64,000 nucleotides of DNA from Paludisphaera rhizosphaerae (GTDB taxonomy: Bacteria; Planctomycetota; Planctomycetia; Isosphaerales; Isosphaeraceae). The stretch is taken from NCBI RefSeq assembly GCF_011065895.1, contig NZ_JAALCR010000012.1, forward strand, positions 124,001-188,000. Reading direction: 5' to 3'. A program made the position numbers and the translations under genes. Below the pieces are notes generated by a model that worked only from the letters and a program-made list of their open reading frames with translations, was not told the origin of the DNA and searched no databases. Within the stretch, counting starts at the first letter, position 1, and each line of letters opens with the position of its first letter. Positions 1-64,000 of this stretch are shown here, one piece after another.

Positions 1-684
1 CGGCGCAGAGAGAGTCTTCTTCTGGACCCACGCCCCCCCGGACGCCAGCCCGAACTCGACGATCGACCGCGAGCCCCGCCCGGCGCCCGAGGGCGCGGCG
101 ACCAGCTCATCGACGCCGTCGCCGTCCAGGTCGCCCGTGGCGATGCTCACGCCGACGCCCGGCTTGAAGCCCGGCAGCGTCGTCGGCGAGGCCATGAGGA
201 TGGGTGTCACCTTCGCGTTCACCGGCGACGATCCCTGCACCTGGAACTTCCAGGCCGTGACGGTCCCCGCCTTCGCCGAAGCCACGACCAGGTCGGAAAC
301 GCCGTCGCCGTCCAGGTCCGCCAGCGCGATCCGCAACGACCCGTTGTACAGCGGGTTGTTCCCCGACGAGCCGCCCCCCTGATACAGCGGGTTCTGGATC
401 GTCGCCAGGACGTTGGGCGCGGAGCCGGTGGACGTATCCGCATCGCGGCCCCAGCCGCTGTAGATGACGACCTCGCTCGACTTCCCCACACGCTTCACGA
501 CGGCGAAGTCCGCCACCTGGTCGCCGTTGACGTCGCCGAGCGCCAGGGCGTCCACGCCGCCCGACGTCGACCCGCTCCCGCGCATGGACGACAGGCAGAT
601 GCGCGGCTCCAGGGCGTCCAGATTCGGACGGCCAGTGCGGCGGGGGTTGACGCGGCGACGGTTGCTGATTCGGCTGTTAGGCAT
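1..684 (-). CDS. FG-GAP/VCBS repeat protein with N-terminal LEPR motif (3' end outside window)
   Basis: The minus-strand frame is open from an ATG at 684 to the window edge, 228 codons, with no stop. The N terminus is arginine-rich and carries LDALEPRICLS, which resembles the LEPR-XLL motif found at the start of many large exported planctomycete proteins. Then come calcium-binding-like FG-GAP/VCBS signatures: GDVNGDQVADFAVV, ADLDGDGVSDLVV and GDLDGDGVDELVAA, spaced as in beta-propeller blades. This suggests an exported beta-propeller protein; its ligand is unknown. The C terminus lies outside the window, so total length and any further domains cannot be judged. It is the most downstream gene of a minus-strand run. 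Confidence 0.85.
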   Translation of the reverse strand, partial: MPNSRISNRRRVNPRRTGRPNLDALEPRICLSSMRGSGSTSGGVDALALGDVNGDQVADFAVVKRVGKSSEVVIYSGWGRDADTSTGSAPNVLATIQNPLYQGGGSSGNNPLYNGSLRIALADLDGDGVSDLVVASAKAGTVTAWKFQVQGSSPVNAKVTPILMASPTTLPGFKPGVGVSIATGDLDGDGVDELVAAPSGAGRGSRSIVEFGLASGGAWVQKKTLSAP

Positions 685-802
685 CGGGAGGGTGATCCTT
701 CGGGGCGCTTATCCTTTCGCTCCGAGGATCAACCTAGAACACTTCCGGCCGAATGATGACTCCCTCCGCAGCCGCTCCAACCCATAAACGTCGGAGCGAG
801 GC

Positions 803-1432
803 TCACGGCTGCGGTTGCGAGGGCTCCGCCGGCGTCGGCTGCTGGTCGATGACCAGGCCGGTCACGCTCGCGTGGCCATGGCGGTTGACGGCCAATTCGG
901 CCCAGAGCTTGCGCTCGCGGGCGGCTGCTTCGTAAGGCGGGCCGCCCCCTTCCTGGACGTAGAAGGTCTCGATGCCGTAGTCGATCTCCGAAGGCGTTTC
1001 GAGAGTTCCCTGGAGGAACGAGACGCCCCTCGGCGGGCGGGTGACGCTTGGGAGGCCGGAGGTGTACCGGTCCTCGCGGCCTTCGATGGGCGTCAGCGGC
1101 ACGAAGACGGCGCGGCCGTGCCATTCGGACTGATTGTCGGTGGTGTACGGGCCGGGAAGGCCCTCGACGCCCCCGGCCGGCACGCGGCTGAAGCCGTACG
1201 AGAGGATGACGTACTCTCCGCGGAACATGTCGCGAGGGTCCAGCGGGATCACCTGGACCAGCATCCGATCCGCCCCGTGGCGTGCCGTCGTCGCGGCGGC
1301 GATCATCCCGGCCAGGATCAAAAGCTGAAAGACGGCGGCGGCGATCAGCAGGGCCGATTCGCGAACCGGGAAGCCCCGCGTCGGCGCGAAATCGGGATCG
1401 GCCAGAGGCGGGACGTCAGGCGTGGACGACAT
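803..1432 (-). CDS. GDYXXLXY-domain membrane protein
   Basis: A 209-residue protein. I chose the ATG at 1432 because a GGGAGG Shine-Dalgarno lies about 10 bases before it; an in-frame start at 1462 would add ten residues. After a short polar N terminus there is one hydrophobic helix (about residues 27-47). The soluble part contains DPRDMFRGEYVILSY, which matches the GDYXXLXY motif of that family with E for D. The family is usually encoded beside DUF2157/DUF4401 membrane proteins, and here the DUF2157 gene is immediately upstream on the same strand. Function is unknown; location is the inner membrane with the soluble part probably outside the cytoplasm. Confidence 0.8.
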   Translation of the reverse strand: MSSTPDVPPLADPDFAPTRGFPVRESALLIAAAVFQLLILAGMIAAATTARHGADRMLVQVIPLDPRDMFRGEYVILSYGFSRVPAGGVEGLPGPYTTDNQSEWHGRAVFVPLTPIEGREDRYTSGLPSVTRPPRGVSFLQGTLETPSEIDYGIETFYVQEGGGPPYEAAARERKLWAELAVNRHGHASVTGLVIDQQPTPAEPSQPQP

Positions 1433-1494
1433 GGCGAGGAATTCCTCCCGCAATACTATCAAACGTCAATTTCACATGATCGAAAATTGAAGCT

Positions 1495-1557
1495 GGGTGC
1501 CATGCCCAAGCTCGCGTGGGCATGTGATCGGCGACGGTCGTGCAACCGCCCCACACC
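1495..1557. repeat. Degenerate copy of palindromic repeat family A
   Basis: GGGTGC is followed by CATGCCCAAGCTCGCGTGGG and CATG, a near-palindrome, and ACACCC closes the element near 1557. It is a diverged, shortened relative of the paired hairpins at 6417-6513 and 49931-50026. It shares their GGGTGCCATG opening and the TGATCGGC-like spacer start. It fills the gap between the DUF2157 and GDYXXLXY genes. Confidence 0.6.
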
Positions 1558-1568
1558 CAGGTCGGACA

Positions 1569-2966
1569 TCATGTCGTGGGGTTGAGCGAGGAGGTTCCGT
1601 GATGAGCCTCCTTCAACCGTCGCCAGATCACGGCCGCCGCGACGAGCGCGGCACCGCAGGCCAGGAACATCAGGGCCGCGCCGGGCATGCCGCCGAAGCC
1701 GCTGAACAGGTCGATGTAGCGGGAGACGGACCAGAGTAGGAAGTAGGCGACGCCCGCGGCGAAGGGTCGACCGCGGTCCTCGCGGGCGCCGACGATCGTC
1801 AGCCAGATCGCCAGCCCGGCCATTGCGACGTTCGCCGCGATCGTCGTCAGCAACGGCTCGCCGCCGGCGGCGTTCCACAAGCCCATGCCGGCGAACAGCC
1901 CGATCATCGCCAGCGGGAACCAGCGCCCCGGCGAGGCCAGCACGCCGCTCGCCAGCGAACCGCTGCGTCGGCCGTCGCGGTCGGCCGCGATGAAGAAGAG
2001 AATCGCCGCCAGCACGACCGCCACGGCCGATTCGATGGCCGTCGCGGTGGCCGTCGTCCCGAGTTCTCCGGCCATCGCCCGATTCGCCGCGTAGGTGCTC
2101 AGCGGCAAGAGCAGCCCGCCCACCAGAACGACGCCGAAGAACCGGTAGGGAATCCCCAGCCCCCACGCGGGGGAGTGGCACTCGGCGACCAGGAGCAGCA
2201 GCGAACCGACCAGGCCGGCCCAGAAGATCGGCGCGGCGTCGAGCTTGCCGATGAGCGGAGCGCCCAGCAGCCAGACCGTGGCCGTCGCGACGTACAACGC
2301 CAGCACGGCCCGCGATCGATGCCTGTAAGCCCATGCCATGCCGACCGCCGTCAGCGCGGGGACGCTCCAGGCGGGCTCGACGAACGACCGCCACGATCGG
2401 AAGTCGGTCGCCAGCGGGCCGAAGATCGTCATCCCCGCGTAGTAGGCCAGTGTGGCCGCGACCAGCGCATGCAGCGGCCACGACCCAACGATCAGCGCGA
2501 ACGGCAAGACCCCTACGCCCCACCACCAGAAGCCGTCCACCCCCTCGACGTTGAGGTTGAACGTCTGCGCGATCAGCCAGATCGCCGCCCCATAGAAGAG
2601 GCAGCCGAGGAAGCAGACGACGTTCGAGCCCGTCACGAACCCGCGACGGCGGAGGGTCCAGGCTCCCCAGTAGGTCGCCCCCAGGACGACGAAGATCAAG
2701 GCCATGCGGGTCCAGGCGTGCAGCTCGCTCCAGTTGAACGCGACGGCCGTGAACATGGCCAGGCCGATCAACAGCCCGCCCAGCCCCATCACCGCCGCAC
2801 TCGCCCGATCGTTCCGCCGCGCCGACTCCGCCTCGGCCGTCCCCCCCTCGTACAGCCCGAGAATCCGCTTGGCCTGATTGCCGTCAACCAGCCCCAGCCC
2901 CTCCCAGGCCGATAGTTCCCCCGCCAGCCACGCCCGGCGATCGGCCGTGATCTCTCGTCCGCTCAT
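1569..2966 (-). CDS. DUF2157 domain polytopic membrane protein
   Basis: 465 residues from the ATG at 2966. Upstream in-frame sequence to 3128 is rich in Arg/Thr and looks non-coding, so the later start is preferred. Residues 1-45 (MSGREITADRRAWLAGEL..) form the DUF2157-like helical N-terminal domain, which ends in ILGLYEGG. The rest is about 12 hydrophobic segments with short loops, ending in a basic tail. DUF2157 proteins are usually paired with GDYXXLXY proteins, as here, where the partner is 136 bases downstream on the same strand. Function is unknown. The pair may form a membrane complex; that is inference from conserved pairing. Confidence 0.82.
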   Translation of the reverse strand: MSGREITADRRAWLAGELSAWEGLGLVDGNQAKRILGLYEGGTAEAESARRNDRASAAVMGLGGLLIGLAMFTAVAFNWSELHAWTRMALIFVVLGATYWGAWTLRRRGFVTGSNVVCFLGCLFYGAAIWLIAQTFNLNVEGVDGFWWWGVGVLPFALIVGSWPLHALVAATLAYYAGMTIFGPLATDFRSWRSFVEPAWSVPALTAVGMAWAYRHRSRAVLALYVATATVWLLGAPLIGKLDAAPIFWAGLVGSLLLLVAECHSPAWGLGIPYRFFGVVLVGGLLLPLSTYAANRAMAGELGTTATATAIESAVAVVLAAILFFIAADRDGRRSGSLASGVLASPGRWFPLAMIGLFAGMGLWNAAGGEPLLTTIAANVAMAGLAIWLTIVGAREDRGRPFAAGVAYFLLWSVSRYIDLFSGFGGMPGAALMFLACGAALVAAAVIWRRLKEAHHGTSSLNPTT

Positions 2967-3231
2967 GAATGCGTTCCCCGATGGACCCCAGACGAGGCAG
3001 CGCCGCCGCGTCTCGCGTTCTCTCCGAAGAGTTCTAGCATCTTTCTGATGACGAGGCGTCGGAGAATTGTGCCACGACGACTGCGGGGCAGTTCGCCAGT
3101 CCTTCTCCGTTATCAGCCCGGTGACCATCGTCCGGCGCGAGGAGGCCGCGTCATCAACCTAGAAGGTGTAACCTGCCAGTGATGTCGACTTCCGGCAATC
3201 TACGAAGAGGCTCCGCGACTTGGCGGATTCC

Positions 3232-3552
3232 TCACTTCGGCGGCTCTGGATCGGGTGGGTCGGGCTCCACCGGCAGCCACGGGTAGAGGGCGGCTCGCTC
3301 GTATTTGGCCTTGAGAGCCCGGTGGTAGGCGGCCATTTGCTCGCCCCTCGCCACCCGCTGAGGGTCGCCGTCCTCCCCGCGCGCTTCGTCTGCGTAGGAT
3401 TGGCTCAACTGCTCGGCGTCGGCGTTTTCCAGGGCGAGTTCGCGGAACTCGCGTGACCGCTTGACCATGATTATCACCGCCAGCACGAAGCCCAGGATCG
3501 CCACGGCGATCATCAGGCGGCGGACGGTGAACTGGACCCGCGGCTGTTTCAT
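3232..3552 (-). CDS. Small single-pass membrane protein, planctomycete FTVRRLM type
   Basis: A 106-residue protein. The N terminus reads VQFTVRRLMIAVAILG, a pattern (F-T-hydrophobic-R-R-hydrophobic-M followed by a helix) that recurs at the start of many uncharacterised planctomycete proteins. The helix covers about residues 13-30. A charged, probably helical segment follows (SREFRELALENADAEQLSQS), and the tail is proline-rich (EPDPPDPEPPK). No catalytic motif is visible. It stands alone between the DUF2157 and TPR genes. Function unknown; probably a membrane-anchored protein. Confidence 0.65.
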   Translation of the reverse strand: MKQPRVQFTVRRLMIAVAILGFVLAVIIMVKRSREFRELALENADAEQLSQSYADEARGEDGDPQRVARGEQMAAYHRALKAKYERAALYPWLPVEPDPPDPEPPK

Positions 3553-3683
3553 GGCATTCGCCTAGGGCCGTCATGAAGCACATCGAGACAACCCACCAGG
3601 CTCCGTTCAAATGGCGCAATTCGCGTCGGCATTATTTTACATGAGCCTCTACGCAGCCTCAACGAGCGATGCCGCTTCACGTC

Positions 3684-6221
3684 TCATTGTGCAGCCGGCT
3701 TCGCCGCGTCGATCCGGTCCAGTTCAGCGATCGCGAGGGGGACATTCAGGAAGGTCGTCGCCCCTCGATCCTTGACCCAGAGGAGGTTTTCGCGGGCCGA
3801 GGCGATCTCGCCCCTGGCGGCCTGATCCAGGCCCAGGTAGCAGCGGACGACCGTCTCTTTTTCGACGTCGGTGGCCAGGGCCGTCAGGGCCTTTGCGTCG
3901 ATCTCCCCGCGCAGGTATTTCACGACCGGGTAAGGGAGCGAGGTCTTGTCCGCCTTCTTGTCGGCCGCGTCGAGCATCTCCCGGGCGACGTCGTTCTTCC
4001 CCTCTCGACGCGCCGCGAGAACGCCGATGATCGTCGCGTAGACGGATTGCTCGCTCTTCCAGTCGTCCTTGGAGATGGCCGAATTGCAGTCCGCCAGCGC
4101 CTTGGCGTAATCTCCCCGACACGTCCACGCGTTGCCTCGGGCGATGTACGCGTCGACGTTCGCCGGATCGAGTCGGATCGCGTCGTCGTGGTCGGCGATG
4201 GCCTTGTCGTATTGCTTCTGGAACTGCTCGGCGGCACCTCGGATGTCGTAGCCTCGCGGGTTCTTCGGGTCGAGCCGGATGGCCTCGTTGGCGTCGGCGA
4301 TCGCCTTCTCGTACTCCCGTTTGGCAAACCACGCGGAGCCGCGGTCGATGTACGCGGCGGCATAGGTCGGATCGAGCCGGATGGCCTCGTTGTCGTCGGC
4401 GATCGCCTTGTCATAAGCCTTCATGGCGTACCAGACCTCGCCGCGCCCCCTGAAGGAGGCGGACCACCAGGGGTAGATTCGGATGGCCTCGCTGAAATCG
4501 GCGACGGCCTTTTCGTAATCCTTCTTGAGGTACCAGGTGTAGCCGCGAATGCAGTAGCCTCGGGTGTCTCCCGGATCGAGTCGGATGACCTCGGTAAAGT
4601 CGGCGATGGCCTTGTCGTATTCCTCCTTACCAGACCAGGCGACGCCCCGGCTGCGGTAGGCGAGGGCGTCGGTCGGGTCGAGTCGCACGACCTGGTTGTA
4701 GTCGGCGATGGCGTCGTCGTACTGCTGGGTGGCGAACCAGGCGTCGCCGCGCCCGCGGTAGGCGAGGGCGTCGGTCGGCGCGAGTCGGATGACCTCGTTG
4801 AAGTCGTCGACGGCCTTGGCGTACTTCTTTTCGTTGAGCCAGACGTTGCCGCGGTTGCGGTAGGCGACGGCGTAGGTCGGGTCGAGTTGGATGACCTTGG
4901 TGTAGTCGGCGATGACCCTCTCGCACTCCTGTGCGATGCGCTCGGCGTCGGCTTCATCGGTGGAGGCGATGAAGTATCTCCTGCACCAGAGATTGCCGCG
5001 ATCGAGGTACGCGGTGACGTAGGACGGGTTGAGGCGGATGGCCTCGTTGTAGTCGGCCATGGCCTTGTCGTACTCTTCCATGGCGTACCACGCGCGGCCG
5101 CGGCCGTCGTAGGCGGAGGCGTATTCCGGGGCGAGGCGGATCGCCTCGCCATAGTCGATGCTCGCCTTGCTGTACTCCTTCCTGGCGTGCCAGGTGTAGC
5201 CGCGCAGGCAGTAGGCGTAGGCGTTCTCCGGGTCGAGACGGATCGCTTCGTTGTAGTCGGCGATCGCCTTCTCGTAGTCCTTCCTGGCATACCAGGCGTC
5301 GCCGCGATCGATGTACGCAGCGGCGTTGCCTGGATCGAGGCGAATGGCCTCGTCGTAGTCGGCCGTGGCCTTGGCGTAATCCTCCTTGGAATACCAGGAG
5401 TTGCCGCGCTTGCGGTAGGCGAGGGCGAATCCCGGGGCGAGGCGGACGGCCTCGCCGAAGTCGGCGATCGCCTTGTCGTATTCCTTCTCGGCGTACCGGA
5501 CGAGGCCTCGATTGTGGAAGGCGGCTGCGTAAGCGGGCTCGAGCCGGACGGCCTCGTTGAAGTCGGCGACGGCCTTGCCGTAATCCTTCTCGGCGTATCG
5601 GGCGCGGCCGCGGTTCTGATAGGCGACTGCGCCGGCCGGGTCGATTCGGATGGCCTCGTCGTAGTCGGTAATGGCCCGGCCGAGGTCCCCCTTGTCGAGC
5701 CAGGCGTTGCCGCGATCGACGTACGCGGGGGCGTGGTTCGGGTCGATGCGAATGGCCTCGCCGTGGTCGGCGATCGCCTTGTCATACTCCTTGCGGTCGA
5801 GCCAGGCGTTGCCCCGAGAGATGTAGTTCGCAGCGGAGTTCGGGTTGGCGCGGATGAGGTCGGAGTAGAAATCGACGGCCTGCTCGACGGGGACGAGGGA
5901 CTCGGGCTCGACCCAGCCGCGAGCCGAACCGTTCTCCTCGACGATCCAAACCCGATCGCCGTCGGCTCGCGTCACCTTGTAGACACGGTACGAGGACGGC
6001 TCGTCGCCCCGGGCGAGGTTCCGGGTACGGTCGGCGTCGTCCACCGCGTTGTCGTCGCCGGTGAGAGCCGTCTCTCTCTGGGTAATCACGCGCTTGCCGA
6101 CCCAGGCGTCATTGGGGCCGGGCTGAACTTGCTGCTGAGCGGCCGAAGGACGCGGGGAGAGGGCGAGCGTCAGGAGCAACAGGAGCGTCGGGCCGCGGCG
6201 TCGGGCGGTGGGTACTGACAT
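3684..6221 (-). CDS. Exported TPR-repeat protein with 17 tandem units
   Basis: 845 residues. Residues 1-28 form a signal peptide with a Leu-rich core and PSAA cleavage region. Residues about 35-110 look like a small beta-rich, SH3-like domain (WVGKRVITQ, VWIVEEN). From about 112 to 690 I count 17 tetratricopeptide units of 34 residues built on AYxxRGxAW..KxYxKAIADYxEAIRLDP. Unit 9 has an insertion of about 15 residues (RRYFIASTDEADAERIAQ). The last 150 residues are helical and not repeated. TPR arrays of this kind are protein-interaction scaffolds; the signal peptide puts it outside the cytoplasm. The partner is unknown. The internal repetition also creates a full-length open frame on the opposite strand, which I reject. 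Confidence 0.9.
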   Translation of the reverse strand: MSVPTARRRGPTLLLLLTLALSPRPSAAQQQVQPGPNDAWVGKRVITQRETALTGDDNAVDDADRTRNLARGDEPSSYRVYKVTRADGDRVWIVEENGSARGWVEPESLVPVEQAVDFYSDLIRANPNSAANYISRGNAWLDRKEYDKAIADHGEAIRIDPNHAPAYVDRGNAWLDKGDLGRAITDYDEAIRIDPAGAVAYQNRGRARYAEKDYGKAVADFNEAVRLEPAYAAAFHNRGLVRYAEKEYDKAIADFGEAVRLAPGFALAYRKRGNSWYSKEDYAKATADYDEAIRLDPGNAAAYIDRGDAWYARKDYEKAIADYNEAIRLDPENAYAYCLRGYTWHARKEYSKASIDYGEAIRLAPEYASAYDGRGRAWYAMEEYDKAMADYNEAIRLNPSYVTAYLDRGNLWCRRYFIASTDEADAERIAQECERVIADYTKVIQLDPTYAVAYRNRGNVWLNEKKYAKAVDDFNEVIRLAPTDALAYRGRGDAWFATQQYDDAIADYNQVVRLDPTDALAYRSRGVAWSGKEEYDKAIADFTEVIRLDPGDTRGYCIRGYTWYLKKDYEKAVADFSEAIRIYPWWSASFRGRGEVWYAMKAYDKAIADDNEAIRLDPTYAAAYIDRGSAWFAKREYEKAIADANEAIRLDPKNPRGYDIRGAAEQFQKQYDKAIADHDDAIRLDPANVDAYIARGNAWTCRGDYAKALADCNSAISKDDWKSEQSVYATIIGVLAARREGKNDVAREMLDAADKKADKTSLPYPVVKYLRGEIDAKALTALATDVEKETVVRCYLGLDQAARGEIASARENLLWVKDRGATTFLNVPLAIAELDRIDAAKPAAQ

Positions 6222-6416
6222 GGCGGCTGCCTCGAGGCCACAGCGTCGAATGAGACTCGAATCTGGATGCCATCGAGCCTAGCATGCCCGCGTGGGGGGG
6301 GCGATTGAATTGTCTGGATCGAGTTCCGTGGTCATTGTCCGTGGCGACCGCGAGCCTGACCTCCGCAAGAGCCTAACAACCCCAGCCCCGACCTTGTTCC
6401 CTCTCCAAGTGCCTTA

Positions 6417-6513
6417 GGGTGCCATGGCCACGCTTGCGTGGCCATGAGCCGGCGTGGGGTAGCTGAACGAGCCTCACCGATCACATGGCCACGCACGCGT
6501 GGCCATGGCACCC
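6417..6513. repeat. Palindromic repeat family A, inverted hairpin pair (REPIN-like)
   Basis: Left hairpin: CATGGCCACGC (6423-6433), TT, GCGTGGCCATG (6436-6446). Right hairpin: the same 11-base arms at 6484-6494 and 6497-6507 with AC between. GGGTGC precedes the left and GCACCC follows the right, so the two hairpins form one inverted 97-base unit. An almost equal-length unit is at 49931-50026. Confidence 0.85.
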
Positions 6514-6717
6514 ACGCTGTATTTTCTCGCGGATTTCGTAACGGCAATCGTCATTTGGCGACACCTTATAGGCGGAGGGACTCGCGTTCTCGATGGCTCG
6601 TTGGCAATTCGGTCTTGGGGAGAATCGTCCTCGGTCGTCGCGAAAAGCGCGCGAACGAACCCACGGCGCGGGGCGATCCAAATCGCGTCAGGGCCGGGGG
6701 TTGCGATCGGCAAAGCA

Positions 6718-6745
6718 GTTGGCTTCGGTCGTAAGCGAAGCCAAC
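6718..6745. repeat. Palindromic repeat family B hairpin
   Basis: Perfect 10-base stem, GTTGGCTTCG and CGAAGCCAAC, with 8-base loop GTCGTAAG. It sits 11 bases past the stop of the minus-strand DUF1559 gene, so it may also stop transcription or protect the 3' end, though no T tract follows. Similar hairpins are at 8156-8185 and 11377-11405. Confidence 0.75.
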
Positions 6746-6756
6746 CGCGAGGCCTG

Positions 6757-7863
6757 TCAGTAGGCGTCGGACGAGATGACCTCGCCGCCGGCGCGGGTGG
6801 CCAGAGCGAGGATGACGTTGATGTTGGTGCTGTCCTTGAGGAATCGGACGGAGCCGTCGGTCATCAGCACCATAGCTCCGCCGGGGTGGAAGCTGCTGAG
6901 GCCGAAGACGCCGGGGGCCGCGACGCTGTCCGTCCCGTTGGTCGAGCAGTTCGGCCGCGACGGGTTCGGCGGCTGAAGCAGGTTGCCGAACGTGTAGGTC
7001 GTCAGGGCCCATCCCCAGGTCATGCCAAGCATCGGCGTGTGTCGGACGCGCTTGGTCGCCTTGCTGGCGGAGCAGGTGTCGAGCCACGTGGAAAGAACGG
7101 GGTAATTGCTGGGATAGACGTACTCCGAGCCTGCCGCCGTGGCCGACATGCCGGTCGGGAAGGTGCCGATGAAGATCGTGTCCTGGGGCGAGATCTGGGC
7201 CAGGTTCCCGGTCCCCAGCTTCCACTCGCCGAAGGCGATCGTGTTGCTGGTGCCGTCGGTGACGGACTGGACGCCGATGGCCGGACCGTTGTGGCCGAAC
7301 ATGCCGTTGGGAGGCCCGCCGACCTGGCCGAACCGATAGTCGATGCTCGCGCCGAGGGATGCGAAATAGCTGTTGCCCGGGGCGTTCACCGCCATCGTCG
7401 TCGTGTTGTAATTGCCGCCGGCCACCAGGTAGCTCGGCGGGGGAGCCGAGGGACAGAGGAAGACGGAGAGCCGCGACGTCGTCGCGGTGGAATTCATCGC
7501 GTCGCCGTTGTTCACGTTGTCGTTGAAGGCGCAGATGTTGAAGTTGGCCGTGTTGTACATCGGCTGCTGCTCCATCGCCGCGAGCATCCGCACGTGGGGG
7601 CTGAAGTCGCCGTTGCCCTGGAGCGCCAGATTGGTCTGCCGCGAGTTGAGCGAGCCGGGGGGGAAGCTGTCGTTGGCGCTATGGTAGTTATGCAAGCCCA
7701 GGCCGATCTGCTTCATGTTGTTGGTGCACTGGACGCGCCGGGCGGCCTCGCGAGCCGCCTGCACGGCAGGCAAGAGCAAGGCGATCAACACAGCGATGAT
7801 GGCGATCACGACCAGCAGTTCGATCAGCGTGAATCCAGGGCGGGCTCGTTGAGGAGAGGTCAT
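6757..7863 (-). CDS. DUF1559 pseudopilin-like protein
   Basis: 368 residues from the ATG at 7863, chosen because the prepilin-type leader then starts at once ([17 protein letters not shown]); an in-frame extension to 8025 lacks coding character. GGGAG precedes the start by about 8 bases. The leader has the type IV prepilin peptidase site G|FTLIE followed by one hydrophobic helix. The DUF1559 body has the usual [14 protein letters not shown] after the helix, [12 protein letters not shown] in the middle, and near the end [19 protein letters not shown], closing with [10 protein letters not shown]. Family members are thought to be exported and pseudopilin-like; no biochemical role is established. 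Single gene with hairpins on both sides. Confidence 0.92.
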
Positions 7864-8315
7864 CGAGGGGCTCCCAGGCCGAAAGGGTGAATGGATAAGC
7901 GACGCGCGTGACGTTCGAGCGGGCGGCGAACAATACCCCTGAGCGGCGACGAAGTGAAGGACGCCGGAGAGCGATTGGGGGATTTCTCCGACCTGGCCAG
8001 GAGTCCTCCATTCCCCCTCGCCCAACGGAACGGCGATCCCAGGGCCTTGCGAATCACGCGCCGAATTTCAGGACGGCCCCGCGCAAGGAAGTCGAACGAA
8101 GCCAACCCGCCGACACCTTAAACATATTTATATCAAAGCCTTGCATCAAACAAACGATTGGCTCCGGTCGCAAACGGAGCCAATCGCCAGGCGAGCCGGC
8201 ACACCCTCGTACAGTCGTGGGAGGTCCGGTAAGATGAAGGCCGACAGGAGGGACGCGGGCCAGGATCGCCGGGCGAGGGCGCCGAGCGCTTCCGAGCTGC
8301 TTGGGAGATGATTCC
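7864..8315. other. Divergent intergenic region
   Basis: 452 bases between the starts of the DUF1559 gene (minus) and the toroid/DUF4159 gene (plus). It must carry both promoters. The only structured element I can point to is the family B hairpin at 8156-8185; around 8115-8150 there is an AT-richer stretch (AAACATATTTATATCAAAGC). No gene seen. Confidence 0.5.
8156..8185. repeat. Palindromic repeat family B hairpin
   Basis: Perfect 11-base stem GATTGGCTCCG / CGGAGCCAATC with 8-base loop GTCGCAAA. Compared with the copy at 6718, the stem changes T to C on one side and A to G on the other, a compensated change that keeps pairing. Confidence 0.75.
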
Positions 8316-10679
8316 ATGAAGGAAGAAGCAAGGTTTGCTGAACGGGGGGCCTCCCGCCGGAGAAGTCGCATCGTCCTACTCGGCGCCGCAGCGCTGGCGG
8401 CGGTGGTGCTGGCGGGGCAGGGGATCCCGGCGCGGGGGGAGGTCACGGCCAGGCAGGTGGAGGAGGCCATCCGCCGAGGGATCGCCTATCTCAAATCCCA
8501 GCAAAAGGCCGACGGCTCCTGGGAACGGATCAGGAACCAGCACCAGCACTCCGCCGGAACGACGGCCCTGATCACGCATGCCCTGATCGCGGCCGGAGAG
8601 CCCGTCGATTCGCCCACGATCCGCCGCGCCGTGGCGAACCTGGAGCAGTACTCGGCCGACGAGATCGACGGCAACTACGCCGTGGGCCTGCAGACGATGG
8701 TCTTCTGCGAGGTCGACCCCAGGCGGCTGGCGGCGAAGATCGCGGCGAACGTCGCCTGGGCGGAGGCGGCGCAGGTCCGGGAGGGCGAAGAGGTCTTCGG
8801 CGGCTGGCCGGGGCTCTGGTCGCACACCTCGAACCGGAAGACCGAGCGTCGGCCTACCGACGACTCCAGCACCCAGTACGCGCTGCTGGGCCTCGACGCG
8901 GCGGCTCGGGCCGGGTTCCCCGTCGACCAGGAGGTCTGGCGGCGGGCCCGAAAGGCCTTGCGGAAGGGCCAGCGGGCCGACGGCGGCTGGGTCTACCACC
9001 CGCACAACCCGGAGTTGAAGAGCACGTCCAGCATGACCACCGCGGGGATCTCGGGCCTGATCATGGCCGAGTTCTGGTGCACCGACGAGGGGGAGCAACT
9101 GCTCGACGGTCGCATCAAGGACTGCGGCCGGACGCGGACCGACTACGCCGTCGAGCGCGGCCTGACCTGGCTGGCCCGCAACTTCACCGTCCAGGGGAAC
9201 GTCAACGCCCGCATCCCCGGGGTCTGGCGCTACTACTACCTCTACGGCCTGGAGCGCACCGCTCGACTCGCGGGGGTGCGATACATCGGCTCGCACGACT
9301 GGTACCGCGAGGGGGCCGAGGAACTCGTCACAGCCCAGGACAAGATCCTGGGAGCCTGGCACGGCGAGGCGATGGAGGAGCAGCCCATGCTGGCGACGAG
9401 CTTCGCCCTGCTGTTCCTGGGGACGGGCCGAGCGCCGGTCCTCGTGCACAAGCTCCGCCACGGGCCCGGCGACGACTGGAACAACGACCCGCACGACGTC
9501 CGCCGCCTGGTCGCCGCGACCTCCGCCGACTGGGGCCACTTCCTCAACTGGCAAACGATCGACCTGGAAACCGCCGCCCCCGTCGAGCTGGCTCAGGCCC
9601 CGATCGCCTTCCTCAACGGCCATAAGGCCCCGGCCTTGAGCCCTCAGGCCAGGGAAAACCTCCGCAAGTACGTGGAGGAGGGGGGCTTCCTCCTCGCCGA
9701 AGCCTGTTGCGACAACCCCGAATTCGACGCCGCCTTCCGCGTTCTCATGAAGGAGCTGTTCCCCGATACCCCGCTCCTCCGGCTCTCCGACGATCACGCC
9801 GTCTGGCGGGCGAACCAGCGATTGACGCCGGGAGTGCATCCGCTCTGGGGGATCGAACGAGGGTGTCGGACGGCGGTGATCTACGCCCCCGTCGACCTGT
9901 CCTGCTGCTGGAACCTGATGGACGCCTCGCCGAACGACCCGGCCGTCAAGAAGGCGCGGCTGGTGGGGCGGAACATCATCGACTACGCCACCGGCCGCGA
10001 GCCCCCTCCCGACAAGCTGGCCGTCCGCGAGACACCGAGGATCGACGAGAAGGTCGACATCCCCGCGCGAGGGGTCCTGCGGTTCGCCAAGCTCAAGCAC
10101 CCCGGCGACTGGAACATCGCCCCGAAAGCCCTGATCAACCTGGCCGACGCCCTGAGCAAGCCGCCGCTCAACTTCCAGGTCGACCTCCGACCCTTCGAAG
10201 CCCAGGCCGACGATCCAAAGCTGCTGTATTACCCGCTGGTCTACTTCCACGGTCGAGGGGCGACCACACTGAACGACGCCCAGGTCGAGGCGCTCCGACG
10301 CCATGTCGACCCCGGCGCAGGCCTGATCTTCGCCGACGCCGCCTGCGGGGGCGTGGCGTTCGACGCCTCGTTTCGAGAGCTGATGAAGCGAGTCCTGCCC
10401 GGCCGACCGCTCGTGCCGATCCCGCCCGAGGACCCGATCTATTCGGCGAAGCTCGGCTTCGACCTATCGCAGTCCCGCTTCAACGCCGGCGCCGGCGGCG
10501 GCCTCGCCTTCCCCCATCTCGAAGGCATCCAGGTCGAGGGCCGCTGGGCGGTGATCTACTCCAAGTACGACCTGGGCTGCGCCCTGGAGCGCCATACGGC
10601 GATCGACTGCCAGGGCTACTCTTATGAGAGCGCCCTGAAGATCGCGGTCAACATCGTCCTTTACGCCGCACAGCCGTGA
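8316..10679 (+). CDS. Exported terpenoid-toroid protein with two DUF4159 domains
   Basis: 787 residues from the ATG at 8316, preceded by GGGAG; the in-frame TTG at 8301 is less likely. A basic N terminus and a hydrophobic stretch ending near GIPARG form a signal peptide. Residues about 40-370 resemble the alpha/alpha toroid of squalene/prenyltransferase-like proteins (GIAYLKSQQKADGSW, DGGWVYHP, GAWHGEAMEEQPMLATSFAL). Two DUF4159-like domains follow (about 380-560 and 585-785). Each carries a parallel core: SPQARENLRKYVEEGGFLLAEACC and NDAQVEALRRHVDPGAGLIFADAAC. DUF4159 is common in planctomycetes and is thought to have a glutamine-amidotransferase-like fold. Enzymatic activity is unproven. 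A strong hairpin follows the stop. Confidence 0.85.
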   Translation: MKEEARFAERGASRRRSRIVLLGAAALAAVVLAGQGIPARGEVTARQVEEAIRRGIAYLKSQQKADGSWERIRNQHQHSAGTTALITHALIAAGEPVDSPTIRRAVANLEQYSADEIDGNYAVGLQTMVFCEVDPRRLAAKIAANVAWAEAAQVREGEEVFGGWPGLWSHTSNRKTERRPTDDSSTQYALLGLDAAARAGFPVDQEVWRRARKALRKGQRADGGWVYHPHNPELKSTSSMTTAGISGLIMAEFWCTDEGEQLLDGRIKDCGRTRTDYAVERGLTWLARNFTVQGNVNARIPGVWRYYYLYGLERTARLAGVRYIGSHDWYREGAEELVTAQDKILGAWHGEAMEEQPMLATSFALLFLGTGRAPVLVHKLRHGPGDDWNNDPHDVRRLVAATSADWGHFLNWQTIDLETAAPVELAQAPIAFLNGHKAPALSPQARENLRKYVEEGGFLLAEACCDNPEFDAAFRVLMKELFPDTPLLRLSDDHAVWRANQRLTPGVHPLWGIERGCRTAVIYAPVDLSCCWNLMDASPNDPAVKKARLVGRNIIDYATGREPPPDKLAVRETPRIDEKVDIPARGVLRFAKLKHPGDWNIAPKALINLADALSKPPLNFQVDLRPFEAQADDPKLLYYPLVYFHGRGATTLNDAQVEALRRHVDPGAGLIFADAACGGVAFDASFRELMKRVLPGRPLVPIPPEDPIYSAKLGFDLSQSRFNAGAGGGLAFPHLEGIQVEGRWAVIYSKYDLGCALERHTAIDCQGYSYESALKIAVNIVLYAAQP

Positions 10680-10695
10680 GGTCCATCAACAAACG

Positions 10696-10746
10696 TCGCC
10701 GACTCCCGAAAGGCGGCGGTGTGGCCATCCTTTCGGGAGTCGGCGA
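10696..10746. terminator. 18-base-pair hairpin between convergent genes
   Basis: Arms at 10696-10713 (TCGCCGACTCCCGAAAGG) and 10729-10746 are perfect reverse complements, separated by 15 bases. It starts 17 bases after the stop of the DUF4159 gene and lies before the end of the convergent DUF1328 gene, so it could stop transcription from either side. No T tract follows, so a factor-assisted or mRNA-stabilising role is equally possible. Confidence 0.6.
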
Positions 10747-10810
10747 TGGCGGTCGCCTCATGGCAATCGAGACGAACCGCTGGGAACCAGGATTGAGTGA
10801 TCGTCGGCGG

Positions 10811-10981
10811 TCAGACGGCTGGTGGACCGGAACGGCCGAAGATCAGCGAGACCACGAACAGGACGAGGAAGACGAACACGAGGATCTTGGCGATCTCCGC
10901 CAACTGTCCCTCGAGTCCGCCGAAGCCCAGGAAGCCCGCGATCAGCGCGAGCACGAAGAAGGCGATCGCCCAGCGCAACAT
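10811..10981 (-). CDS. DUF1328 small membrane protein (YtjA-like)
   Basis: 56 residues from the ATG at 10981, where GAAAGGG lies about 8 bases upstream; an ATG two codons earlier (10987) is also possible. The sequence [48 protein letters not shown] is almost entirely two hydrophobic helices joined by a short Gly/Glu turn. Length and the GFGG..G..AEIAKI pattern match DUF1328/YtjA. Function is not known; members are small inner-membrane proteins. It is convergent with the DUF4159 gene. Confidence 0.88.
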
Positions 10982-11741
10982 GATCATGACCCTTTCGCGT
11001 GGATCGTTACTTTCGAGGTCCTCGGCGGAAGGTCTCGTCGCAACCACCTGGATCGCGAAGGGCCTCTCACGACGCCGTTACATCAAAGCCTAGGCAAACG
11101 CGATGCCGTTCGCCGCGACGTCGCAATTCTCGAGAAATTCTTGTTAAGCCCCCGCATCTAGAGGCCATTCTCAAGATAGAAGCACGGGAAATCGGGCTGG
11201 TTCCTTGGCAATACGGTTCCTTGACGCCTTCCCAAAGAGGACGCCCCCATTCCGCCGGCTGGATCGAGAGCCGACCGGTGGAATGGAGACAACCAACGAC
11301 ATGCTGTTTCTTGCCGATCGAACCCACCAAAACAACGCACAACATCATTCTGCACAACCAATTACGTCCATAACCCGATTGGCTTCGCTCGCAACCGAAG
11401 CCAACCGACGGAGGAAGCCTGGCAGGCGAGAAAGGTTCTCCGAGTCCCGCGCAACGGACTGCGCATCGGAGGCTGTCCAGCGGCGAAGGACGAAAACCGT
11501 GGCCGGGATTTCGGGACGGCGCCGATAAGGAGGGATGGTGTCGTCGTGGCGATGCAGGCGTCGTCAGTGGGTTTGAGGGGGTGATTCCGTGCACCTTGGC
11601 AGGGACCGAAGGCCTATCCCCCAATCTTTGCGGATATGGTATGGTCCATCGAAATCCACCTCCACTTCGACGGGAACCACGTCCGGGGCTCATGCCCAGG
11701 GCGATGGGTCGGGCGACATCACGGTCCGGACGGATGAGACG
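10982..11741. other. Long divergent intergenic region
   Basis: 760 bases between the DUF1328 gene (minus) and the GT39-like gene (plus). Short open frames on both strands show no recognisable domain, no good ribosome site and no conserved codon pattern, so I list none. It contains a family B hairpin (11377-11405). The base composition between about 11150 and 11370 is lower in GC than the surrounding genes. Confidence 0.5.
11377..11405. repeat. Palindromic repeat family B hairpin
   Basis: GATTGGCTTCG / CGAAGCCAAC with loop CTCGCAAC; the outermost pairs contain one mismatch. Same design and size as the copies at 6718 and 8156. Confidence 0.7.
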
Positions 11742-13652
11742 ATGGGAGCGCGCGTACTGCGACCAGCGAAACGACCGTCGACGACTCTGAGGACCCGGCT
11801 CAAGCCGGCCGTCCCGCAGTCGCCGCGACCTCTGCTTCGGCCAGCCCCGCGATCAGCGATGTTCTTCCCGCTGGTCGTGCTGGCGGCGGTCCTTCCTGGA
11901 CTGGCGGCCATGCGCTCGTGGGACCTGTCGTCTCCAGGCCCGCTTTGGGGGCTTCGCGCCCTGGCCGTGGCGATCGACGGCATGGTCGTCGACCAGACGG
12001 GAGCCTGCGACGCGATCAAGCCGGAACGGGAGTCGGCGGGGTATCGCAGCGTGGCCTTCCAGCCGCCGCTCTACCCCTGGCTGGCCGCCGCCGGGATGTC
12101 CCTCAGCGGCGACTACGACCCCATCGCCTGCATCCTGCCCAGCTACGCCGCCGGCGCGGGGATCGTGATCCTCATCTACCTTCAGGGTCGGCTCTGGCGC
12201 GGCGGGGGAATGGGATTCACCGCGGCCCTGCTGATGGCCTTCAGCCCCAGCCTCCTGCTGCGCGAGCAGGAGATGACGCCCCACCTGATCGCCGCGGCCG
12301 GCGCGCTGGCGGCCCTGCACGCCTACGCCGTAAGAACCAGGCTGGCCGTCGAGTCGGCCGATCCGAGACTGCGGTCGATGCTCTGGTCGGCCGTGGGGGG
12401 CCTGGCGCTGGGGTGCTCGCTGCTGGCCGTCGAGGCCTTCGGGCTGATCGTCGTGGTGGTGATCGCCCTGCATCAGATCTATCTGCGAGTCAGCGCCTCG
12501 GCCGATCCGAACTACCGACCGAGCGCCAGGGCGAGTTGGACGTGCTGGCTTCGCGACGGCGGGGCGATCGACTCCGCGCTGGCGATCGGCGTGGCGACGG
12601 TGGTGGCCGCCCCCTGGCACGCCCGCATGTTCATGACCCACGGCTGGAGCCTGTTCGCCCCGCTGACGCTGCCGGCCTCGGGCTGGATCGAGTCGTACAA
12701 CCTGGCGACGTGGATCCTGTCGCTGGCCCCGGCGGCGGCGCCGCTGGCGTTCTACGGAGCCGGCCGAGCGATCCGCACGGCGCTGGCGACGGAGACCGAC
12801 AGCCGCGAAACGGTGGGAGGATCGCTCTGGGTCATCTGGGCGGGAACCGCCGCGCTGGCGCTCTCGCTCTGGACGACCGGCCCCCGCCAGGCGCTGGAGA
12901 TCTTCCTGCTGATCCCGTTGAACCTGCTGGCGGCCTCGACGGTGGCCGACCTGGTGAACCGGCGAGTGTCGGTCCGGGCGCTGATCGGCCTGGCGCCGGC
13001 GGCGGCCCTGGGACTGGCCTGGTGGTCCAGCCGAGACCTCCGCGGCGCGTTCGACGAATTGCTCTCGGGAGGAGCCAGTCCGGGGACCACCCTGAGCCTC
13101 CACCTGACGCTCGACCTGCTGGTCCTGACGATCTTCCTCGGCCGGGCGATCGAGAAGTGGGCAAGCTCTCGCGACGACCGCCAGCGCCAGGTGCTGGCGA
13201 CGTTCCTGCTGGCCACCCTGGCGGCCACGGTCGGCCTGGGGGTCCGCGAAATGGTCTTCCGCCACGTCGAGACCAGCGACCTGCTGATGCTCCGAACGAT
13301 GATCCTGAGGCGCAACCGCGAGCGGCCGTTCAGCCACATCGCGGTGGTCAGTCCGCCGAATACGAAGTTCGCCGCCGACGTCGAGCCCGGATCGCTCGAC
13401 GCCCCGTACCCCGGCGGCCGGCTCCGGTTCATCCTGAGAACGGCCCTGCCGGAGCTTCCCCAGATCGACCTCTCGGACGTCGATGAGCTGCTGACGCTCC
13501 CCGACGAACAGCGGCTGGTGATTCTCCACGGGGCGGGGAGCCGGCTCTCATATAGCCTTCAGTCCCGACTGGGGCTGGAGGCCATCCACCCCGGCCGGTC
13601 CGGCATCCTCGACGCCTACGCCACGGCCACCGACCAGGTCGCCCGGCGCTGA
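11742..13652 (+). CDS. GT39-like (ArnT/PMT-type) polytopic membrane glycosyltransferase candidate
   Basis: 636 residues from the ATG at 11742; the in-frame stretch back to 11589 is low-complexity Ser/Thr/Gly and probably not translated. After a basic N terminus the protein has about 10-12 hydrophobic segments. The loop after helix 1 has VAFQPPLYPWLAAAGM, which resembles the PPLYPWL motif of dolichyl-phosphate-mannose mannosyltransferase and ArnT-like enzymes. The acidic pair usually found early in the first loop is not obvious; AVAIDGMVVDQTGACD is the only candidate. The C-terminal 120 residues are soluble. Such enzymes move a sugar from a polyprenyl phosphate to an acceptor outside the membrane. 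Donor and acceptor are unknown. Confidence 0.6.
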   Translation: MGARVLRPAKRPSTTLRTRLKPAVPQSPRPLLRPAPRSAMFFPLVVLAAVLPGLAAMRSWDLSSPGPLWGLRALAVAIDGMVVDQTGACDAIKPERESAGYRSVAFQPPLYPWLAAAGMSLSGDYDPIACILPSYAAGAGIVILIYLQGRLWRGGGMGFTAALLMAFSPSLLLREQEMTPHLIAAAGALAALHAYAVRTRLAVESADPRLRSMLWSAVGGLALGCSLLAVEAFGLIVVVVIALHQIYLRVSASADPNYRPSARASWTCWLRDGGAIDSALAIGVATVVAAPWHARMFMTHGWSLFAPLTLPASGWIESYNLATWILSLAPAAAPLAFYGAGRAIRTALATETDSRETVGGSLWVIWAGTAALALSLWTTGPRQALEIFLLIPLNLLAASTVADLVNRRVSVRALIGLAPAAALGLAWWSSRDLRGAFDELLSGGASPGTTLSLHLTLDLLVLTIFLGRAIEKWASSRDDRQRQVLATFLLATLAATVGLGVREMVFRHVETSDLLMLRTMILRRNRERPFSHIAVVSPPNTKFAADVEPGSLDAPYPGGRLRFILRTALPELPQIDLSDVDELLTLPDEQRLVILHGAGSRLSYSLQSRLGLEAIHPGRSGILDAYATATDQVARR

Positions 13653-13695
13653 AGAGGCCGGGGATCGGGGTCGGCGACGAGGCGGTTCAGCTTGC

Positions 13696-14094
13696 TCAGG
13701 AGAGCAGGTCGGCCAGTTCCTTGACCTTGTCCGCGCCGACCTTGGCGACCAGCGGCTTGAGCGCCCGCAGGGCGTCGATCAGGTCGCCGTCTCCCTTGGC
13801 GGCGGGCGGCGGGGCGAGATACCCTTCCACGGCCGCCTTGGGCCGACGGCCCCGCCGCACGGGAGCCTCGCCCGCCTTCTTGTTGGCCTGCGACTTATAA
13901 GCGGAAATCTGCTGGCGAGGGATTTCCTTGCCGTATTGCGTGCGGACGAATCCGTCGATGTCGTCGATATCGGTCAACCCTTTGGCCAGGGCATTGCGCA
14001 CGGCCTGCGCACCGGAGATCGGCTTGATCGAGCTCGCCTCTTCAGATTCGACCAGTTCGGACTCGGGGGCGGGCTTGCTCTTGCGGCGGCTCAT
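13696..14094 (-). CDS. Uncharacterised basic protein, possible DNA-binding
   Basis: 132 residues from the ATG at 14094 (MSRRKSKPAPE); an in-frame extension to 14187 is unlikely because it is Cys/Gly/Ser-rich. The middle (AVRNALAKGLTDIDDIDGFV, then QYGKEIPRQQISAYKSQANKK) looks like a helix-turn-helix-like helical domain rich in basic residues. The C terminus is a separate amphipathic helix (LIDALRALKPLVAKVGADKV). A proline/glycine linker with GRRPK joins them. I recognise the pattern as recurrent in planctomycetes but know no function. A nucleoid or regulatory role is speculation. Confidence 0.6.
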   Translation of the reverse strand: MSRRKSKPAPESELVESEEASSIKPISGAQAVRNALAKGLTDIDDIDGFVRTQYGKEIPRQQISAYKSQANKKAGEAPVRRGRRPKAAVEGYLAPPPAAKGDGDLIDALRALKPLVAKVGADKVKELADLLS

Positions 14095-14348
14095 AAACGG
14101 CTCCGATGAATGCGGCCCTGCAAGATTGGGACGACGCGCGGACGTTCCGCCGCACAACCCAATCGACAAGAACCACGCTATTCCCAACTTAGGCTATCCA
14201 TAGCCGTCTTCCAATTCAATATAAGTCCCAGGTCCAAACACGCTCAAAAGCCTTGCGCAGTCGCGCAGACCAGCGCTCTTCGACCGATTTCCGAGCCATT
14301 GTCACAATGCCGCGCCTATGCCGAAATCCGCCGAGTCGTGTGAGGATC

Positions 14349-16100
14349 TCAGCGCGGCTCGATCGCCTCGACGCGGGCCGAATCATGGAGGGCGCGAATC
14401 TCGTCGTCCGAGAGAGCCCTGTTGAAGACGGCGAGACCGCCGAACCGGCCGATGGTCGCCTCGCCGAGCATCGTGCCGACGGCGTGCCGCGCTCCGACAG
14501 TGAAGTCCGAGCCGCCCCCCGGCTTCGTTGCGGCATGGCGCGAGGGGTCGTACCGGAAGATCCCTCGGCCGTGATAGTACGGGTTCATTCCCCGGTCGCG
14601 GCCGTCCGGCCCTTCGGCCGTGAAGTAGCGGTCGTTGCGACGGTCCCGCGCCGGGTCGAGGCCCATCGGCTCGAGCCGGCCGTCGATGTACGCCTTCAGC
14701 CACTGACCGTCGTAGGTGAACGCCAGGCTGCACCAACGGCTTTCGGGGACCTCGCGGGGGGTGACGGCGTAGTCGGCGCACCAGGGGAAGGCGGAACCGT
14801 CGGCGCGGCGGGTGACGCCCCCCTCGCTGGAGACGTGCGGCACAAGCCGTCGAGGTCCGCCGTAGGTGGGCATGTTCATGAGCATGGCGTACTGGCGAGT
14901 CCCCGAGTCGTCGTTCGCGCCTTTGCCCTCGGTCCACATGCCGGCGATCGTTCGGCTCTGCTTCAGGTTCTCAACGCGGACCACGGCGAACATGGAGACC
15001 TGAGCATTCGATCCGGCGATGTTCAGGTCGCCCGTCTCGGCGTAGGGGATACGGAAGTAGTGCTTGCCGTCGAGTTCGGCCGCGCGGCCCGAATACGGCC
15101 CCCCCGCGACGCGAGGGATCGGCCCGCCGACCTCCGTCAGCGGATGCGGCTCCTTCGTCCCCGTCGAGACTCGGGGCATGCCGGCCTCTTCGCCAAACGT
15201 CCAGAAGCCGACCAGGCCAGGCGTCTTCAGAACGACCGTGGGATCGCCGGTCGGGGCCACGTTCGCAGCCTTGGCGGCCGTCGCGGCTGGGACGGTCAGT
15301 TGGATGTAGACCGGCTGATGATCCGAGGCCACCGTCTCGACGTCGACCCGCCCCGAGCCGGCGACGATCCCCGCCGCGAGCGAGCCCGAAACGAAGACGT
15401 AGTCGATCCGCCCCGGCCGCGAGCCGTGCAGACCGATCGAGTGGCCCTCACCCTTGCCGGCGATCGGCCAACCGTCGACGATCCGTTCGCCCCCGGCCGG
15501 GGCTGCGGTCAGCGCCTTGTAGTCGTCCGAGTCGGGGCGAAAGTTGAAGTCCCCCATCATGATCCAGGGGTCGGGGCACGCGGCCAGGACCTCGCGGACG
15601 CGGGCCACCTGAAGGGCTTTGTCGGCGGCAGAATCGTGAGCCAGGTGAGTGACGAACACCCGGAGCGGACGGCCGTTGACGTCGAGCCGGCATTCCAGCA
15701 GCCCGCGGGGCTCAGCCTTTTCGCGACCCGCCGAGCGCGGCAGGCGATGGTTCTGGTGGGCGACGATCGGGAACCGGCTCACGAGCGCCACGCCGTACTG
15801 GCCGCCGTCGGCGTCAATGAGGTTGCCGCCGAACGCGACGTTCGCCCTCAAGAGGTCGCCGAGCGCCGCGGCCTGATCGACCTTGCCGCTGCGGTCGCGA
15901 AAGCGGACGTCGACCTCCTGGAAGGCGACGATGTCCGCCCCCCGGACAAGATCGGCCACGCGCTTCAGGTCGAGCTTGCCGTCGGTCCCTTCGGCGTGAT
16001 GGATGTTGAAGGTCGCCAGCCTGAGAGGCTCCTCCGCCGCGGCGAACGCGGGGAAGAGCGACAGAGCCAGCACGGAGAGGATGCGACGAATCAAGGCCAT
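14349..16100 (-). CDS. Exported endonuclease/exonuclease/phosphatase-fold protein with LamG domain
   Basis: 583 residues. A signal peptide ([24 protein letters not shown]) is followed by an EEP domain to about residue 275 with its metal and catalytic motifs: [32 protein letters not shown] and ASDHQPVY. After a short linker, residues about 300-575 resemble a LamG/concanavalin-like domain ([48 protein letters not shown]). The combination suggests a secreted phosphodiesterase or phosphatase that binds a polymer or membrane glycan. The substrate cannot be told from sequence. It is 114 bases downstream of a DUF1559 gene with a hairpin between them, so it probably has its own promoter. Confidence 0.87.
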
Positions 16101-16133
16101 GGCTCCTGGATTCTCGACGTTGGAGGAAAAGCA

Positions 16134-16173
16134 ACGCCCCAGACGGCCGCCGCGATGGGGCCGTCCGGGGCGT
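16134..16173. terminator. Hairpin after a DUF1559 gene
   Basis: Arms 16134-16148 and 16159-16173 pair over 15 bases with a single A/C mismatch. It is about 42 bases past the DUF1559 stop (minus strand) and upstream of the EEP gene start. It is GC-rich and lacks a T tract. Confidence 0.5.
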
Positions 16174-16214
16174 GAGCGGTCATGAATCGATCGTCGCGAA
16201 TCGGTCGATGCGAA

Positions 16215-17174
16215 TCAATACGCGTCGGCGCTGATGATCTCGCCGCCCTTGGTGCTGGCGAGGGCTCGCCAGATCGGCAGGCTGACGGTGTTCTTGAAGA
16301 ACCGCACCGAGCCGTCGCACATCGTGGCGTTCACACCGCCGGCGTGGAGGCTGCGAGCCGCAAGATAGAGCGGGCCGGCCGTGGCGTTGGCGCAGGGGGT
16401 CGGCTTGCCGGTGGTCACGGCGCAGGCGTTGACGGAGTACATCACGTCCTGGAGAGCCGAATTCGGCGCCAGCAGAGCGGTGAAGCCGGTCGAATCGGCC
16501 CACCAGGTCATGCCGCGCAACTCCGAGTTCTGCGGGACGATGATGATCTCCGAGTTCAACAGCGTGTTCGACGTGCCGTCAGTGACCGTGGCGATGGTGA
16601 CGGTCTGCCCCTTGTTCGGCGAGGCCTGATGGTTGGCGTTGCTGTAGGCGCGAATCCAGCCGTAGGGGGCGCCGTTGAAGACCGCGTCCTGAATGTTGTT
16701 CTGCTGGTCGAGGTCGGTCGATCCGAAATTGGCCACGTAATTGTGAGCCGAGATCTTGCCGGTGTTGGCCGCTCCCAGGGCGCTGCTGATCGGCCGCTGC
16801 TGAAGACCGTTGCTCGGGCAGAGGAAGGCGTTGATGAAGCTGGACGTGACCGTCGTGTTCGTCGGGTCGACGTATCGGGGAGAGTTGAAGTTGTACGAAT
16901 TCGAGAGTGCGACCTGCTCCATAAACGGCAAGATGAACGCCTGCCAGGTCCCGTTGCAGCAGTCGGAGGTCCCCGTCGGGAACGAGCCGGTCGTGCCGAC
17001 GTAGTTGTGGACGGAAAGACCGATCTGCTTCAGGTTGTTGGTGCACTGGATTCGCCGAGCGGCCTCGCGAGCGGCCTGAACGGCGGGCAACAGTAGCGCG
17101 ATCAAGACGGCGATGATCGCGATGACGACGAGCAGCTCAATCAGCGTGAACGCACTCTGTTTGCGTGATCTCAT
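16215..17174 (-). CDS. DUF1559 pseudopilin-like protein
   Basis: 319 residues from the ATG at 17174, with GGAG 8 bases upstream. The leader [15 protein letters not shown] has alanine, not glycine, before the Phe at the usual cleavage point. The body keeps [25 protein letters not shown], the region [20 protein letters not shown] and the end [10 protein letters not shown]. It follows a small lipoprotein gene by 35 bases, so the two are probably co-transcribed, as with three other DUF1559-lipoprotein pairs in this window. Role at the envelope unknown. Confidence 0.92.
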
Positions 17175-17209
17175 GGAGAGGCTCCGATAGTGAGAATAGA
17201 AGGCGACCA

Positions 17210-17680
17210 TCACTTGGAGGTGACGGCAAAGGTGAAATCATTGGGGCCGGCGGCGGTGACTTCCGTCGTCAGCTCGGTCTGGGCGTTGAACCGGGCGGGG
17301 ATCGTCTCCTGAGTGACCGCCGCGTCGGCGGGCGGATCGACGAGCTCGCCGGTGACGTTGTCGATCTGTTTCTTCTTCGCACCCGACTTGGCCGCGACCT
17401 CACGCTTCGCGGAGACGGAAACGCGGTACTTGCCTGGAACCAGTCCATCGGCCGCCGAGATCGAGAACGACCCGGCCGAGACCGTCGCCGCGGCCGAGGT
17501 CACCTCGCCGCTGCCCGCCATCGGCTGGAACGAAATCGTCGCCGAATCCAACGGCTGGCCGTCGAGCGTCACCTTGCCCGAGACCGCCTGACGCGGCAGC
17601 CCGTCGCCCCCGCTGCAGCCGAAGGTCGCCGCAATCGCGACGACGAAAGCAAGACGTGATCCTAATTTGATGAAAACCAT
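17210..17680 (-). CDS. Lipoprotein with carboxypeptidase-regulatory-like fold
   Basis: 156 residues from the ATG at 17680 with AGGA 8 bases upstream. The N terminus has a hydrophobic stretch and lipobox-like ATFGC (Cys22), followed by [21 protein letters not shown], the usual opening of planctomycete lipoproteins with a small beta-sandwich domain. Later features are [15 protein letters not shown] and the C-terminal [14 protein letters not shown]. It lies just upstream of the DUF1559 gene on the same strand. Comparison with the interrupted gene at 21430 shows the same architecture. Function unknown; probably an envelope-attached accessory to the DUF1559 protein. Confidence 0.8.
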
Positions 17681-17901
17681 CGATCGCGTTCCTATATTTG
17701 GCGACCCGAGGATCGTCTTCCTGTTCGGTAGTGGGGCCGCCACGTATTCGTCCGTGGCAGCCAAGAATGCGCAGACGCCACCAGCTCCCTACACGCAGCC
17801 GGTGTCCCGTCGGCGCAAGGCTGAACGCGCTTCGATCAATCGAGTGATCAACGCGCAGCGGTTTCGACGTATGTGGTTTGTGAAGATTTTACGATGACTA
17901 A

Positions 17902-17931
17902 AACCTAGTCCACCGTCAAGTGGACTAGGTT
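17902..17931. terminator. 12-base-pair hairpin, probable terminator of the sulfatase gene
   Basis: AACCTAGTCCAC (17902-17913), loop CGTCAA, GTGGACTAGGTT (17920-17931); a perfect stem. On the minus strand it is 45 bases past the sulfatase stop and is followed by TTTAG, giving a short T run. Best candidate for a classical intrinsic terminator in the window. Confidence 0.65.
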
Positions 17932-17975
17932 GGAACCGGCGAAATGCTCGCCGGAATTTCATCGGTTCGACACGA

Positions 17976-19466
17976 TCACTGGGTCTCTTTCGCCTCGGCC
18001 AGGTCCTTGCGAAGCCGATCGAGGATCTCGGGGTGATCGGCGGCGACGTTGCGGGTCTCGCCGGGGTCGGCTTCGAGGTCGTAGAGTTGGGGTTCGGGGT
18101 CGTTGCCCAGTTCGGAATTCGTGAAGGCCGCGACCTTACGTCCTCCCGATGCGGGGATGAACTTCCACTTGCCCCGGCGCACGGCCAGGCCGGCTGCCTG
18201 CTCGATCAGGGTCTCGCGGCCCTTCGGGTCCGCGCCCAGCAGAGCCTGAAGGACGTTCTGCGAATCCTTCGCCGTGGGGATCGGGCTCTGGCGGCCCACC
18301 AGCGCGGCGAAGCTGGCGGTGAAGTCGATCTGGCAGACGAGGGCGGCCGACTCGCCCGGCTTGACCTTCCCCGGCCAGCGGACGACGAACGGCACGCGGG
18401 TTCCGCCCTCGAACTTGCTGTACTTGCCGCCGCGGTACGGGCCGGCCGGCTTGTGCGAGCCCAGCTTCGCCACGGCCTCGTCCTTGTAGCCGTCGTCGAC
18501 CACGGGGCCGTTGTCGCTGGAGAAGACGATCAGGGTGTTCTCCTTCAAGCCGGCGTCGTCGATCGCCTTGACGACCTCGCCGACAGACCAGTCGAACTCG
18601 ACGATGGCGTCACCGCGAGTCCCCATCCCCGACTTGCCCAGGAAGCGGTTGTTCGGCAGGCGGGGGACGTGAATGTCATGGGTCGCGAAATAGAGGAAGA
18701 ACGGTTTATCCTTGTTCTTCTTGATGAACTCGACGGCCTGCGAGGTGAACGTGTCGGCCATGTCCTCATCCTTCCATCGGGCCTTCTCGCCTCCCTTCAT
18801 GTAGCCGATCCGGCTGACGCCGTCGACGATGGCCATGTCGTGGCCGTGGCTGGGATGGAGCCGGAGCATCTCCGGGTTGGCCTTGCCGGTGGGCTCCCCG
18901 GGAATGGGGGCGTCGTAACGGACCTCGATCGGGTCGGCCGGGTCGCGGCCGACGACCTCGTGGTTCTTCACGTAGACGCAGGGGACGCGGTCGCCGGTGG
19001 CGGCCATGATGAAGCACTCGTCAAAGCCGATCTCCAGCGGCCCGGGCGCGATCTTGCCGTTCCAGTCCAGCTTCTCGTCCCCCAAACCGAGGTGCCACTT
19101 GCCGACGGCCCCCGTCCGATAGCCGGCTTCCTTGAAGACGGTCGGCAGGGTGGTCCGGCCAGGCTCGATGATCAGCTTCGCATCGCCGGGGAGGACGCCC
19201 GTCCCCTGTCGACGCCAGGGATACTCGCCCGTAAGGATCGCGTACCGCGACGGCGTGCACGTCGCCGAGCTGCAATGCCCGTCGGTGAACCGCAGCCCCT
19301 CGCTCGCCAGGCGGTCGATGTTCGGCGTCAGCCCCGCCTTCGCCCCGTTGCAACTGATATCCCCATAGCCGAGGTCGTCCGCGTAGATCACCACCACGTT
19401 CGGCGGCACAGCCAGTGCAGGGGCCGCTGCAAGCAGACCGGTCAGGAGGAGAGTGCGTACCAACAT
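17976..19466 (-). CDS. Exported arylsulfatase
   Basis: 496 residues. Signal peptide to about residue 20 (PALAVPP). The sulfatase fold begins with VVVIYADDLGYGD (metal-binding DD), and the active-site motif is CTPSR (Cys70), followed by YAILTG. This is the formylglycine site. Other family motifs are GKWHLG, HDIHVP, FSSDNGP and the C-terminal LYDLEADPGETRN. It would hydrolyse sulfate esters outside the cytoplasm, probably on polysaccharides. Activation needs a formylglycine-generating enzyme, which is not in this window. It is transcribed away from the GNAT gene and ends in a probable terminator. Substrate unknown. Confidence 0.93.
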   Translation of the reverse strand: MLVRTLLLTGLLAAAPALAVPPNVVVIYADDLGYGDISCNGAKAGLTPNIDRLASEGLRFTDGHCSSATCTPSRYAILTGEYPWRRQGTGVLPGDAKLIIEPGRTTLPTVFKEAGYRTGAVGKWHLGLGDEKLDWNGKIAPGPLEIGFDECFIMAATGDRVPCVYVKNHEVVGRDPADPIEVRYDAPIPGEPTGKANPEMLRLHPSHGHDMAIVDGVSRIGYMKGGEKARWKDEDMADTFTSQAVEFIKKNKDKPFFLYFATHDIHVPRLPNNRFLGKSGMGTRGDAIVEFDWSVGEVVKAIDDAGLKENTLIVFSSDNGPVVDDGYKDEAVAKLGSHKPAGPYRGGKYSKFEGGTRVPFVVRWPGKVKPGESAALVCQIDFTASFAALVGRQSPIPTAKDSQNVLQALLGADPKGRETLIEQAAGLAVRRGKWKFIPASGGRKVAAFTNSELGNDPEPQLYDLEADPGETRNVAADHPEILDRLRKDLAEAKETQ

Positions 19467-19776
19467 TCCATGGATCTCCGTGGTGAGTTAAGAATCAGCC
19501 GGCGCGGAGGCCGAAATCCGTTTCGCATCGATCGAAGGCTTCGCGAATCGTCGCTCCACCCTTCACAGGGGAAGGGGGCCGAAGCCCGGATGAGGAGGGC
19601 GATCGACGGCGATGTGTGTAGCCGCCTTGAGTTCACAAGCGCTCGATGAGGGCGTTTAGTATCGGCTATCGCGTCTTCCACGGGTAGCCTCCACCGGCCG
19701 ATCGATGTGGCGGCAGACGGCCGAAAAGGCCATGATCGAGCGAATCCCCAGCGCCAACGGAGAGGAGCGAATCCGT
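19467..19776. other. Divergent intergenic region with a degenerate family C repeat
   Basis: 310 bases between the sulfatase (minus) and GNAT (plus) starts. From 19557 to 19609 the sequence CCTTCACAGGGGAAGG then GGGCCGAAGCCCGGATGAGG resembles the family C repeat in a diverged form. No gene seen. Confidence 0.5.
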
Positions 19777-20283
19777 ATGACGACCATCCGCCCCGAACGC
19801 CCCGGCGACGAGTCGGCCGTTCGCGCCGTGCTCGTCGACGCCTTTCCGACTGACGCCGAGGCGCGACTGGTGCAGTTGCTTCGCGCGGCGGGGAATCTGC
19901 CGGTCTCCCTGGTCGCGGAAGTCGACGGCGAGATCGTGGGCCACGTTGGGTTCAGCCCGGTCGCGACGGGGGCGCGGGCGATCGGCGCGGGGCTTGCGCC
20001 GCTGGCGGTGCGAGGCTCGCATCAGCGTCGTGGGATCGGCGGGATGCTGATCGCGTCTGGGCTCTCAGCCTGCCGCGACGCGGGGTTCGGCTGGGTCGTC
20101 GTCCTGGGCGAGCCGCACTATTACAGCCGGTTCGGATTCCGCCCCGCGCCGAGCGTCGGCCTTGCCGACGAGTACGGCGGCGGCGACGCCTTCCAGGTCG
20201 TTGAGCTCACCCCCGGCGCGCTGCCCGTCGGAGCGGGCCTGGTTCGGTACGCCCCGGAGTTCGCCTCGCTGGAGGAGGGTTGA
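19777..20283 (+). CDS. GNAT family N-acetyltransferase
   Basis: 168 residues from the ATG at 19777, with AGGAG about 9 bases upstream; the in-frame start at 19705 would add 24 residues without support. The fold is recognisable: IRPERPGDESAVRAVL at the start, SLVAEVDGEIVGHVGFSPV in strand 4, LAPLAVRGSHQRRGIGGMLI as the acetyl-CoA-binding loop (Q/RxxGxG/A), and VVVLGEPHYYSRFGF near the end. It resembles the YhbS-like group. The acceptor is unknown. It stands alone, upstream of a DUF1559 gene. Confidence 0.9.
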   Translation: MTTIRPERPGDESAVRAVLVDAFPTDAEARLVQLLRAAGNLPVSLVAEVDGEIVGHVGFSPVATGARAIGAGLAPLAVRGSHQRRGIGGMLIASGLSACRDAGFGWVVVLGEPHYYSRFGFRPAPSVGLADEYGGGDAFQVVELTPGALPVGAGLVRYAPEFASLEEG

Positions 20284-20313
20284 TTCCGCTCTTGCCCGAG
20301 TTTCCGGAATCCG

Positions 20314-20343
20314 TTGACGCCCTGGATTAACGCAAGTTATATT
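20314..20343 (+). promoter_or_regulatory. Sigma-70-like promoter candidate for the DUF1559-lipoprotein-sulfatase run
   Basis: TTGACG (20314-20319) and TATATT (20338-20343) are separated by 18 bases, close to consensus and in a locally AT-richer stretch just after the GNAT stop. The DUF1559 start is 125 bases downstream, leaving a leader of about 115 bases. Matching is by eye. Confidence 0.5.
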
Positions 20344-20467
20344 TTCGGCACCTCTCAGCAACAATCAGAGAACAAGTCTTAGAAGAATCGATCGGACGGG
20401 CGGTCGCCGTCGACTCGCCTTCAACTCCTCCCGATCCCACAGCCTTCACCAGGCCTGGAGCTTTCGT

Positions 20468-21406
20468 ATGCGCGCCTCACGGGGACCTATCCGCGCTGCG
20501 TTCACCTTGATCGAGTTGCTCGTCGTCATCGCGATCATCGCCGTCTTGATCGCGCTGCTGCTGCCGGCCGTTCAGGCGGCGCGCGAAGCTGCGCGTCGGG
20601 CCCAGTGCATCAACAACCTGAAGCAACTCGGGCTGGCGCTGCACAACTACTTGTCAGTCAACGACCGCTTCCCCATGGGGTCGGCGGGTCGGCTGCCTAC
20701 CACCGGAGCCTATCCAACGCCCCAGAACTGGCGTGTTCCCGTGCTGGTGGGGACGATGCCGTACATCGAGCAAGGGGCGGCCTACAACGCCTACAACAAT
20801 CAGGTCCGGTTCAACCTCACGGCCAACGACACGAGCCGGCTGACGGTGATCTCCACGTACCAGTGCCCCTCGGACACGGTCCAGGGTTTCTGGCCGGCCG
20901 GAAGCGCGATGCAGGACTACAAGGGGAACTACGGCAATAACTGGGGTCAAAACACGTTCTTCGACCAGGGGATGAAGTCCCCCTTCTGGTTGAACTACGG
21001 GGCCACGATCGCTGAGATCGTCGACGGCACGAGCAACACACTGGCCATGATGGAGCTGGTTCAACCGCCGTCTCCCAGCGGCGCGACGGTGCCCGATCGC
21101 CGAGGCCGGATCTGGAACGACGACGCCGGCTGCTATCAGGTTTCGACTCTGCTGGCCCCCAACTCCACCGCGCCCGACATCGGCCAGTGCATGACCGCCC
21201 TGAACGCCCCCTGCAACTACATCGGCAATGCCGAACCGCTTCCGCTTCAATACTCGCTGGCCTCGCGGAGTCGACATTCGGGAGGCGTGAACGTGCTGAT
21301 GTGCGACGGTTCCTCGCGGTTCGCCAAGAACTCGATCAGCCTGCCCACATGGCGAGCGCTCAGCAGCCAGGCCGGCGGCGAGGTCATCAGCGCCGACTCG
21401 TACTGA
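20468..21406 (+). CDS. DUF1559 pseudopilin-like protein
   Basis: 312 residues, ATG at 20468 with GGAG 8 bases upstream. The leader [18 protein letters not shown] has Ala before the Phe. Body motifs: NNLKQLGLALHNYL, VDGTSNTLAMMELV, SRHSGGVNVLMCDGSSRFAKN and end GGEVISADSY. It is followed after 23 bases by an interrupted lipoprotein gene and then a sulfatase, all on the plus strand, suggesting one transcript. A promoter candidate lies at 20314-20343. Confidence 0.93.
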   Translation: MRASRGPIRAAFTLIELLVVIAIIAVLIALLLPAVQAAREAARRAQCINNLKQLGLALHNYLSVNDRFPMGSAGRLPTTGAYPTPQNWRVPVLVGTMPYIEQGAAYNAYNNQVRFNLTANDTSRLTVISTYQCPSDTVQGFWPAGSAMQDYKGNYGNNWGQNTFFDQGMKSPFWLNYGATIAEIVDGTSNTLAMMELVQPPSPSGATVPDRRGRIWNDDAGCYQVSTLLAPNSTAPDIGQCMTALNAPCNYIGNAEPLPLQYSLASRSRHSGGVNVLMCDGSSRFAKNSISLPTWRALSSQAGGEVISADSY

Positions 21407-21429
21407 TTCAAACCACGGAGGGGGAAACC

Positions 21430-21879
21430 ATGTCGCGAGCAGGCGCATGGCGCGCGGCGATTCTGGTGCTGGCGTTCACGGGCTGCGGCGGAGACGAGGA
21501 ATTCGCACGCGAAGCCGTCGAAGGGACGATCTCCTTCGACGGCAAACCGATGGAAGGGGGCGTGGTCGCCTTCGTTCCGACCGAGGGCGCTGGCCCCGGC
21601 GCGGGGGGAGAGATCGAGGCGGGCCGGTTCTCCATTGCCGGCTCCGAAGGTCCCACTCCTGGGCCACACCTCGTGACCGTCACGTGAACCAAACCGACAG
21701 GAAAGAAGATCGTCGACCCTGACACACCTGATCGCCAGGTCGAGGCCATGGTCAACGTCGTCCCGGGTCGGTACAACGTGAAATCAGAGTTGAAGGCGGA
21801 CGTCAAGGCTGGCGGCCCCAACAGCTTCACGTTCGATCTGACCTCCCAGCCCGACCCGCCCGCGAAACGGACGCGCTGA
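21430..21879 (+). pseudogene. Small lipoprotein gene interrupted by an in-frame TGA
   Basis: ATG at 21430, well-placed GGAGGGGG upstream. It opens with a lipoprotein signal (VLAFTGCGG, Cys19) and AVEGTISFDGKPMEGGVVAF, the same architecture as the intact gene at 17210. Codon 86 is TGA (21685-21687). The same frame then continues without a stop to 21879 and keeps homologous features: PGRYNVKSELKADVKAGGPN and FTFDLTS, parallel to the C terminus of the 17210 protein. A single base change (for example TGG to TGA) explains it. As read, a truncated 85-residue lipoprotein is made. Readthrough or a sequencing error are alternatives. No selenocysteine machinery is in this window. Confidence 0.8.
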
Positions 21880-21917
21880 GGATCGTCCCTCTCCTCGTCA
21901 GACTTCGAGATTCCGCC

Positions 21918-23366
21918 ATGAACGACCATCGCCCGATCGCCAGCCGCGTCCGTCTGGCCCTTCGCCTGCTGACGACCGCAACTGCGCTGGCCGTCGCCGC
22001 GGGGGCTCCTCCCGCCGGCCTTGCTCGCGACGGCAAACCGAACGTCGTGTTCATCCTGGCCGACGACCTGGGACGCGGCGACCTGGGCTGCTACGGCCAG
22101 CAGAAGATCCGCACCCCGAACGTCGACCGCATGGCCGCCGAGGGGATGCGGTTCACGCGGTTCTACGCCGGCTCGCCGGTCTGCGCCCCCGCTCGGTGCA
22201 CGCTCTTGACCGGCAAGCACACCGGCCACGCCTTTGTCCGCGACAACTCTGAAGTCCAGCCCGAAGGGCAGGGGCCGATCCCCGATTCCGAGGTCACGCT
22301 GGCCGAGATGTTCAAGGCCCAGGGCTACACCACCGCCGCGATCGGCAAGTGGGGTCTGGGCTTCCCCGGCTCCGAGGGAGACCCGCTCCGGCAGGGGTTC
22401 GACCACTTCTACGGATACAACTGCCAGCGACACGCCCACTTCCACTACCCGTCCTATCTCTGGAAGGACGGCCAGAAGATCACGATCCCCGGCAACCGCG
22501 ACGACGGCACCGGCGAGGTCCACTCCAACGACCTCTTCGAAGCCGAGGCGCTACGGTTCATCGAGGCCGAGAAGGGTCGCCCCTTCTTCCTCTTCCTGCC
22601 GCTGACCTTGATCCACGCCTCGCTCCAGGTCCCGGCCGACTCGCTGGCCGAGTACGCCGGCGCGTTCCCCGAAACCCCGTACCAGGGGACGCACTACAAG
22701 TCTCACCCAACCCCTCGCGCGGCGCAGGCGGCGATGGTCACACGCCTGGACCGCACGGTGGGCCGGGTTCTCGAAAAGCTCCGCCAGTGCGGTCTGGACG
22801 ACGACACGCTGGTGATCTTCAGTTCCGACAACGGCCCGACCCGGAACGAAGGCGGCGGCGACAGCCCCTTCTTCAACTCGGCCGGCGGGCTGAAGGGCTT
22901 CAAGGGCTCGGTGTACGAGGGCGGCATCGCCGTCCCGCTCCTCGTCCGCTGGCCGGGGCGGGTCAAGCCTGGGTCGACCTGCGACTTCATTGGCTACTTC
23001 CCAGACGTGCCGTCGACCTTGATGGAGATCATCGGAGCGCCGGCGCCGGTGGGGACCGACGGGTTCAGCTTCGCCCCCAGCCTCCTCGGCTCGTCCTCAC
23101 CCCAGCCGGTGCACGACCTGCTTTACTGGGAGTTCGCCTCATACGGCGGTCAGCAGGCGGTCCGGATGGGTCCCTGGAAGGCCGTGCGTCAGAACCTCTC
23201 CAAGGGTCCGGCCAAGACCGAGTTGTACAACCTCGACGACGACCCGACCGAATCCCACGACCTGGCCGCCGGCCGTCCCGATGCCACGGCTTACTTCGAG
23301 GCCGTGATGAAGAGAGAGCACGTTCCTTCGCCGCAGTTTCCGCTCCCCTCCGTCGACCCGCGATAG
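21918..23366 (+). CDS. Exported arylsulfatase
   Basis: 482 residues. A signal peptide ends near AAGAPPAGLARD. Sulfatase motifs: VVFILADDLGRGDLGCYG, the formylglycine site CAPAR (Cys89) followed by CTLLTGKHTGH, AIGKWGLGFPGSEGDP, FSSDNGPTRNEGG and LYNLDDDPTESHDLAAG. It would hydrolyse sulfate esters after export and cysteine-to-formylglycine conversion. It is downstream of a DUF1559 gene and an interrupted lipoprotein gene on the same strand, which suggests a shared transcript. It ends 10 bases from the convergent ilvA gene. Substrate not predictable. Confidence 0.93.
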   Translation: MNDHRPIASRVRLALRLLTTATALAVAAGAPPAGLARDGKPNVVFILADDLGRGDLGCYGQQKIRTPNVDRMAAEGMRFTRFYAGSPVCAPARCTLLTGKHTGHAFVRDNSEVQPEGQGPIPDSEVTLAEMFKAQGYTTAAIGKWGLGFPGSEGDPLRQGFDHFYGYNCQRHAHFHYPSYLWKDGQKITIPGNRDDGTGEVHSNDLFEAEALRFIEAEKGRPFFLFLPLTLIHASLQVPADSLAEYAGAFPETPYQGTHYKSHPTPRAAQAAMVTRLDRTVGRVLEKLRQCGLDDDTLVIFSSDNGPTRNEGGGDSPFFNSAGGLKGFKGSVYEGGIAVPLLVRWPGRVKPGSTCDFIGYFPDVPSTLMEIIGAPAPVGTDGFSFAPSLLGSSSPQPVHDLLYWEFASYGGQQAVRMGPWKAVRQNLSKGPAKTELYNLDDDPTESHDLAAGRPDATAYFEAVMKREHVPSPQFPLPSVDPR

Positions 23367-23376
23367 CCGACGCGGT

Positions 23377-24903
<1,527 letters not shown>

Positions 24904-24946
24904 GCGGGAGATGCTCAAAATCCAAACGCAGGCCGCGGCAAATCAT

Positions 24947-25086
24947 CCTTCTCCCCCCGGGAGAAGGTGGCCGCAGGCCGGATGAGGGTCGACGCGATTC
25001 GGAACGAGTATCGCGTCCTTCATGCCCTCCGAACTCCGACGACCCTCACCCGACCCTTCGGGCCACCCTCTCCCGGCGGGAGAGGG
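24947..25086. repeat. Repeat family C, inverted pair
   Basis: Left copy (about 24947-24991) reads CCTTCTCCC, CGGGAGAAGG, TGGCCGCAGGCCGGATGAGG. Right copy (about 25041-25086) reads the opposite way: CCCTCACCCGACCCTTCGGG, CCACCCTCTCCC, GGCGGGAGAGGG. Each copy contains its own hairpins. Located between ilvA and the ABC ATPase gene. Confidence 0.8.
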
Positions 25087-25128
25087 AACGGAAAGGCGTG
25101 CCTCGGATCGTGCGAAGGACTTGCTTGC

Positions 25129-26055
25129 TCAGCTCGTGATGCCCTTGGTCAAGTGCATGAACGCCGTTTCGAGGTTGATCTCGTCTTCCTTGAAGAGGGT
25201 CAGCTCGAAGCCGTTTTCCATGATCCGGTTGGCGAGGAAGCCGTACTGGTGGACGCCCGCGCGGAGTTTAACGATGAGGACGCCGTTCTTCTCGTCGACG
25301 GTCTCGACCTCGGGCTGGGCTTCGAGGAAGTCGGCGCATTCGGTGAGGCGGTCGGCGACGTTGATGTTCAGGACGACGTCCGTTCGGACGCGCTTCATGA
25401 CCTCGGTCACCTCGCCGTTCACCAGTAGGCAGCCTTGCTCGATGATGCCGATCTTGTTGCAGATGTCGGCAAGTTCCGGAAGGATGTGGCTGGAGACGAG
25501 GATCGTCTTGCCCATCGCCCGTAGCTCCTTGAGCAGGGCCCGCATCTCGATCCGGGCGCGGGGGTCGAGGCCCGAGGCAGGCTCGTCGAGCAGGAGCACC
25601 TGGGGGTCGTGCAGCAGCGTCCGGGCGAGGCCCAGGCGCTGGGTCATCCCGCGCGAGAGGCTCGTCACCAGAGCGTCGCGCTTGTAGGTCAGGTCGACCA
25701 GCTCGAGGACTTCCTCGCAGATCTTCTTCCGCGCCGCGCCCTTGATGCGGTAGGCGGAGGCGAAGAATTCGAGGTATTCGATGACCTTCATGTCATCGTA
25801 CACGCCGAAGAAGTCGGGCATGTAGCCGATGACGCGGCGGATCTCCTTGGAGCCGGTGTAGATCGAGTAGCCGCAGACGGTGGCCTCGCCCCAGCTCGGG
25901 TTGAGCAGGGTGGCGAGGATCCGCATGGTCGTCGTCTTGCCGGCGCCGTTGGGCCCGATGAAGCCGTAGACGTCTCCCTGGTTGAGCGTCAGGTTGAGGC
26001 GGTTCAGGGCGTACATCTCGCCGTACATCTTCGTCAGGTCGTTGGTCTCGATCAT
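25129..26055 (-). CDS. ABC transporter ATP-binding protein
   Basis: 308 residues. Walker A GPNGAGKT (34-41), signature LSRGMTQRL, Walker B VLLLDEP followed by SGLDP, and the H-loop SSHIL are all intact. The C-terminal 90 residues form an extension ending in LETAFMHLTKGITS, similar to ATPases of ABC-2 and gliding or secretion type systems. It uses ATP to drive an unidentified membrane partner. The gene directly upstream (76 bases) encodes a large membrane protein, so the two probably work together. No permease of the ABC-2 type is next to it in the window. Confidence 0.93.
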   Translation of the reverse strand: MIETNDLTKMYGEMYALNRLNLTLNQGDVYGFIGPNGAGKTTTMRILATLLNPSWGEATVCGYSIYTGSKEIRRVIGYMPDFFGVYDDMKVIEYLEFFASAYRIKGAARKKICEEVLELVDLTYKRDALVTSLSRGMTQRLGLARTLLHDPQVLLLDEPASGLDPRARIEMRALLKELRAMGKTILVSSHILPELADICNKIGIIEQGCLLVNGEVTEVMKRVRTDVVLNINVADRLTECADFLEAQPEVETVDEKNGVLIVKLRAGVHQYGFLANRIMENGFELTLFKEDEINLETAFMHLTKGITS

Positions 26056-26131
26056 GGCGGTCCGCCTCGGGTCGGTCGATTCGATCGGTGAGTCAGGGAG
26101 ATGTTCGTTGGGTTCACGGTCGCGCGAATGT

Positions 26132-28399
26132 TCAGCCGCCGGCCTTCTTCAACGGCAGGATCACGCGGAGGACGGTCGTCTGCTCAACCCTGGGCTTGTC
26201 CGAGGCGTTGCCGACGACCAACTGCGTGCCGGGTGCCTTGATCCGGGCGACCAGCATCGGCCGGCCCAGCAGCAACTGGCCCGTCAGATCCATGTCGTGC
26301 AGCACCGAGTTCCCCAGGGCCTGCTCCTGGCCGGTTCGCCGCGACTCGCCCTCATGGAACATGGCGGCGAGGACCACGTCCGCCCGGCCTCGGGCGACGT
26401 CGGCCCCAGGATTCGCGGCGGACAGATAGCTGCCGGCGCGGTCGCGAAGCTCGCCGGAGAGGGCGCGATCGCTCTTGAGCCCCACGTTGAGCGTCTGCCC
26501 CGGGGCGAGTTCGCCCAGCAGATAGACGCGACGGTCGAAGACGAGGACGGCGTCGCTCAACGGGTACGTCTGGAGGTTCGTGACGGTGCCGCCGACACGG
26601 TCGAAACCCACGGGGACCAGGTCGGAGTCGAGGATCTTGGGGGCCGGCCCAAACCAGCGGGCTCCGATCGTCCGGGTGCTCCAGATCGGAATCCGGACGT
26701 GGTCCAACCGCTCCCAGGAGTTCATCGGCTCATAGGCGTAGCCCGAACCGGCGAACGAGAACCGGCCGTTTGCGCCTCCCATGCCGCCGAACTGCATCTC
26801 CGGCACGCCGAACCAGCTGGTCAGCACCTCGTAGCCCGCGGCGGGGCGGGGGGGTTCGCCGGTGGACTCCTCAGCGAGAGGCTCCACAACGCCCGAGTCG
26901 ACGGGGGTCGGCAGGAAGGCGAGGTCGTAGTCGCGGTTTTGGGGGCTGAAGAGCGTCGCCCACGACCGCCCCCGCGCCTGGCCCGTCGTCTGGTCGACGT
27001 CGACCGCGTCGACCTTGTTCACAAGGAGGTCCGTCCCCTTCAGCCGGTAGGCGGCCAGGTAGGCCAGCAGGCTCACCAGCGAGACGATCAGCGGGAACGT
27101 GATCCAGGTCAGCTCCATCCGCTTGAGGACCTTCTTCAGGAAGAAGTAATCCCCGGGGCCGATGGCCAGGATGTAGAGGAAGATCAGGAAGGCGACCAGG
27201 CCGAACGAGACCAGCTTGACCTTGGGGAACTGTTCCAGAGCCACCCGCATCTGGCTGGCGACGTCGGTGACGCCCGTGGCGTAGAACCGCGATGCGCCGC
27301 CGACCGTGACGTCGGTCGCCTCGTCCTCGAATCGGTTGCGCTTCAGGTCAAGGGCCTGGATCCAGAAGAGGCCGCGGTCAGTCCATTCGGCGAAGACCTG
27401 CTCCTCGGAGTCAACGGCGATCAGCGTGATCCGGCCGAACCCGACCGGGCCGCGGACGATGAGCGGCAGACCGGCGATCGACGCCAGAACCTTCCCGCCT
27501 CGCTCCTCGACCTGCTCCAGCTTCGCCGCCATATGGGGCGGGCTTCCGGGCGGGGTGATCGGCTTGGTGGAGTTCGCGAAGGTGTCAAAGGCCTCCAGCG
27601 ACTGAACCCGCTCTCGGCCGGTGAGTTCGGCGGGGAGAACGGGGCCGAGGACCGAATCCTTGACCGCCTGCCAGCTTGCGCCGACGGAAACGATCAGGTG
27701 GCCTCCCCGCTTGGTCCACTCGACGAGCGCCTGGCCCTTGGGTCCGGCGAGCATTTCCATCGTGGCGTGGTCGGCGGTGTCCAGCACGACCGCCCGCGCG
27801 CCGTCGTAGCCCATCCAGCGCCCCGGCAGGTGGTCCGCGGAGCCGGCGTCGATCGGCGTGATGAAGAGCTCGGAGGTCGTGCGATCGGTCCTCTTGAAGC
27901 CGACCACCTCTCGGATGTGGTCGAGCCCCTGGGGTCGCCCTGAGGCCAGGATCCACGGGTCCGTCGCCGGGATCGACGTGGGTTCGGACCGCATCACCTG
28001 ATCTCTCGATCGAGAGCCGAGCCACTTGCCGTTCTCGTTGTACAGGACGGCCGAGACCTGATTCTCACGGCCGCCGATCCGGACGTAGGCGGCGTAGCTC
28101 CGCATTTCTCCCGCGGGGACGTCCACCGGCTGTCGGCTGGCCACCGGCACGCCGTCGTCGTCGCCGGCAGTCACGTCCAGGAACCCCCGGAACGGCGACC
28201 CGCCCCCCTTGAGGTCCACCCGGACGAGCGTCCATGCGCCGACCTTGAAGACGTCCGACCCGCCGAAGCCGAGCCGAATGTTCTCCACCTCCACCGGCAT
28301 CGCCGCGAAGGTCGAGGCGGGGATCGCGCCGAGCATCGCCAACGCGAGCCCGACGGCGAGGAGGAGACGAGGACGTTGCGGCGAGGGGTGGTTCATCAT
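26132..28399 (-). CDS. Large exported/membrane protein paired with the ABC ATPase
   Basis: 755 residues. A signal peptide ends about PASTFAA. The first 390 residues are an extracytoplasmic beta-rich domain (VENIRLGFGGSDVFKVGAWT) plus a region resembling a glutamine-amidotransferase-like fold (GYDGARAVVLDTADHATMEM, WTKRGGHLIVSVGAS). Two hydrophobic segments near residues 400-460 (VSFGLVAFLIFLYILAIGPG and FPLIVSLVSLLAYLAAY) anchor it. A second extracytoplasmic part follows. The layout is reminiscent of uncharacterised partners of ABC-2 type systems. I cannot name a function. It is upstream of the ATPase on the same strand, likely one operon. Confidence 0.75.
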   Translation of the reverse strand: MMNHPSPQRPRLLLAVGLALAMLGAIPASTFAAMPVEVENIRLGFGGSDVFKVGAWTLVRVDLKGGGSPFRGFLDVTAGDDDGVPVASRQPVDVPAGEMRSYAAYVRIGGRENQVSAVLYNENGKWLGSRSRDQVMRSEPTSIPATDPWILASGRPQGLDHIREVVGFKRTDRTTSELFITPIDAGSADHLPGRWMGYDGARAVVLDTADHATMEMLAGPKGQALVEWTKRGGHLIVSVGASWQAVKDSVLGPVLPAELTGRERVQSLEAFDTFANSTKPITPPGSPPHMAAKLEQVEERGGKVLASIAGLPLIVRGPVGFGRITLIAVDSEEQVFAEWTDRGLFWIQALDLKRNRFEDEATDVTVGGASRFYATGVTDVASQMRVALEQFPKVKLVSFGLVAFLIFLYILAIGPGDYFFLKKVLKRMELTWITFPLIVSLVSLLAYLAAYRLKGTDLLVNKVDAVDVDQTTGQARGRSWATLFSPQNRDYDLAFLPTPVDSGVVEPLAEESTGEPPRPAAGYEVLTSWFGVPEMQFGGMGGANGRFSFAGSGYAYEPMNSWERLDHVRIPIWSTRTIGARWFGPAPKILDSDLVPVGFDRVGGTVTNLQTYPLSDAVLVFDRRVYLLGELAPGQTLNVGLKSDRALSGELRDRAGSYLSAANPGADVARGRADVVLAAMFHEGESRRTGQEQALGNSVLHDMDLTGQLLLGRPMLVARIKAPGTQLVVGNASDKPRVEQTTVLRVILPLKKAGG

Positions 28400-28447
28400 G
28401 GGCGTTGCGATGGAAACACAAGGTTGTCAGCGAGGACCAACGCAAGT

Positions 28448-28498
28448 CCCCTCTCCCGCCGGGAGAGGGTGGCCCGGAGGGCCGGGTGAGGGTCGTCG
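28448..28498. repeat. Repeat family C, single copy
   Basis: CCCTCTCCCGCCGGGAGAGG followed by GTGGCCCGGAGGGCCGGGTG and AGGGTCGTCGG. It contains two hairpins and lies in the gap upstream of the 755-residue membrane protein gene. Confidence 0.8.
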
Positions 28499-28581
28499 GA
28501 CCTGTAAGCAGGCAATGGGTTGCCGAGCCTTCAATTGGCAAGAGTGCTGTTTGGCAGTTTTCGGAGTGTCTTTCGGAGTCG

Positions 28582-29130
28582 CTAATCGAAGGAAAGCAGG
28601 ACTACATCGCCCTCCTTTGCCGCCACATCAAAAAAATCCACCAACTGGGGATAGTAGAAAAGCAGAGGCTCCAACTGATCGCTCTCCCACCCTCCTGGCC
28701 GTGGGTTCGGATAGACTCCGGCCTTGGTGAATTCAACCGGGTCGAAGCGGGATTTCAGATCATCAATAGTAATCTTCTTGATGGCGCCGGCTACCTCGCG
28801 GACTTCGTTCGGCGTGAGGACGCGAACCGAGCCGTAGGTTGAGTTGAACGGGGTCTCGGAGCCGCCCATGACTACGTTGCCCAGCGGTGGAGGAAATGGC
28901 TTGATTTCAGAAGGGTCGCCGACATCGCCCGTCAGCAAGGTGTGGAGGGCATGCCACTCTTTTTCTATGCTCAGATATCGGTCGCTAGACATCAGTTCGT
29001 CAGAGCAAGCAAACTCAAGATAGGCCTCTTCGACGTCGTACCCGGGAGGCGTGGCATCCTTCATGGTCAGGCTCTGAATCTTCTCCCATTCGGAAGGAGT
29101 AATTCGACGATAGCTGGCTTGGATCCCCAT
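28582..29130 (-). CDS. DUF1877 (YfbM-like) protein
   Basis: 182 residues from the ATG at 29130 (GAAGGG just upstream); an ATG at 29142 would add four residues. The start MGIQASYRRITPSEWEKIQ, the conserved IEKEWHALHTLLTGD and the C-terminal DLKSRFDPVEFTKAGVYP match the DUF1877/YfbM pattern. No signal peptide or membrane helix, so cytoplasmic. Function is unknown. GC content looks lower than in neighbours, and it is flanked on both sides by family C repeats. Confidence 0.8.
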   Translation of the reverse strand: MGIQASYRRITPSEWEKIQSLTMKDATPPGYDVEEAYLEFACSDELMSSDRYLSIEKEWHALHTLLTGDVGDPSEIKPFPPPLGNVVMGGSETPFNSTYGSVRVLTPNEVREVAGAIKKITIDDLKSRFDPVEFTKAGVYPNPRPGGWESDQLEPLLFYYPQLVDFFDVAAKEGDVVLLSFD

Positions 29131-29224
29131 CTCGCCCTTCATTTAAGATGTTAGGCCCGTATGCTAGGTCGAGCCCCCCAGCCTACCAGGCTGAATCTTG
29201 CAGCTTACTGACTCACCAATCTTC

Positions 29225-29354
29225 GGGAGAAGGTGATTGTGGGCCGGCTGAGGGTCGCCGCGCTTCGGATCGACTGATTCAGGACCGATATGCTCTCCCC
29301 GCTCCCACAACCCTCACCCGCCGCTGCGCGGCTGCCCTCTCCCGGCGGGAGAGG
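29225..29354. repeat. Repeat family C, inverted pair
   Basis: Left arm about 29225-29260 (GGGAGAAGGTGATTGTGGGC, CGGCTGAGGGTCGCCG), right arm about 29308-29354 (CCCTCACCCGCCGCTGCGCG, then CCCTCTCCC, GGCGGGAGAGG) in the opposite direction. The two arms face one another, as in the pair at 24947-25086. Located between DUF1877 and the MazG-like gene. Confidence 0.75.
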
Positions 29355-29390
29355 GGGCGGAAGGTCGGATTGGCTCTTGAACGGTCTCCT

Positions 29391-29720
29391 TCACGGCTTC
29401 TCGGCCGGATCGCAGGAGCAGGGAGAGGCGCCGCAGCCGGGACAGCCCGCGCCGTACTTGCGACGGACGGCCGCGGAGAGGTCGACGCCCCGGATGTTGG
29501 CCAGGGTGGCTAGCCACGCCAGCACGTCGGCCATCTCCAGCGACAGCTCCTCATGGGTGCCGGACCGCAACGCCGTGGCCAGCTCGCCGAACTCCTCCGC
29601 GAGCCAGAGGAACGTCGCCTCCGCCCCGCGAGCGGCGTCCTTTTCGCCGTACATCTCCCGGATCGTCCGCTGCAATCCGCGGAGCGTGGTCACGTCGCCG
29701 TCTTCCTGATCCTCGTCCAT
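29391..29720 (-). CDS. MazG-like nucleotide pyrophosphohydrolase
   Basis: 109 residues. The MazG-type metal-binding helices are visible: FLWLAEEFGELATAL and ELSLEMADVLAWLATLANI, giving the EExxE...ExxD pattern. The C-terminal tail GCPGCGASPCSC contains four cysteines that could bind a metal ion or be disordered. MazG-like enzymes hydrolyse nucleoside triphosphates to monophosphates and help remove unusual nucleotides. The gene starts 9 bases after the stop of the AraC/XylR-type regulator on the same strand, so co-transcription is likely. Confidence 0.87.
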   Translation of the reverse strand: MDEDQEDGDVTTLRGLQRTIREMYGEKDAARGAEATFLWLAEEFGELATALRSGTHEELSLEMADVLAWLATLANIRGVDLSAAVRRKYGAGCPGCGASPCSCDPAEKP

Positions 29721-29729
29721 GACGGCATC

Positions 29730-30929
29730 TTACCCGATCCCACGACCGTTGTGCGAGGGGTTATCGGTCGCCGCCCGAGGTCTCCCGGCGCGGGAGCGGC
29801 GGTAGTCGCCGGGGGTCACGCCCGTCCGCTTCTTGAAGAACGAGCACATGTAGCCGATGTAGTGGAAGCCCGCCTTCCGGGCCACAACGTCCAGCTTCAA
29901 ATCGGTCTCGGCCAGCAGTTGGCGGAGCCGGTCGAGCTGCACGTCATGGGCTTCCTCCAGGAGCGTGCGCCCCAGCCGCTCCTTGAACCGGCGTTCAAGG
30001 GCCCGCCGCGAGAGGCCGACTCGCTCGAACACGAAGTCGAGCCCATGGCCGTCGCACGCATGCAGCCGCAGGAGCCGAAGGGCCTCGGCAACGACCGGAT
30101 CGTCGATCGCGACGACATCCGTGGAGAGCCGGGGGACGACCCCCAACGGCTCCACGAGGATCGGAGCCTCGCGAGGTCCGCCGGCCATCAGGCGGTCGAG
30201 CAGGGCGGCGGCCTCGTAGCCGATCCGGTCCAGGTCCTGGTCGACGCTGGAGAGCGGCGGGTCGGCCAGCTCGCAAAGGGCCACGTCGTCATCCACTCCC
30301 AGAACGGCCACCCGCTCCGGGACCGCCAGGTCGATCCGCCGGCAGGCGTCCAGCACCTGAAGGCCGCGGATGTCGTTGCAGGCCAGCACGCCGACAGGCT
30401 GGGGCAGCGAAGCCAGCCATCGCGAGACGTCCGCCTGCTCCCGCTCCCAGCTCGGCGCGCCGGCCCGCCTCGGCGGTTCGTAGACCTGGCAGCTCAGGCC
30501 AAGCTCTTCCAGGCGGCGACGAAAGGCGTCGCGGCGAAGGTCGCTCCAGCGCGCGCCGGGGCGTCCGCAATAGGCCAGGTGGCGGAACCCACGCTCCTGG
30601 AAATGGCGGGCGGCCAGCCGGGCGATCGCGTCGTCGTCGCAGTGAACGGCCGGCAAGTCCGGAGCGACGACCTCGCGGCGCAGCTCGACGACCGGCGCGC
30701 CGGTGGCGATCAGGGCCTCAACCATCGCCGCATCGCGGCTTCGCGAGATGATCCCGTCGCCCCGCCAGCGCTTCAACCAGGCGGGGACGCCGTCGGTCGG
30801 CCCTCGCTCCTCGATGTAGACCGACCACGGCCCATGGCCGCGAATGTAGCGCCCGACCCCGCGCAGCAGGCCGCGGTCGTACTGCTTGGCCGTCTCGACG
30901 ATCAAGGCGACGTGCGGAAATGAAGCCAT
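29730..30929 (-). CDS. XylR-type transcriptional regulator (LacI-like sensor plus AraC HTH)
   Basis: 399 residues. Residues 1-275 look like a periplasmic-binding-protein-like sugar sensor (HVALIVETAKQYDRGLLRGV, GVLACNDIRGLQVLDACR, VAVLGVDDDVALCELADPPL). Residues about 285-385 are an AraC-type double helix-turn-helix (LDFVFERVGLSRRALERRF and LKLDVVARKAGFHYIGYMCS, ending in RTGVTPGDYRRS). This architecture is that of XylR regulators of pentose or sugar catabolism. The gene reads away from the DUF1559 gene at 31175. The nearest sugar-related genes are the MFS/kinase/oxidoreductase operon at 32.8-36.5 kb; a regulatory link is inference. Confidence 0.9.
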   Translation of the reverse strand: MASFPHVALIVETAKQYDRGLLRGVGRYIRGHGPWSVYIEERGPTDGVPAWLKRWRGDGIISRSRDAAMVEALIATGAPVVELRREVVAPDLPAVHCDDDAIARLAARHFQERGFRHLAYCGRPGARWSDLRRDAFRRRLEELGLSCQVYEPPRRAGAPSWEREQADVSRWLASLPQPVGVLACNDIRGLQVLDACRRIDLAVPERVAVLGVDDDVALCELADPPLSSVDQDLDRIGYEAAALLDRLMAGGPREAPILVEPLGVVPRLSTDVVAIDDPVVAEALRLLRLHACDGHGLDFVFERVGLSRRALERRFKERLGRTLLEEAHDVQLDRLRQLLAETDLKLDVVARKAGFHYIGYMCSFFKKRTGVTPGDYRRSRAGRPRAATDNPSHNGRGIG

Positions 30930-31174
30930 TTTCAGACGCCTCCCGGCGACGCCGCAATTGTAGAACGCTTTGCCGCCATATTGAAGCGCGAGCCGTTCCG
31001 ACCTGAGGTATGTTCTCCATCGTCGCTTCTCTCTTCAGCCCCAATCTCATGGGGTCGTGCGTTCCAGATCCTCCAATCGACCAGACGCCCCGGGACTCCC
31101 GGCGTCGTCGTCCCGTCGCGTCCGTTGAGGCGTGCGGGTCGGGTCGAACACGTCTTCCGCCGAGGAGTCAGGTC

Positions 31175-32164
31175 ATGAGAGGTCGTCGTACCGGTTTCAC
31201 GCTCATTGAGCTCCTGGTGGTGATTGCGATCATCGCCGTTTTGATCGCCCTGCTGCTCCCCGCCGTGCAGGCGGCCCGCGAGGCGGCCCGGCGGTCGCAG
31301 TGCGTCAACAACCTCAAGCAGTTGACGCTGGCGATCATGAATTATGAGAACGTCAACAGCTCACTGCCGCCGAACAGCGGCATGGACCCTCCGGGCCCGG
31401 ATTTCTCGTTCAAGCCCCGGCTGCTCCCGTTCATGGAGCAGGTCGCCGCGATGAACTGCTACAACCTCTCAATGGGCTCCGGCGACACCAGCAACTGGAC
31501 GGTCCGGGTGTTCCAGACAGCCTCGTTCATCTGCCCGTCGGACCAGTACCAGCCGAGCGGCACGAGCACTCTCAACGGCATGTCGGCGACGGTCGGCTCG
31601 CACTGCTACCCGAACAACATGGGGACCTGGACGGCCTTCAACGGCGGCCAGTTCGACGGACCGGCGTATCAACTGGGCTCCACCCGATCGAAGCTGATCA
31701 CGCTGGCCTCGATCGTCGACGGCACCTCCGGCACGGTGATCCTCAGCGAGTTCGTCCGGGGGTCGGGATCAGCCGGGCAGGGGCCCGACAAGTCGTGGAT
31801 CTACCGGGGGACGCTCTCCGCCTCGTCGCCGACGTACACCATCGACGCCCTGGCCGCCGACTGCCAGGCCGCGACCATCCTGGCCGACTACCGCCGGGGG
31901 ACGGAGTGGCTCCAGCAGAACACCGCCCGAGGCGGCGGCTACAGCCACATCATGACGCCGAACAAGAAGTCCTGCTTCTGGAGCGACGCCGGAGCCAGCA
32001 AGTATCAGACGATCATCGGGGCCAGCTCGTCGCACCCCGGCGGCGTCAACTGCTCGTTTCTCGACGGCACGGTCCGGTTCGTCAAGGACTCCATCTCGCC
32101 GGTGGTCTGGCGGGCCATCGCCACCTACGCCGGGGGCGAGGTCGTCAGCGCCGACGCCCTTTGA
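31175..32164 (+). CDS. DUF1559 pseudopilin-like protein
   Basis: 329 residues from the ATG at 31175, GAGGAG 7 bases upstream; the in-frame start at 31010 would place 55 unusual residues before the leader. The leader [14 protein letters not shown] has the standard Gly-Phe cleavage point. Body: [51 protein letters not shown], end [10 protein letters not shown]. It is followed after 16 bases by a lipoprotein gene, another DUF1559-lipoprotein pair. It faces away from the XylR-type regulator gene. Confidence 0.93.
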
Positions 32165-32180
32165 GATCGGAGGCTCCGCC

Positions 32181-32627
32181 ATGCGTCGACGTACTCCGTT
32201 TTTCGTCGCGGCGGCTCTGATGGTCGCGACCGTCTCGACCCCGGGCTGCGGCTCCGGGGCCGACGGCCGCGAGGCCGTCGAGCCGATCGAGGCCCAGGGG
32301 CTTCGCAACATCGGCAAGATGTACAGCATCGCCGCCGAGAAGCTCTCCCGACCGCCGAACACGATCGACGAAATCCGCAAGGTCGAGAGCGAGGTCCCCG
32401 GCGGCTTCTCCGACCTGGGCGAACGCGACGTCGCCATCTACATGGGCGCCAAGCCCGCCGAAGGCCCCGAGGCCGCCGCGACGATTCTCGCCTACGACCG
32501 AAATACCCCCCGACAGGGTGGATACGCGTTGATGCTCGACGGTAATGTGAAGATGTTTTCCGTCGACGAGTTCAAGTCCGCCAAGAAAGCCGGGGCCAAG
32601 CCCTGGACGGCGCCGTCGGAGAAGTGA
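32181..32627 (+). CDS. Small lipoprotein paired with DUF1559
   Basis: 148 residues, ATG at 32181, GGAGG about 8 bases upstream. Signal peptide and lipobox-like STPGC (Cys23). The rest is helical then beta-rich: LRNIGKMYSIAAEKLSRPPN, later GGYALMLDGNVKMFSVDEF. That closing DGNVKMFS pattern recalls the DGSVRFxK motif at the end of DUF1559 proteins. It has no carboxypeptidase-regulatory-like opening, so it differs from the 17210-type lipoprotein. Likely co-transcribed with the DUF1559 gene. Function unknown. Confidence 0.75.
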   Translation: MRRRTPFFVAAALMVATVSTPGCGSGADGREAVEPIEAQGLRNIGKMYSIAAEKLSRPPNTIDEIRKVESEVPGGFSDLGERDVAIYMGAKPAEGPEAAATILAYDRNTPRQGGYALMLDGNVKMFSVDEFKSAKKAGAKPWTAPSEK

Positions 32628-32740
32628 CCTCGAGATGAGGGGGGATCGGCTGGGCGTTCAGGACGACCGGTGGAATGCGCCCGCCACGCCGGTCATCCCC
32701 CTCATCTAACGCCTTCGGCGTCGCTCAATCCGAAACGCCA

Positions 32741-32787
32741 CAACCCTCACCCGGCCCTTCGGGCCACCCTCTCCCGGCGGGAGCGGG
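32741..32787. repeat. Repeat family C, single copy
   Basis: CAACCCTCACCCGGCCCTTC, GGGCCACCCTCTCCCGGCGG, GAGCGGGG. It separates the lipoprotein gene from the MFS gene. Confidence 0.8.
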
Positions 32788-32829
32788 GACTGCATCGCAC
32801 CGGCTCCAAACAGAAGCGAGGCGCGACGG

Positions 32830-34164
32830 ATGACGACCCAGGCGACACCATCGGAGGCATCCGCCCCTTCGTCCTCGTGGGAACTCGACGAGGGGGCGAG
32901 GCCAAAGCTGGGCTTCCGCTGGGTCGTCTGCGGGCTGTTGTTCCTCTCGACGACCATCAACTACATCGACCGCTTCACGCTGGGGGTGCTCGCGCCGGAG
33001 CTTCAGAAGTCGCTGGGCTGGAGCGACTCGCAGTACGGCGACATCAACGCCTCGTTCTCGCTGGCCTATGCGATCGGCTTCCTCGCGTTCGGCGCGTTCA
33101 TCGACCGCGTGGGGACGAAGTTCGGATACGCCGTGGCCCTGGCGGCCTGGTCAATCGCTGCGGCGGCGCACGGATTGGCTAGGTCGGCGACGGGGTTCGC
33201 GGCGGCCCGGTTCATGCTGGGCCTGGGCGAATCCGGCAACTTCCCCGCCGCGATCAAGGCGACCGCCGAATGGTTCCCGCGTCGGGAGCGGGCCTTCGCC
33301 ACCGGGCTGTTCAACGCGGGCTCGAACGTCGGGGCCGTGATTGCGCCGTTGGTCGTCCCCTGGCTGGCGCTCACCTGGGGCTGGGAGGCCGCGTTCCTGG
33401 CGACCGGTCTGGCGGGGTTGGTCTGGCTGGCCCTTTGGCTTCCCCTGTACGGCCGGCCCGAAGGCTCGCCGTGGGTCTCGAAGAAGGAGTTGGCCTGGAT
33501 CCGCAGCGATCCTCAGCAGCCCGGCGCGGCGATCCCCTGGCGACGGCTCCTGCCGCATCGCGAGACCTGGGCGGTGGCCGCCGGGAAGTTCCTGACCGAC
33601 CCGGCCTGGTGGTTCTACCTCTTCTGGTCGGGCAAGTTCCTGGCCGACCGCTTCGGCGTCGACCTGAAGCGGATCGGCCCGCCGCTGGTGGCGATCTACC
33701 TGATGGCCGACGTCGGATCGATCGCCGGCGGCTGGCTGTCGTCGCACCTGATCGGCCGGGGATGGTCGGCGAACGCGGCCCGGAAGCTGGCCCTGTCGAT
33801 CTGCGCCCTCTTCGCGGCCCCCGTTTCGCTGGCCCCGCTGGCGCCCGACATGTGGACGGCCGTGTTGCTGATCGGCCTTGCGGCGGCGGCGCACCAGGGG
33901 TTTTCGGCTAACATGTATACGTTGGCCTCCGACCTCTTCCCTCCCCGAGCCGTCGGCTCGGTGATCGGGATCGCCGGCACGGCCGGCGCGGTGGGAGGAA
34001 TCCTGATGCAGTCGGCGTCGGGTCGAGTTCGGGATTGGACGGGGAGCTACCTGCCGATGTTCGTCGTCGCCGGCTCGATGTACGCGCTGGCGGTCTTGTC
34101 GGTCCACTTGTTGACTCCCCGGCTGACGCCGGCGCCGGTCGACAATGGCGAGGAGGCGGCGTAA
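32830..34164 (+). CDS. MFS transporter, ACS (anion:cation symporter) type, hexuronate-like
   Basis: 444 residues with about 12 hydrophobic helices. Near the N terminus STTINYIDRFTLGVLAPEL, then the MFS loop FGAFIDRVGTKFGYA and RFMLGLGESGNFPAAIKATA are typical of the ACS group that includes ExuT-like hexuronate transporters. The N-terminal 27 residues are polar and not in the membrane. It would import a sugar acid or similar anion with protons. The next gene, 19 bases later, encodes a galacturonokinase-like kinase and then a Gfo/Idh oxidoreductase, supporting sugar-acid uptake. Substrate not proven. Confidence 0.9.
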   Translation: MTTQATPSEASAPSSSWELDEGARPKLGFRWVVCGLLFLSTTINYIDRFTLGVLAPELQKSLGWSDSQYGDINASFSLAYAIGFLAFGAFIDRVGTKFGYAVALAAWSIAAAAHGLARSATGFAAARFMLGLGESGNFPAAIKATAEWFPRRERAFATGLFNAGSNVGAVIAPLVVPWLALTWGWEAAFLATGLAGLVWLALWLPLYGRPEGSPWVSKKELAWIRSDPQQPGAAIPWRRLLPHRETWAVAAGKFLTDPAWWFYLFWSGKFLADRFGVDLKRIGPPLVAIYLMADVGSIAGGWLSSHLIGRGWSANAARKLALSICALFAAPVSLAPLAPDMWTAVLLIGLAAAAHQGFSANMYTLASDLFPPRAVGSVIGIAGTAGAVGGILMQSASGRVRDWTGSYLPMFVVAGSMYALAVLSVHLLTPRLTPAPVDNGEEAA

Positions 34165-34183
34165 GCCGACCGCCGGAGGAGCC

Positions 34184-35431
34184 ATGCGAAGGATCCACGA
34201 ACCTCCCGGCCGGGCCATCGAGGCCGCCCGCGACTCGCTCCAACGCGAGGTCGGCGCGGCGACGGGAACGGTCCGCGTGGTGCGGTCGCCGTATCGGGTC
34301 TGCCCGCTCGGCGCCCACGTGGACCACCAACTCGGGCAGGTCACGGCGATGGCCCTCGATCGCTGCCTGGCGCTGGCGTACTCTCCGTCGGGCTCGCGCG
34401 AGGTCGTGCTGGAGAGCCTCGACTTCCCCGGCCGCGTTCGCTTCGCCGTCGACGACGTCCCCCCCCAGGCTTCCGGCGATTGGGGCGATTACGCGCGAGG
34501 CGCGGCGGCCGTCCTGAAAGTCCACCGGAGGCTGGAGCGAGGGATCATCGCAACGACGTCGGGACCGCTGCACGGCGGGGGCGTCAGCTCCTCAGCCGCG
34601 GTCGGGGTCGCCTACCTGCTGGCCCTCGCGGACGCCAACGGCCTGAGCCTGGGCCCCGACGAATTCATCGAGCTGGATCGTCGGATCGAGAACGAATACC
34701 TGGGCCTGCGGAACGGAATTCTCGACCAGGCGGGGATCATCCTGTCCCGTCGCGGCCAGTTGACCCGGATCGACTGCCGGACGGGCCGTCGCGAATGGAT
34801 TCCCGCCCCGGCTGACGCGCCGCCATACCGCCTGCTGCTGGCGTTCTCGGGCATCCGCCGCACCCTGGCGGGGACCGACTACAACCTCCGCGTCGAGGAG
34901 TGCACGTCGGCCGCCCGCACGCTGCTGGAAGCCGCCGGCCGACCGAGCGCGAACCCCTTGCTGGGCGAGGTTTCCGCCGACGAGTACGCCGAACACGCCC
35001 ACCGCCTGACCGGCCCTCCGGCCCGCCGCGCGGCTCACTTCTTCGGCGAAATCGACCGCGTTCGCCAGGGGGTCGACGCCTGGGCTCGCGGCGATCTCGC
35101 ACAGTTCGGGGCGCTGATGACGGCCTCGGGCGAAAGCTCGATCGTCAACTACGAGTGCGGCCGACCGCCGTTGATCGACCTCTTCCACACGCTGGTGGCC
35201 TGCAAGGGGGTCCACGGCGCCCGGTTCAGCGGGGCCGGCTTCCGGGGCTGCTGCGTCGCGCTCGTCGATCCAGAGGCCGTCGACGACGTGGCCCGGCGCG
35301 TCTCTCATGAATACACCCGCCGCCATCCGCTCCTCGCCGCCAACGGCTCCATCGCCGTCTGCGAGACGGCCGACGGCGCGGGAATCCTCGACCTCCAGGG
35401 TGGAGCCGAACGGCTCACGAGGGCGTCTTGA
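34184..35431 (+). CDS. GHMP kinase, galacturonokinase-like
   Basis: 415 residues from the ATG at 34184, preceded by GGAGGA; an upstream in-frame ATG at 34145 overlaps the MFS gene and is less likely. The N terminus has RVVRSPYRVCPLGAHVDHQ (His45, Asp47, His48), which resembles galactokinase-type GHMP enzymes. It is closer to what I recall of plant galacturonokinase (PYRICPLGAHIDHQ) than to GalK. The ATP loop GPLHGGGVSSSAAV (127-140) and the late KGVHGARFSGAGFRGCCVA are intact. It would phosphorylate a sugar or sugar acid at C1. Stop codon overlaps the next start (TTGA). Confidence 0.85.
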   Translation: MRRIHEPPGRAIEAARDSLQREVGAATGTVRVVRSPYRVCPLGAHVDHQLGQVTAMALDRCLALAYSPSGSREVVLESLDFPGRVRFAVDDVPPQASGDWGDYARGAAAVLKVHRRLERGIIATTSGPLHGGGVSSSAAVGVAYLLALADANGLSLGPDEFIELDRRIENEYLGLRNGILDQAGIILSRRGQLTRIDCRTGRREWIPAPADAPPYRLLLAFSGIRRTLAGTDYNLRVEECTSAARTLLEAAGRPSANPLLGEVSADEYAEHAHRLTGPPARRAAHFFGEIDRVRQGVDAWARGDLAQFGALMTASGESSIVNYECGRPPLIDLFHTLVACKGVHGARFSGAGFRGCCVALVDPEAVDDVARRVSHEYTRRHPLLAANGSIAVCETADGAGILDLQGGAERLTRAS

Positions 35432-36546
35432 GCCATCGCGAAAACGGGGCCCCCGCGTCGATCGCGATCGCCGGGGCCTGGGGCTACATCGGCCGCAAGT
35501 TCGTCGACGCCGCCCTCGATCGCGGCATGAAGGTCTTCGTATACGACCCCGCGCCGACGCCCGCCGAGGTCGACCCCGGCCGCATCGTGTCCATCGCCGA
35601 CGAGCGGGCCTTCTACAACCTCGACGCCGACCTCTTCCACCTTGCTGTCCAGCCCGAGCATCGCCGGCTCGACCTGCTGCTGGACCGCCGCGAGCCGCTC
35701 TGGATCCTCGACGAGAAGCCGATGGCCCCCCCCGACGATCCCGCTCGCTGCGACGCGATCGTGGAGGCCGTCGACCGCTCCTCGTGCGTCGTCCTCTACG
35801 ACTTCCCCGAGCTTTACGACGGACTCACCGCGCGCGTCCTCGACCACCTGCGCGGGTTCCGCGACCTGCGGATCGACGAGATCCGCGTCGAGCGCTCGAA
35901 GGACCGCGAGGACCCGGCCATCTCCCGGAACTACCGGCGAATGGTCTCGATCCAGTATCAGGAGTCGGTCCACTGCCTGGCCTTCGCCCTCTGGATCCTC
36001 GGCCACGCGCGGGGATCAGTCGAGGAAGCCCTGAACGAGGGGGTCAGTCTGGGCGGTCGTGCGGAAGCCTACGTCCCGCCCAACCCCGAGATTTATGCGT
36101 ATCCCGTGGACGGCCGCTGCGACTTCCGCATGACGGTCGGCGGGACGCAAGTCGTCGGCTGCACCAACTTCCGTCGCGGGGCTCCCTGGATCAAGCGCCG
36201 GACGATTCGAGGGATCGGCGACGGCCGCCCGTTCGAAATCGAGGTCTCCTATCTTGAAGGCCGCAAGAGCCTGCGGATCGACGGCGAGAACCAGCCGTGC
36301 GACCCCTCGGCCGACTCCTATGCTCAGGTGATTTCCACCTTCGCCCGCTGGGCGTCCACCGCCGACCTCGGCTCGCTTCGCAACGGCCTGTACCCGCACC
36401 CGCGATTCACGAGACTGGCCTACCGCCTCTCCTCGGCCCTCTGGCGTAGCTGTCGCGACGACGCCGTCGTTCAGATGCGGACGGCCGACGAGGTCGCGAC
36501 GTACGACGCCCGCCGCTCGTTCTCCGAAGCCACGCCGCGATTCTAG
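35428..36546 (+). CDS. Gfo/Idh/MocA family oxidoreductase
   Basis: 372 residues; TTG start at 35428 overlaps the kinase stop by 4 bases, so translation is coupled. A Rossmann fold opens with IAIAGAWGYIGRKFVDAAL and VFVYDP. The conserved EKP motif occurs as ILDEKPMA. The C-terminal domain has SVHCLAFALWILGHARG, the usual substrate-binding region. It would oxidise or reduce a sugar-like substrate with NAD(P). In this operon it probably acts on the substrate or product of the neighbouring transporter and kinase. The substrate cannot be read from sequence. Confidence 0.85.
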   Translation: MSHRENGAPASIAIAGAWGYIGRKFVDAALDRGMKVFVYDPAPTPAEVDPGRIVSIADERAFYNLDADLFHLAVQPEHRRLDLLLDRREPLWILDEKPMAPPDDPARCDAIVEAVDRSSCVVLYDFPELYDGLTARVLDHLRGFRDLRIDEIRVERSKDREDPAISRNYRRMVSIQYQESVHCLAFALWILGHARGSVEEALNEGVSLGGRAEAYVPPNPEIYAYPVDGRCDFRMTVGGTQVVGCTNFRRGAPWIKRRTIRGIGDGRPFEIEVSYLEGRKSLRIDGENQPCDPSADSYAQVISTFARWASTADLGSLRNGLYPHPRFTRLAYRLSSALWRSCRDDAVVQMRTADEVATYDARRSFSEATPRF

Positions 36547-36756
36547 AACAGAACGCCGCGAGATTGGAGCGCCGGGGGAAAGGCGCTCTGTTATCGTCCC
36601 TTCATCAAGTTCTCTCGCCGGCTCCGTCCGGCTCGTTGCGGTCGATCACGTCCCATCTCGAGTTCCCAACGGCTCCGGCGCGGCCTGCGCCGATGGCGTG
36701 GCTCCTTCCGCGCCCGGGGTCCGCCACTCGTCATCTCGAAATCCAGGAGTCCAGAC

Positions 36757-37827
36757 ATGCGCGGTCGTCGTTGCGCTTTTACGTTGATCGAGCTGCTCGT
36801 CGTCATCGCGATCATCGCCGTCCTGATCGCGCTGTTGCTGCCCGCCGTTCAGGCCGCTCGCGAGGCGGCTCGGCGGATCCAATGCACCAACAACCTGAAG
36901 CAACTTGCGTTGGCGATCCACAACTACCACGACGTCAACGGCGCCTTCCCCCCCAGCGCCGAGGACAAGATGATCGGCGCCGACGGCCTGACGATCGACT
37001 ATGGGATGAAGCCCCGGATTCTGGCCTCTCTGGAGCAGGTCCCGTTATACAACTCGATCAACTGGGCTCTTTCCTGGAACAGCCTGACCTACGCCAACCT
37101 GACCGTTTACAAGACGACCGTGAACACGTTCCTGTGCCCCTCGGACGGCGTCTTCCCGAACTTCCAGCGGCCGACCGGCACCGTCGTCGCGGCCAACAAC
37201 TACGCCAACAACATCGGGACCACGCTGTCGTTCAACGGCGGCCGATTCGACGGCCCGGCGTACATGATCGACAACCCGGCCTACGGCGGCGCCGTCAGCA
37301 TGGCCACGATCATCGACGGCACCTCGAACACCGCCATCTGGAGCGAGTTCCTCAAGGGCCGCGGGACGCTCCTGTCCAAGAGCAGCACCCCGCCGCAGGA
37401 CGCCCCCACCGGCGTCTGGTACCAACTGACCATCACCGACACCCGTTTCACCCAGCCGGCGGTCGTCGGCAGCGTCGCGCAGACGATCGCCAATCTGAAC
37501 GCCCTCTGCAAGCGAGAGAACGGCGCGGAGTTCGACGCCGCCGGCCAGAACTGGGCCGACGGCTGGAGCGGCGGCGGCGGACCGTACAGCCACATCATGG
37601 CCCCCAATCATGTCTCCTGCGTCTTCCCCACCGACTCCCCCTGCTGCGGTCGAGGGGCCACCGAGTTCCGAACCATGATGGCCGCCAGTTCCAACCATGC
37701 GGGCGGCGTGAACATGGCCTTCCTCGACGGCTCCGTGAAGTTCATCAAGAGTACGGTCAACCTCGCCACCTACGCGGCCCTCGGCACCATGGCCGGCGGC
37801 GAGGTCATCGGCTCCGACCAGTATTAA
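36757..37827 (+). CDS. DUF1559 pseudopilin-like protein
   Basis: 356 residues, ATG at 36757, AGGAG 7 bases upstream. Leader [14 protein letters not shown] has Ala before Phe. Body: [54 protein letters not shown], end [10 protein letters not shown]. The central part is larger than in the 312-residue paralogue, with a Gly-rich insertion ([16 protein letters not shown]). It stands alone downstream of the sugar operon and convergent with the NAD(P)-binding gene. No partner lipoprotein here. Confidence 0.93.
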
Positions 37828-37878
37828 GTCGCCCCCTCGGGTGGAGGCAAGTCCGCCTGACAGACCGCCGGCTTTAGA

Positions 37879-38631
37879 TTATTTTGACCGAGCGAGCCAG
37901 TCCCCGAATCGCGTCGTCCCGAGCATCGGAGACTCTCCGGGCGTGAGGCTCTGATCATTCAGGACGGCGCCAAAGTAGCGGGCATTGGCGTCGGCAACAA
38001 CCTCACGAGAGTCGTTGTTCGCGGCCAGGTACCGCCGGACGAATTCGTCCTGCCGGATCGGCTCGGGGCCGGCCAGTTCGACCGTTCGGTTGATCGGCTG
38101 CGCGATCGCCACGCGAGCCAGAGCAGCGGCCACGTCGTCCGATGCGATCGGCTGCATGAGGGCCGGCGGCAGGCGGACGACGTCCCCCTCGGCGGCCGAT
38201 TGCGCGATGCCGCCCACGAACTCGAAGAACTGCGTGGCTCGAACGATCGTGTAGGGAACGCCGCCGGTTTGGATCAGACCTTCCTGGACGACTTTAGCCC
38301 GCATGTACCCGCTGCTCGGCAGGCGATCCGCGCCGACGACCGAAAGGGCGACGTGGCGCCCCACTCTAGCGGCCGCTTCAGCGGCGCTCAGGTTGCGGGT
38401 CGACGCCTGGAAGAACTCCAGGACCGCCGTATCCTCGAACGACGGCGAGTTGGAGACGTCCACCACCACGTCCGCGTCCGCCATCACCTCGGAAAGCCCT
38501 TCGCCGGTGAGGGTGTTCACGCCCGACGAAGGCGAGGCCGAGACGGCCTCGTGGCCTTCACTCTTCAGGATCGACACTAACTTCCTGCCGATCAGCCCGC
38601 TCCCGCCGATCACGACGACCTTCACGGCCAT
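37879..38631 (-). CDS. NAD(P)-binding protein, atypical SDR (NmrA/NAD(P)H-binding type)
   Basis: 250 residues from the ATG at 38631, AAGGGGG just upstream; an in-frame start at 38685 would add 18 residues. The Rossmann fold opens with VKVVVIGGSGLIGRKLVSIL. The Tyr-Lys pair of classical SDRs is not obvious; SGYMRAKVVQEGLI is the nearest. VPYTIVRATQFFEFVGGI fits NmrA-like or NAD(P)H-binding proteins. It could be a redox sensor or a reductase. Position: downstream of the cupin gene (70 bases), same strand, so perhaps one operon. Confidence 0.82.
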   Translation of the reverse strand: MAVKVVVIGGSGLIGRKLVSILKSEGHEAVSASPSSGVNTLTGEGLSEVMADADVVVDVSNSPSFEDTAVLEFFQASTRNLSAAEAAARVGRHVALSVVGADRLPSSGYMRAKVVQEGLIQTGGVPYTIVRATQFFEFVGGIAQSAAEGDVVRLPPALMQPIASDDVAAALARVAIAQPINRTVELAGPEPIRQDEFVRRYLAANNDSREVVADANARYFGAVLNDQSLTPGESPMLGTTRFGDWLARSK

Positions 38632-38701
38632 TCCCCCTTGTTGTTCGTGTTGTTCGATTCTGATGGCGCACAGAGGCTTCCCCACGCTTGCGAGGCGGGG
38701 G

Positions 38702-39118
38702 TCACTTCTTCGGCTCGGGAATGACGATCTCCTTCACATCACGAGGGTGCAGGACCCACGCCAGCAACCGGGTCTTCGCCTTGCCCGGGTTCCTCGACAC
38801 GCGATGCAGGCATCCGGCCGGCTCGTAAAACGTATCGCCCGCCTTGAGGATCCTGGTGGGCTGGTCGTCGATGCCCCACTCGTACTCGCCCTCCAGGATG
38901 TAGCCGAACCCCGGGCCGGGATGGCGGTGGGAGACGCCCGCCTTCCCGGGCTGGATCGTCACCTCCACCGCCGTTGCCGTCGTCTCCTTGCCGTCGACTT
39001 TCTCCACGATGTCCCGCACGGTCAAGGTTTTGACGGACTCGGCCTCGTCATCGTGCATCGCCGCGACCATCCCCACAGCCGTCAGGACGATTCCGACCGC
39101 CAGCGCAACTCGGGCCAT
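38702..39118 (-). CDS. Exported cupin-domain protein
   Basis: 138 residues from the ATG at 39118, GAGGAAG 6 bases upstream. The N terminus MARVALAVGIVLTAVGMVAA is a signal peptide or anchor. The cupin core has VEVTIQPGKAGVSHRHPGPG, GYILEGEYEWGID, and ILKAGDTFYEPAGCLHRVSRN. The HxH...E...H metal ligands are visible (SHRHPG, EGEYEW, CLHRVS). Cupins of this small size bind a metal ion and a small ligand or act as sensors. The ligand is unknown. It starts a two-gene minus-strand run with the NAD(P)-binding gene. Confidence 0.85.
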   Translation of the reverse strand: MARVALAVGIVLTAVGMVAAMHDDEAESVKTLTVRDIVEKVDGKETTATAVEVTIQPGKAGVSHRHPGPGFGYILEGEYEWGIDDQPTRILKAGDTFYEPAGCLHRVSRNPGKAKTRLLAWVLHPRDVKEIVIPEPKK

Positions 39119-39274
39119 GATGCTTCCTCGCTTTCCGTTGTCGTAATGACGTCGCCGTGCAGCTTCCCGGCTCTCGACACCAAGGACGTTCGGACCCGTC
39201 CGGTTTGTGACCGATGAACGATTTTTCGTCGACCGTCGCAATTGAAGTCGGCGGCGAGGAGACGACGAATGCCG

Positions 39275-40117
39275 TCAGAACGCAGTCCGGTCCTGGCTCC
39301 TCGGGTCGTCGACTGCATCGTGAGGGCGATAGATCCCGCCTTCACGAGCCCGGGCGCGCCAGGGGCGGGCCCGATGGCGGGCGACCTCCCAGCGCGGGGA
39401 GTCTTCGTCCAGAGTTTCGACGGCGATTCCGGACGCCGACGCCACCGCCGACGCCTGGATCTCGCCCGTCGGCCCGATGAGACGGCTGGTCAAGGCGCCC
39501 GAGGTCTGGGTCGGGATCGACAGGCTGATCCAGAAGCTGTGCGAGGCCGCGTAACCCTGGGCCTGGACGCCGAACATCGGGTCGTCGGCGTAGGCCGAGA
39601 ACAGGATGCAATCCACTCCGCGCTCCGCGTAGTCCAGGAACAGCTCCGGGAAGTGGACCTCGATGCAAAGGACACAACCGAATTTCCAGCCGCCGACCTC
39701 GAACACGCAGGGAGACCGGCCGGGCGCGTGCCAGCCGGTGATCTCGGTATGCGAGCAGAACCGCTTGTCATACCGGGTGACGAGTTCGCCCCGATCGGAG
39801 ATCACGTAGAGGCTGTTGTGAGGTCGATTCGGCGCCGTAAGCCGGTGGGCCGAGCCGACCACGACCCACAGCTCTAGCTCACGGGCCAGCGCGGCCGTCG
39901 CCCGCAGTTCGTCGGCGATCGCCTCCCAGTCGACGAGACCCCAGTCCTTGACCTGGGCCTTCGAGCAGCCGGACATCGCCGCCTCCGGGAAGTGGATCAG
40001 CCCGGCACCGGCCGCGCGGGCCTCCACCATCAACCGACGGATTTCTCGCCCGTTGGCCCGGACGTCGGCCGTGATGAGACACTGCGCCGCGGCGACCTTG
40101 ATCGGCGATTTGCTCAC
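39275..40117 (-). CDS. Carbon-nitrogen hydrolase (nitrilase superfamily)
   Basis: 280 residues, GTG start at 40117 with GGAG 8 bases upstream. Catalytic triad Glu45 (HFPEAAMSG), Lys118 (RYDKRF) and Cys151 (CIEVHFPE) is intact. Members hydrolyse amides or nitriles. The last 50 residues are Arg-rich (WEVARHRARPWRARAR) and probably disordered. It is the last gene of a packed four-gene operon with two glyoxalase-like proteins and an alpha/beta hydrolase, 19 bases from the hydrolase. No specific amide can be assigned. Confidence 0.9.
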   Translation of the reverse strand: MSKSPIKVAAAQCLITADVRANGREIRRLMVEARAAGAGLIHFPEAAMSGCSKAQVKDWGLVDWEAIADELRATAALARELELWVVVGSAHRLTAPNRPHNSLYVISDRGELVTRYDKRFCSHTEITGWHAPGRSPCVFEVGGWKFGCVLCIEVHFPELFLDYAERGVDCILFSAYADDPMFGVQAQGYAASHSFWISLSIPTQTSGALTSRLIGPTGEIQASAVASASGIAVETLDEDSPRWEVARHRARPWRARAREGGIYRPHDAVDDPRSQDRTAF

Positions 40118-40136
40118 GGGACGGCTCCGGGCCGTG

Positions 40137-40814
40137 TCATCCCAAATTCGAGGCCCAGTCGTGAACGACGCGGGCCATCTCGACGAAGACGTCCTCCGGG
40201 CTCTTGCGCTCGCGCTTGAGAACCTTGTAGCCGTGGTCGGCCGCCTCCAGGACGTGAAGCGTGGCGCGAGGCTTCAGGCGTTCGCAGACGGGTTGCAGCA
40301 GATCCATCTCCGCCAGGTCGTCGCGCGTGCCGCTGAGGAAGAGCAGGGGGAGGTCGACGGAGTCCAGATGGTCAGCGCGTTCGGTCCCGGGCTTGCCGGC
40401 GGGATGGAGCGGGAACGAGAAGAAGACCAGCCCGCGGACGCCTTCGAGGGGCGATTCGGCGGCGGCCGTCGAGGTCATCCGGCCGCCGAACGAGTGACCG
40501 CCCGCCAGCAGGGGGAGCCTGGGCGCGAGCTTCCTCGCCGTCGCGACCGCCGCGCGGATCGTCGCCGTGCAGACGGCCTGGGAATCGCGCCCTTTGCCGT
40601 GCTCGGAGTACGGAAAGTTGTACCGCAGGGTCGCCACGCCGACCTCCGCAAGCCGCTCAGCGATCGTTTGCAACGTGGCGTGCCGCATCGTCGTGCTTGC
40701 CCCGTGGCCGAGGACGAGGAGATGCGTCGCGCCCTTGGGACGGATCACGAGGGCCGAGACATCGCCCTTCTCGGGCGTGGCCTGGAACTTCAATTCGTCG
40801 ACGTCGTGGGCCAC
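40137..40814 (-). CDS. Alpha/beta hydrolase, KANL3/Tex30-like
   Basis: 225 residues, GTG start at 40814. The start follows the stop of the preceding glyoxalase-like gene with one base between (TGACGTG), so translation is coupled. Nucleophile elbow GGHSFGG (Ser108), oxyanion-region HGAS, and the acid/base near LSGTRDDLAE and EAADHGYK are in place. No signal peptide: cytoplasmic. It resembles the small KANL3/Tex30 or dienelactone-hydrolase-like group. Substrate unknown; the operon suggests detoxification of reactive carbonyls or esters. Confidence 0.87.
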   Translation of the reverse strand: MAHDVDELKFQATPEKGDVSALVIRPKGATHLLVLGHGASTTMRHATLQTIAERLAEVGVATLRYNFPYSEHGKGRDSQAVCTATIRAAVATARKLAPRLPLLAGGHSFGGRMTSTAAAESPLEGVRGLVFFSFPLHPAGKPGTERADHLDSVDLPLLFLSGTRDDLAEMDLLQPVCERLKPRATLHVLEAADHGYKVLKRERKSPEDVFVEMARVVHDWASNLG

Positions 40815-40815
40815 G

Positions 40816-41211
40816 TCAGGCGATTCCTTCCCGGTCCAGCGGCTGGGTGAAGCAGAAACAGACGCCGTACGGCTCCCGGGCGAAGAAGACGCGGTACGGG
40901 CTGCCGTCGTAGGTCTGCTCGTCGATTACGCCCGGCCCGACGCCGTGCTCGTCGTACTCGCGCCAGAGAGCGTCGACGTCGCTGACGGAGAACCAGCAGC
41001 TCGCCTGTTCGGGGTCGTGACCGTTGACGGCCAGGCCGATCGTCACATCGTCGCGCCGCAGTCGGGCCGTCGTCGCATCCTTCGAGACCACCGTAAAGCC
41101 GAGGCAGCGCGTGTAGAAGCCGACAGCGGGCTCGACGTGCTTCACCGGCAGCGCATCGACGTCGGTGTCGCCGATCGGCCCAACCGCCTTGAAGACCGCG
41201 CGGCCGTTCAT
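40816..41211 (-). CDS. Glyoxalase/bleomycin-resistance-fold protein
   Basis: 131 residues from the ATG at 41211, which overlaps the stop of the upstream gene as ATGA; no Shine-Dalgarno is evident, so translation depends on coupling. One VOC domain: HVEPAVGFYTRCLGFTVVS, TIGLAVNGHDPEQASCWFSV and FFAREPYGVCFCFTQP. Several metal ligand positions of glyoxalase I are not clear, so it may bind a substrate without glyoxalase activity. Second gene of the glyoxalase-hydrolase-nitrilase operon. Confidence 0.85.
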   Translation of the reverse strand: MNGRAVFKAVGPIGDTDVDALPVKHVEPAVGFYTRCLGFTVVSKDATTARLRRDDVTIGLAVNGHDPEQASCWFSVSDVDALWREYDEHGVGPGVIDEQTYDGSPYRVFFAREPYGVCFCFTQPLDREGIA

Positions 41212-41639
41212 GAGGAGGACTCCGTAGACTCCTCGGTCTTCAGTCCCCGACTGACGCGGAAGACGTGGCCGTCGGGATGCCGTACGTGCATCTCGCGGAC
41301 GCACCAGGGCATATCGGTCGGCGGAAAGGCCACCTCCAGGCCCTCCGCAATGCAGCGGGCGTGAACGGCGTCGACGTCCTCAACCCAGATAGACATCCAT
41401 ACTCCCTTATCCGACTCGTCGTCGCCGTCCTCGGTGAACGTCGGCCGACCCGAGCCGTATCCACGGCCTCCCTGCGCTCCGCGGCAGAGGAAGATCTCGC
41501 ATTCGCCGGAGCAGACCGCCCCGAACGTCGGCGGATCGCCCCAGTCCCAGCCCTTCGTCCAGCCGAACTTTTCGAACCAGGCGAAGCTCGCCGGCAAGTC
41601 CGAGACGTTCAGGATGGGCGTCAGTCCCTTCGCTTGCAT
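41208..41639 (-). CDS. Glyoxalase/bleomycin-resistance-fold protein
   Basis: 143 residues from the ATG at 41639, AGGAGG 5 bases upstream, which decides against the GTG at 41645. One VOC domain: LTPILNVSDLPASFAWFEKF, IWVEDVDAVHARCIAEGLEV and EMHVRHPDGHVFRVSRG. It resembles VOC proteins of the PhnB/bleomycin-resistance group. First gene of the four-gene operon; its stop overlaps the next start. Reactive-carbonyl or xenobiotic handling is an inference. Confidence 0.88.
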   Translation of the reverse strand: MQAKGLTPILNVSDLPASFAWFEKFGWTKGWDWGDPPTFGAVCSGECEIFLCRGAQGGRGYGSGRPTFTEDGDDESDKGVWMSIWVEDVDAVHARCIAEGLEVAFPPTDMPWCVREMHVRHPDGHVFRVSRGLKTEESTESSS

Positions 41640-41976
41640 GACCACCTCCTTGATTCGGCGAACGTCGTCTCACCCGATTTCGGGTGGATTGAAGCAAGAT
41701 CGCGGCCCCATGTCAACTGTTGTACAGTCGCCCTCCGCGTTCCCATTAACGATTTCGTACACGAAGATTCCGCTAAGAGTTTTGATGTTTTTGTGTGGGA
41801 GCAGCCGAGATCACTCCATAGAATGGCGCTCGCGGGCGATGGGGCCTCATTCAAGTCGAAGGTCGATCATCGCCCATAGAACTGATTATGCTTTCATTTG
41901 TCGGCCGTCCCGGCGACGACTGTCCCGTCCCGCCGCCGGAGCACTCCTCTCTTTCGGTCAACTGAGGGCTCATCTC
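41640..41976. other. Divergent intergenic region
   Basis: 337 bases between the glyoxalase operon (minus) and a DUF1559 gene (plus). It is AT-richer from about 41700 to 41810 (for example GTTTTGATGTTTTTGTG), where the promoters probably lie. TGTTGTACAG near 41720 is a short partial palindrome. No gene or repeat family member seen. Confidence 0.45.
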
Positions 41977-43074
41977 ATGTCGCGTCGAAAGGGTTTCACC
42001 CTGATCGAGCTGCTGGTCGTCATCGCGATCATCGCAGTCCTGATCGCACTGTTGCTGCCCGCCGTTCAGGCGGCGCGTGAAGCCGCCCGTCGGGCGCAAT
42101 GCGTCAACAATCTGAAGCAGATATGCCTGGCGGCGCACAACTATCTCTCGGCGACCGACCGGATCCCGTTGGGGGATCACTACCCGGCTGGGACGAATGA
42201 GACGGCCGCCTCGAGCGGCATCACGGGCAACGGCGGAGATCGTTACTCGTACGGCTGGACGCTGATGATTCTGCCGTACCTGGAACAAACGCCGGTCTAC
42301 AACGCCTACAACACGGTCTGTGGGTTTCGCGACCCCGGCGGCGGCGGGCCGAGCATCAACACGACCGTCCTTTACAATCAGTTGGCGTGCTACCTCTGCC
42401 CGTCGGACAATGCGACCGGTCGGCCCCAACCGCCGTACGGCGCTCTCAACTACGTGGGGAACGTCGGCGGGCCCGGCGCGCTGCAGACCTTCTCCGGCGT
42501 GATCATCAGCCCGTACTGGGGGAACACCACCCAGGCGCCCTCGACCAACTGCATCGGCCTGGCGGCGATCATCGACGGCACCTCGAATACCGCGATGTTC
42601 AGCGAGCGGCTCATGGGCGTGACCAACAACCCAACGGTCACCGTGGGCCAGAAGGACTACGCCAAGCGTTCGATCTTCCAGCTTTCAATCGCCGGGACGA
42701 TCAACGGCAACGACATGACCGGCACGATGAACGTGCTCAACGCTTGCAAGTCGCTGCCGGCTAGCACGACGTCGATCTCCTCTTACCGCAGCGGTCAGAT
42801 CTGGACGATCGGCCATCCCTGGGCCACGATCTGGAACCGCTATTTCCACTTCGGCCCGCCCAACATGCACTCCTGCGACACCAATCCCTCGACCTTCGCC
42901 GGCCTCGGCGGCGGGCAGGGCGTGGTGCCGCCGACCAGCAACCACCCCGGCGGCGTGAACGTCGGCATGTGCGACGGCTCCGTCAAGTTCATCAAGGACT
43001 CGGTCTCCAACCAGGCCTGGTGGGCTCTAGGGACCCGCGGCGGCGGCGAGGTCATCAGCGCAGACTCCTTCTGA
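41977..43074 (+). CDS. DUF1559 pseudopilin-like protein
   Basis: 365 residues from the ATG at 41977 (GAGGG 9 bases upstream); in-frame sequence back to 41434 is antisense to the glyoxalase gene and not coding. Leader [13 protein letters not shown] has the Gly-Phe site. Body: [54 protein letters not shown], end GGEVISADSF. A perfect 26-base palindrome follows 9 bases after the stop and a lipoprotein gene comes next. Confidence 0.93.
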   Translation: MSRRKGFTLIELLVVIAIIAVLIALLLPAVQAAREAARRAQCVNNLKQICLAAHNYLSATDRIPLGDHYPAGTNETAASSGITGNGGDRYSYGWTLMILPYLEQTPVYNAYNTVCGFRDPGGGGPSINTTVLYNQLACYLCPSDNATGRPQPPYGALNYVGNVGGPGALQTFSGVIISPYWGNTTQAPSTNCIGLAAIIDGTSNTAMFSERLMGVTNNPTVTVGQKDYAKRSIFQLSIAGTINGNDMTGTMNVLNACKSLPASTTSISSYRSGQIWTIGHPWATIWNRYFHFGPPNMHSCDTNPSTFAGLGGGQGVVPPTSNHPGGVNVGMCDGSVKFIKDSVSNQAWWALGTRGGGEVISADSF

Positions 43075-43083
43075 CCAGACTTC

Positions 43084-43109
43084 GTCCGCGCCCGACGTCG
43101 GGCGCGGAC
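43084..43109. terminator. Perfect 26-base palindrome between DUF1559 and lipoprotein genes
   Basis: GTCCGCGCCCGAC meets its exact complement GTCGGGCGCGGAC. As RNA it folds to at least 11 G/C-rich pairs. It is 9 bases after the DUF1559 stop and 40 bases before the lipoprotein start. It may reduce expression of the second gene or protect the upstream message. No T tract. Confidence 0.55.
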
Positions 43110-43149
43110 GATCCTCTTCCCTCCCCGACATCGATAGGAGCCATCCCTG

Positions 43150-43350
43150 ATGCAACGTCGTCGACTACCGGCGCTCGGCCTGGCCGCAGTGCTGATCGTC
43201 CCCTTGCCCCTGGTCCTCGCCGGATGCGGCAACGCCAGCAACATCGAGGTCGGCCTCCCGTCCAACATCGAGCCTCCGAAGGACTTCGACCCGGGCGGGG
43301 GCGTCAAGCCCGACATGAAGGGCAAGCGAGCGCCAAGCCCGGTGCCCTGA
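43150..43350 (+). CDS. Small lipoprotein downstream of DUF1559
   Basis: 66 residues, ATG at 43150, AGGAG 9 bases upstream. A signal peptide ends in lipobox LAGC (Cys26). The mature part is only 41 residues, rich in Pro, Gly, Asn and Lys (GLPSNIEPPKDFDPGGG, VKPDMKGKRAPSP), and probably unfolded. The DUF1559-lipoprotein arrangement is the fourth in the window. Function unknown; a short envelope-attached linker is possible. Confidence 0.72.
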   Translation: MQRRRLPALGLAAVLIVPLPLVLAGCGNASNIEVGLPSNIEPPKDFDPGGGVKPDMKGKRAPSPVP

Positions 43351-43389
43351 TCGACGCCTCGGCCGCACGAGTTCGCCGGCCCGCGGGTC

Positions 43390-44529
43390 TCAGTCCCCAA
43401 GCCGCCGGCGACCGGCCCACGCCGCGACGGCCGAGCCGAACAGCATCAGCACCACCGACGACGGCTCCGGAACCGACTGGATCACGCCGAAGACGCCGTG
43501 AGCCCCACCGCCAGGCCCCGCGGTGAAATAGAGCGAGGCCGAGTCGCCTCCCGAGCCGCCGTTGCCCACGATCAGGCCTCGAAGCCCGTCAATGACCAGC
43601 GGTTGACCGCCGGCGCCCGGCAACTGGCCGAGGAAGGCGAACGAGGTCGAGTCGAACACGTTGATCCGACCATCGCCCGAATTGGCCACAAGCAAATCGC
43701 CGGCGAACGATCCAAGCGAGGAAGGGGCGATCGCCAATCCCCAGGGCGAGTTCAACGCCCCGCCCGCCCCCACCTCAGCCAGCAGGTTTCCCTGAAGGTC
43801 GAACGCGGAGACGATCCCGTGCCCCGCGCCCGGCACGTCGGCCCCGCCGGCGCCTTGCAGCGCATAGGTGACGTAGAGGGTGTCGCCCAGCTTCTGAATG
43901 TTGAACGGCGCGTAACCGACCGGGATGTTCGGATCGAGGAACTTTCCGGTCAGGTTGGGCGCACCGATGTCGCCCTTGAGGATGTCGATGCTCCCCGTAT
44001 GGAAGTTGGCCGAGTACAGATACGCGTGGCCGTTCACGACGGCCGCGGTCGTCCCTGTGTAGTCGTTCGACGTCGACCCGGTTTGCAGGACCTCGGCTGT
44101 CGTCCCCAGCGCGCCTCGCCAGCCGGAGATCGTTCCGTCGCGACTGACGAACAGGAAGGCGTCGCCGTTGAATGAGCCTGCGAGCGGCGTGTTGACCTGG
44201 CCCGTGACGTTCCCGACGCCGGGGATCGTCACCTCCAACGCCGACTTCGTCGGAACGCCCGTCGTCGGGTTGACGGTGTAGAGGGTTGAGAGGCCCGACC
44301 CATTGGCCGACACCCAGAACGGACTGGTGGCGGTCGCCGAGACTCCCCAGGCGTTCTTGAGCTTCGGGTCGACCAGCACAGCCGGGTTGACCGCCGAATC
44401 GTCGCTGACGAGATTCTTCGGCACGAAGAAATCGGCCTGGGCCGGCGGAGGCGAGGCCGATAGGACGGCCATGAAACCAACCGTCGCCGAGGCAATGACC
44501 CATAGCCGAAGCAAGGCCCGTGCCGACAT
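43390..44529 (-). CDS. TIGR03118-type exported protein with PEP-CTERM anchor
   Basis: 379 residues, GGGAGG before the ATG at 44529. Signal peptide (VIASATVGFMAVLSASPPPAQA). The body is a predicted beta-propeller-like repeat protein starting VPKNLVSDDSAVNPAVLVDP, with NAWGVSATATSPFWVSANGS and NSPWGLAIAPSSLGSFAGDL, matching the TIGR03118 pattern. The C terminus has VPEPSSVVLMLFGSAVAAW followed by AGRRR: the PEP motif, a hydrophobic helix and a basic end, the PEP-CTERM sorting signal read by exosortase. It would be placed at the outer surface. No exosortase gene is in this window. Function unknown. Confidence 0.9.
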   Translation of the reverse strand: MSARALLRLWVIASATVGFMAVLSASPPPAQADFFVPKNLVSDDSAVNPAVLVDPKLKNAWGVSATATSPFWVSANGSGLSTLYTVNPTTGVPTKSALEVTIPGVGNVTGQVNTPLAGSFNGDAFLFVSRDGTISGWRGALGTTAEVLQTGSTSNDYTGTTAAVVNGHAYLYSANFHTGSIDILKGDIGAPNLTGKFLDPNIPVGYAPFNIQKLGDTLYVTYALQGAGGADVPGAGHGIVSAFDLQGNLLAEVGAGGALNSPWGLAIAPSSLGSFAGDLLVANSGDGRINVFDSTSFAFLGQLPGAGGQPLVIDGLRGLIVGNGGSGGDSASLYFTAGPGGGAHGVFGVIQSVPEPSSVVLMLFGSAVAAWAGRRRLGD

Positions 44530-44757
44530 GGCTCGTCCTCCCGTCCGAGGTCGCGGAGCCGCTTCATGCGCAGGGGCGACCGACGGATCGCCTGCAACGG
44601 CTCCGAACGGCTCTCAACCTCATCGCATCAACCAAACAAAGACGTGTATTGACAAACGATATAAGATTCACCTGCTCCACGCCTCGCGTCAAGCGAAAAC
44701 CAGGTGAATTCACCGACTGGCCGCCGACTCTCTGCTCCAAACACGCCTCACCGCACT

Positions 44758-45156
44758 TCAGTCGTGCGACGTCTTCGCCGGCGCCAGCAGGTTGGCGTCG
44801 CGCGCCAACCGCCAGCGGCCGTCGCGCTTGTGCAGGATGGTGAGACTGTGGCCGGCGCGGACCATCTCCGGCGCCCCTGGGCGGGAGGCCTTGATCCGAA
44901 GGCGGGTCGTCATGAAGGCCCAGTCGCCCAGAATCTTCACCTCCAGCACCTCGCTCTCGCCGTCGATCGTCATCCCGCCGGCCGTCATCTCGCGCGAGGC
45001 CTCGGCGAAGGCCGTCTTGCCGAAGGGCTCAGCGCCGGGGACCAGGAACACGACGTCCTCTTCCATGAGGTCGAGCACCGTCTCCAGGTCCCCGCGTTTC
45101 GTGGCGGCGATCCACGTCGCCGCCACGCCGCGGATTGTTTTCTCGTCGTCGTTCAT
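44758..45156 (-). CDS. SnoaL-like (SgcJ/DUF4440-type) small protein
   Basis: 132 residues from the ATG at 45156; the in-frame extension to 46041 is only antisense-like sequence over the upstream gene. MNDDEKTIRGVAATWIAATK, then LETVLDLMEEDVVFLVPGAE, LEVKILGDWAFMTTRLRIKA and LTILHKRDGRWRLARDANLL are typical of SnoaL/DUF4440 cone-shaped proteins, which bind small ligands or act on them. No signal peptide. It starts 17 bases after the GDSL gene stop, probably co-transcribed. Confidence 0.87.
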   Translation of the reverse strand: MNDDEKTIRGVAATWIAATKRGDLETVLDLMEEDVVFLVPGAEPFGKTAFAEASREMTAGGMTIDGESEVLEVKILGDWAFMTTRLRIKASRPGAPEMVRAGHSLTILHKRDGRWRLARDANLLAPAKTSHD

Positions 45157-45173
45157 GCGGGATTTCCTGTTCC

Positions 45174-46547
45174 TCAGGCTCTCGCGGCCCGGGTGGCCCG
45201 CATAGTCAGGCCCCTCGCCGCGGGGAATCGACTCATGAGCGGGCGATAGGCCTGATACATCCGCCTGGCGATATCCAGATGCCCCGTCGCGTTGGGGTGG
45301 AACGTTCCCTGGTCGGTCCCTTCCATTTCCTCGGATTCGGTGAGGGTCCGGATCCAGGGGCTGGTGGACGGGTAACCGTGGGTGTTGAAATCGCCGAAGA
45401 CCTGGGACAGGTAGGTCCACTTGTAGGTCTTCGCCGCAGCCGCGACGGCCGCGTTCAGCGGGGGGATCATTGTCGACGAGGCGAACTCCGCGTTCGCCTT
45501 GCTGACGAGCGTGACGTCCAGCGGCCCCAGGATCGCGGCGACGTTCCCGTTCTGGTCGCGGGTCACGTCCGGGTAGGGGGCGATCATCACCTGGCCGGGG
45601 TTCAGCGCCTGCACGGCCTTTGCAAGGTTCGCGTACTGTCCGGGGAGTGCCTGGATGTCCGCGTTGTATTGCTGCTGGATCTCGGTCAGGGTCGGGTAGC
45701 CGAAGTAGGTGTTCTCGATGAGCTGCTTGACCCGCTCGCTGAACCCGACGTCGTCGGCGCCCACGGTGATCGCCAGCACGTCGATGTGGCGAGTGCCGAT
45801 GATCGACTTCAACTCGTCGATCTCGGCGGGGAGGATGTGCGACGGATCGCCGATGCTCGGCATCGGTCCCAGGACGCCCTCCGGGATCGTCGCCCCCGAG
45901 TTCGCCACCGAGACGAACGTGACCGACTGGTGCGGGTTCGACGCCTCCAGTTGGAGGGCGAACTGCGCAGGGCCGGCGAGCGTCGAGCGATGGGCGTCGG
46001 CGTTCTCCTGGTTCATCGCGGCGTCGGGCGAATAGGCCCATTCGGGGTCGAAGAATCCGGGGACGACCGGGTTCCCCTCGCCCGAGGCGTACGAGTCGCC
46101 GATCGAGACCACCAGCACGTCCTTCACCAGGATGGTGGTCACGGTGGAGACCGGCCGGCGGGTCCCGGCCAAGCCGGTCGCCGTCAGCTTCACCCGATAG
46201 CTTCCCTGTTGAAGGTCGACGTCCGGGTTCTCGCCGGAGACGACCAGGGAGAGCCCGCTGGAACTGGTCACCGTCCAGAGGAACGTGGTCGTCGGCAGGA
46301 TTCCGGACGACTGCGAGGCGTCGAGCGACACCCCATACCCGTTCGCCGGGTTGGCGTAGTCGTACGTGTTGACCAGGTCAGGCGCGTTGCCGTGCAAGGG
46401 GTCGTTGACGAATCGGGGGTCCATCGACCACTGGATCACGGCCGCGGCCAGCAGCGCCCGGACCTCCAACGGCACGTCGGCCGGTTCGGGTCGGAACGAT
46501 CGCGGACGACGCGGGCGGACGGGCGAGAGGCTCAGCAGCAGCGACAT
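45174..46547 (-). CDS. Exported SGNH/GDSL hydrolase
   Basis: 457 residues. The N terminus has RPEPADVPLEVRALLAAA, which looks like a variant of the planctomycete LEPR-type motif rather than a classical signal peptide. Residues about 60-135 resemble a small beta-sandwich domain of the PKD kind (LDASQSSGILPTTTFLWTVT, GSYRVKLTATG). The SGNH domain begins with VVSIGDSYASGEGNP (nucleophile Ser), has VANSGAT and ITVGADDVGF, and ends with GTFHPNATGH carrying the His. It would cleave an ester in a lipid or glycan. Substrate unknown. Confidence 0.85.
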   Translation of the reverse strand: MSLLLSLSPVRPRRPRSFRPEPADVPLEVRALLAAAVIQWSMDPRFVNDPLHGNAPDLVNTYDYANPANGYGVSLDASQSSGILPTTTFLWTVTSSSGLSLVVSGENPDVDLQQGSYRVKLTATGLAGTRRPVSTVTTILVKDVLVVSIGDSYASGEGNPVVPGFFDPEWAYSPDAAMNQENADAHRSTLAGPAQFALQLEASNPHQSVTFVSVANSGATIPEGVLGPMPSIGDPSHILPAEIDELKSIIGTRHIDVLAITVGADDVGFSERVKQLIENTYFGYPTLTEIQQQYNADIQALPGQYANLAKAVQALNPGQVMIAPYPDVTRDQNGNVAAILGPLDVTLVSKANAEFASSTMIPPLNAAVAAAAKTYKWTYLSQVFGDFNTHGYPSTSPWIRTLTESEEMEGTDQGTFHPNATGHLDIARRMYQAYRPLMSRFPAARGLTMRATRAARA

Positions 46548-46658
46548 CGACGTGGTCCATCAGTGGTGGCGGGAGGGGATGAGAACTGGTGGGCCAGTCT
46601 ACATGAGACTGGGGAACCTGGGAAACCAGTAACACCGATTCACACGTCGAATTTGCGC

Positions 46659-47927
46659 CTATGATTTCCAGAACTTCCACCAGGGCCGCTTCTGTCGCGT
46701 TCGATCACGCTCTATGAAAGCGGACAACTCGGCCATGGCGGCGTCCATCGTCCGTTCGTCGACGCCGCGGTCGGGGACGACGCTCGGATACAACTTCATC
46801 TTATTGAACTCGGGTTTTCCGTCGGCGGCCTCCATCGCCTGCATGATCGCGTTCGATTCGGCGTTGTACAGGCAGAGCGACCGGAACTGTTCCATGGGCA
46901 TCGTCTCCCGCAACCGAGCGCCGACGGCCCGCGCGCGGGAGTAGGCGGGGACGCCCATCAGGGGGACGTCGGTCTCGATGCGGCCGTCGCGGCGGGCGCG
47001 GATGATCGTCGGCGAGTACTGCAAGCCGTACGGCTCGAAGAGGAGCCGGCCGAAGGCGATCGTCGAGAGCGACTCGACCTCGTGGACGAGGTCGGGATCG
47101 AACCCCTGGGCGACCATGTCCTCCATGAGGGGGTCGACGGATTCGTACTTCGAGAAGTCCTCGGCGAAGCGGCGGATGGTCCGGTCCAACTCGGCCTGAC
47201 GAGCGACCTCGGGAGAGTCGTCCGGGAACGCGAAGACGGCGAACCGCGTGAGGTAGCCGACCTCCGAAACGCGCACGCCGGCCGGCCAGTCGGGGTCGAC
47301 GTGGGAGACGTCGTGGCCGTCGATCTCCAACTCGCGATTCCAGCCGGCCTTCCCCTTCGCCAGGATCGTCGCCTTGGCCAGATGCACCCGACGCGGGGCC
47401 GCGGACTCGGCGGCGAACCGGAACCAGGGTTTCGTATCGTCGAGTCGCGACGTGGCTCGATCGTCCGTGAAGCCACGAGAGATCGCCGGCCCGACGTATG
47501 AGCGCAAGCCGGGAGCCAGGCCGTAGTCGCCGGGACAGTATCCCTTCGACGCATCGCCCCCCTTCACGCCCGCCTTGCAGGACGAGCAGACCGGCCTGTC
47601 GTCGAGGAACGATCGGATCGGTCCGGCGACGCAGGTGATCCAGATCACGGCCGCCTGCGCCAGCGCCGCCTCGCGGTTCTCCCCCATGCCGACGATGCAG
47701 GCGTCGAGCACCTCGTCGTCGTAGTCGTGCAGCGTGGCCAGAATGTGGAGGTGGATCATCCCCGCGCTGCCGATGGAGGGCCCCCCCCTCAGCTCGGCGC
47801 GGAGCGTGATGCGGCCGTCGAAAAGCTGCAACGCGTCCCCGTCGAGACGAGTCCAACCCCCGAGATCGCCGCCGTGCTCGACGATGCCGTCCTCGATCTT
47901 CTGCAAGAGCTGCTCAACTTCGGACAT
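46659..47927 (-). CDS. DUF6348-like protein, uncharacterised
   Basis: 422 residues, ATG at 47927. The first 125 residues (QKIEDGIVEHGGDLGGWTRL, LHDYDDEVLDACIVGMGENR, EAALAQAAVIWITCV) resemble what I know of the DUF6348 pattern. A CSSC...YCPGDYG segment with four Cys in total follows. The C-terminal third is helical and ends in RQKRPWWKFWKS. No signal peptide. Cytoplasmic, function unknown. The DUF6348 assignment is from memory of the family and needs checking. Confidence 0.55.
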   Translation of the reverse strand: MSEVEQLLQKIEDGIVEHGGDLGGWTRLDGDALQLFDGRITLRAELRGGPSIGSAGMIHLHILATLHDYDDEVLDACIVGMGENREAALAQAAVIWITCVAGPIRSFLDDRPVCSSCKAGVKGGDASKGYCPGDYGLAPGLRSYVGPAISRGFTDDRATSRLDDTKPWFRFAAESAAPRRVHLAKATILAKGKAGWNRELEIDGHDVSHVDPDWPAGVRVSEVGYLTRFAVFAFPDDSPEVARQAELDRTIRRFAEDFSKYESVDPLMEDMVAQGFDPDLVHEVESLSTIAFGRLLFEPYGLQYSPTIIRARRDGRIETDVPLMGVPAYSRARAVGARLRETMPMEQFRSLCLYNAESNAIMQAMEAADGKPEFNKMKLYPSVVPDRGVDERTMDAAMAELSAFIERDRTRQKRPWWKFWKS

Positions 47928-47996
47928 CGATTCCGATCACTCCCGAAGAGGCCAGGCGGCTGCGACGCGATCCCCCGCCGTTGAAGGTCGTCGCCC

Positions 47997-49358
47997 TCAC
48001 GGCATCGCCCGACGCCACGACAGCGCGGCTTCGGACAATCGACGCGCCAGGTCGGGTTCGGCCTCGGCGCGGTTGTAGCGTTCTTCGGGGTCGACGGAGA
48101 GGTCGTAGAGTTCGGCGCCGGTGCCGTCGGCGTTGACGAGGAGCTTCCAGTCGCCGTCGAGGGCGGCGACGTTCGGCGAACGGTCCTCGCCCTGGGGATA
48201 GGCGAAGGACTTCGCGTTGCGGCCGTACTCCCAGAGGAGGGGTTTGGTGCGCTTGAGCTTCTCGCCGCGGAAAACGGCGGTCACGTCTTCGCCGTCGGGG
48301 CGGTAGCCGTCGGGCAGGGGGGCGCCGGCCAGCGAGCAGAGGGTGGGGAACATGTCGACGGCCGATACGACGCTCGCCGTGTTCGTCACGCCGGCCGAGA
48401 CCAGCCCCGGCCCCCAGGCGATGAACGGCAGTCGCGTCCCCCCTTCGTACAGACTCATCTTGCTGCCGCGCAGGCCGCCCGACCGCCGACGCTCGAAGGT
48501 GGGGAGCGGGCCATTGTCGGAGACGAACAGCACGAGCGTCGGCCTCCCCGACTTATCGGCACGGATGGCGTCCATCAGCCGGCCGACCTGCACGTCCACC
48601 TCGTCCAGCACGGCGGCGAGCCGTTCGGGCGTCGCGGGCTTCGAGCCGGTGTGGCCGTCGTCGCTGAGGATCTGGTCGTCGGCCGTGGGAACCCAGGGCG
48701 TGTGGACGTCGTCGAACCACAGATTGACGAAGCAGGGCTTGTCGGCGTGCTCCTTCATGAACTGGAGCGTCCGGTCGACCATCCACCGCGAGCGCTCCCA
48801 GCGCTTGACGGGGTCGCGGGCGGACCAGATCCAGTCGGTGGCGGTGATCTCGGGGGCGGGCTCGGGGCTCTCCCAGGTCCCCAGGCCCAGGTCATAACCG
48901 TAGGCGGCGAACTTCGGCGGATTGACCACGTCGCGGCCCCCTCCCAGATGCCACTTGCCCACGTGCGCCGTGGCGTAGCCGGCCGCCTTCAGAGTGCGGG
49001 GAAGGCTGGGCGCGGCGGGGTCGAGGAAGTCGGCCTGCTCACAGTTGCGGTTGCCGGCCCGGGTCTGGAGGTAACTGGTAATCCGCCAACGCGCGGGGAA
49101 CTGCCCCGTCACGAGCCCGCAGCGCGACGGCGAGCAGATCGGCGAGGCCGAGTAATACCGCGTCAGCCGGACCCCTTCGCGGGCCATGCGGTCGATGTTC
49201 GGCGTCCTGGTCAGATCGCCCCCGTAGCAGGCGAGGTCGGAATACCCCATGTCGTCCGCATAGACGATCACGATGTTCGGCCTCGTCGCCGGAGCCTCCT
49301 CGGCCCCCGACGCCGCCAACATCCCCACGACCATCGCCAGCACGCCCGTCATCGCCAT
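47997..49358 (-). CDS. Exported arylsulfatase
   Basis: 453 residues from the ATG at 49358 (AGGA about 8 bases upstream); an in-frame start at 49769 would run through a repeat-rich region and is rejected. Signal peptide to about residue 20. Motifs: IVIVYADDMGYSDLACYG, formylglycine site CSPSR (Cys75) followed by CGLVTGQFPAR, HVGKWHLGG, FVSDNGPLPTFERR and LYDLSVDPEERYN. Intact sulfatase acting outside the cytoplasm. No formylglycine-generating enzyme nearby. Substrate unknown. Confidence 0.93.
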   Translation of the reverse strand: MAMTGVLAMVVGMLAASGAEEAPATRPNIVIVYADDMGYSDLACYGGDLTRTPNIDRMAREGVRLTRYYSASPICSPSRCGLVTGQFPARWRITSYLQTRAGNRNCEQADFLDPAAPSLPRTLKAAGYATAHVGKWHLGGGRDVVNPPKFAAYGYDLGLGTWESPEPAPEITATDWIWSARDPVKRWERSRWMVDRTLQFMKEHADKPCFVNLWFDDVHTPWVPTADDQILSDDGHTGSKPATPERLAAVLDEVDVQVGRLMDAIRADKSGRPTLVLFVSDNGPLPTFERRRSGGLRGSKMSLYEGGTRLPFIAWGPGLVSAGVTNTASVVSAVDMFPTLCSLAGAPLPDGYRPDGEDVTAVFRGEKLKRTKPLLWEYGRNAKSFAYPQGEDRSPNVAALDGDWKLLVNADGTGAELYDLSVDPEERYNRAEAEPDLARRLSEAALSWRRAMP

Positions 49359-49645
49359 TGCGTCTTCCTTTCCCCGGCCTTGCCACCGACCCTGCGACCC
49401 TTCGCGACCATCCCCCGATAGTACCCCCCCTGAAGGCGCTTCGCAGCTTGCAGTCCGGATCATGAAGAATCCGAACGCAGTCCAGGCAGGCTGCGGCGGC
49501 TTCGTTCCCATCGACCCGCAACCGAAGCCGATTGACGGAAGCAACTGGCATGCCCCATTTTGGGCGAAGAAAACCCTCTTTCGCAGCGGGTTCGTTCGAT
49601 CGTTTTCTTGAGAGCAACGCCGCTGCAAAGTCCGGACCATAACGG

Positions 49646-49710
49646 CCTTCCCCCCTCGCGGCGGGAGAAGCTGACCACGGAGCGGCCAGATGAGGTGGAA
49701 TCGGCGCCGC
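49646..49710. repeat. Repeat family C, degenerate copy
   Basis: CCTTCCCCCCTCGCGGCGGG, AGAAGCTGACCACGGAGCGG, CCAGATGAGGTGGAATCGGC. It matches the 55001-55060 copy better than the sharper copies near 25, 28 and 29 kb. Confidence 0.6.
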
Positions 49711-49930
49711 GTCGAGAACCAACAACCGGATGCGTATCCGAACCAAGGCCTCGGCGGCTTTGTTCGCACCGACCCCCAACCAAACCCGTCCGACGGAAGT
49801 TCCCAGTCGGCCTCGACTTGAGCATCGAAATCGCCGTCGAACAGTGGGTTCGTTTGGACATTTTCGGGCGATCCTTGCTGAACACCACCGACCCCCGCCG
49901 GAAGCCATTTCTGGATCGAAGGCTGGAATC

Positions 49931-50026
49931 GGGTGCCATGGCCACGCTTGCGTGGCCATGCGATCGGCCACGGTCACGCGGCACCCCTCGCCGGTTCATG
50001 GCCACGCAAGCGTGGCCATGACACCC
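49931..50026. repeat. Palindromic repeat family A, inverted hairpin pair (REPIN-like)
   Basis: Left hairpin GGGTGCCATGGCCACGCTTG then CGTGGCCATG (49931-49960); right hairpin CATGGCCACGCAAGCGTGGC then CATGACACCC (49997-50026), inverted, with a 36-base spacer. The whole unit is 96 bases. The two hairpin blocks match those at 6417-6513 almost exactly, while the spacers differ. Confidence 0.85.
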
Positions 50027-50193
50027 AGTTGCGGCTTTCTTCGGTGGTGTTGAGCGAGGAGAGTCCATTTTCGCGCCGTCTTTTCGTGGTTCAGCCCGAC
50101 GGAAGGTCCGTGAGGGTCCCTCCGTCTGATACCTTACTCACGAATCACCGACTCGATCATCGAGCCCATACAACCGGTCGCCCGGGGCGCGAT

Positions 50194-51120
50194 TCACCGT
50201 CCGGCCCGGATCTCCTGGGCCCGCAGGGCGACGGCCGCGGCCTGGAGCAGGGGGGCTTTGACGCCCTGGGATTCGCCGCGACGGAGGAGGTCGGCCAGGA
50301 TGTGGTCGGCCTCGGTGGGGCCGCCGCGTTCGAGGTCGTCGAGCATGGACGCGGTCAGGGTCGAGTCTGGGTCGGTGAGCCGCTTGCGCGACATCTCCAG
50401 GAAGCTTTCGCGAGGGGCCTGGCCGTGGGCCTCGGCGATGCCCCGACATTCCTCGAGCATCGCCCGGCTCAGGTCGGCGCCGCCGGCCTGGACGACGTCG
50501 CCGATCGTCGCGCGCGTCAGGCAGGTCACGCCGGCGAGCGTCGCCAGGAAGACCCATTTCTCCCACATGGCGAGGATCACGTCGTCGCTGAGGACGGGCT
50601 CGAACTTCACCCCCTCCAGCGCCTTCGAGACCTTCTGAACCGGCCCGGCCTGTTCCGGGCGCCGAGCGCCGAAGACGAGGCGGTGAACGTCGCTGAGATG
50701 GACGATCCGGCCGGCGTCGTCCAGGCGAACGGAGATCAGGCAGAAGCCGCCGAGAATCGCCTCGGGGCCGAATCGTGCGTCGAGCGCGTCGAGATGCCGC
50801 ATCCCGTTGAGCGTCGGCAGGACGAGGGTCCCCGGCCCGACCGCCGGCGCGACGTCGTCCATGACGCCGGGGAGGTCGTAAGCCTTACAGGTCAGGATCA
50901 CCAGGTCGAACGGCTCGCCGGCCTTCAACTCGTCGGCCGTGACCGCGGGGGGCGCGGCGAGGTCGACGCTTCCCGAGGGGCTGCGAATGGGAAGGCCGTC
51001 CGCCTTGAGTTTCGCCGCGCGTCGAGGGCGGACCAGGAACGTCACGTCCCGACCCGCCTCCAGCATCCTTCCCCCGTAATACCCGCCGATCCCGCCCGCG
51101 CCGACGACCAGAATTCGCAA
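50194..51120 (-). CDS. Ketopantoate reductase family protein (ApbA/PanE)
   Basis: 308 residues, TTG start at 51120 with GGGAGG 9 bases upstream. The Rossmann start ILVVGAGGIGGYYGGRM, the ILTCKAYDL region and the catalytic-lysine block MWEKWVFLATLAGVTCLTRA are typical of 2-dehydropantoate 2-reductases, which make pantoate with NADPH in coenzyme A synthesis. Paralogues with other 2-oxo acid substrates share these motifs, so the exact reaction is not certain. No other pantothenate gene is adjacent. Cytoplasmic. Confidence 0.88.
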   Translation of the reverse strand: MRILVVGAGGIGGYYGGRMLEAGRDVTFLVRPRRAAKLKADGLPIRSPSGSVDLAAPPAVTADELKAGEPFDLVILTCKAYDLPGVMDDVAPAVGPGTLVLPTLNGMRHLDALDARFGPEAILGGFCLISVRLDDAGRIVHLSDVHRLVFGARRPEQAGPVQKVSKALEGVKFEPVLSDDVILAMWEKWVFLATLAGVTCLTRATIGDVVQAGGADLSRAMLEECRGIAEAHGQAPRESFLEMSRKRLTDPDSTLTASMLDDLERGGPTEADHILADLLRRGESQGVKAPLLQAAAVALRAQEIRAGR

Positions 51121-51293
51121 CGCTCAAACCTCCCTGCGCGGGCCCGGCCGACCCGAACCCGCGACGACCCACCATAACCAATTCGCCGACGTCGAGGCGA
51201 GGTCGGGCCGGTGATCTGCTAGAATGGGCCCGCGGCGCTCAACTGCGTGCGGCAGGGCCGAGCCGCAGGGATTCGACGCTCAATCTGGATATC

Positions 51294-52709
51294 ATGACGC
51301 ACGAAGAACACGCCTCCTCTGACCGCCTCATTCCTCGCCGCGACGTCCTCGGCGCCCTGGCCGCGGCGATGTGGGTCGCCCCCCGCGCGGCCGGGCCGCC
51401 GGCCCAACCCTGGGAACTGTTCTCGTTCCAGGCCGACGTCACGCCGCCTGTTGGGCATCCCTGCATGGGGGGCGGCATCGCGGCGGTGAAGTCGGTGGCC
51501 GACCCGCTGGAGATCGTGGGAATCGTGCTTCGCGGCGGGACGCTGGATAAGCCCGTCGTCGTCGCGGCCGTCGACTGGTGCGAGATCCGCAACGACGCCT
51601 ACGACCGCTGGCGCGAGGTCATCGCCCGAGCCGCTGGGACCGACCCGCGCTGCGTCCTCCTCTCGGCCGTCCACCAGCACGACGCCCCCATCGCCGACCT
51701 CGAAGCAGAGCGAATTCTGGAGCGCCGCGATTGCGTCGGCCGGGTCTGCAACCTGGCCTTCCATGAGCTGGTGGTCGAGCGCGTGGCGCGGGCCGTCGCG
51801 AAGGCCGTGAAGGGGCCGCCGCGGAGGATCACCCACGTCGGCGTCGGCCGCGCGAAGGCCGAGCAACTGGGCGCCAGCCGTCGCTATGTGAAGCCCGACG
51901 GAACCATCGTCCACGACCGGATGAGCGCCTCGAAGATCCCCCTGGCTCGTGAGGCCGACGAGGGCCCGATCGACCCATTCGTCACGACCGTCGGGTTCTG
52001 GGACGACGACGAGCCCGTCGCCGCGCTCAGCCACTACGCCATCCACCCGATGAGCTACTACGGCAAGGGAGAGGTCTCCGCCGACTTCATCGGCATGGCC
52101 CGCCGGGCCCGTCGCAAGGCGATGCCGGGCGTGGCCCAGATCTATCTCTCCGGCTGCAGCGGCGACGTCGTCGCGGGCAAGTACAACGACGGCGACCCCG
52201 CCCGCCGTCCCGAGCTGGCCGCCCGTCTGGAAGACGCCATGGCCCGCGCCTGGGAGGCCGCCCGCCCCCAGCCCTTCGAACACGCCGGGCTCCGCATCGA
52301 GACCCTGAAGTTCTCCCCGCGCGACGACGTCGGATTCACGGAAGCCGATCTGAACGCGCAACTCGCCGATCACGCCCACCCGTTCAAGCAGTGCCTCGCC
52401 GCGATGGGCCTGAGCTGGCGGGCGCGACTCGCCGCCGGCCGACCGATCGACCTCCCCGCGCTGGACCTCGGCCCGACGATCCTCGTCCTCTGCCCGGGGG
52501 AGACTTACGTCGCCTACCAGCTCCTCGCCCAGAAGCTCCGCCCCGACAAGACGGTGATCGCCGTCGGCTACGGCGACGCCGCCACCGGCTACATCCCCAC
52601 CGCCGACCGCATCGCCGAGAAGGACTCCAACCTCCGCGACTGGTGCTGGGTCGCCCCCAACGCCGAAGCCGTGCTGACCAGGGGCCTGAAAGCCGTGCTC
52701 AAGCCTTGA
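51294..52709 (+). CDS. Neutral/alkaline ceramidase-like exported protein
   Basis: 471 residues. The N terminus has LIPRRDVLGALAAAMW, a twin-arginine-like signal (RR then hydrophobic) and an alanine-rich cleavage region. Residues about 40-330 resemble the N-terminal part of neutral/alkaline non-lysosomal ceramidase: FQADVTPPVGHPC at the start, the zinc motif in LLSAVHQHDAPIAD, LSHYAIHPMSYYG and YLSGCSGDVV. The late GETYVAYQLLAQKLRP and GYGDAATGYIPTADR also fit. It may hydrolyse an amide or act on a lipid or glycan; planctomycete relatives are numerous and uncharacterised. Confidence 0.82.
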   Translation: MTHEEHASSDRLIPRRDVLGALAAAMWVAPRAAGPPAQPWELFSFQADVTPPVGHPCMGGGIAAVKSVADPLEIVGIVLRGGTLDKPVVVAAVDWCEIRNDAYDRWREVIARAAGTDPRCVLLSAVHQHDAPIADLEAERILERRDCVGRVCNLAFHELVVERVARAVAKAVKGPPRRITHVGVGRAKAEQLGASRRYVKPDGTIVHDRMSASKIPLAREADEGPIDPFVTTVGFWDDDEPVAALSHYAIHPMSYYGKGEVSADFIGMARRARRKAMPGVAQIYLSGCSGDVVAGKYNDGDPARRPELAARLEDAMARAWEAARPQPFEHAGLRIETLKFSPRDDVGFTEADLNAQLADHAHPFKQCLAAMGLSWRARLAAGRPIDLPALDLGPTILVLCPGETYVAYQLLAQKLRPDKTVIAVGYGDAATGYIPTADRIAEKDSNLRDWCWVAPNAEAVLTRGLKAVLKP

Positions 52710-53007
52710 CGTCCGCATCGATAAACCATTTTTAATAATACCCCGCCGACTCCCGGCTTCGAGGCGACCCCCGTCGACTCGCCGCCGCCGGAAACTTCGG
52801 GCAAAACTCGCGTTGCGCGCCGGCGGCGAATTGCCCGCGAATACGATTCGCAGCTTCCGGCTGATCGAGGACCGGCGCGGAATCGGTCCCTCTCGCGTAC
52901 GGGGCTCGCCGAGGGCGGCACTTGGCCTTGCCGAAGCGTGGCGATGCGATTTTACTCGCCCCGTTCCGCCCCGGGCGGAGGGACTTCTCATCCCACCGGT
53001 TCGAGCC

Positions 53008-54984
53008 ATGAACGAAATAGGATCGACATCCTCGGTCGAGAAGGCGTGCCGTCAGACCAACCCTGAGGGGGTCGAGCGGCGATCGGCGATCGGATCGGTC
53101 CTCTTGAGGATGATGTGGTTCGGCCTTGTCGCCGGCTGGCTCAACCTGGGGTTGGTGCTGGCCCAGGGCGCCCTCCGACCGCACGTCGCCACCGCGAGGG
53201 TGCGGACGAACCTCCATTTCTGGTGGATGATCCCCGCGTCCGACGCGCTGGTCTTCGGCGTCGTCGGGCTGGCGCTCGCGCTGGCGACTCGGCCGTGGCC
53301 GAGGCTGGCGCGGTGGACGGCCTGGCGGGCGCCGATCGCGATGCTCTTCCTGGCCTTGCTGCTGGAAGTGGAGGGGCTGTACCAGAGCGCGGCGCTCTTC
53401 CTGGCGTGCGGGCTGGCGTTGAGGATCGGGCCCCTGATCGACGGCCAAGCGGAGCGGTTCGGCCGGCTCATCCGGCTGAGCTTCCCGGCGCTGGCGCTGG
53501 GCACGGCGGCGTCCGCGTGGCTGATCCACGAGCGGGTCGAATCGGCCGAGGAACGAGCCCTCGCCGCCGCCGCCCCCGCGCGGCCGGGAGCGCCGAACGT
53601 GCTGCTGCTCGTGCTGGACACCGTCCGCGCCGAGTGCCTGAGCCTCCACGGGCACGACCGCACGACCACGCCGAACATCGACCGCCTGGCGAGCCGAGGC
53701 GTCCTCTTCACCCAGGCCCGCACTACGGCCCCGTGGACCGCCCCGGCGCACGCCAGCCTCATGACCGGCCGCTGGCCGCATGAGCTCTCGGTCGCTCCCG
53801 GCGAGCCGCTCGATGCGAGCTTCCCGACGCTGGCCGAGGTCCTGGGGCGCGAGGGATACGCCACGGCCGGGTTCATTGGCAACATCTACTGCTGCAACGG
53901 CCTCTATGGCATCGGTCGCGGGTTCGCCCGCTACGAGGACGCCTACGAGAATCAGGCCCCCTCGTTCCTGGAAACCCTCTACAGCTCCGGGCTGGGCCGG
54001 CGGGTCCTCCAGACGATGGGACATCCAATGGACCCCACCGACGAGGCCGCGCTGCCGCGCAAGACGGCCGAGATGCTCAATCGCGACATGCTCGGCTGGC
54101 TCGATCAGCGTCCCGCCGACCGGCCGTTCTTCGCCTTCATCAATTACTACGACGCCCACCGGCCGTACCGATTTTACACCCCTCCGGAGTCGCGCTTCGG
54201 CAAGGCGGCTCTGTCGCCCGCCGACCAGGAAGCGCTCGAACGGACTTGCTTTGAGGCGATCGCCGGCCGGCCCGGGGATTCCGGCCTCACGCCCGAGCAG
54301 GCCGGGCAGGAGCTCACGCAGTTCTATCACGACGCGTACGACACCTGCATCGCCTACATCGACCAGCAGCTCGGCCTCCTCTTCGACGAGATGGAGCGAA
54401 AGGGCCTGCTGGAGAACACGCTGATCGTCGTGACGTCCGACCACGGCGAGGAGATCGGCGAGCGCGGGCGGCTCGTCCACGGCGCGAGCGTCTACAGCAC
54501 GGAGGCCCACGTCCCCCTCGTGGTCGTCCCGCCGTCCCGTTGGTCAGGGCCGCAGGTCGTGGCCGAACCGGTGAGCCTCCGTGACGTCCCCGCGACGATC
54601 GCCCAGTGGACCGGCCTGGGCGCGAGCAGCCCGTTCCCGGGACATCCTCTCACCCAGCTTGCGGCGAACGACCAGGATCGACCGGCGACGAGGTCCCCCG
54701 TCCTCTGCGAGTTGGAGCACATCATCGCCTTCCCCCTGGACGAACCGGTCCCTCCCCCCTTCGGCCCGGCCCGCTCCCTCGTGGCGAGAGACCGGATCTA
54801 CATCCGCCGGCCGGAAGGGTCCGAGGAGCTATACGACCTCCGGTTCGACCCCATGGAGATCGTCGACCTGGCCAAGGACCCAGGCTCCGCCCCGACCATC
54901 GAGCAGTTCCGCCAGGAACTGGACCAGCTCCGCCGCGACGAGGCCGTCTTGCCCACGAGCCTGGAGGCCCTGCCCAAGCCCTGA
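53008..54984 (+). CDS. Membrane-anchored sulfatase-fold protein lacking the formylglycine cysteine
   Basis: 658 residues from the ATG at 53008. In-frame sequence back to 52813 contains no better start. Residues 30-175 contain about five hydrophobic helices. The hydrolase domain begins near 195 with VLLLVLDTVRAECLSLHGH and has TPNIDRLASRG and IVVTSDHGEEIGE. At the catalytic position there is WTAPAHASLMTG: Thr244 takes the place of the Cys/Ser that becomes formylglycine, and CxPxR is absent. This pattern fits sulfatase-like enzymes using Thr or Ser directly, such as phosphoethanolamine or phosphoglycerol transferases. It may modify a lipid or envelope glycan. AT-rich TTTTTAATAATA near 52730 may mark its promoter. 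Confidence 0.88.
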   Translation: MNEIGSTSSVEKACRQTNPEGVERRSAIGSVLLRMMWFGLVAGWLNLGLVLAQGALRPHVATARVRTNLHFWWMIPASDALVFGVVGLALALATRPWPRLARWTAWRAPIAMLFLALLLEVEGLYQSAALFLACGLALRIGPLIDGQAERFGRLIRLSFPALALGTAASAWLIHERVESAEERALAAAAPARPGAPNVLLLVLDTVRAECLSLHGHDRTTTPNIDRLASRGVLFTQARTTAPWTAPAHASLMTGRWPHELSVAPGEPLDASFPTLAEVLGREGYATAGFIGNIYCCNGLYGIGRGFARYEDAYENQAPSFLETLYSSGLGRRVLQTMGHPMDPTDEAALPRKTAEMLNRDMLGWLDQRPADRPFFAFINYYDAHRPYRFYTPPESRFGKAALSPADQEALERTCFEAIAGRPGDSGLTPEQAGQELTQFYHDAYDTCIAYIDQQLGLLFDEMERKGLLENTLIVVTSDHGEEIGERGRLVHGASVYSTEAHVPLVVVPPSRWSGPQVVAEPVSLRDVPATIAQWTGLGASSPFPGHPLTQLAANDQDRPATRSPVLCELEHIIAFPLDEPVPPPFGPARSLVARDRIYIRRPEGSEELYDLRFDPMEIVDLAKDPGSAPTIEQFRQELDQLRRDEAVLPTSLEALPKP

Positions 54985-55000
54985 GCCGAGTCCACCATGG

Positions 55001-55060
55001 CCTTCCCCCCTCGCGAGGAAAGGTGGCCGCGAAACGGCCGGATGAGGAGGGATCGGCGTC
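55001..55060. repeat. Repeat family C, degenerate copy
   Basis: CCTTCCCCCCTCGCGAGGAA, AGGTGGCCGCGAAACGGCCG, GATGAGGAGGGATCGGCGTC. It lies 16 bases after the stop of the sulfatase-fold gene. Confidence 0.6.
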
Positions 55061-55183
55061 GCCCCGGGAGCCGATCGCCGAATGCGCAACCGACGCCGAG
55101 CTTTCCGCTCATCGAATCGCGAAGCGGCCGGTGGGGCACCGTGACCAATTGCCGAGGGATAGGGATAATGCTGGAGCGCGGAG

Positions 55184-55549
55184 TTAGGCGTCCACTTCGG
55201 TTGCCAGCATCCAACCGATGAGTCGATCGATCATCTCGAAGTCGAAATCATCTCCTCGGCGGCGGTGTTGCTCTGGATCGTCGTTGACGATGAGCGGACC
55301 AACATCGAGGCCGCCATCATGCTCGCGAATCGGTAGTCGATAAACATGGTAGCCAGTCCAACTCCGATAGAAGTCGAGCGAATGAGAACGGAGTATGCCG
55401 ACCCACTTATCCTCCATCCGTTGAGGGATGAGGCCGCGCCTGAGCAGTTGCACCTCAGCTTCCGTGAAAGAGCGACTGAAAGGGAGTTCTACTCGAGGCA
55501 GGGGCATCGGCTTGCTGCGACGATCCCAGGGCTCCATTTTGAGACTCAT
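55184..55549 (-). CDS. Uncharacterised small cytoplasmic protein
   Basis: 121 residues, ATG at 55549. No signal peptide or membrane helix. LPFSRSFTEAEVQLLRRGLI, PQRMEDKWVGILRSHSLDFY, RSWTGYHVYRL: the MEDKW...YRSWTG pattern recurs in small orphan proteins scattered through bacteria, to my knowledge without assigned function. The gene lies in a region of lower GC with two other small orphan genes, each separated by paired palindromic repeats. Confidence 0.65.
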   Translation of the reverse strand: MSLKMEPWDRRSKPMPLPRVELPFSRSFTEAEVQLLRRGLIPQRMEDKWVGILRSHSLDFYRSWTGYHVYRLPIREHDGGLDVGPLIVNDDPEQHRRRGDDFDFEMIDRLIGWMLATEVDA

Positions 55550-55664
55550 CGGGAAACGCCTAGCAAGTGATTATGCCAACGAGCGTGCTTACGCCCTCGA
55601 ACGCTTGCGTCAAGGCATTATATCTTAAGGCGTCCTCGCCACATGGAACAGACCAAAGTCGAAT

Positions 55665-55735
55665 AGGGTGGGCATCGCCCACCGACCGATCTCTTGGCCT
55701 GGCAAAAAGATAAGCCGGCGGGCGATGCCCACCCT
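55665..55735. repeat. Palindromic repeat family D, inverted pair
   Basis: AGGGTGGGCATCGCCC (55665-55680) and its exact inverse GGGCGATGCCCACCCT (55720-55735), 39 bases apart. Each arm is also internally palindromic (GGGTGGGCATCGCCCACC type). It lies between two small orphan genes. Confidence 0.8.
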
Positions 55736-55772
55736 GCCAGGCTTCGATCCATCTCGAACCGACGACTGAAGA

Positions 55773-56285
55773 CTACATATAATCATAGTAGTCTGCGATA
55801 TCGGGCTCCTTGGAATCGTCGAAGCCGGCCTCGCGCAATTCCTCGGACGTGACGATCCGATCGCATTCACCGAACATCGCCCGGAACAGCGCATAAAGGA
55901 TCTCGCGATGCGCTGCCTCGCTTGCCTGGTTTGCCTCGACGATCATCCGACTGGCCTCGTACACGATTGGGCCAACCTCGCCGCTTTCGTCCAGCTTCTT
56001 GTGGAGCAGGCCCGCCTCGAGGTACCCGGCCCAAGGATTGGTGACCTGCAGCAGGGAACCGATGGTGTTTTGGAAGAGGCCCCACAGAACTCTTTGTCTT
56101 TGATTGAAGGAAAGCCCTTCGCTCGACAGACGAATCCCGAAGTGCCGCTGGACAGCTTCAAGGAGGGAGGTGTAGTAGTTCGTGAAGTCGGAGTGAACGA
56201 AGTCCTTCCGCTGAGAATAGAGGCATGCCTCAATCAGCACGCGATAATCGTAGGGGCGATCCAGGCGAGCGACGTGATAGCCCAT
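55773..56285 (-). CDS. Uncharacterised protein
   Basis: 170 residues from the ATG at 56285, which has GGAGG 6 bases upstream; an in-frame extension to 56396 runs through a family E repeat, so it is not used. MGYHVARLDRPYDYRVLIEA, CLYSQRKDFVHSDFTNYYTS, then helical segments (GEVGPIVYEASRMIVEANQA) and an acidic end DIADYYDYM. No signal peptide, no domain I can name. Codon use is less GC-biased than in neighbours. Function unknown. Confidence 0.6.
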   Translation of the reverse strand: MGYHVARLDRPYDYRVLIEACLYSQRKDFVHSDFTNYYTSLLEAVQRHFGIRLSSEGLSFNQRQRVLWGLFQNTIGSLLQVTNPWAGYLEAGLLHKKLDESGEVGPIVYEASRMIVEANQASEAAHREILYALFRAMFGECDRIVTSEELREAGFDDSKEPDIADYYDYM

Positions 56286-56337
56286 CGATGCCTCCGGACC
56301 GAGCGAGCAAGTCGACAGGGCTGGTTGTTCCAGCCTC

Positions 56338-56452
56338 GTAGGGTCCGCTGTGCGGACCTTGTTCGCAATAAAGCCCATTCCACCCGGCACGTACACCCAG
56401 CGGTAGATCGCGAAACCCGACCTTCCGGATCGGTCCGCACAACGGACCCTAC
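56338..56452. repeat. Palindromic repeat family E, inverted pair
   Basis: GTAGGGTCCGCTGTGCGGAC C (56338-56358) and GGTCCGCACAACGGACCCTA C (56432-56452) are inverse copies matching at 20 of 21 positions, 73 bases apart. Each also folds on itself (GGTCCG/CGGACC). They lie in the upstream region of the 170-residue orphan gene. Confidence 0.8.
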
Positions 56453-56481
56453 TACGCTTCTACGCTTCGCTTTACGAGGCT

Positions 56482-56772
56482 TTATTCCATAAACTGACCA
56501 CACCAAAGGAATTTCGCAAGGTCTTTCCATGTGGGGGTTTCTATAATCGTCCCGTCTTGTCGGGGATCAAAATGAGAGCATCCACCTTCGATGAACAGAG
56601 AGATGCAGTTATTGGTCCATCCCTCGGCACCGCCCCACTGGTAGATCTCTGGGTTCGCGGCCTCGATGTCTTCCACGCGGCGACGTTCCTCGGCGAAGGC
56701 ATAGGCGAAGGTGAGGAACGTGTCGAGATCATGCACCTGGTCGAGGAGTTCAAGGATAGTCTTGTCTGACAT
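56482..56772 (-). CDS. DUF7660-like small protein
   Basis: 96 residues from the ATG at 56772 (AGGGAAGAG about 10 bases upstream); upstream in-frame ATGs at 56793 and 56901 are possible. The middle VHDLDTFLTFAYAFAEERRR, then GAEGWTNNCISLFIEGG and the end PTWKDLAKFLWCGQFME match what I know of DUF7660: a FLxFxxAL helix, GWxNxxIxxFLE and a Wxxfaxx[LI]xxGxxYE end. Function unknown, cytoplasmic. One of three consecutive small orphan genes on the minus strand. Confidence 0.68.
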   Translation of the reverse strand: MSDKTILELLDQVHDLDTFLTFAYAFAEERRRVEDIEAANPEIYQWGGAEGWTNNCISLFIEGGCSHFDPRQDGTIIETPTWKDLAKFLWCGQFME

Positions 56773-56904
56773 TGAATCGATCTCTTCCCTCATCGATTGA
56801 ATCGAGACCTTGAGAAGTGAGGCGAGCGGTATAACACGGTCGGGGCAAGAGCCGTTAACCCGAGAAGGGTAAGTGTCGTTTATTGAGCGGCTGGCGATCA
56901 ACGC

Positions 56905-57921
56905 TCACTTCGCAAACTCCGCATTCGGATGCGTCGTGTAGAAGTGCAGCCCGCGGCGCGAGTCGTTGAAGCGATAGAAGGGGACGGCGCCGTCGGCGGC
57001 GGCGGGCAGGACGTGGAAGGCGACGCCTTCCGATTGGAAGAGCCTCGGGCGGACGTGTTCGGCGGGGGCGTCGGTGGTGTAGAGGTGGTCGATCCGGCCG
57101 CGGAGCAGTTCGACGGGTTGCCCGGTCGCGGGGACGTAGCAGGCGACGCCTTCCGAGGTGAATGCGCCGGGGGCGTCGATCGTCGGCGAGAGCGTGTAGC
57201 GGTGGCCGCCGGTTCGGACGTTGAGCCAGCGATGCAGGGGGACGGTCCCTGGGCGAGGCTCGGCGTAGACGTACCCCAGGATCCCCTGACGGTCGAGCCG
57301 CGTCAGGTCGAACTTCAGGACGACGAAATCGGGCGCGTAGTCGATGCCGCAGAGGACGCCGTAGTCCTTGAACTGCGCAGCGCGTTTGATGATCTCGGCG
57401 TTGATCTTGGCGTTGACCGACTCCGCCTTGCCGTCGACGACCTGGGTGGCGATGGCGTCGAACTGCTTCCCCAGCAGTCGGGCCAGCAATCCGGCGACGC
57501 CTTCCAACTCGGTCCGCTTCACCTCGTCGACGTCCACGCGGAACCTCGGCGAGCCGTCGAGACCGGCCTCGGCGTTGACGCTGGCCTTGATCTCGAACCG
57601 AAACTTCCGCCAGCCCTCGACGTGGTCCTTCGAACGCGCGGCATGCTCGGAGATCGGCCCTGCAGCCGGCGGTTTGTACTCGCCCTCGACGGTGAACGCC
57701 GCCAGCAGCTTCCGCATCTTGGGGTCGATCCCGACCAGCCGATACGAATGCACCGACCCCTTGTACTTCCCCGCCTGGTCGAACGGGCTAGGAGGCAGCT
57801 TCTCCACCACGCCGGCGATGTAGCCCTTCTCTAGCTTGATCTCCGTGGCGGCGTGCAGCGGGACTGCAACCGCCAGGACGATCGCGAAACCGAGGCAGGG
57901 CCTGAGAAGGTGACGCCGCAT
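56905..57921 (-). CDS. Exported protein with lectin-like (DUF5648-type) C-terminal repeats
   Basis: 338 residues from the ATG at 57921; an in-frame start at 58041 is unlikely. Signal peptide to about residue 25 (VAVPLHAATE). Residues about 25-215 form an unrecognised beta-rich domain (GYIAGVVEKLPPSPFDQAGK, SYRLVGIDPKMRKLLAAF). The last 125 residues contain repeats of the DUF5648 or WxYxFxN-lectin type: VPLHRWLNVRTGGHRYTLSP, RGRIDHLYTTDAPAEH and VPFYRFNDSRRGLHFYTTHP, a fold that usually binds carbohydrate. It could tether the N-terminal domain to a polysaccharide. Confidence 0.72.
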   Translation of the reverse strand: MRRHLLRPCLGFAIVLAVAVPLHAATEIKLEKGYIAGVVEKLPPSPFDQAGKYKGSVHSYRLVGIDPKMRKLLAAFTVEGEYKPPAAGPISEHAARSKDHVEGWRKFRFEIKASVNAEAGLDGSPRFRVDVDEVKRTELEGVAGLLARLLGKQFDAIATQVVDGKAESVNAKINAEIIKRAAQFKDYGVLCGIDYAPDFVVLKFDLTRLDRQGILGYVYAEPRPGTVPLHRWLNVRTGGHRYTLSPTIDAPGAFTSEGVACYVPATGQPVELLRGRIDHLYTTDAPAEHVRPRLFQSEGVAFHVLPAAADGAVPFYRFNDSRRGLHFYTTHPNAEFAK

Positions 57922-58068
57922 GATCGCCCGATCCCTGGGATTCCGATGGGTCCCGATCCATTGGCGCGAGGTTTTACCATCAACACCCCGCCGGGGCCAG
58001 GCGAAACGCCTCGGAGCAACCCTCGACCTTACGCTCTCCAAACACGTCGGGACTGGAGGGAAGCACGA

Positions 58069-59145
58069 TCAGTACCCATCGGAGGCGACGATCTCGCCGC
58101 CGGCCTTGCTCCCCAGGGACCACCACGTCATCGGGTTGACGGAGTCCTTGATGAACCGCACACTGCCGTCGGCGAGCAGGGTGTTGACGCCGCCGGTATG
58201 GTGGCTTCGCATCGCGAACATCCCATTGGCGCCGGTAAGCGAGCCGCAATCAGGCACCGTGGAATTCGGGGTCGACAACATCGTGTTGAGCGGGCCCGAA
58301 ACCGTCCGCCCCGAGGCCCAGTACAACCCGGCGGTGTCATTGACGACAATGTCTCCGGCTTTCACCGCGGCGATGCACAGGCGGACGTACTGGGCGAGAT
58401 AGCCCTGGCCCGGCTCGCCGGGCACCGTTTGCTCGTTCCCGGTCCCCACCGCGAAGCCATCCTGGACGGAGGTCCCAGAAGGCCAGGCGAGCTTGGGATA
58501 ACGTTCGGCGCCGTTGACCCTGGGGACGTCGAAGTCGCCGGTGAGGATCTCGCTGAACGCGACCGTGTTGCTCGTCCCATCGGTCACGCTGTTCATGCCG
58601 TAAGCCCTCAAAACGGCGAACATCCCCACTCCCACGCCGCCGCCGGGATCGCCGTCGTGGCGGAACTGCGGGCCCAGACTGGCGGCGTAGTTGGTGGGCT
58701 TGCCCGTCGCGATCGTCACCGGCGAGTCCGACGGACAAAGATAAAGGGTCACCGACGTGTTAATGACCGTCAAGTTGATCCTGAAGAGGTCCGGGGTCGA
58801 GCCATAGACCGCCCCGATGCTGAAGTTGAATGCGTTGGAGAGCGCCTGCTGCTCCACATTGGCGAGCAGATAGACGAGCACGCTGGGCCCGTTCAGGACG
58901 TTTCGGTCCGGGCCTCCAGGAAGCCCCGCCCCCATCGGGAAGGCGTCGTTTGCGGAATGATAATTGTGCAGGCCCAGGCCGATCTGCTTGAGGTTGTTCA
59001 CGCACTGGAGTCGTCTGGCGGCCGCGCGCGCCGCCTGGACGGCGGGCAGCAGCAGAGCGATCAGCACGGCGATGATCGCAATCACCACCAGAAGTTCGAT
59101 GAGCGTGAACGCCCGGCGGCGAGACCTGCGGGAGGGGTAAGGCAC
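58069..59145 (-). CDS. DUF1559 pseudopilin-like protein (GTG start)
   Basis: 358 residues. I use the GTG at 59145, with GGAG 8 bases upstream; it gives the leader (M)[19 protein letters not shown] longer in-frame ATG at 59289 would put 48 residues before the leader. Ala precedes Phe at the cleavage site. Helix [11 protein letters not shown] varies slightly from the other copies (AREAARR). Body: [54 protein letters not shown], end [10 protein letters not shown]. Located downstream of a 911-residue ligase/GNAT gene on the same strand, 262 bases away. Confidence 0.9.
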
Positions 59146-59407
59146 TGGCAGCGCTCCACGAAAGAGAGAACGCGCGGATGCGGTCCCGAAAGGACCACCG
59201 CCCACGAACGTGGGATCGACCGTATGAAGAGGGAGAGGTCGAGAATAGAGCCGCATCCAAGCAGGCACAACAAGAATCTTTGACGACACTCCAAATCGTT
59301 TCGCAATACCCAGGAGCAGGCTGTTCGACGCCGACGAAACGGCGATGGCCTGCGCGACTCTGGTATTGCTCGATCAAACGCCCAGGTCGGATGGCGCCAA
59401 CCCGCGA

Positions 59408-62143
59408 TCAGAGCACCATCTCCGCTCGGACGACTCCTTCCTCCAGGTCGCGAGTCGTCTTGAAGCCGACCTTCTCGCTGACGCGGAGCATCTCCACATT
59501 CTCGGGGAGGATCTCGCCGCGGACGACGGCGACGCGCTCGTCGCGGCCGACTTGCAGGATTCGGCGCAGGAGTTCGCTCCCCAGGCCGCGGCCCTGAAAG
59601 TCGTCGCTGACGATCAGGGCGAACTCGGCCTCATCGGTGCCTTGAATCTTGCTGAGGCGGCTGACCCCTCGGATCTTGCGCTCGCCGGTGTCGGGGTCTC
59701 GCGACTCGGCCACCAGGGCCATCTCGCGGTCGTAGTCGATGAAGCAGATGCGCGTCAGGCGCTCGTGGGCGATCCGCGTGCTGTACTTCATCGCGTGAAA
59801 ATATCGCAGCGCGACGCTCCGTTCCGAGAGCGTGGCGTGGAACTTCACCAGGAGCGGCTCATCCTCGGGGCGGATTGGGCGGATCGTCAAACGCTCACCC
59901 TTCTTGGAGGTCCACGGGAACGTGTACTGCGAGGGGTACGGCCGGATCGCCGCGCGGGGGAGGTCCGAGGCGTGAACGAGCGGGCTGTGGACGATGATGC
60001 GGGCGTCCAGGACGATCAGGCGGTCGGGCGACGCGAACAGCGGGTTGACGTCGATCTCCTTGATCCACGGCTGCTCCACCACAAGGTCGCTGAACCGCAC
60101 CAGCAACTGCTCCAGGGCCTTCATGTCCACGGACGCCTGGCCGCGGATCCCCTTCAGGGCCGTGTAGATCCGCGTCTGCTCCATCATCCGGCGCGCGAGC
60201 GTCGTGTTGAGCGGCGGCAGGCCGAGCGCCCGGTCGCCCAGGACCTCGACGTGTCGGCCGCCGGCTCCGAAGAGGAGGACGGGGCCGAACTCGGGGTCGA
60301 GGCTGCTCCCCAGCAGGACCTCCACGCCGGCCTCGGGTTGGATCATCGGCTGGACGCCCACGCCCTGGAAGTGCTCGGGCCCGGCCGAGGCGGTGACGGC
60401 GCGCTCGATCGAGTGGAACGCCCCCCGGACGGCGTCGGTGTCGTAGAGGTTCAGGCGGACGCCGCCGACGTCGCTTTTGTGGGTGATCGTCGTCGAGTTC
60501 AACTTCACGGCCACCGGCCAGCCGAACTTCGACGCCGCGTCGACCGCCTCGTCGGCCGTCTGCACGACCGTCGTGGGGACGGTCGGCACGTCGTAGAGGG
60601 CCAGCACCGTCTTGGATTCGGCCTCGGTCAGGATCGTCCGGCCCTCGGCACGAACGGCGCCCAGCAGGGCCTCCACGCGATCGCGCGGCGAGCCGACGGA
60701 AGGGTCGCCCGGCGGCATCGTCGGCGTTTCATAGAGGCCTTGCAGGTTATAACTCGACCGCCACATCAGGGCGAAGACGCGGGCGGCGGCGTCGGGGTGG
60801 GGGTACGTTGGAACGCCCGCCTCGGTGAGCGCGGCGGTCCCTTCCTCGACCGATTCGCCCCCCATCCACGAGGCCAGCACCGGCTTGCCCAGCACCTTGG
60901 CGTGCCGCTTCAGCCGGCCGGCGACGGCCGTGGGGTCGGTGGCGGTCTGGGGGGTGAGGATCGTCAGCAGACCGTCGACGCCGTCGTCGGCGGCAAGGAC
61001 TTCCACGGCCTTGCCGAACCGCTCCGGGTCGGCGTCGCCCAGGACGTCCACCGGGTTGCCGTGGCTCCAGCCCTCGGGCAGCGCCGCGTCGAGGATCTTC
61101 AGCGAATCAGGGGTGAAATCGGCGAGCGTCCCGCCGTGCTCCACCAACGAGTCGACGGCCAGCACGCCGGGGCCGCCGGCGTTGGTGACGATCGCCAGGC
61201 GGGGGCCTCGCGGACGGGGCTGCTTGGAGAGGACGTCGGCCATGTCGAAGACGTCGGCGATCGAGTCGACCCGCAGGACGCCGACGCGGCGGAAGGCGGC
61301 CTCCAGCACGGAGTCGCCGCCGACGAGGGCCCCGGTGTGCGTCGCCGCCGCGGCGCGGGCGGCGGCCGAGCGCCCGGCCTTCAGGACGATGATCGGCTTG
61401 GTCAGCGCGACCTCGCGCGAGGCCGACAGGAACGCCCGGGCGTCGCCGATCGACTCCATGTAGAGGACGATGCTCTTGGTCTTGGGGTCGTCGCCGAGGT
61501 AGTCGATCAGGTCGCCCCAGCCGACGTCGAGCATCGAGCCGACCGAGATGAACGCGCTGAAGCCGACGTTCTCCTTGCGGCTCCAGTCGAGCACGGCCAT
61601 GTCGAGAGCGCCGCTCTGGCTGATGTAGCCGACGCTCCCCGGCCGCGCCGGACTGTGGGCGAAGGTCGCGTTCATGCCGCTGTGGGGCCGCATCACCCCC
61701 ATGCAGTTCGGCCCGACGACCCGCATCCGCCCCCTGCGTGCCCGCTCCAGGATCTCATGCTCCAGCCGGACGCCCTCCGGCCCGGCCTCGCGGAAACCGG
61801 CGGAGATCACCACGGCCCCGCGCACGCCGGCCTCGACGCATTCCGAGATCACCCCGGGGACCGTCGCCGCGGGGGTCACGACGACCGCCAGGTCGACCGG
61901 GTCCGGCACCGAGGCCACGTCCTTGTAAGCCTTGATCCCCAGCACGTTCCGCCGCGTGGGGTTGATCGGGAAGACGGTCGCGCCGAAGGGGTTGCTGATC
62001 AGGTTCCAGAGCACCGCCCGCCCCGGGCTCCCCGCCTTCTCCGTCGCCCCGATCACCGCCACCGTCCGAGGCGCGAAGATCGCATCCAACGGCCGATCCC
62101 CGGCCGCCTCTCCCGTGATCCTTCCCTTGGACAGCCGATGCAT
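59408..62143 (-). CDS. ADP-forming acyl-CoA ligase/GNAT acetyltransferase fusion (Pat-like)
   Basis: 911 residues. N-terminal CoA-binding domain ([20 protein letters not shown]). Succinyl-CoA ligase-like domains follow, with [19 protein letters not shown] containing the phosphohistidine in THTGA, and [12 protein letters not shown]. An ATP-grasp-like region has [20 protein letters not shown]. The last 165 residues are a GNAT domain ([40 protein letters not shown]). It matches the bifunctional acetate-CoA ligase/GNAT group to which protein acetyltransferases of the Pat type belong. It may acetylate an acyl-CoA synthetase. GGAGGG precedes the start. Next gene downstream of ALP. Confidence 0.9.
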
Positions 62144-62222
62144 GACGAACCCTCCCGGCGGAGCGTCTCACCACGCCCGCCGGGAGTCTATGCTAAACCG
62201 AGGGAGCCGCGAACCCCAGGGA

Positions 62223-63926
62223 TCAGGGCTTCGGCGGGCCAGCGACCAGGGCCTCGGGGTCGTCGAGGACGAGGTAGTGGCCGTGGTCGGCGGTGACGAT
62301 CAGGACCGACTCGTCCCAGTTCGAGTGGGCTTCGACCCAGGCGATGATGGTCCGGACGGCCTCCTCGCCGCTGAAGACGGCGCCGACGGCGTTGTCGAGG
62401 TTGTTGTCGTGCAGAGCCCAGTCGACGTCCCCCGCCTCGACGAAGAGGGCGAAGGGGGTCTTGCGGGCGGCCAGGACGGCGAGGGCGGCTTCGGTCATCC
62501 CGGACAGCGTCGGGTTCATGCGGAGGTCCTCGGCGGAATAGGACTCGGCCTTTCCGGAGGCTCCGGCGACGGGGCGGAAATCGCCGTCGGCCGTCCGAAA
62601 GGGGAGGTGCCCCTGCGTGGACGACCCGAACAGGCCGAAGAGACGTTTCCCCTCGCCCGCCGCGCGATCGGCGGCCGAGCGGAGGGCCGACGGCCCCTCG
62701 ACGCCGGGCGTCGACCGGACGACCACGTACGGACCGCCGCGGCGAGCGTCGATCGCGGCCAGGTCGTCGTCCGACAGGTAGCCCCCCTTCGCGGCGTTGA
62801 GCCCGTGGTGGGAGACGTCGCGGTGGTTGATCGCGTGGCCTTCGCCACAGCCAATCACCACATCAAGCCCCGGCAGGCGAGGCCCCTTGCCGGTCTCCTG
62901 GACGATCGAGGGGAGCCCGAGCATCTCGCGGCCGAGATCCTGGCAGTCGCCCCGGCTGACGTTGTGGGCGTAGGTCGCGGCAGGTGAAGCGTCGTCGAAG
63001 ACCACGCTGCTCGCGATCCCGACGGCCCAGCCCTTCGCCTGCAACTCGTTGAAAAGCGTCGGCGCGAACCGGCCGTCCTCGGCGACGTTGATCGACGTGT
63101 TGTAGGACTTCACCCCGGTGGAGAACTCGCCCGCGCTGGGGGCGCTGTCGGTGTAGGCGTGGAGGACGCGGCCGACCTTCGCCACGCCATCGCGGTCGGT
63201 TTCGCTGGCCGATTGGCCCTTCAGGTAACCCCGCGCCTGAGCGAAAAGGGGGCCGGGCGTCCACGGGGTCGGCCCGGCGATCATCGGGTCATAACCGCCG
63301 CCGAGCGTCCCTGGAGCCAGGGCCACCGTTTGACGGTCGACGTCGACGACCGTCTTGTCGTGCGTTGGAGCCGTCACGACGAAGCCGAACCGAGCGGTGC
63401 CGGCAGCGTCGTAGTCCTGGAAGACCAGGCCGGTCCCCTTGCCCTCGGAGTAGCCGACGCGGCCGGCCTTGACGATCGCCGCGGCGCGCGTCGTATCCCA
63501 GTCGAGGCCGTCGAACCAGACCGTGAAGATGTATTTGGCTCCGCGAGCGGCGGCGTTCTTCTGCACCCGGTAGAGGTCGCTCTGGTCGGCGTAGACGGCG
63601 TCGGGATTCACGGTGTTCGGGGGCAGGACGCCGAAGAGAGAGCGGACCCCTTCCTCGGTTCGGTAGCGGCTGTTCTCGCCCGTGACCGCGCCGAGGTCAG
63701 CCTTGCTCCCGAACGTGTAGACGGGGATCAGCCGGTTCGTGTGGCTGCCGTGGTTAGTGAAGACGTCGTTGGGCGCCTGCGAGCCGAAGTGGTAGGGCCG
63801 CGGGAGCCTCTGATCCCTGGTCGCGACGGCCCGTTCCTGGAGTTCGCGGAGGCGGTCGTCGCCGCGGGCGAGGGCCGCCGAGGCGATCAGAACGAGCGGC
63901 AAAACCCGATATAAAGCGGCGGACAT
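62223..63926 (-). CDS. Exported alkaline phosphatase (PhoA-type fold)
   Basis: 567 residues, AGGAGAG before the ATG at 63926. Signal peptide (VLPLVLIASAALARGDD). The catalytic serine region is LHAYTDSAPSAGEFSTG, parallel to TDSAASATA in alkaline phosphatases. Metal-binding motifs are at FVEAGDVDWALHDNNL and LIVTADHGHY. The protein is longer than typical PhoA (about 450), with an N-terminal extension (LPRPYHFGSQAPNDVFTNHG). It would release phosphate from esters in the periplasm. The ligase/GNAT gene is downstream; a DUF1559 gene ends 52 bases upstream. Confidence 0.87.
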   Translation of the reverse strand: MSAALYRVLPLVLIASAALARGDDRLRELQERAVATRDQRLPRPYHFGSQAPNDVFTNHGSHTNRLIPVYTFGSKADLGAVTGENSRYRTEEGVRSLFGVLPPNTVNPDAVYADQSDLYRVQKNAAARGAKYIFTVWFDGLDWDTTRAAAIVKAGRVGYSEGKGTGLVFQDYDAAGTARFGFVVTAPTHDKTVVDVDRQTVALAPGTLGGGYDPMIAGPTPWTPGPLFAQARGYLKGQSASETDRDGVAKVGRVLHAYTDSAPSAGEFSTGVKSYNTSINVAEDGRFAPTLFNELQAKGWAVGIASSVVFDDASPAATYAHNVSRGDCQDLGREMLGLPSIVQETGKGPRLPGLDVVIGCGEGHAINHRDVSHHGLNAAKGGYLSDDDLAAIDARRGGPYVVVRSTPGVEGPSALRSAADRAAGEGKRLFGLFGSSTQGHLPFRTADGDFRPVAGASGKAESYSAEDLRMNPTLSGMTEAALAVLAARKTPFALFVEAGDVDWALHDNNLDNAVGAVFSGEEAVRTIIAWVEAHSNWDESVLIVTADHGHYLVLDDPEALVAGPPKP

Positions 63927-63978
63927 AAATCTCTCCTGTCCAGCCGAGGCCGGGAGAGGCCGGCCCCGGCGCGACGGG

Positions 63979-64000
63979 TCAGTACGAATCGGCGCTGATG
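63979..64000 (-). CDS. DUF1559 protein, C-terminal end only
   Basis: The last 22 bases, read on the minus strand, end in ISADSY and a TGA stop at 63979-63981. This is the invariant C terminus of the DUF1559 proteins (compare GGEVISADSY at 21406). The rest of the gene is beyond the window. It would be the eighth DUF1559 gene, followed by the alkaline phosphatase gene after 52 bases on the same strand. Confidence 0.75.

Follow-up and report, generated by a model that had tools for sequence, protein, structure and literature searches.

Does the TGA codon that interrupts a lipoprotein reading frame at 21430-21879 (+) of the window, the whole 64,000-nucleotide stretch of Paludisphaera rhizosphaerae DNA analysed here, reflect the loss of a gene, a mistake in the draft sequence or a stop that the cell reads through? 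Translation of the frame gave 85 residues, a TGA at codon 86 (21685-21687), 63 further sense codons and a terminal TGA at 21877-21879, which agrees with the preliminary description of an in-frame TGA in a frame otherwise open to 21879. The TGA at 21685-21687 (+), seen both in the translation and in an alignment column of 62 relatives, is the sole internal stop. Up to and including this stop (21430-21687, +), the gene specifies 85 aa with a signal peptide and a near-invariant Gly-Cys pair at residues 18-19, and a direct reading of the letters finds a ribosome-binding-site-like GGAGGGGG at 21417-21424 (+), ahead of the ATG at 21430. The rest of the frame (21688-21879, +; 63 codons and the terminal TGA) is well conserved and holds predicted strands at residues 87-95, 103-109, 121-125 and 132-137. 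A DNA palindrome, TCACGTGA, overlaps the premature stop; short palindromes are common and we take no inference from this one.

The preliminary description left the choice between a pseudogene, a sequencing error and readthrough. The first two fit all of the data; readthrough fares poorly, with no decoding apparatus apparent and the stop unique to this copy. The most likely answer is thus that the gene was lately inactivated by mutation or that the sequence is in error, not that the cell has a new mode of gene reading. Nonsense alleles and base-call errors are both common in draft genomes. The broken gene is in itself of little import, and its use is to indicate that one copy of a family dozens strong may be lost.

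The stop codon in the context of the lipoprotein family

For the family search only, the TGA was read as Trp in the query. A protein search of the own genome returned 30 matches at E 0.001, the gene itself included, and the family profile found at least 46 matches there, a count that takes in the gene and some partial matches (150 of 173 candidates scored). The broken gene matched this profile, which includes its own sequence, at E 8.9e-45. Matches were present in all six genus genomes and, at E 1e-20, in 22 of 45 family-level genomes with the own genome counted. No close orthologue emerged from the genus, family and order searches, which gave 45-46% identity at best (the order-level search covered the same 45 genomes as the family-level search): the closest relative, L029, is 45% identical, the best value among high-scoring matches, and one lower-scoring match reaches 46%. 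A search of genome contigs gave two loci at 31-33% identity.

We aligned 62 relatives from 21 family-level genomes, 19 of them from the own genome; L071, which has a short flank, was left out of the alignment and of the stop-codon and invariance counts, and L054 and L055 stayed unaligned. The homology claimed earlier on both sides of the stop holds, since L029 is identical at 28 of 65 positions before it and at 28 of 53 after it. Likewise, the proposed likeness to the lipoprotein at 17210 is real: the intact gene at 17210-17764 (-) (locus L017), which adjoins a DUF1559 gene at 16215-17213 (-), is a paralogue with 38% identity over residues 9-144.

Gly18 and Cys19 are present in the broken gene and near-invariant across the 63 sequences, a pattern in keeping with the predicted lipoprotein signal, and G32, G65 and G74 are invariant in the family alignment. 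We found no Pfam or NCBIfam model that covers the family. In Pfam, CarboxypepD_reg (PF13620) matched 15 of 63 members weakly, at E 0.1 or better, NCBIfam gave single weak matches only, and a literature search returned nothing on the family. The broken gene resembles the other members of this planctomycete DUF1559-linked family in its domain-wide similarity, Gly-Cys signal peptide, G32/G65/G74, beta domain and same-strand DUF1559 neighbour. It differs in lacking a full-length frame, whereas the 62 other aligned members continue through the stop column.

In that column the relatives carry Ser (34), Ala (18), Val (3), Glu (3), Pro (2), Lys (1) and Leu (1), and none has a stop, Trp or Cys. The lesion is thus missing from all 62 relatives, as would be expected of a recent pseudogene. 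Because none of the 62 ends at this column, the extension beyond codon 86 appears to be real and the stop to be the anomaly, with the proviso that none of them is a close orthologue (best 45%). The preliminary description had also looked to relatives for the codon that TGA replaced, with TGG as its example. Their alignment gave a Ser- and Ala-rich column without Trp, from which the codon that preceded TGA is not inferable.

An internal stop common to the family was considered and rejected: the flagged entries with loci (44 relatives and the best 30 own-genome copies) proved to be terminal stops, bar that of the broken gene. Among the best 30 of the 46 own-genome matches, two of which are partial over the domain (L178 and L180), only the broken gene is interrupted within the match, and the remaining stops lie no more than two residues from the match end.

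A short lipoprotein selected as such, with the 85-residue product as its functional form, would agree with the signal peptide and predicted lipid attachment site that precede the stop. Three observations tell against it, namely that no relative among the 62 ends there, that the stop separates two neighbouring predicted strands, and that the sequence after the stop ranks 2nd and that before it 52nd of 63 by profile score, the opposite of long selection on the head alone. We consider such a product improbable.

Age of the stop and what it removes

In a leave-one-out profile comparison, residues 87-139, after the stop, scored 84.3 bits, second of 63, and residues 20-85, before it, scored 73.5 bits, 52nd of 63; both ranks are somewhat inflated by the choice of relatives for their similarity to the protein of the broken gene. 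Third-position GC content (GC3) was 0.794 after the stop and 0.765 before it, against a mean of 0.86 in the relatives, and the two halves of the gene have the 10th and 11th lowest values of 63. Neither profile score nor GC3, set against the 62 relatives, gave any sign of decay in the tail. Since the tail is so well conserved, the stop would be either a base-call error or of very recent origin. When 5% of the tail was randomly substituted in a simulation, the median profile score fell from 84.3 to 71.0 bits, a drop that limits the age of the stop only loosely. Because GC3 is below the mean of the relatives in both halves, a weak gene-wide relaxation is indistinguishable from the gene's own GC3 style.

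An AlphaFold2 model built from the 63-row alignment, with Trp at residue 86, had nine strands, a mean pLDDT of 89.9 and a pTM of 0.76. Here the stop falls between adjacent predicted strands at residues 78-85 and 87-95, so that the last four of the nine strands are lost; the earlier suggestion that a truncated product would lack half its fold agrees with this model. To judge from the model, the stub would keep its predicted lipid anchor and would hardly fold. Foldseek found no match to the model in the PDB at E 0.001 or better, the weak matches being varied and mostly beta-rich with a lipoxygenase first, and among PDB sequences a profile search returned a single match, at E 0.15, which looks like chance.

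We think it probable that a very recent nonsense mutation has truncated one of many lipoprotein paralogues. The mutation would have struck a single gene of an extensive family encoding small lipoproteins, the intact members of which combine a Gly-Cys lipoprotein signal peptide with a predicted nine-strand beta domain and mostly adjoin a DUF1559 gene. Translation would end after residue 85 and leave a lipidated stub with five of the nine strands, which would presumably misfold and then be degraded, and other copies in the genome would cover the loss if the paralogues are redundant. We infer both the presence of the stop in the cell and a loss of function. The points counted for a recent mutation are the single stop, its absence from all 62 relatives, the conserved tail and the four of nine strands beyond the stop. 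A new stop would not account for the low rank of the head within the family (52nd of 63 by profile score), which counts against a recent mutation. As in recent single-lesion nonsense pseudogenes of bacteria, one disabling stop lies in an otherwise conserved frame and intact paralogues remain; here, in contrast to those, the stop is known from one assembly alone.

A base-call error would give the identical picture, the best relative being only 45% identical. In that case the cell would carry an intact gene, and a single base would be wrong in the draft, an 8.05-Mb genome in 110 contigs, and a tail without decay is what one would then see. Passages of Cooley and Wright 2024 (PMC11017572) attribute many internal-stop pseudogenes in bacterial assemblies to assembly errors and describe error-made internal stops as common in some assemblies. 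Against such an error, 29 of the best 30 lipoprotein matches have no stop inside, nor does any of the 150 DUF1559 matches listed for the own genome (150 of 173 candidates scored). The assembly is therefore not grossly error-rich, and these counts bound its error rate only loosely. Two flagged sulfatase matches are not broken inside either: one (C32:37343) has three TGA codons within its first eight residues and the other (L079) has its stop at residue 455 of 461. In most finished drafts, real recent nonsense alleles should outnumber single-base substitution errors. Because of this judgement, which is one of general knowledge, we favour a nonsense allele and regard an assembly error as a serious but distinctly less likely explanation.

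Decoding of UGA

If UGA were partly decoded, with a near-cognate tRNA inserting Trp or with selenocysteine inserted instead, two forms of the protein would be made. The conserved tail would suit such readthrough, and passages of one study (PMC11126739) describe UGA as leakier than the other stop codons in E. coli reporters, with values of up to 14% in earlier work and up to 80% for some reporters under stress. By analogy, UGA misreading could yield some full-length product here, which would not be a special mechanism. Several results point the other way. The stop is unique among the copies examined and its column is never Trp or Cys. We also found no stop-reading tRNA, tRNA-Sec, SelB over the cut-off, Rfam match near the stop or RNA fold above shuffled sequences, and we consider readthrough very unlikely.

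A genetic code with TGA as Trp was rejected: since TGA is the terminal stop in 52 of 62 relatives, it appears to be the usual stop codon here. Of the 69 Rfam tRNA matches, 66 are accounted for by the 73 distinct tRNA genes that ARAGORN called at the loci examined; the other three, at C4:35201, C1:377286 and C15:63413, had no ARAGORN call. None of the 73 genes has a stop-reading anticodon and likewise none has UCA, and a suppressor tRNA was rejected on this basis, the three uncalled Rfam matches aside. The genome has two tRNA-Trp(CCA) genes, both with at least five anticodon-stem pairs, unlike the UGA-reading tRNA-Trp with a 4-bp anticodon stem described in passages of PMC13092985. Neither feature expected of UGA-to-Trp recoding, a tRNA-Trp with a UCA anticodon or one with a 4-bp anticodon stem, was found among the genes called.

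Selenocysteine insertion was rejected in the same way, for want of a tRNA-Sec, a SelB over the cut-off and a SECIS-like fold. The sole RF01852 match over the cut-off was a tRNA-Ser(tga), and a match below it, at C1:59574, was a tRNA-Ser(gct). The SelB model gave eight matches in the genome, none over the cut-off. RNA around the TGA folded no more stably than shuffled sequences (z -0.54 and 0.94), and Rfam had no match at E 0.5 within 20300-23500. The locus resembles selenoprotein and programmed UGA readthrough genes in having an in-frame UGA with conserved sequence beyond it; it differs in that no tRNA-Sec, over-cut-off SelB or hairpin was seen, the stop is unshared and the column of the relatives lacks Cys and Trp.

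As a separate observation, two dense clusters on the 56-kb contig C33, at about 38800-39230 and 53480-55840 (L102, L104, L138, L150), together comprise 26 tRNA genes and stand beside a dispersed tRNA set elsewhere in the genome. The clusters look like the tRNA array of a mobile element, and none of these 26 genes has a stop-reading anticodon.

Flanking genes and the pairing with DUF1559

The preliminary description placed the gene between a DUF1559 gene and a sulfatase gene on the plus strand, and both flanks are open frames with PF07596 and PF00884 matches, respectively. Upstream on the same strand, across a gap of 23 bp, lies an intact DUF1559 gene (20468-21406, +; 312 aa) with a prepilin-type start (PF07596 E 2.4e-48; N_methyl E 3.5e-5; H-X9-DG-CTERM E 6.7e-10). 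A promoter-like site at 20314-20343, which is a consensus match only, precedes it. Downstream on the same strand is an intact sulfatase gene (21918-23366, +; 482 aa; PF00884 E 4.6e-56). The same order and strand of DUF1559, lipoprotein and sulfatase genes occur in three other genus genomes, G002, G003 and G005 (L033/L078, L044/L079 and L039/L082), where the sulfatases are 47-50% identical to that of the window and the lipoprotein copies are full length. Partial UGA readthrough within this cluster would give a lipid-anchored stub together with a full-length form, in a ratio set by conditions that weaken termination, an arrangement we regard as very improbable.

Beyond this locus, 39 of the 46 own-genome lipoprotein matches listed lie within 1.5 kb of a DUF1559 match on the same strand (DUF1559 upstream in 23, downstream in 16), as counted with 150 of the 152 DUF1559 matches. 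Positions shifted by 5-20 kb gave a mean of 2.0 and a maximum of 6 in 500 trials, a control that is a little low because shifted places falling off a contig were not replaced. Among 63 relatives, a same-strand DUF1559 neighbour was present for 59 (upstream 32, downstream 27); one had a neighbour on the other strand only and three had none. The pairing of DUF1559 and Gly-Cys lipoprotein genes was noted at 20468-21879 and 16215-17764 of the window and across the set of loci L010-L053 and L056-L074. Distances among the lipoproteins correlated with those among their DUF1559 neighbours (Mantel r 0.68 across 58 pairs and likewise 0.68 across the 18 pairs of the own genome), with none of 2000 permutations as high in either case; only pairs with a DUF1559 stretch of about 200 residues entered this comparison.

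The passages of DUF1559 literature examined mention no lipoprotein partner. Two of the papers call DUF1559 proteins solute-binding and not pseudopilins. The domain is described as one that seems to be confined to Planctomycetes (PMC10632474) or to the PVC superphylum (PMC4807772), and the many DUF1559 genes of the own genome accordingly mark it as that of a planctomycete. For the DUF1559 protein of the window we lean to a pseudopilin-like nature, on account of its prepilin-type start and its C-terminal H-X9-DG motif. A partnership of DUF1559 proteins and lipoproteins in the envelope is a reasonable guess, and their pairing offers a testable connection between two protein families that are both poorly understood. 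The DUF1559 domain (PF07596) had no match in 14 control genomes and at least 152 in the own genome.
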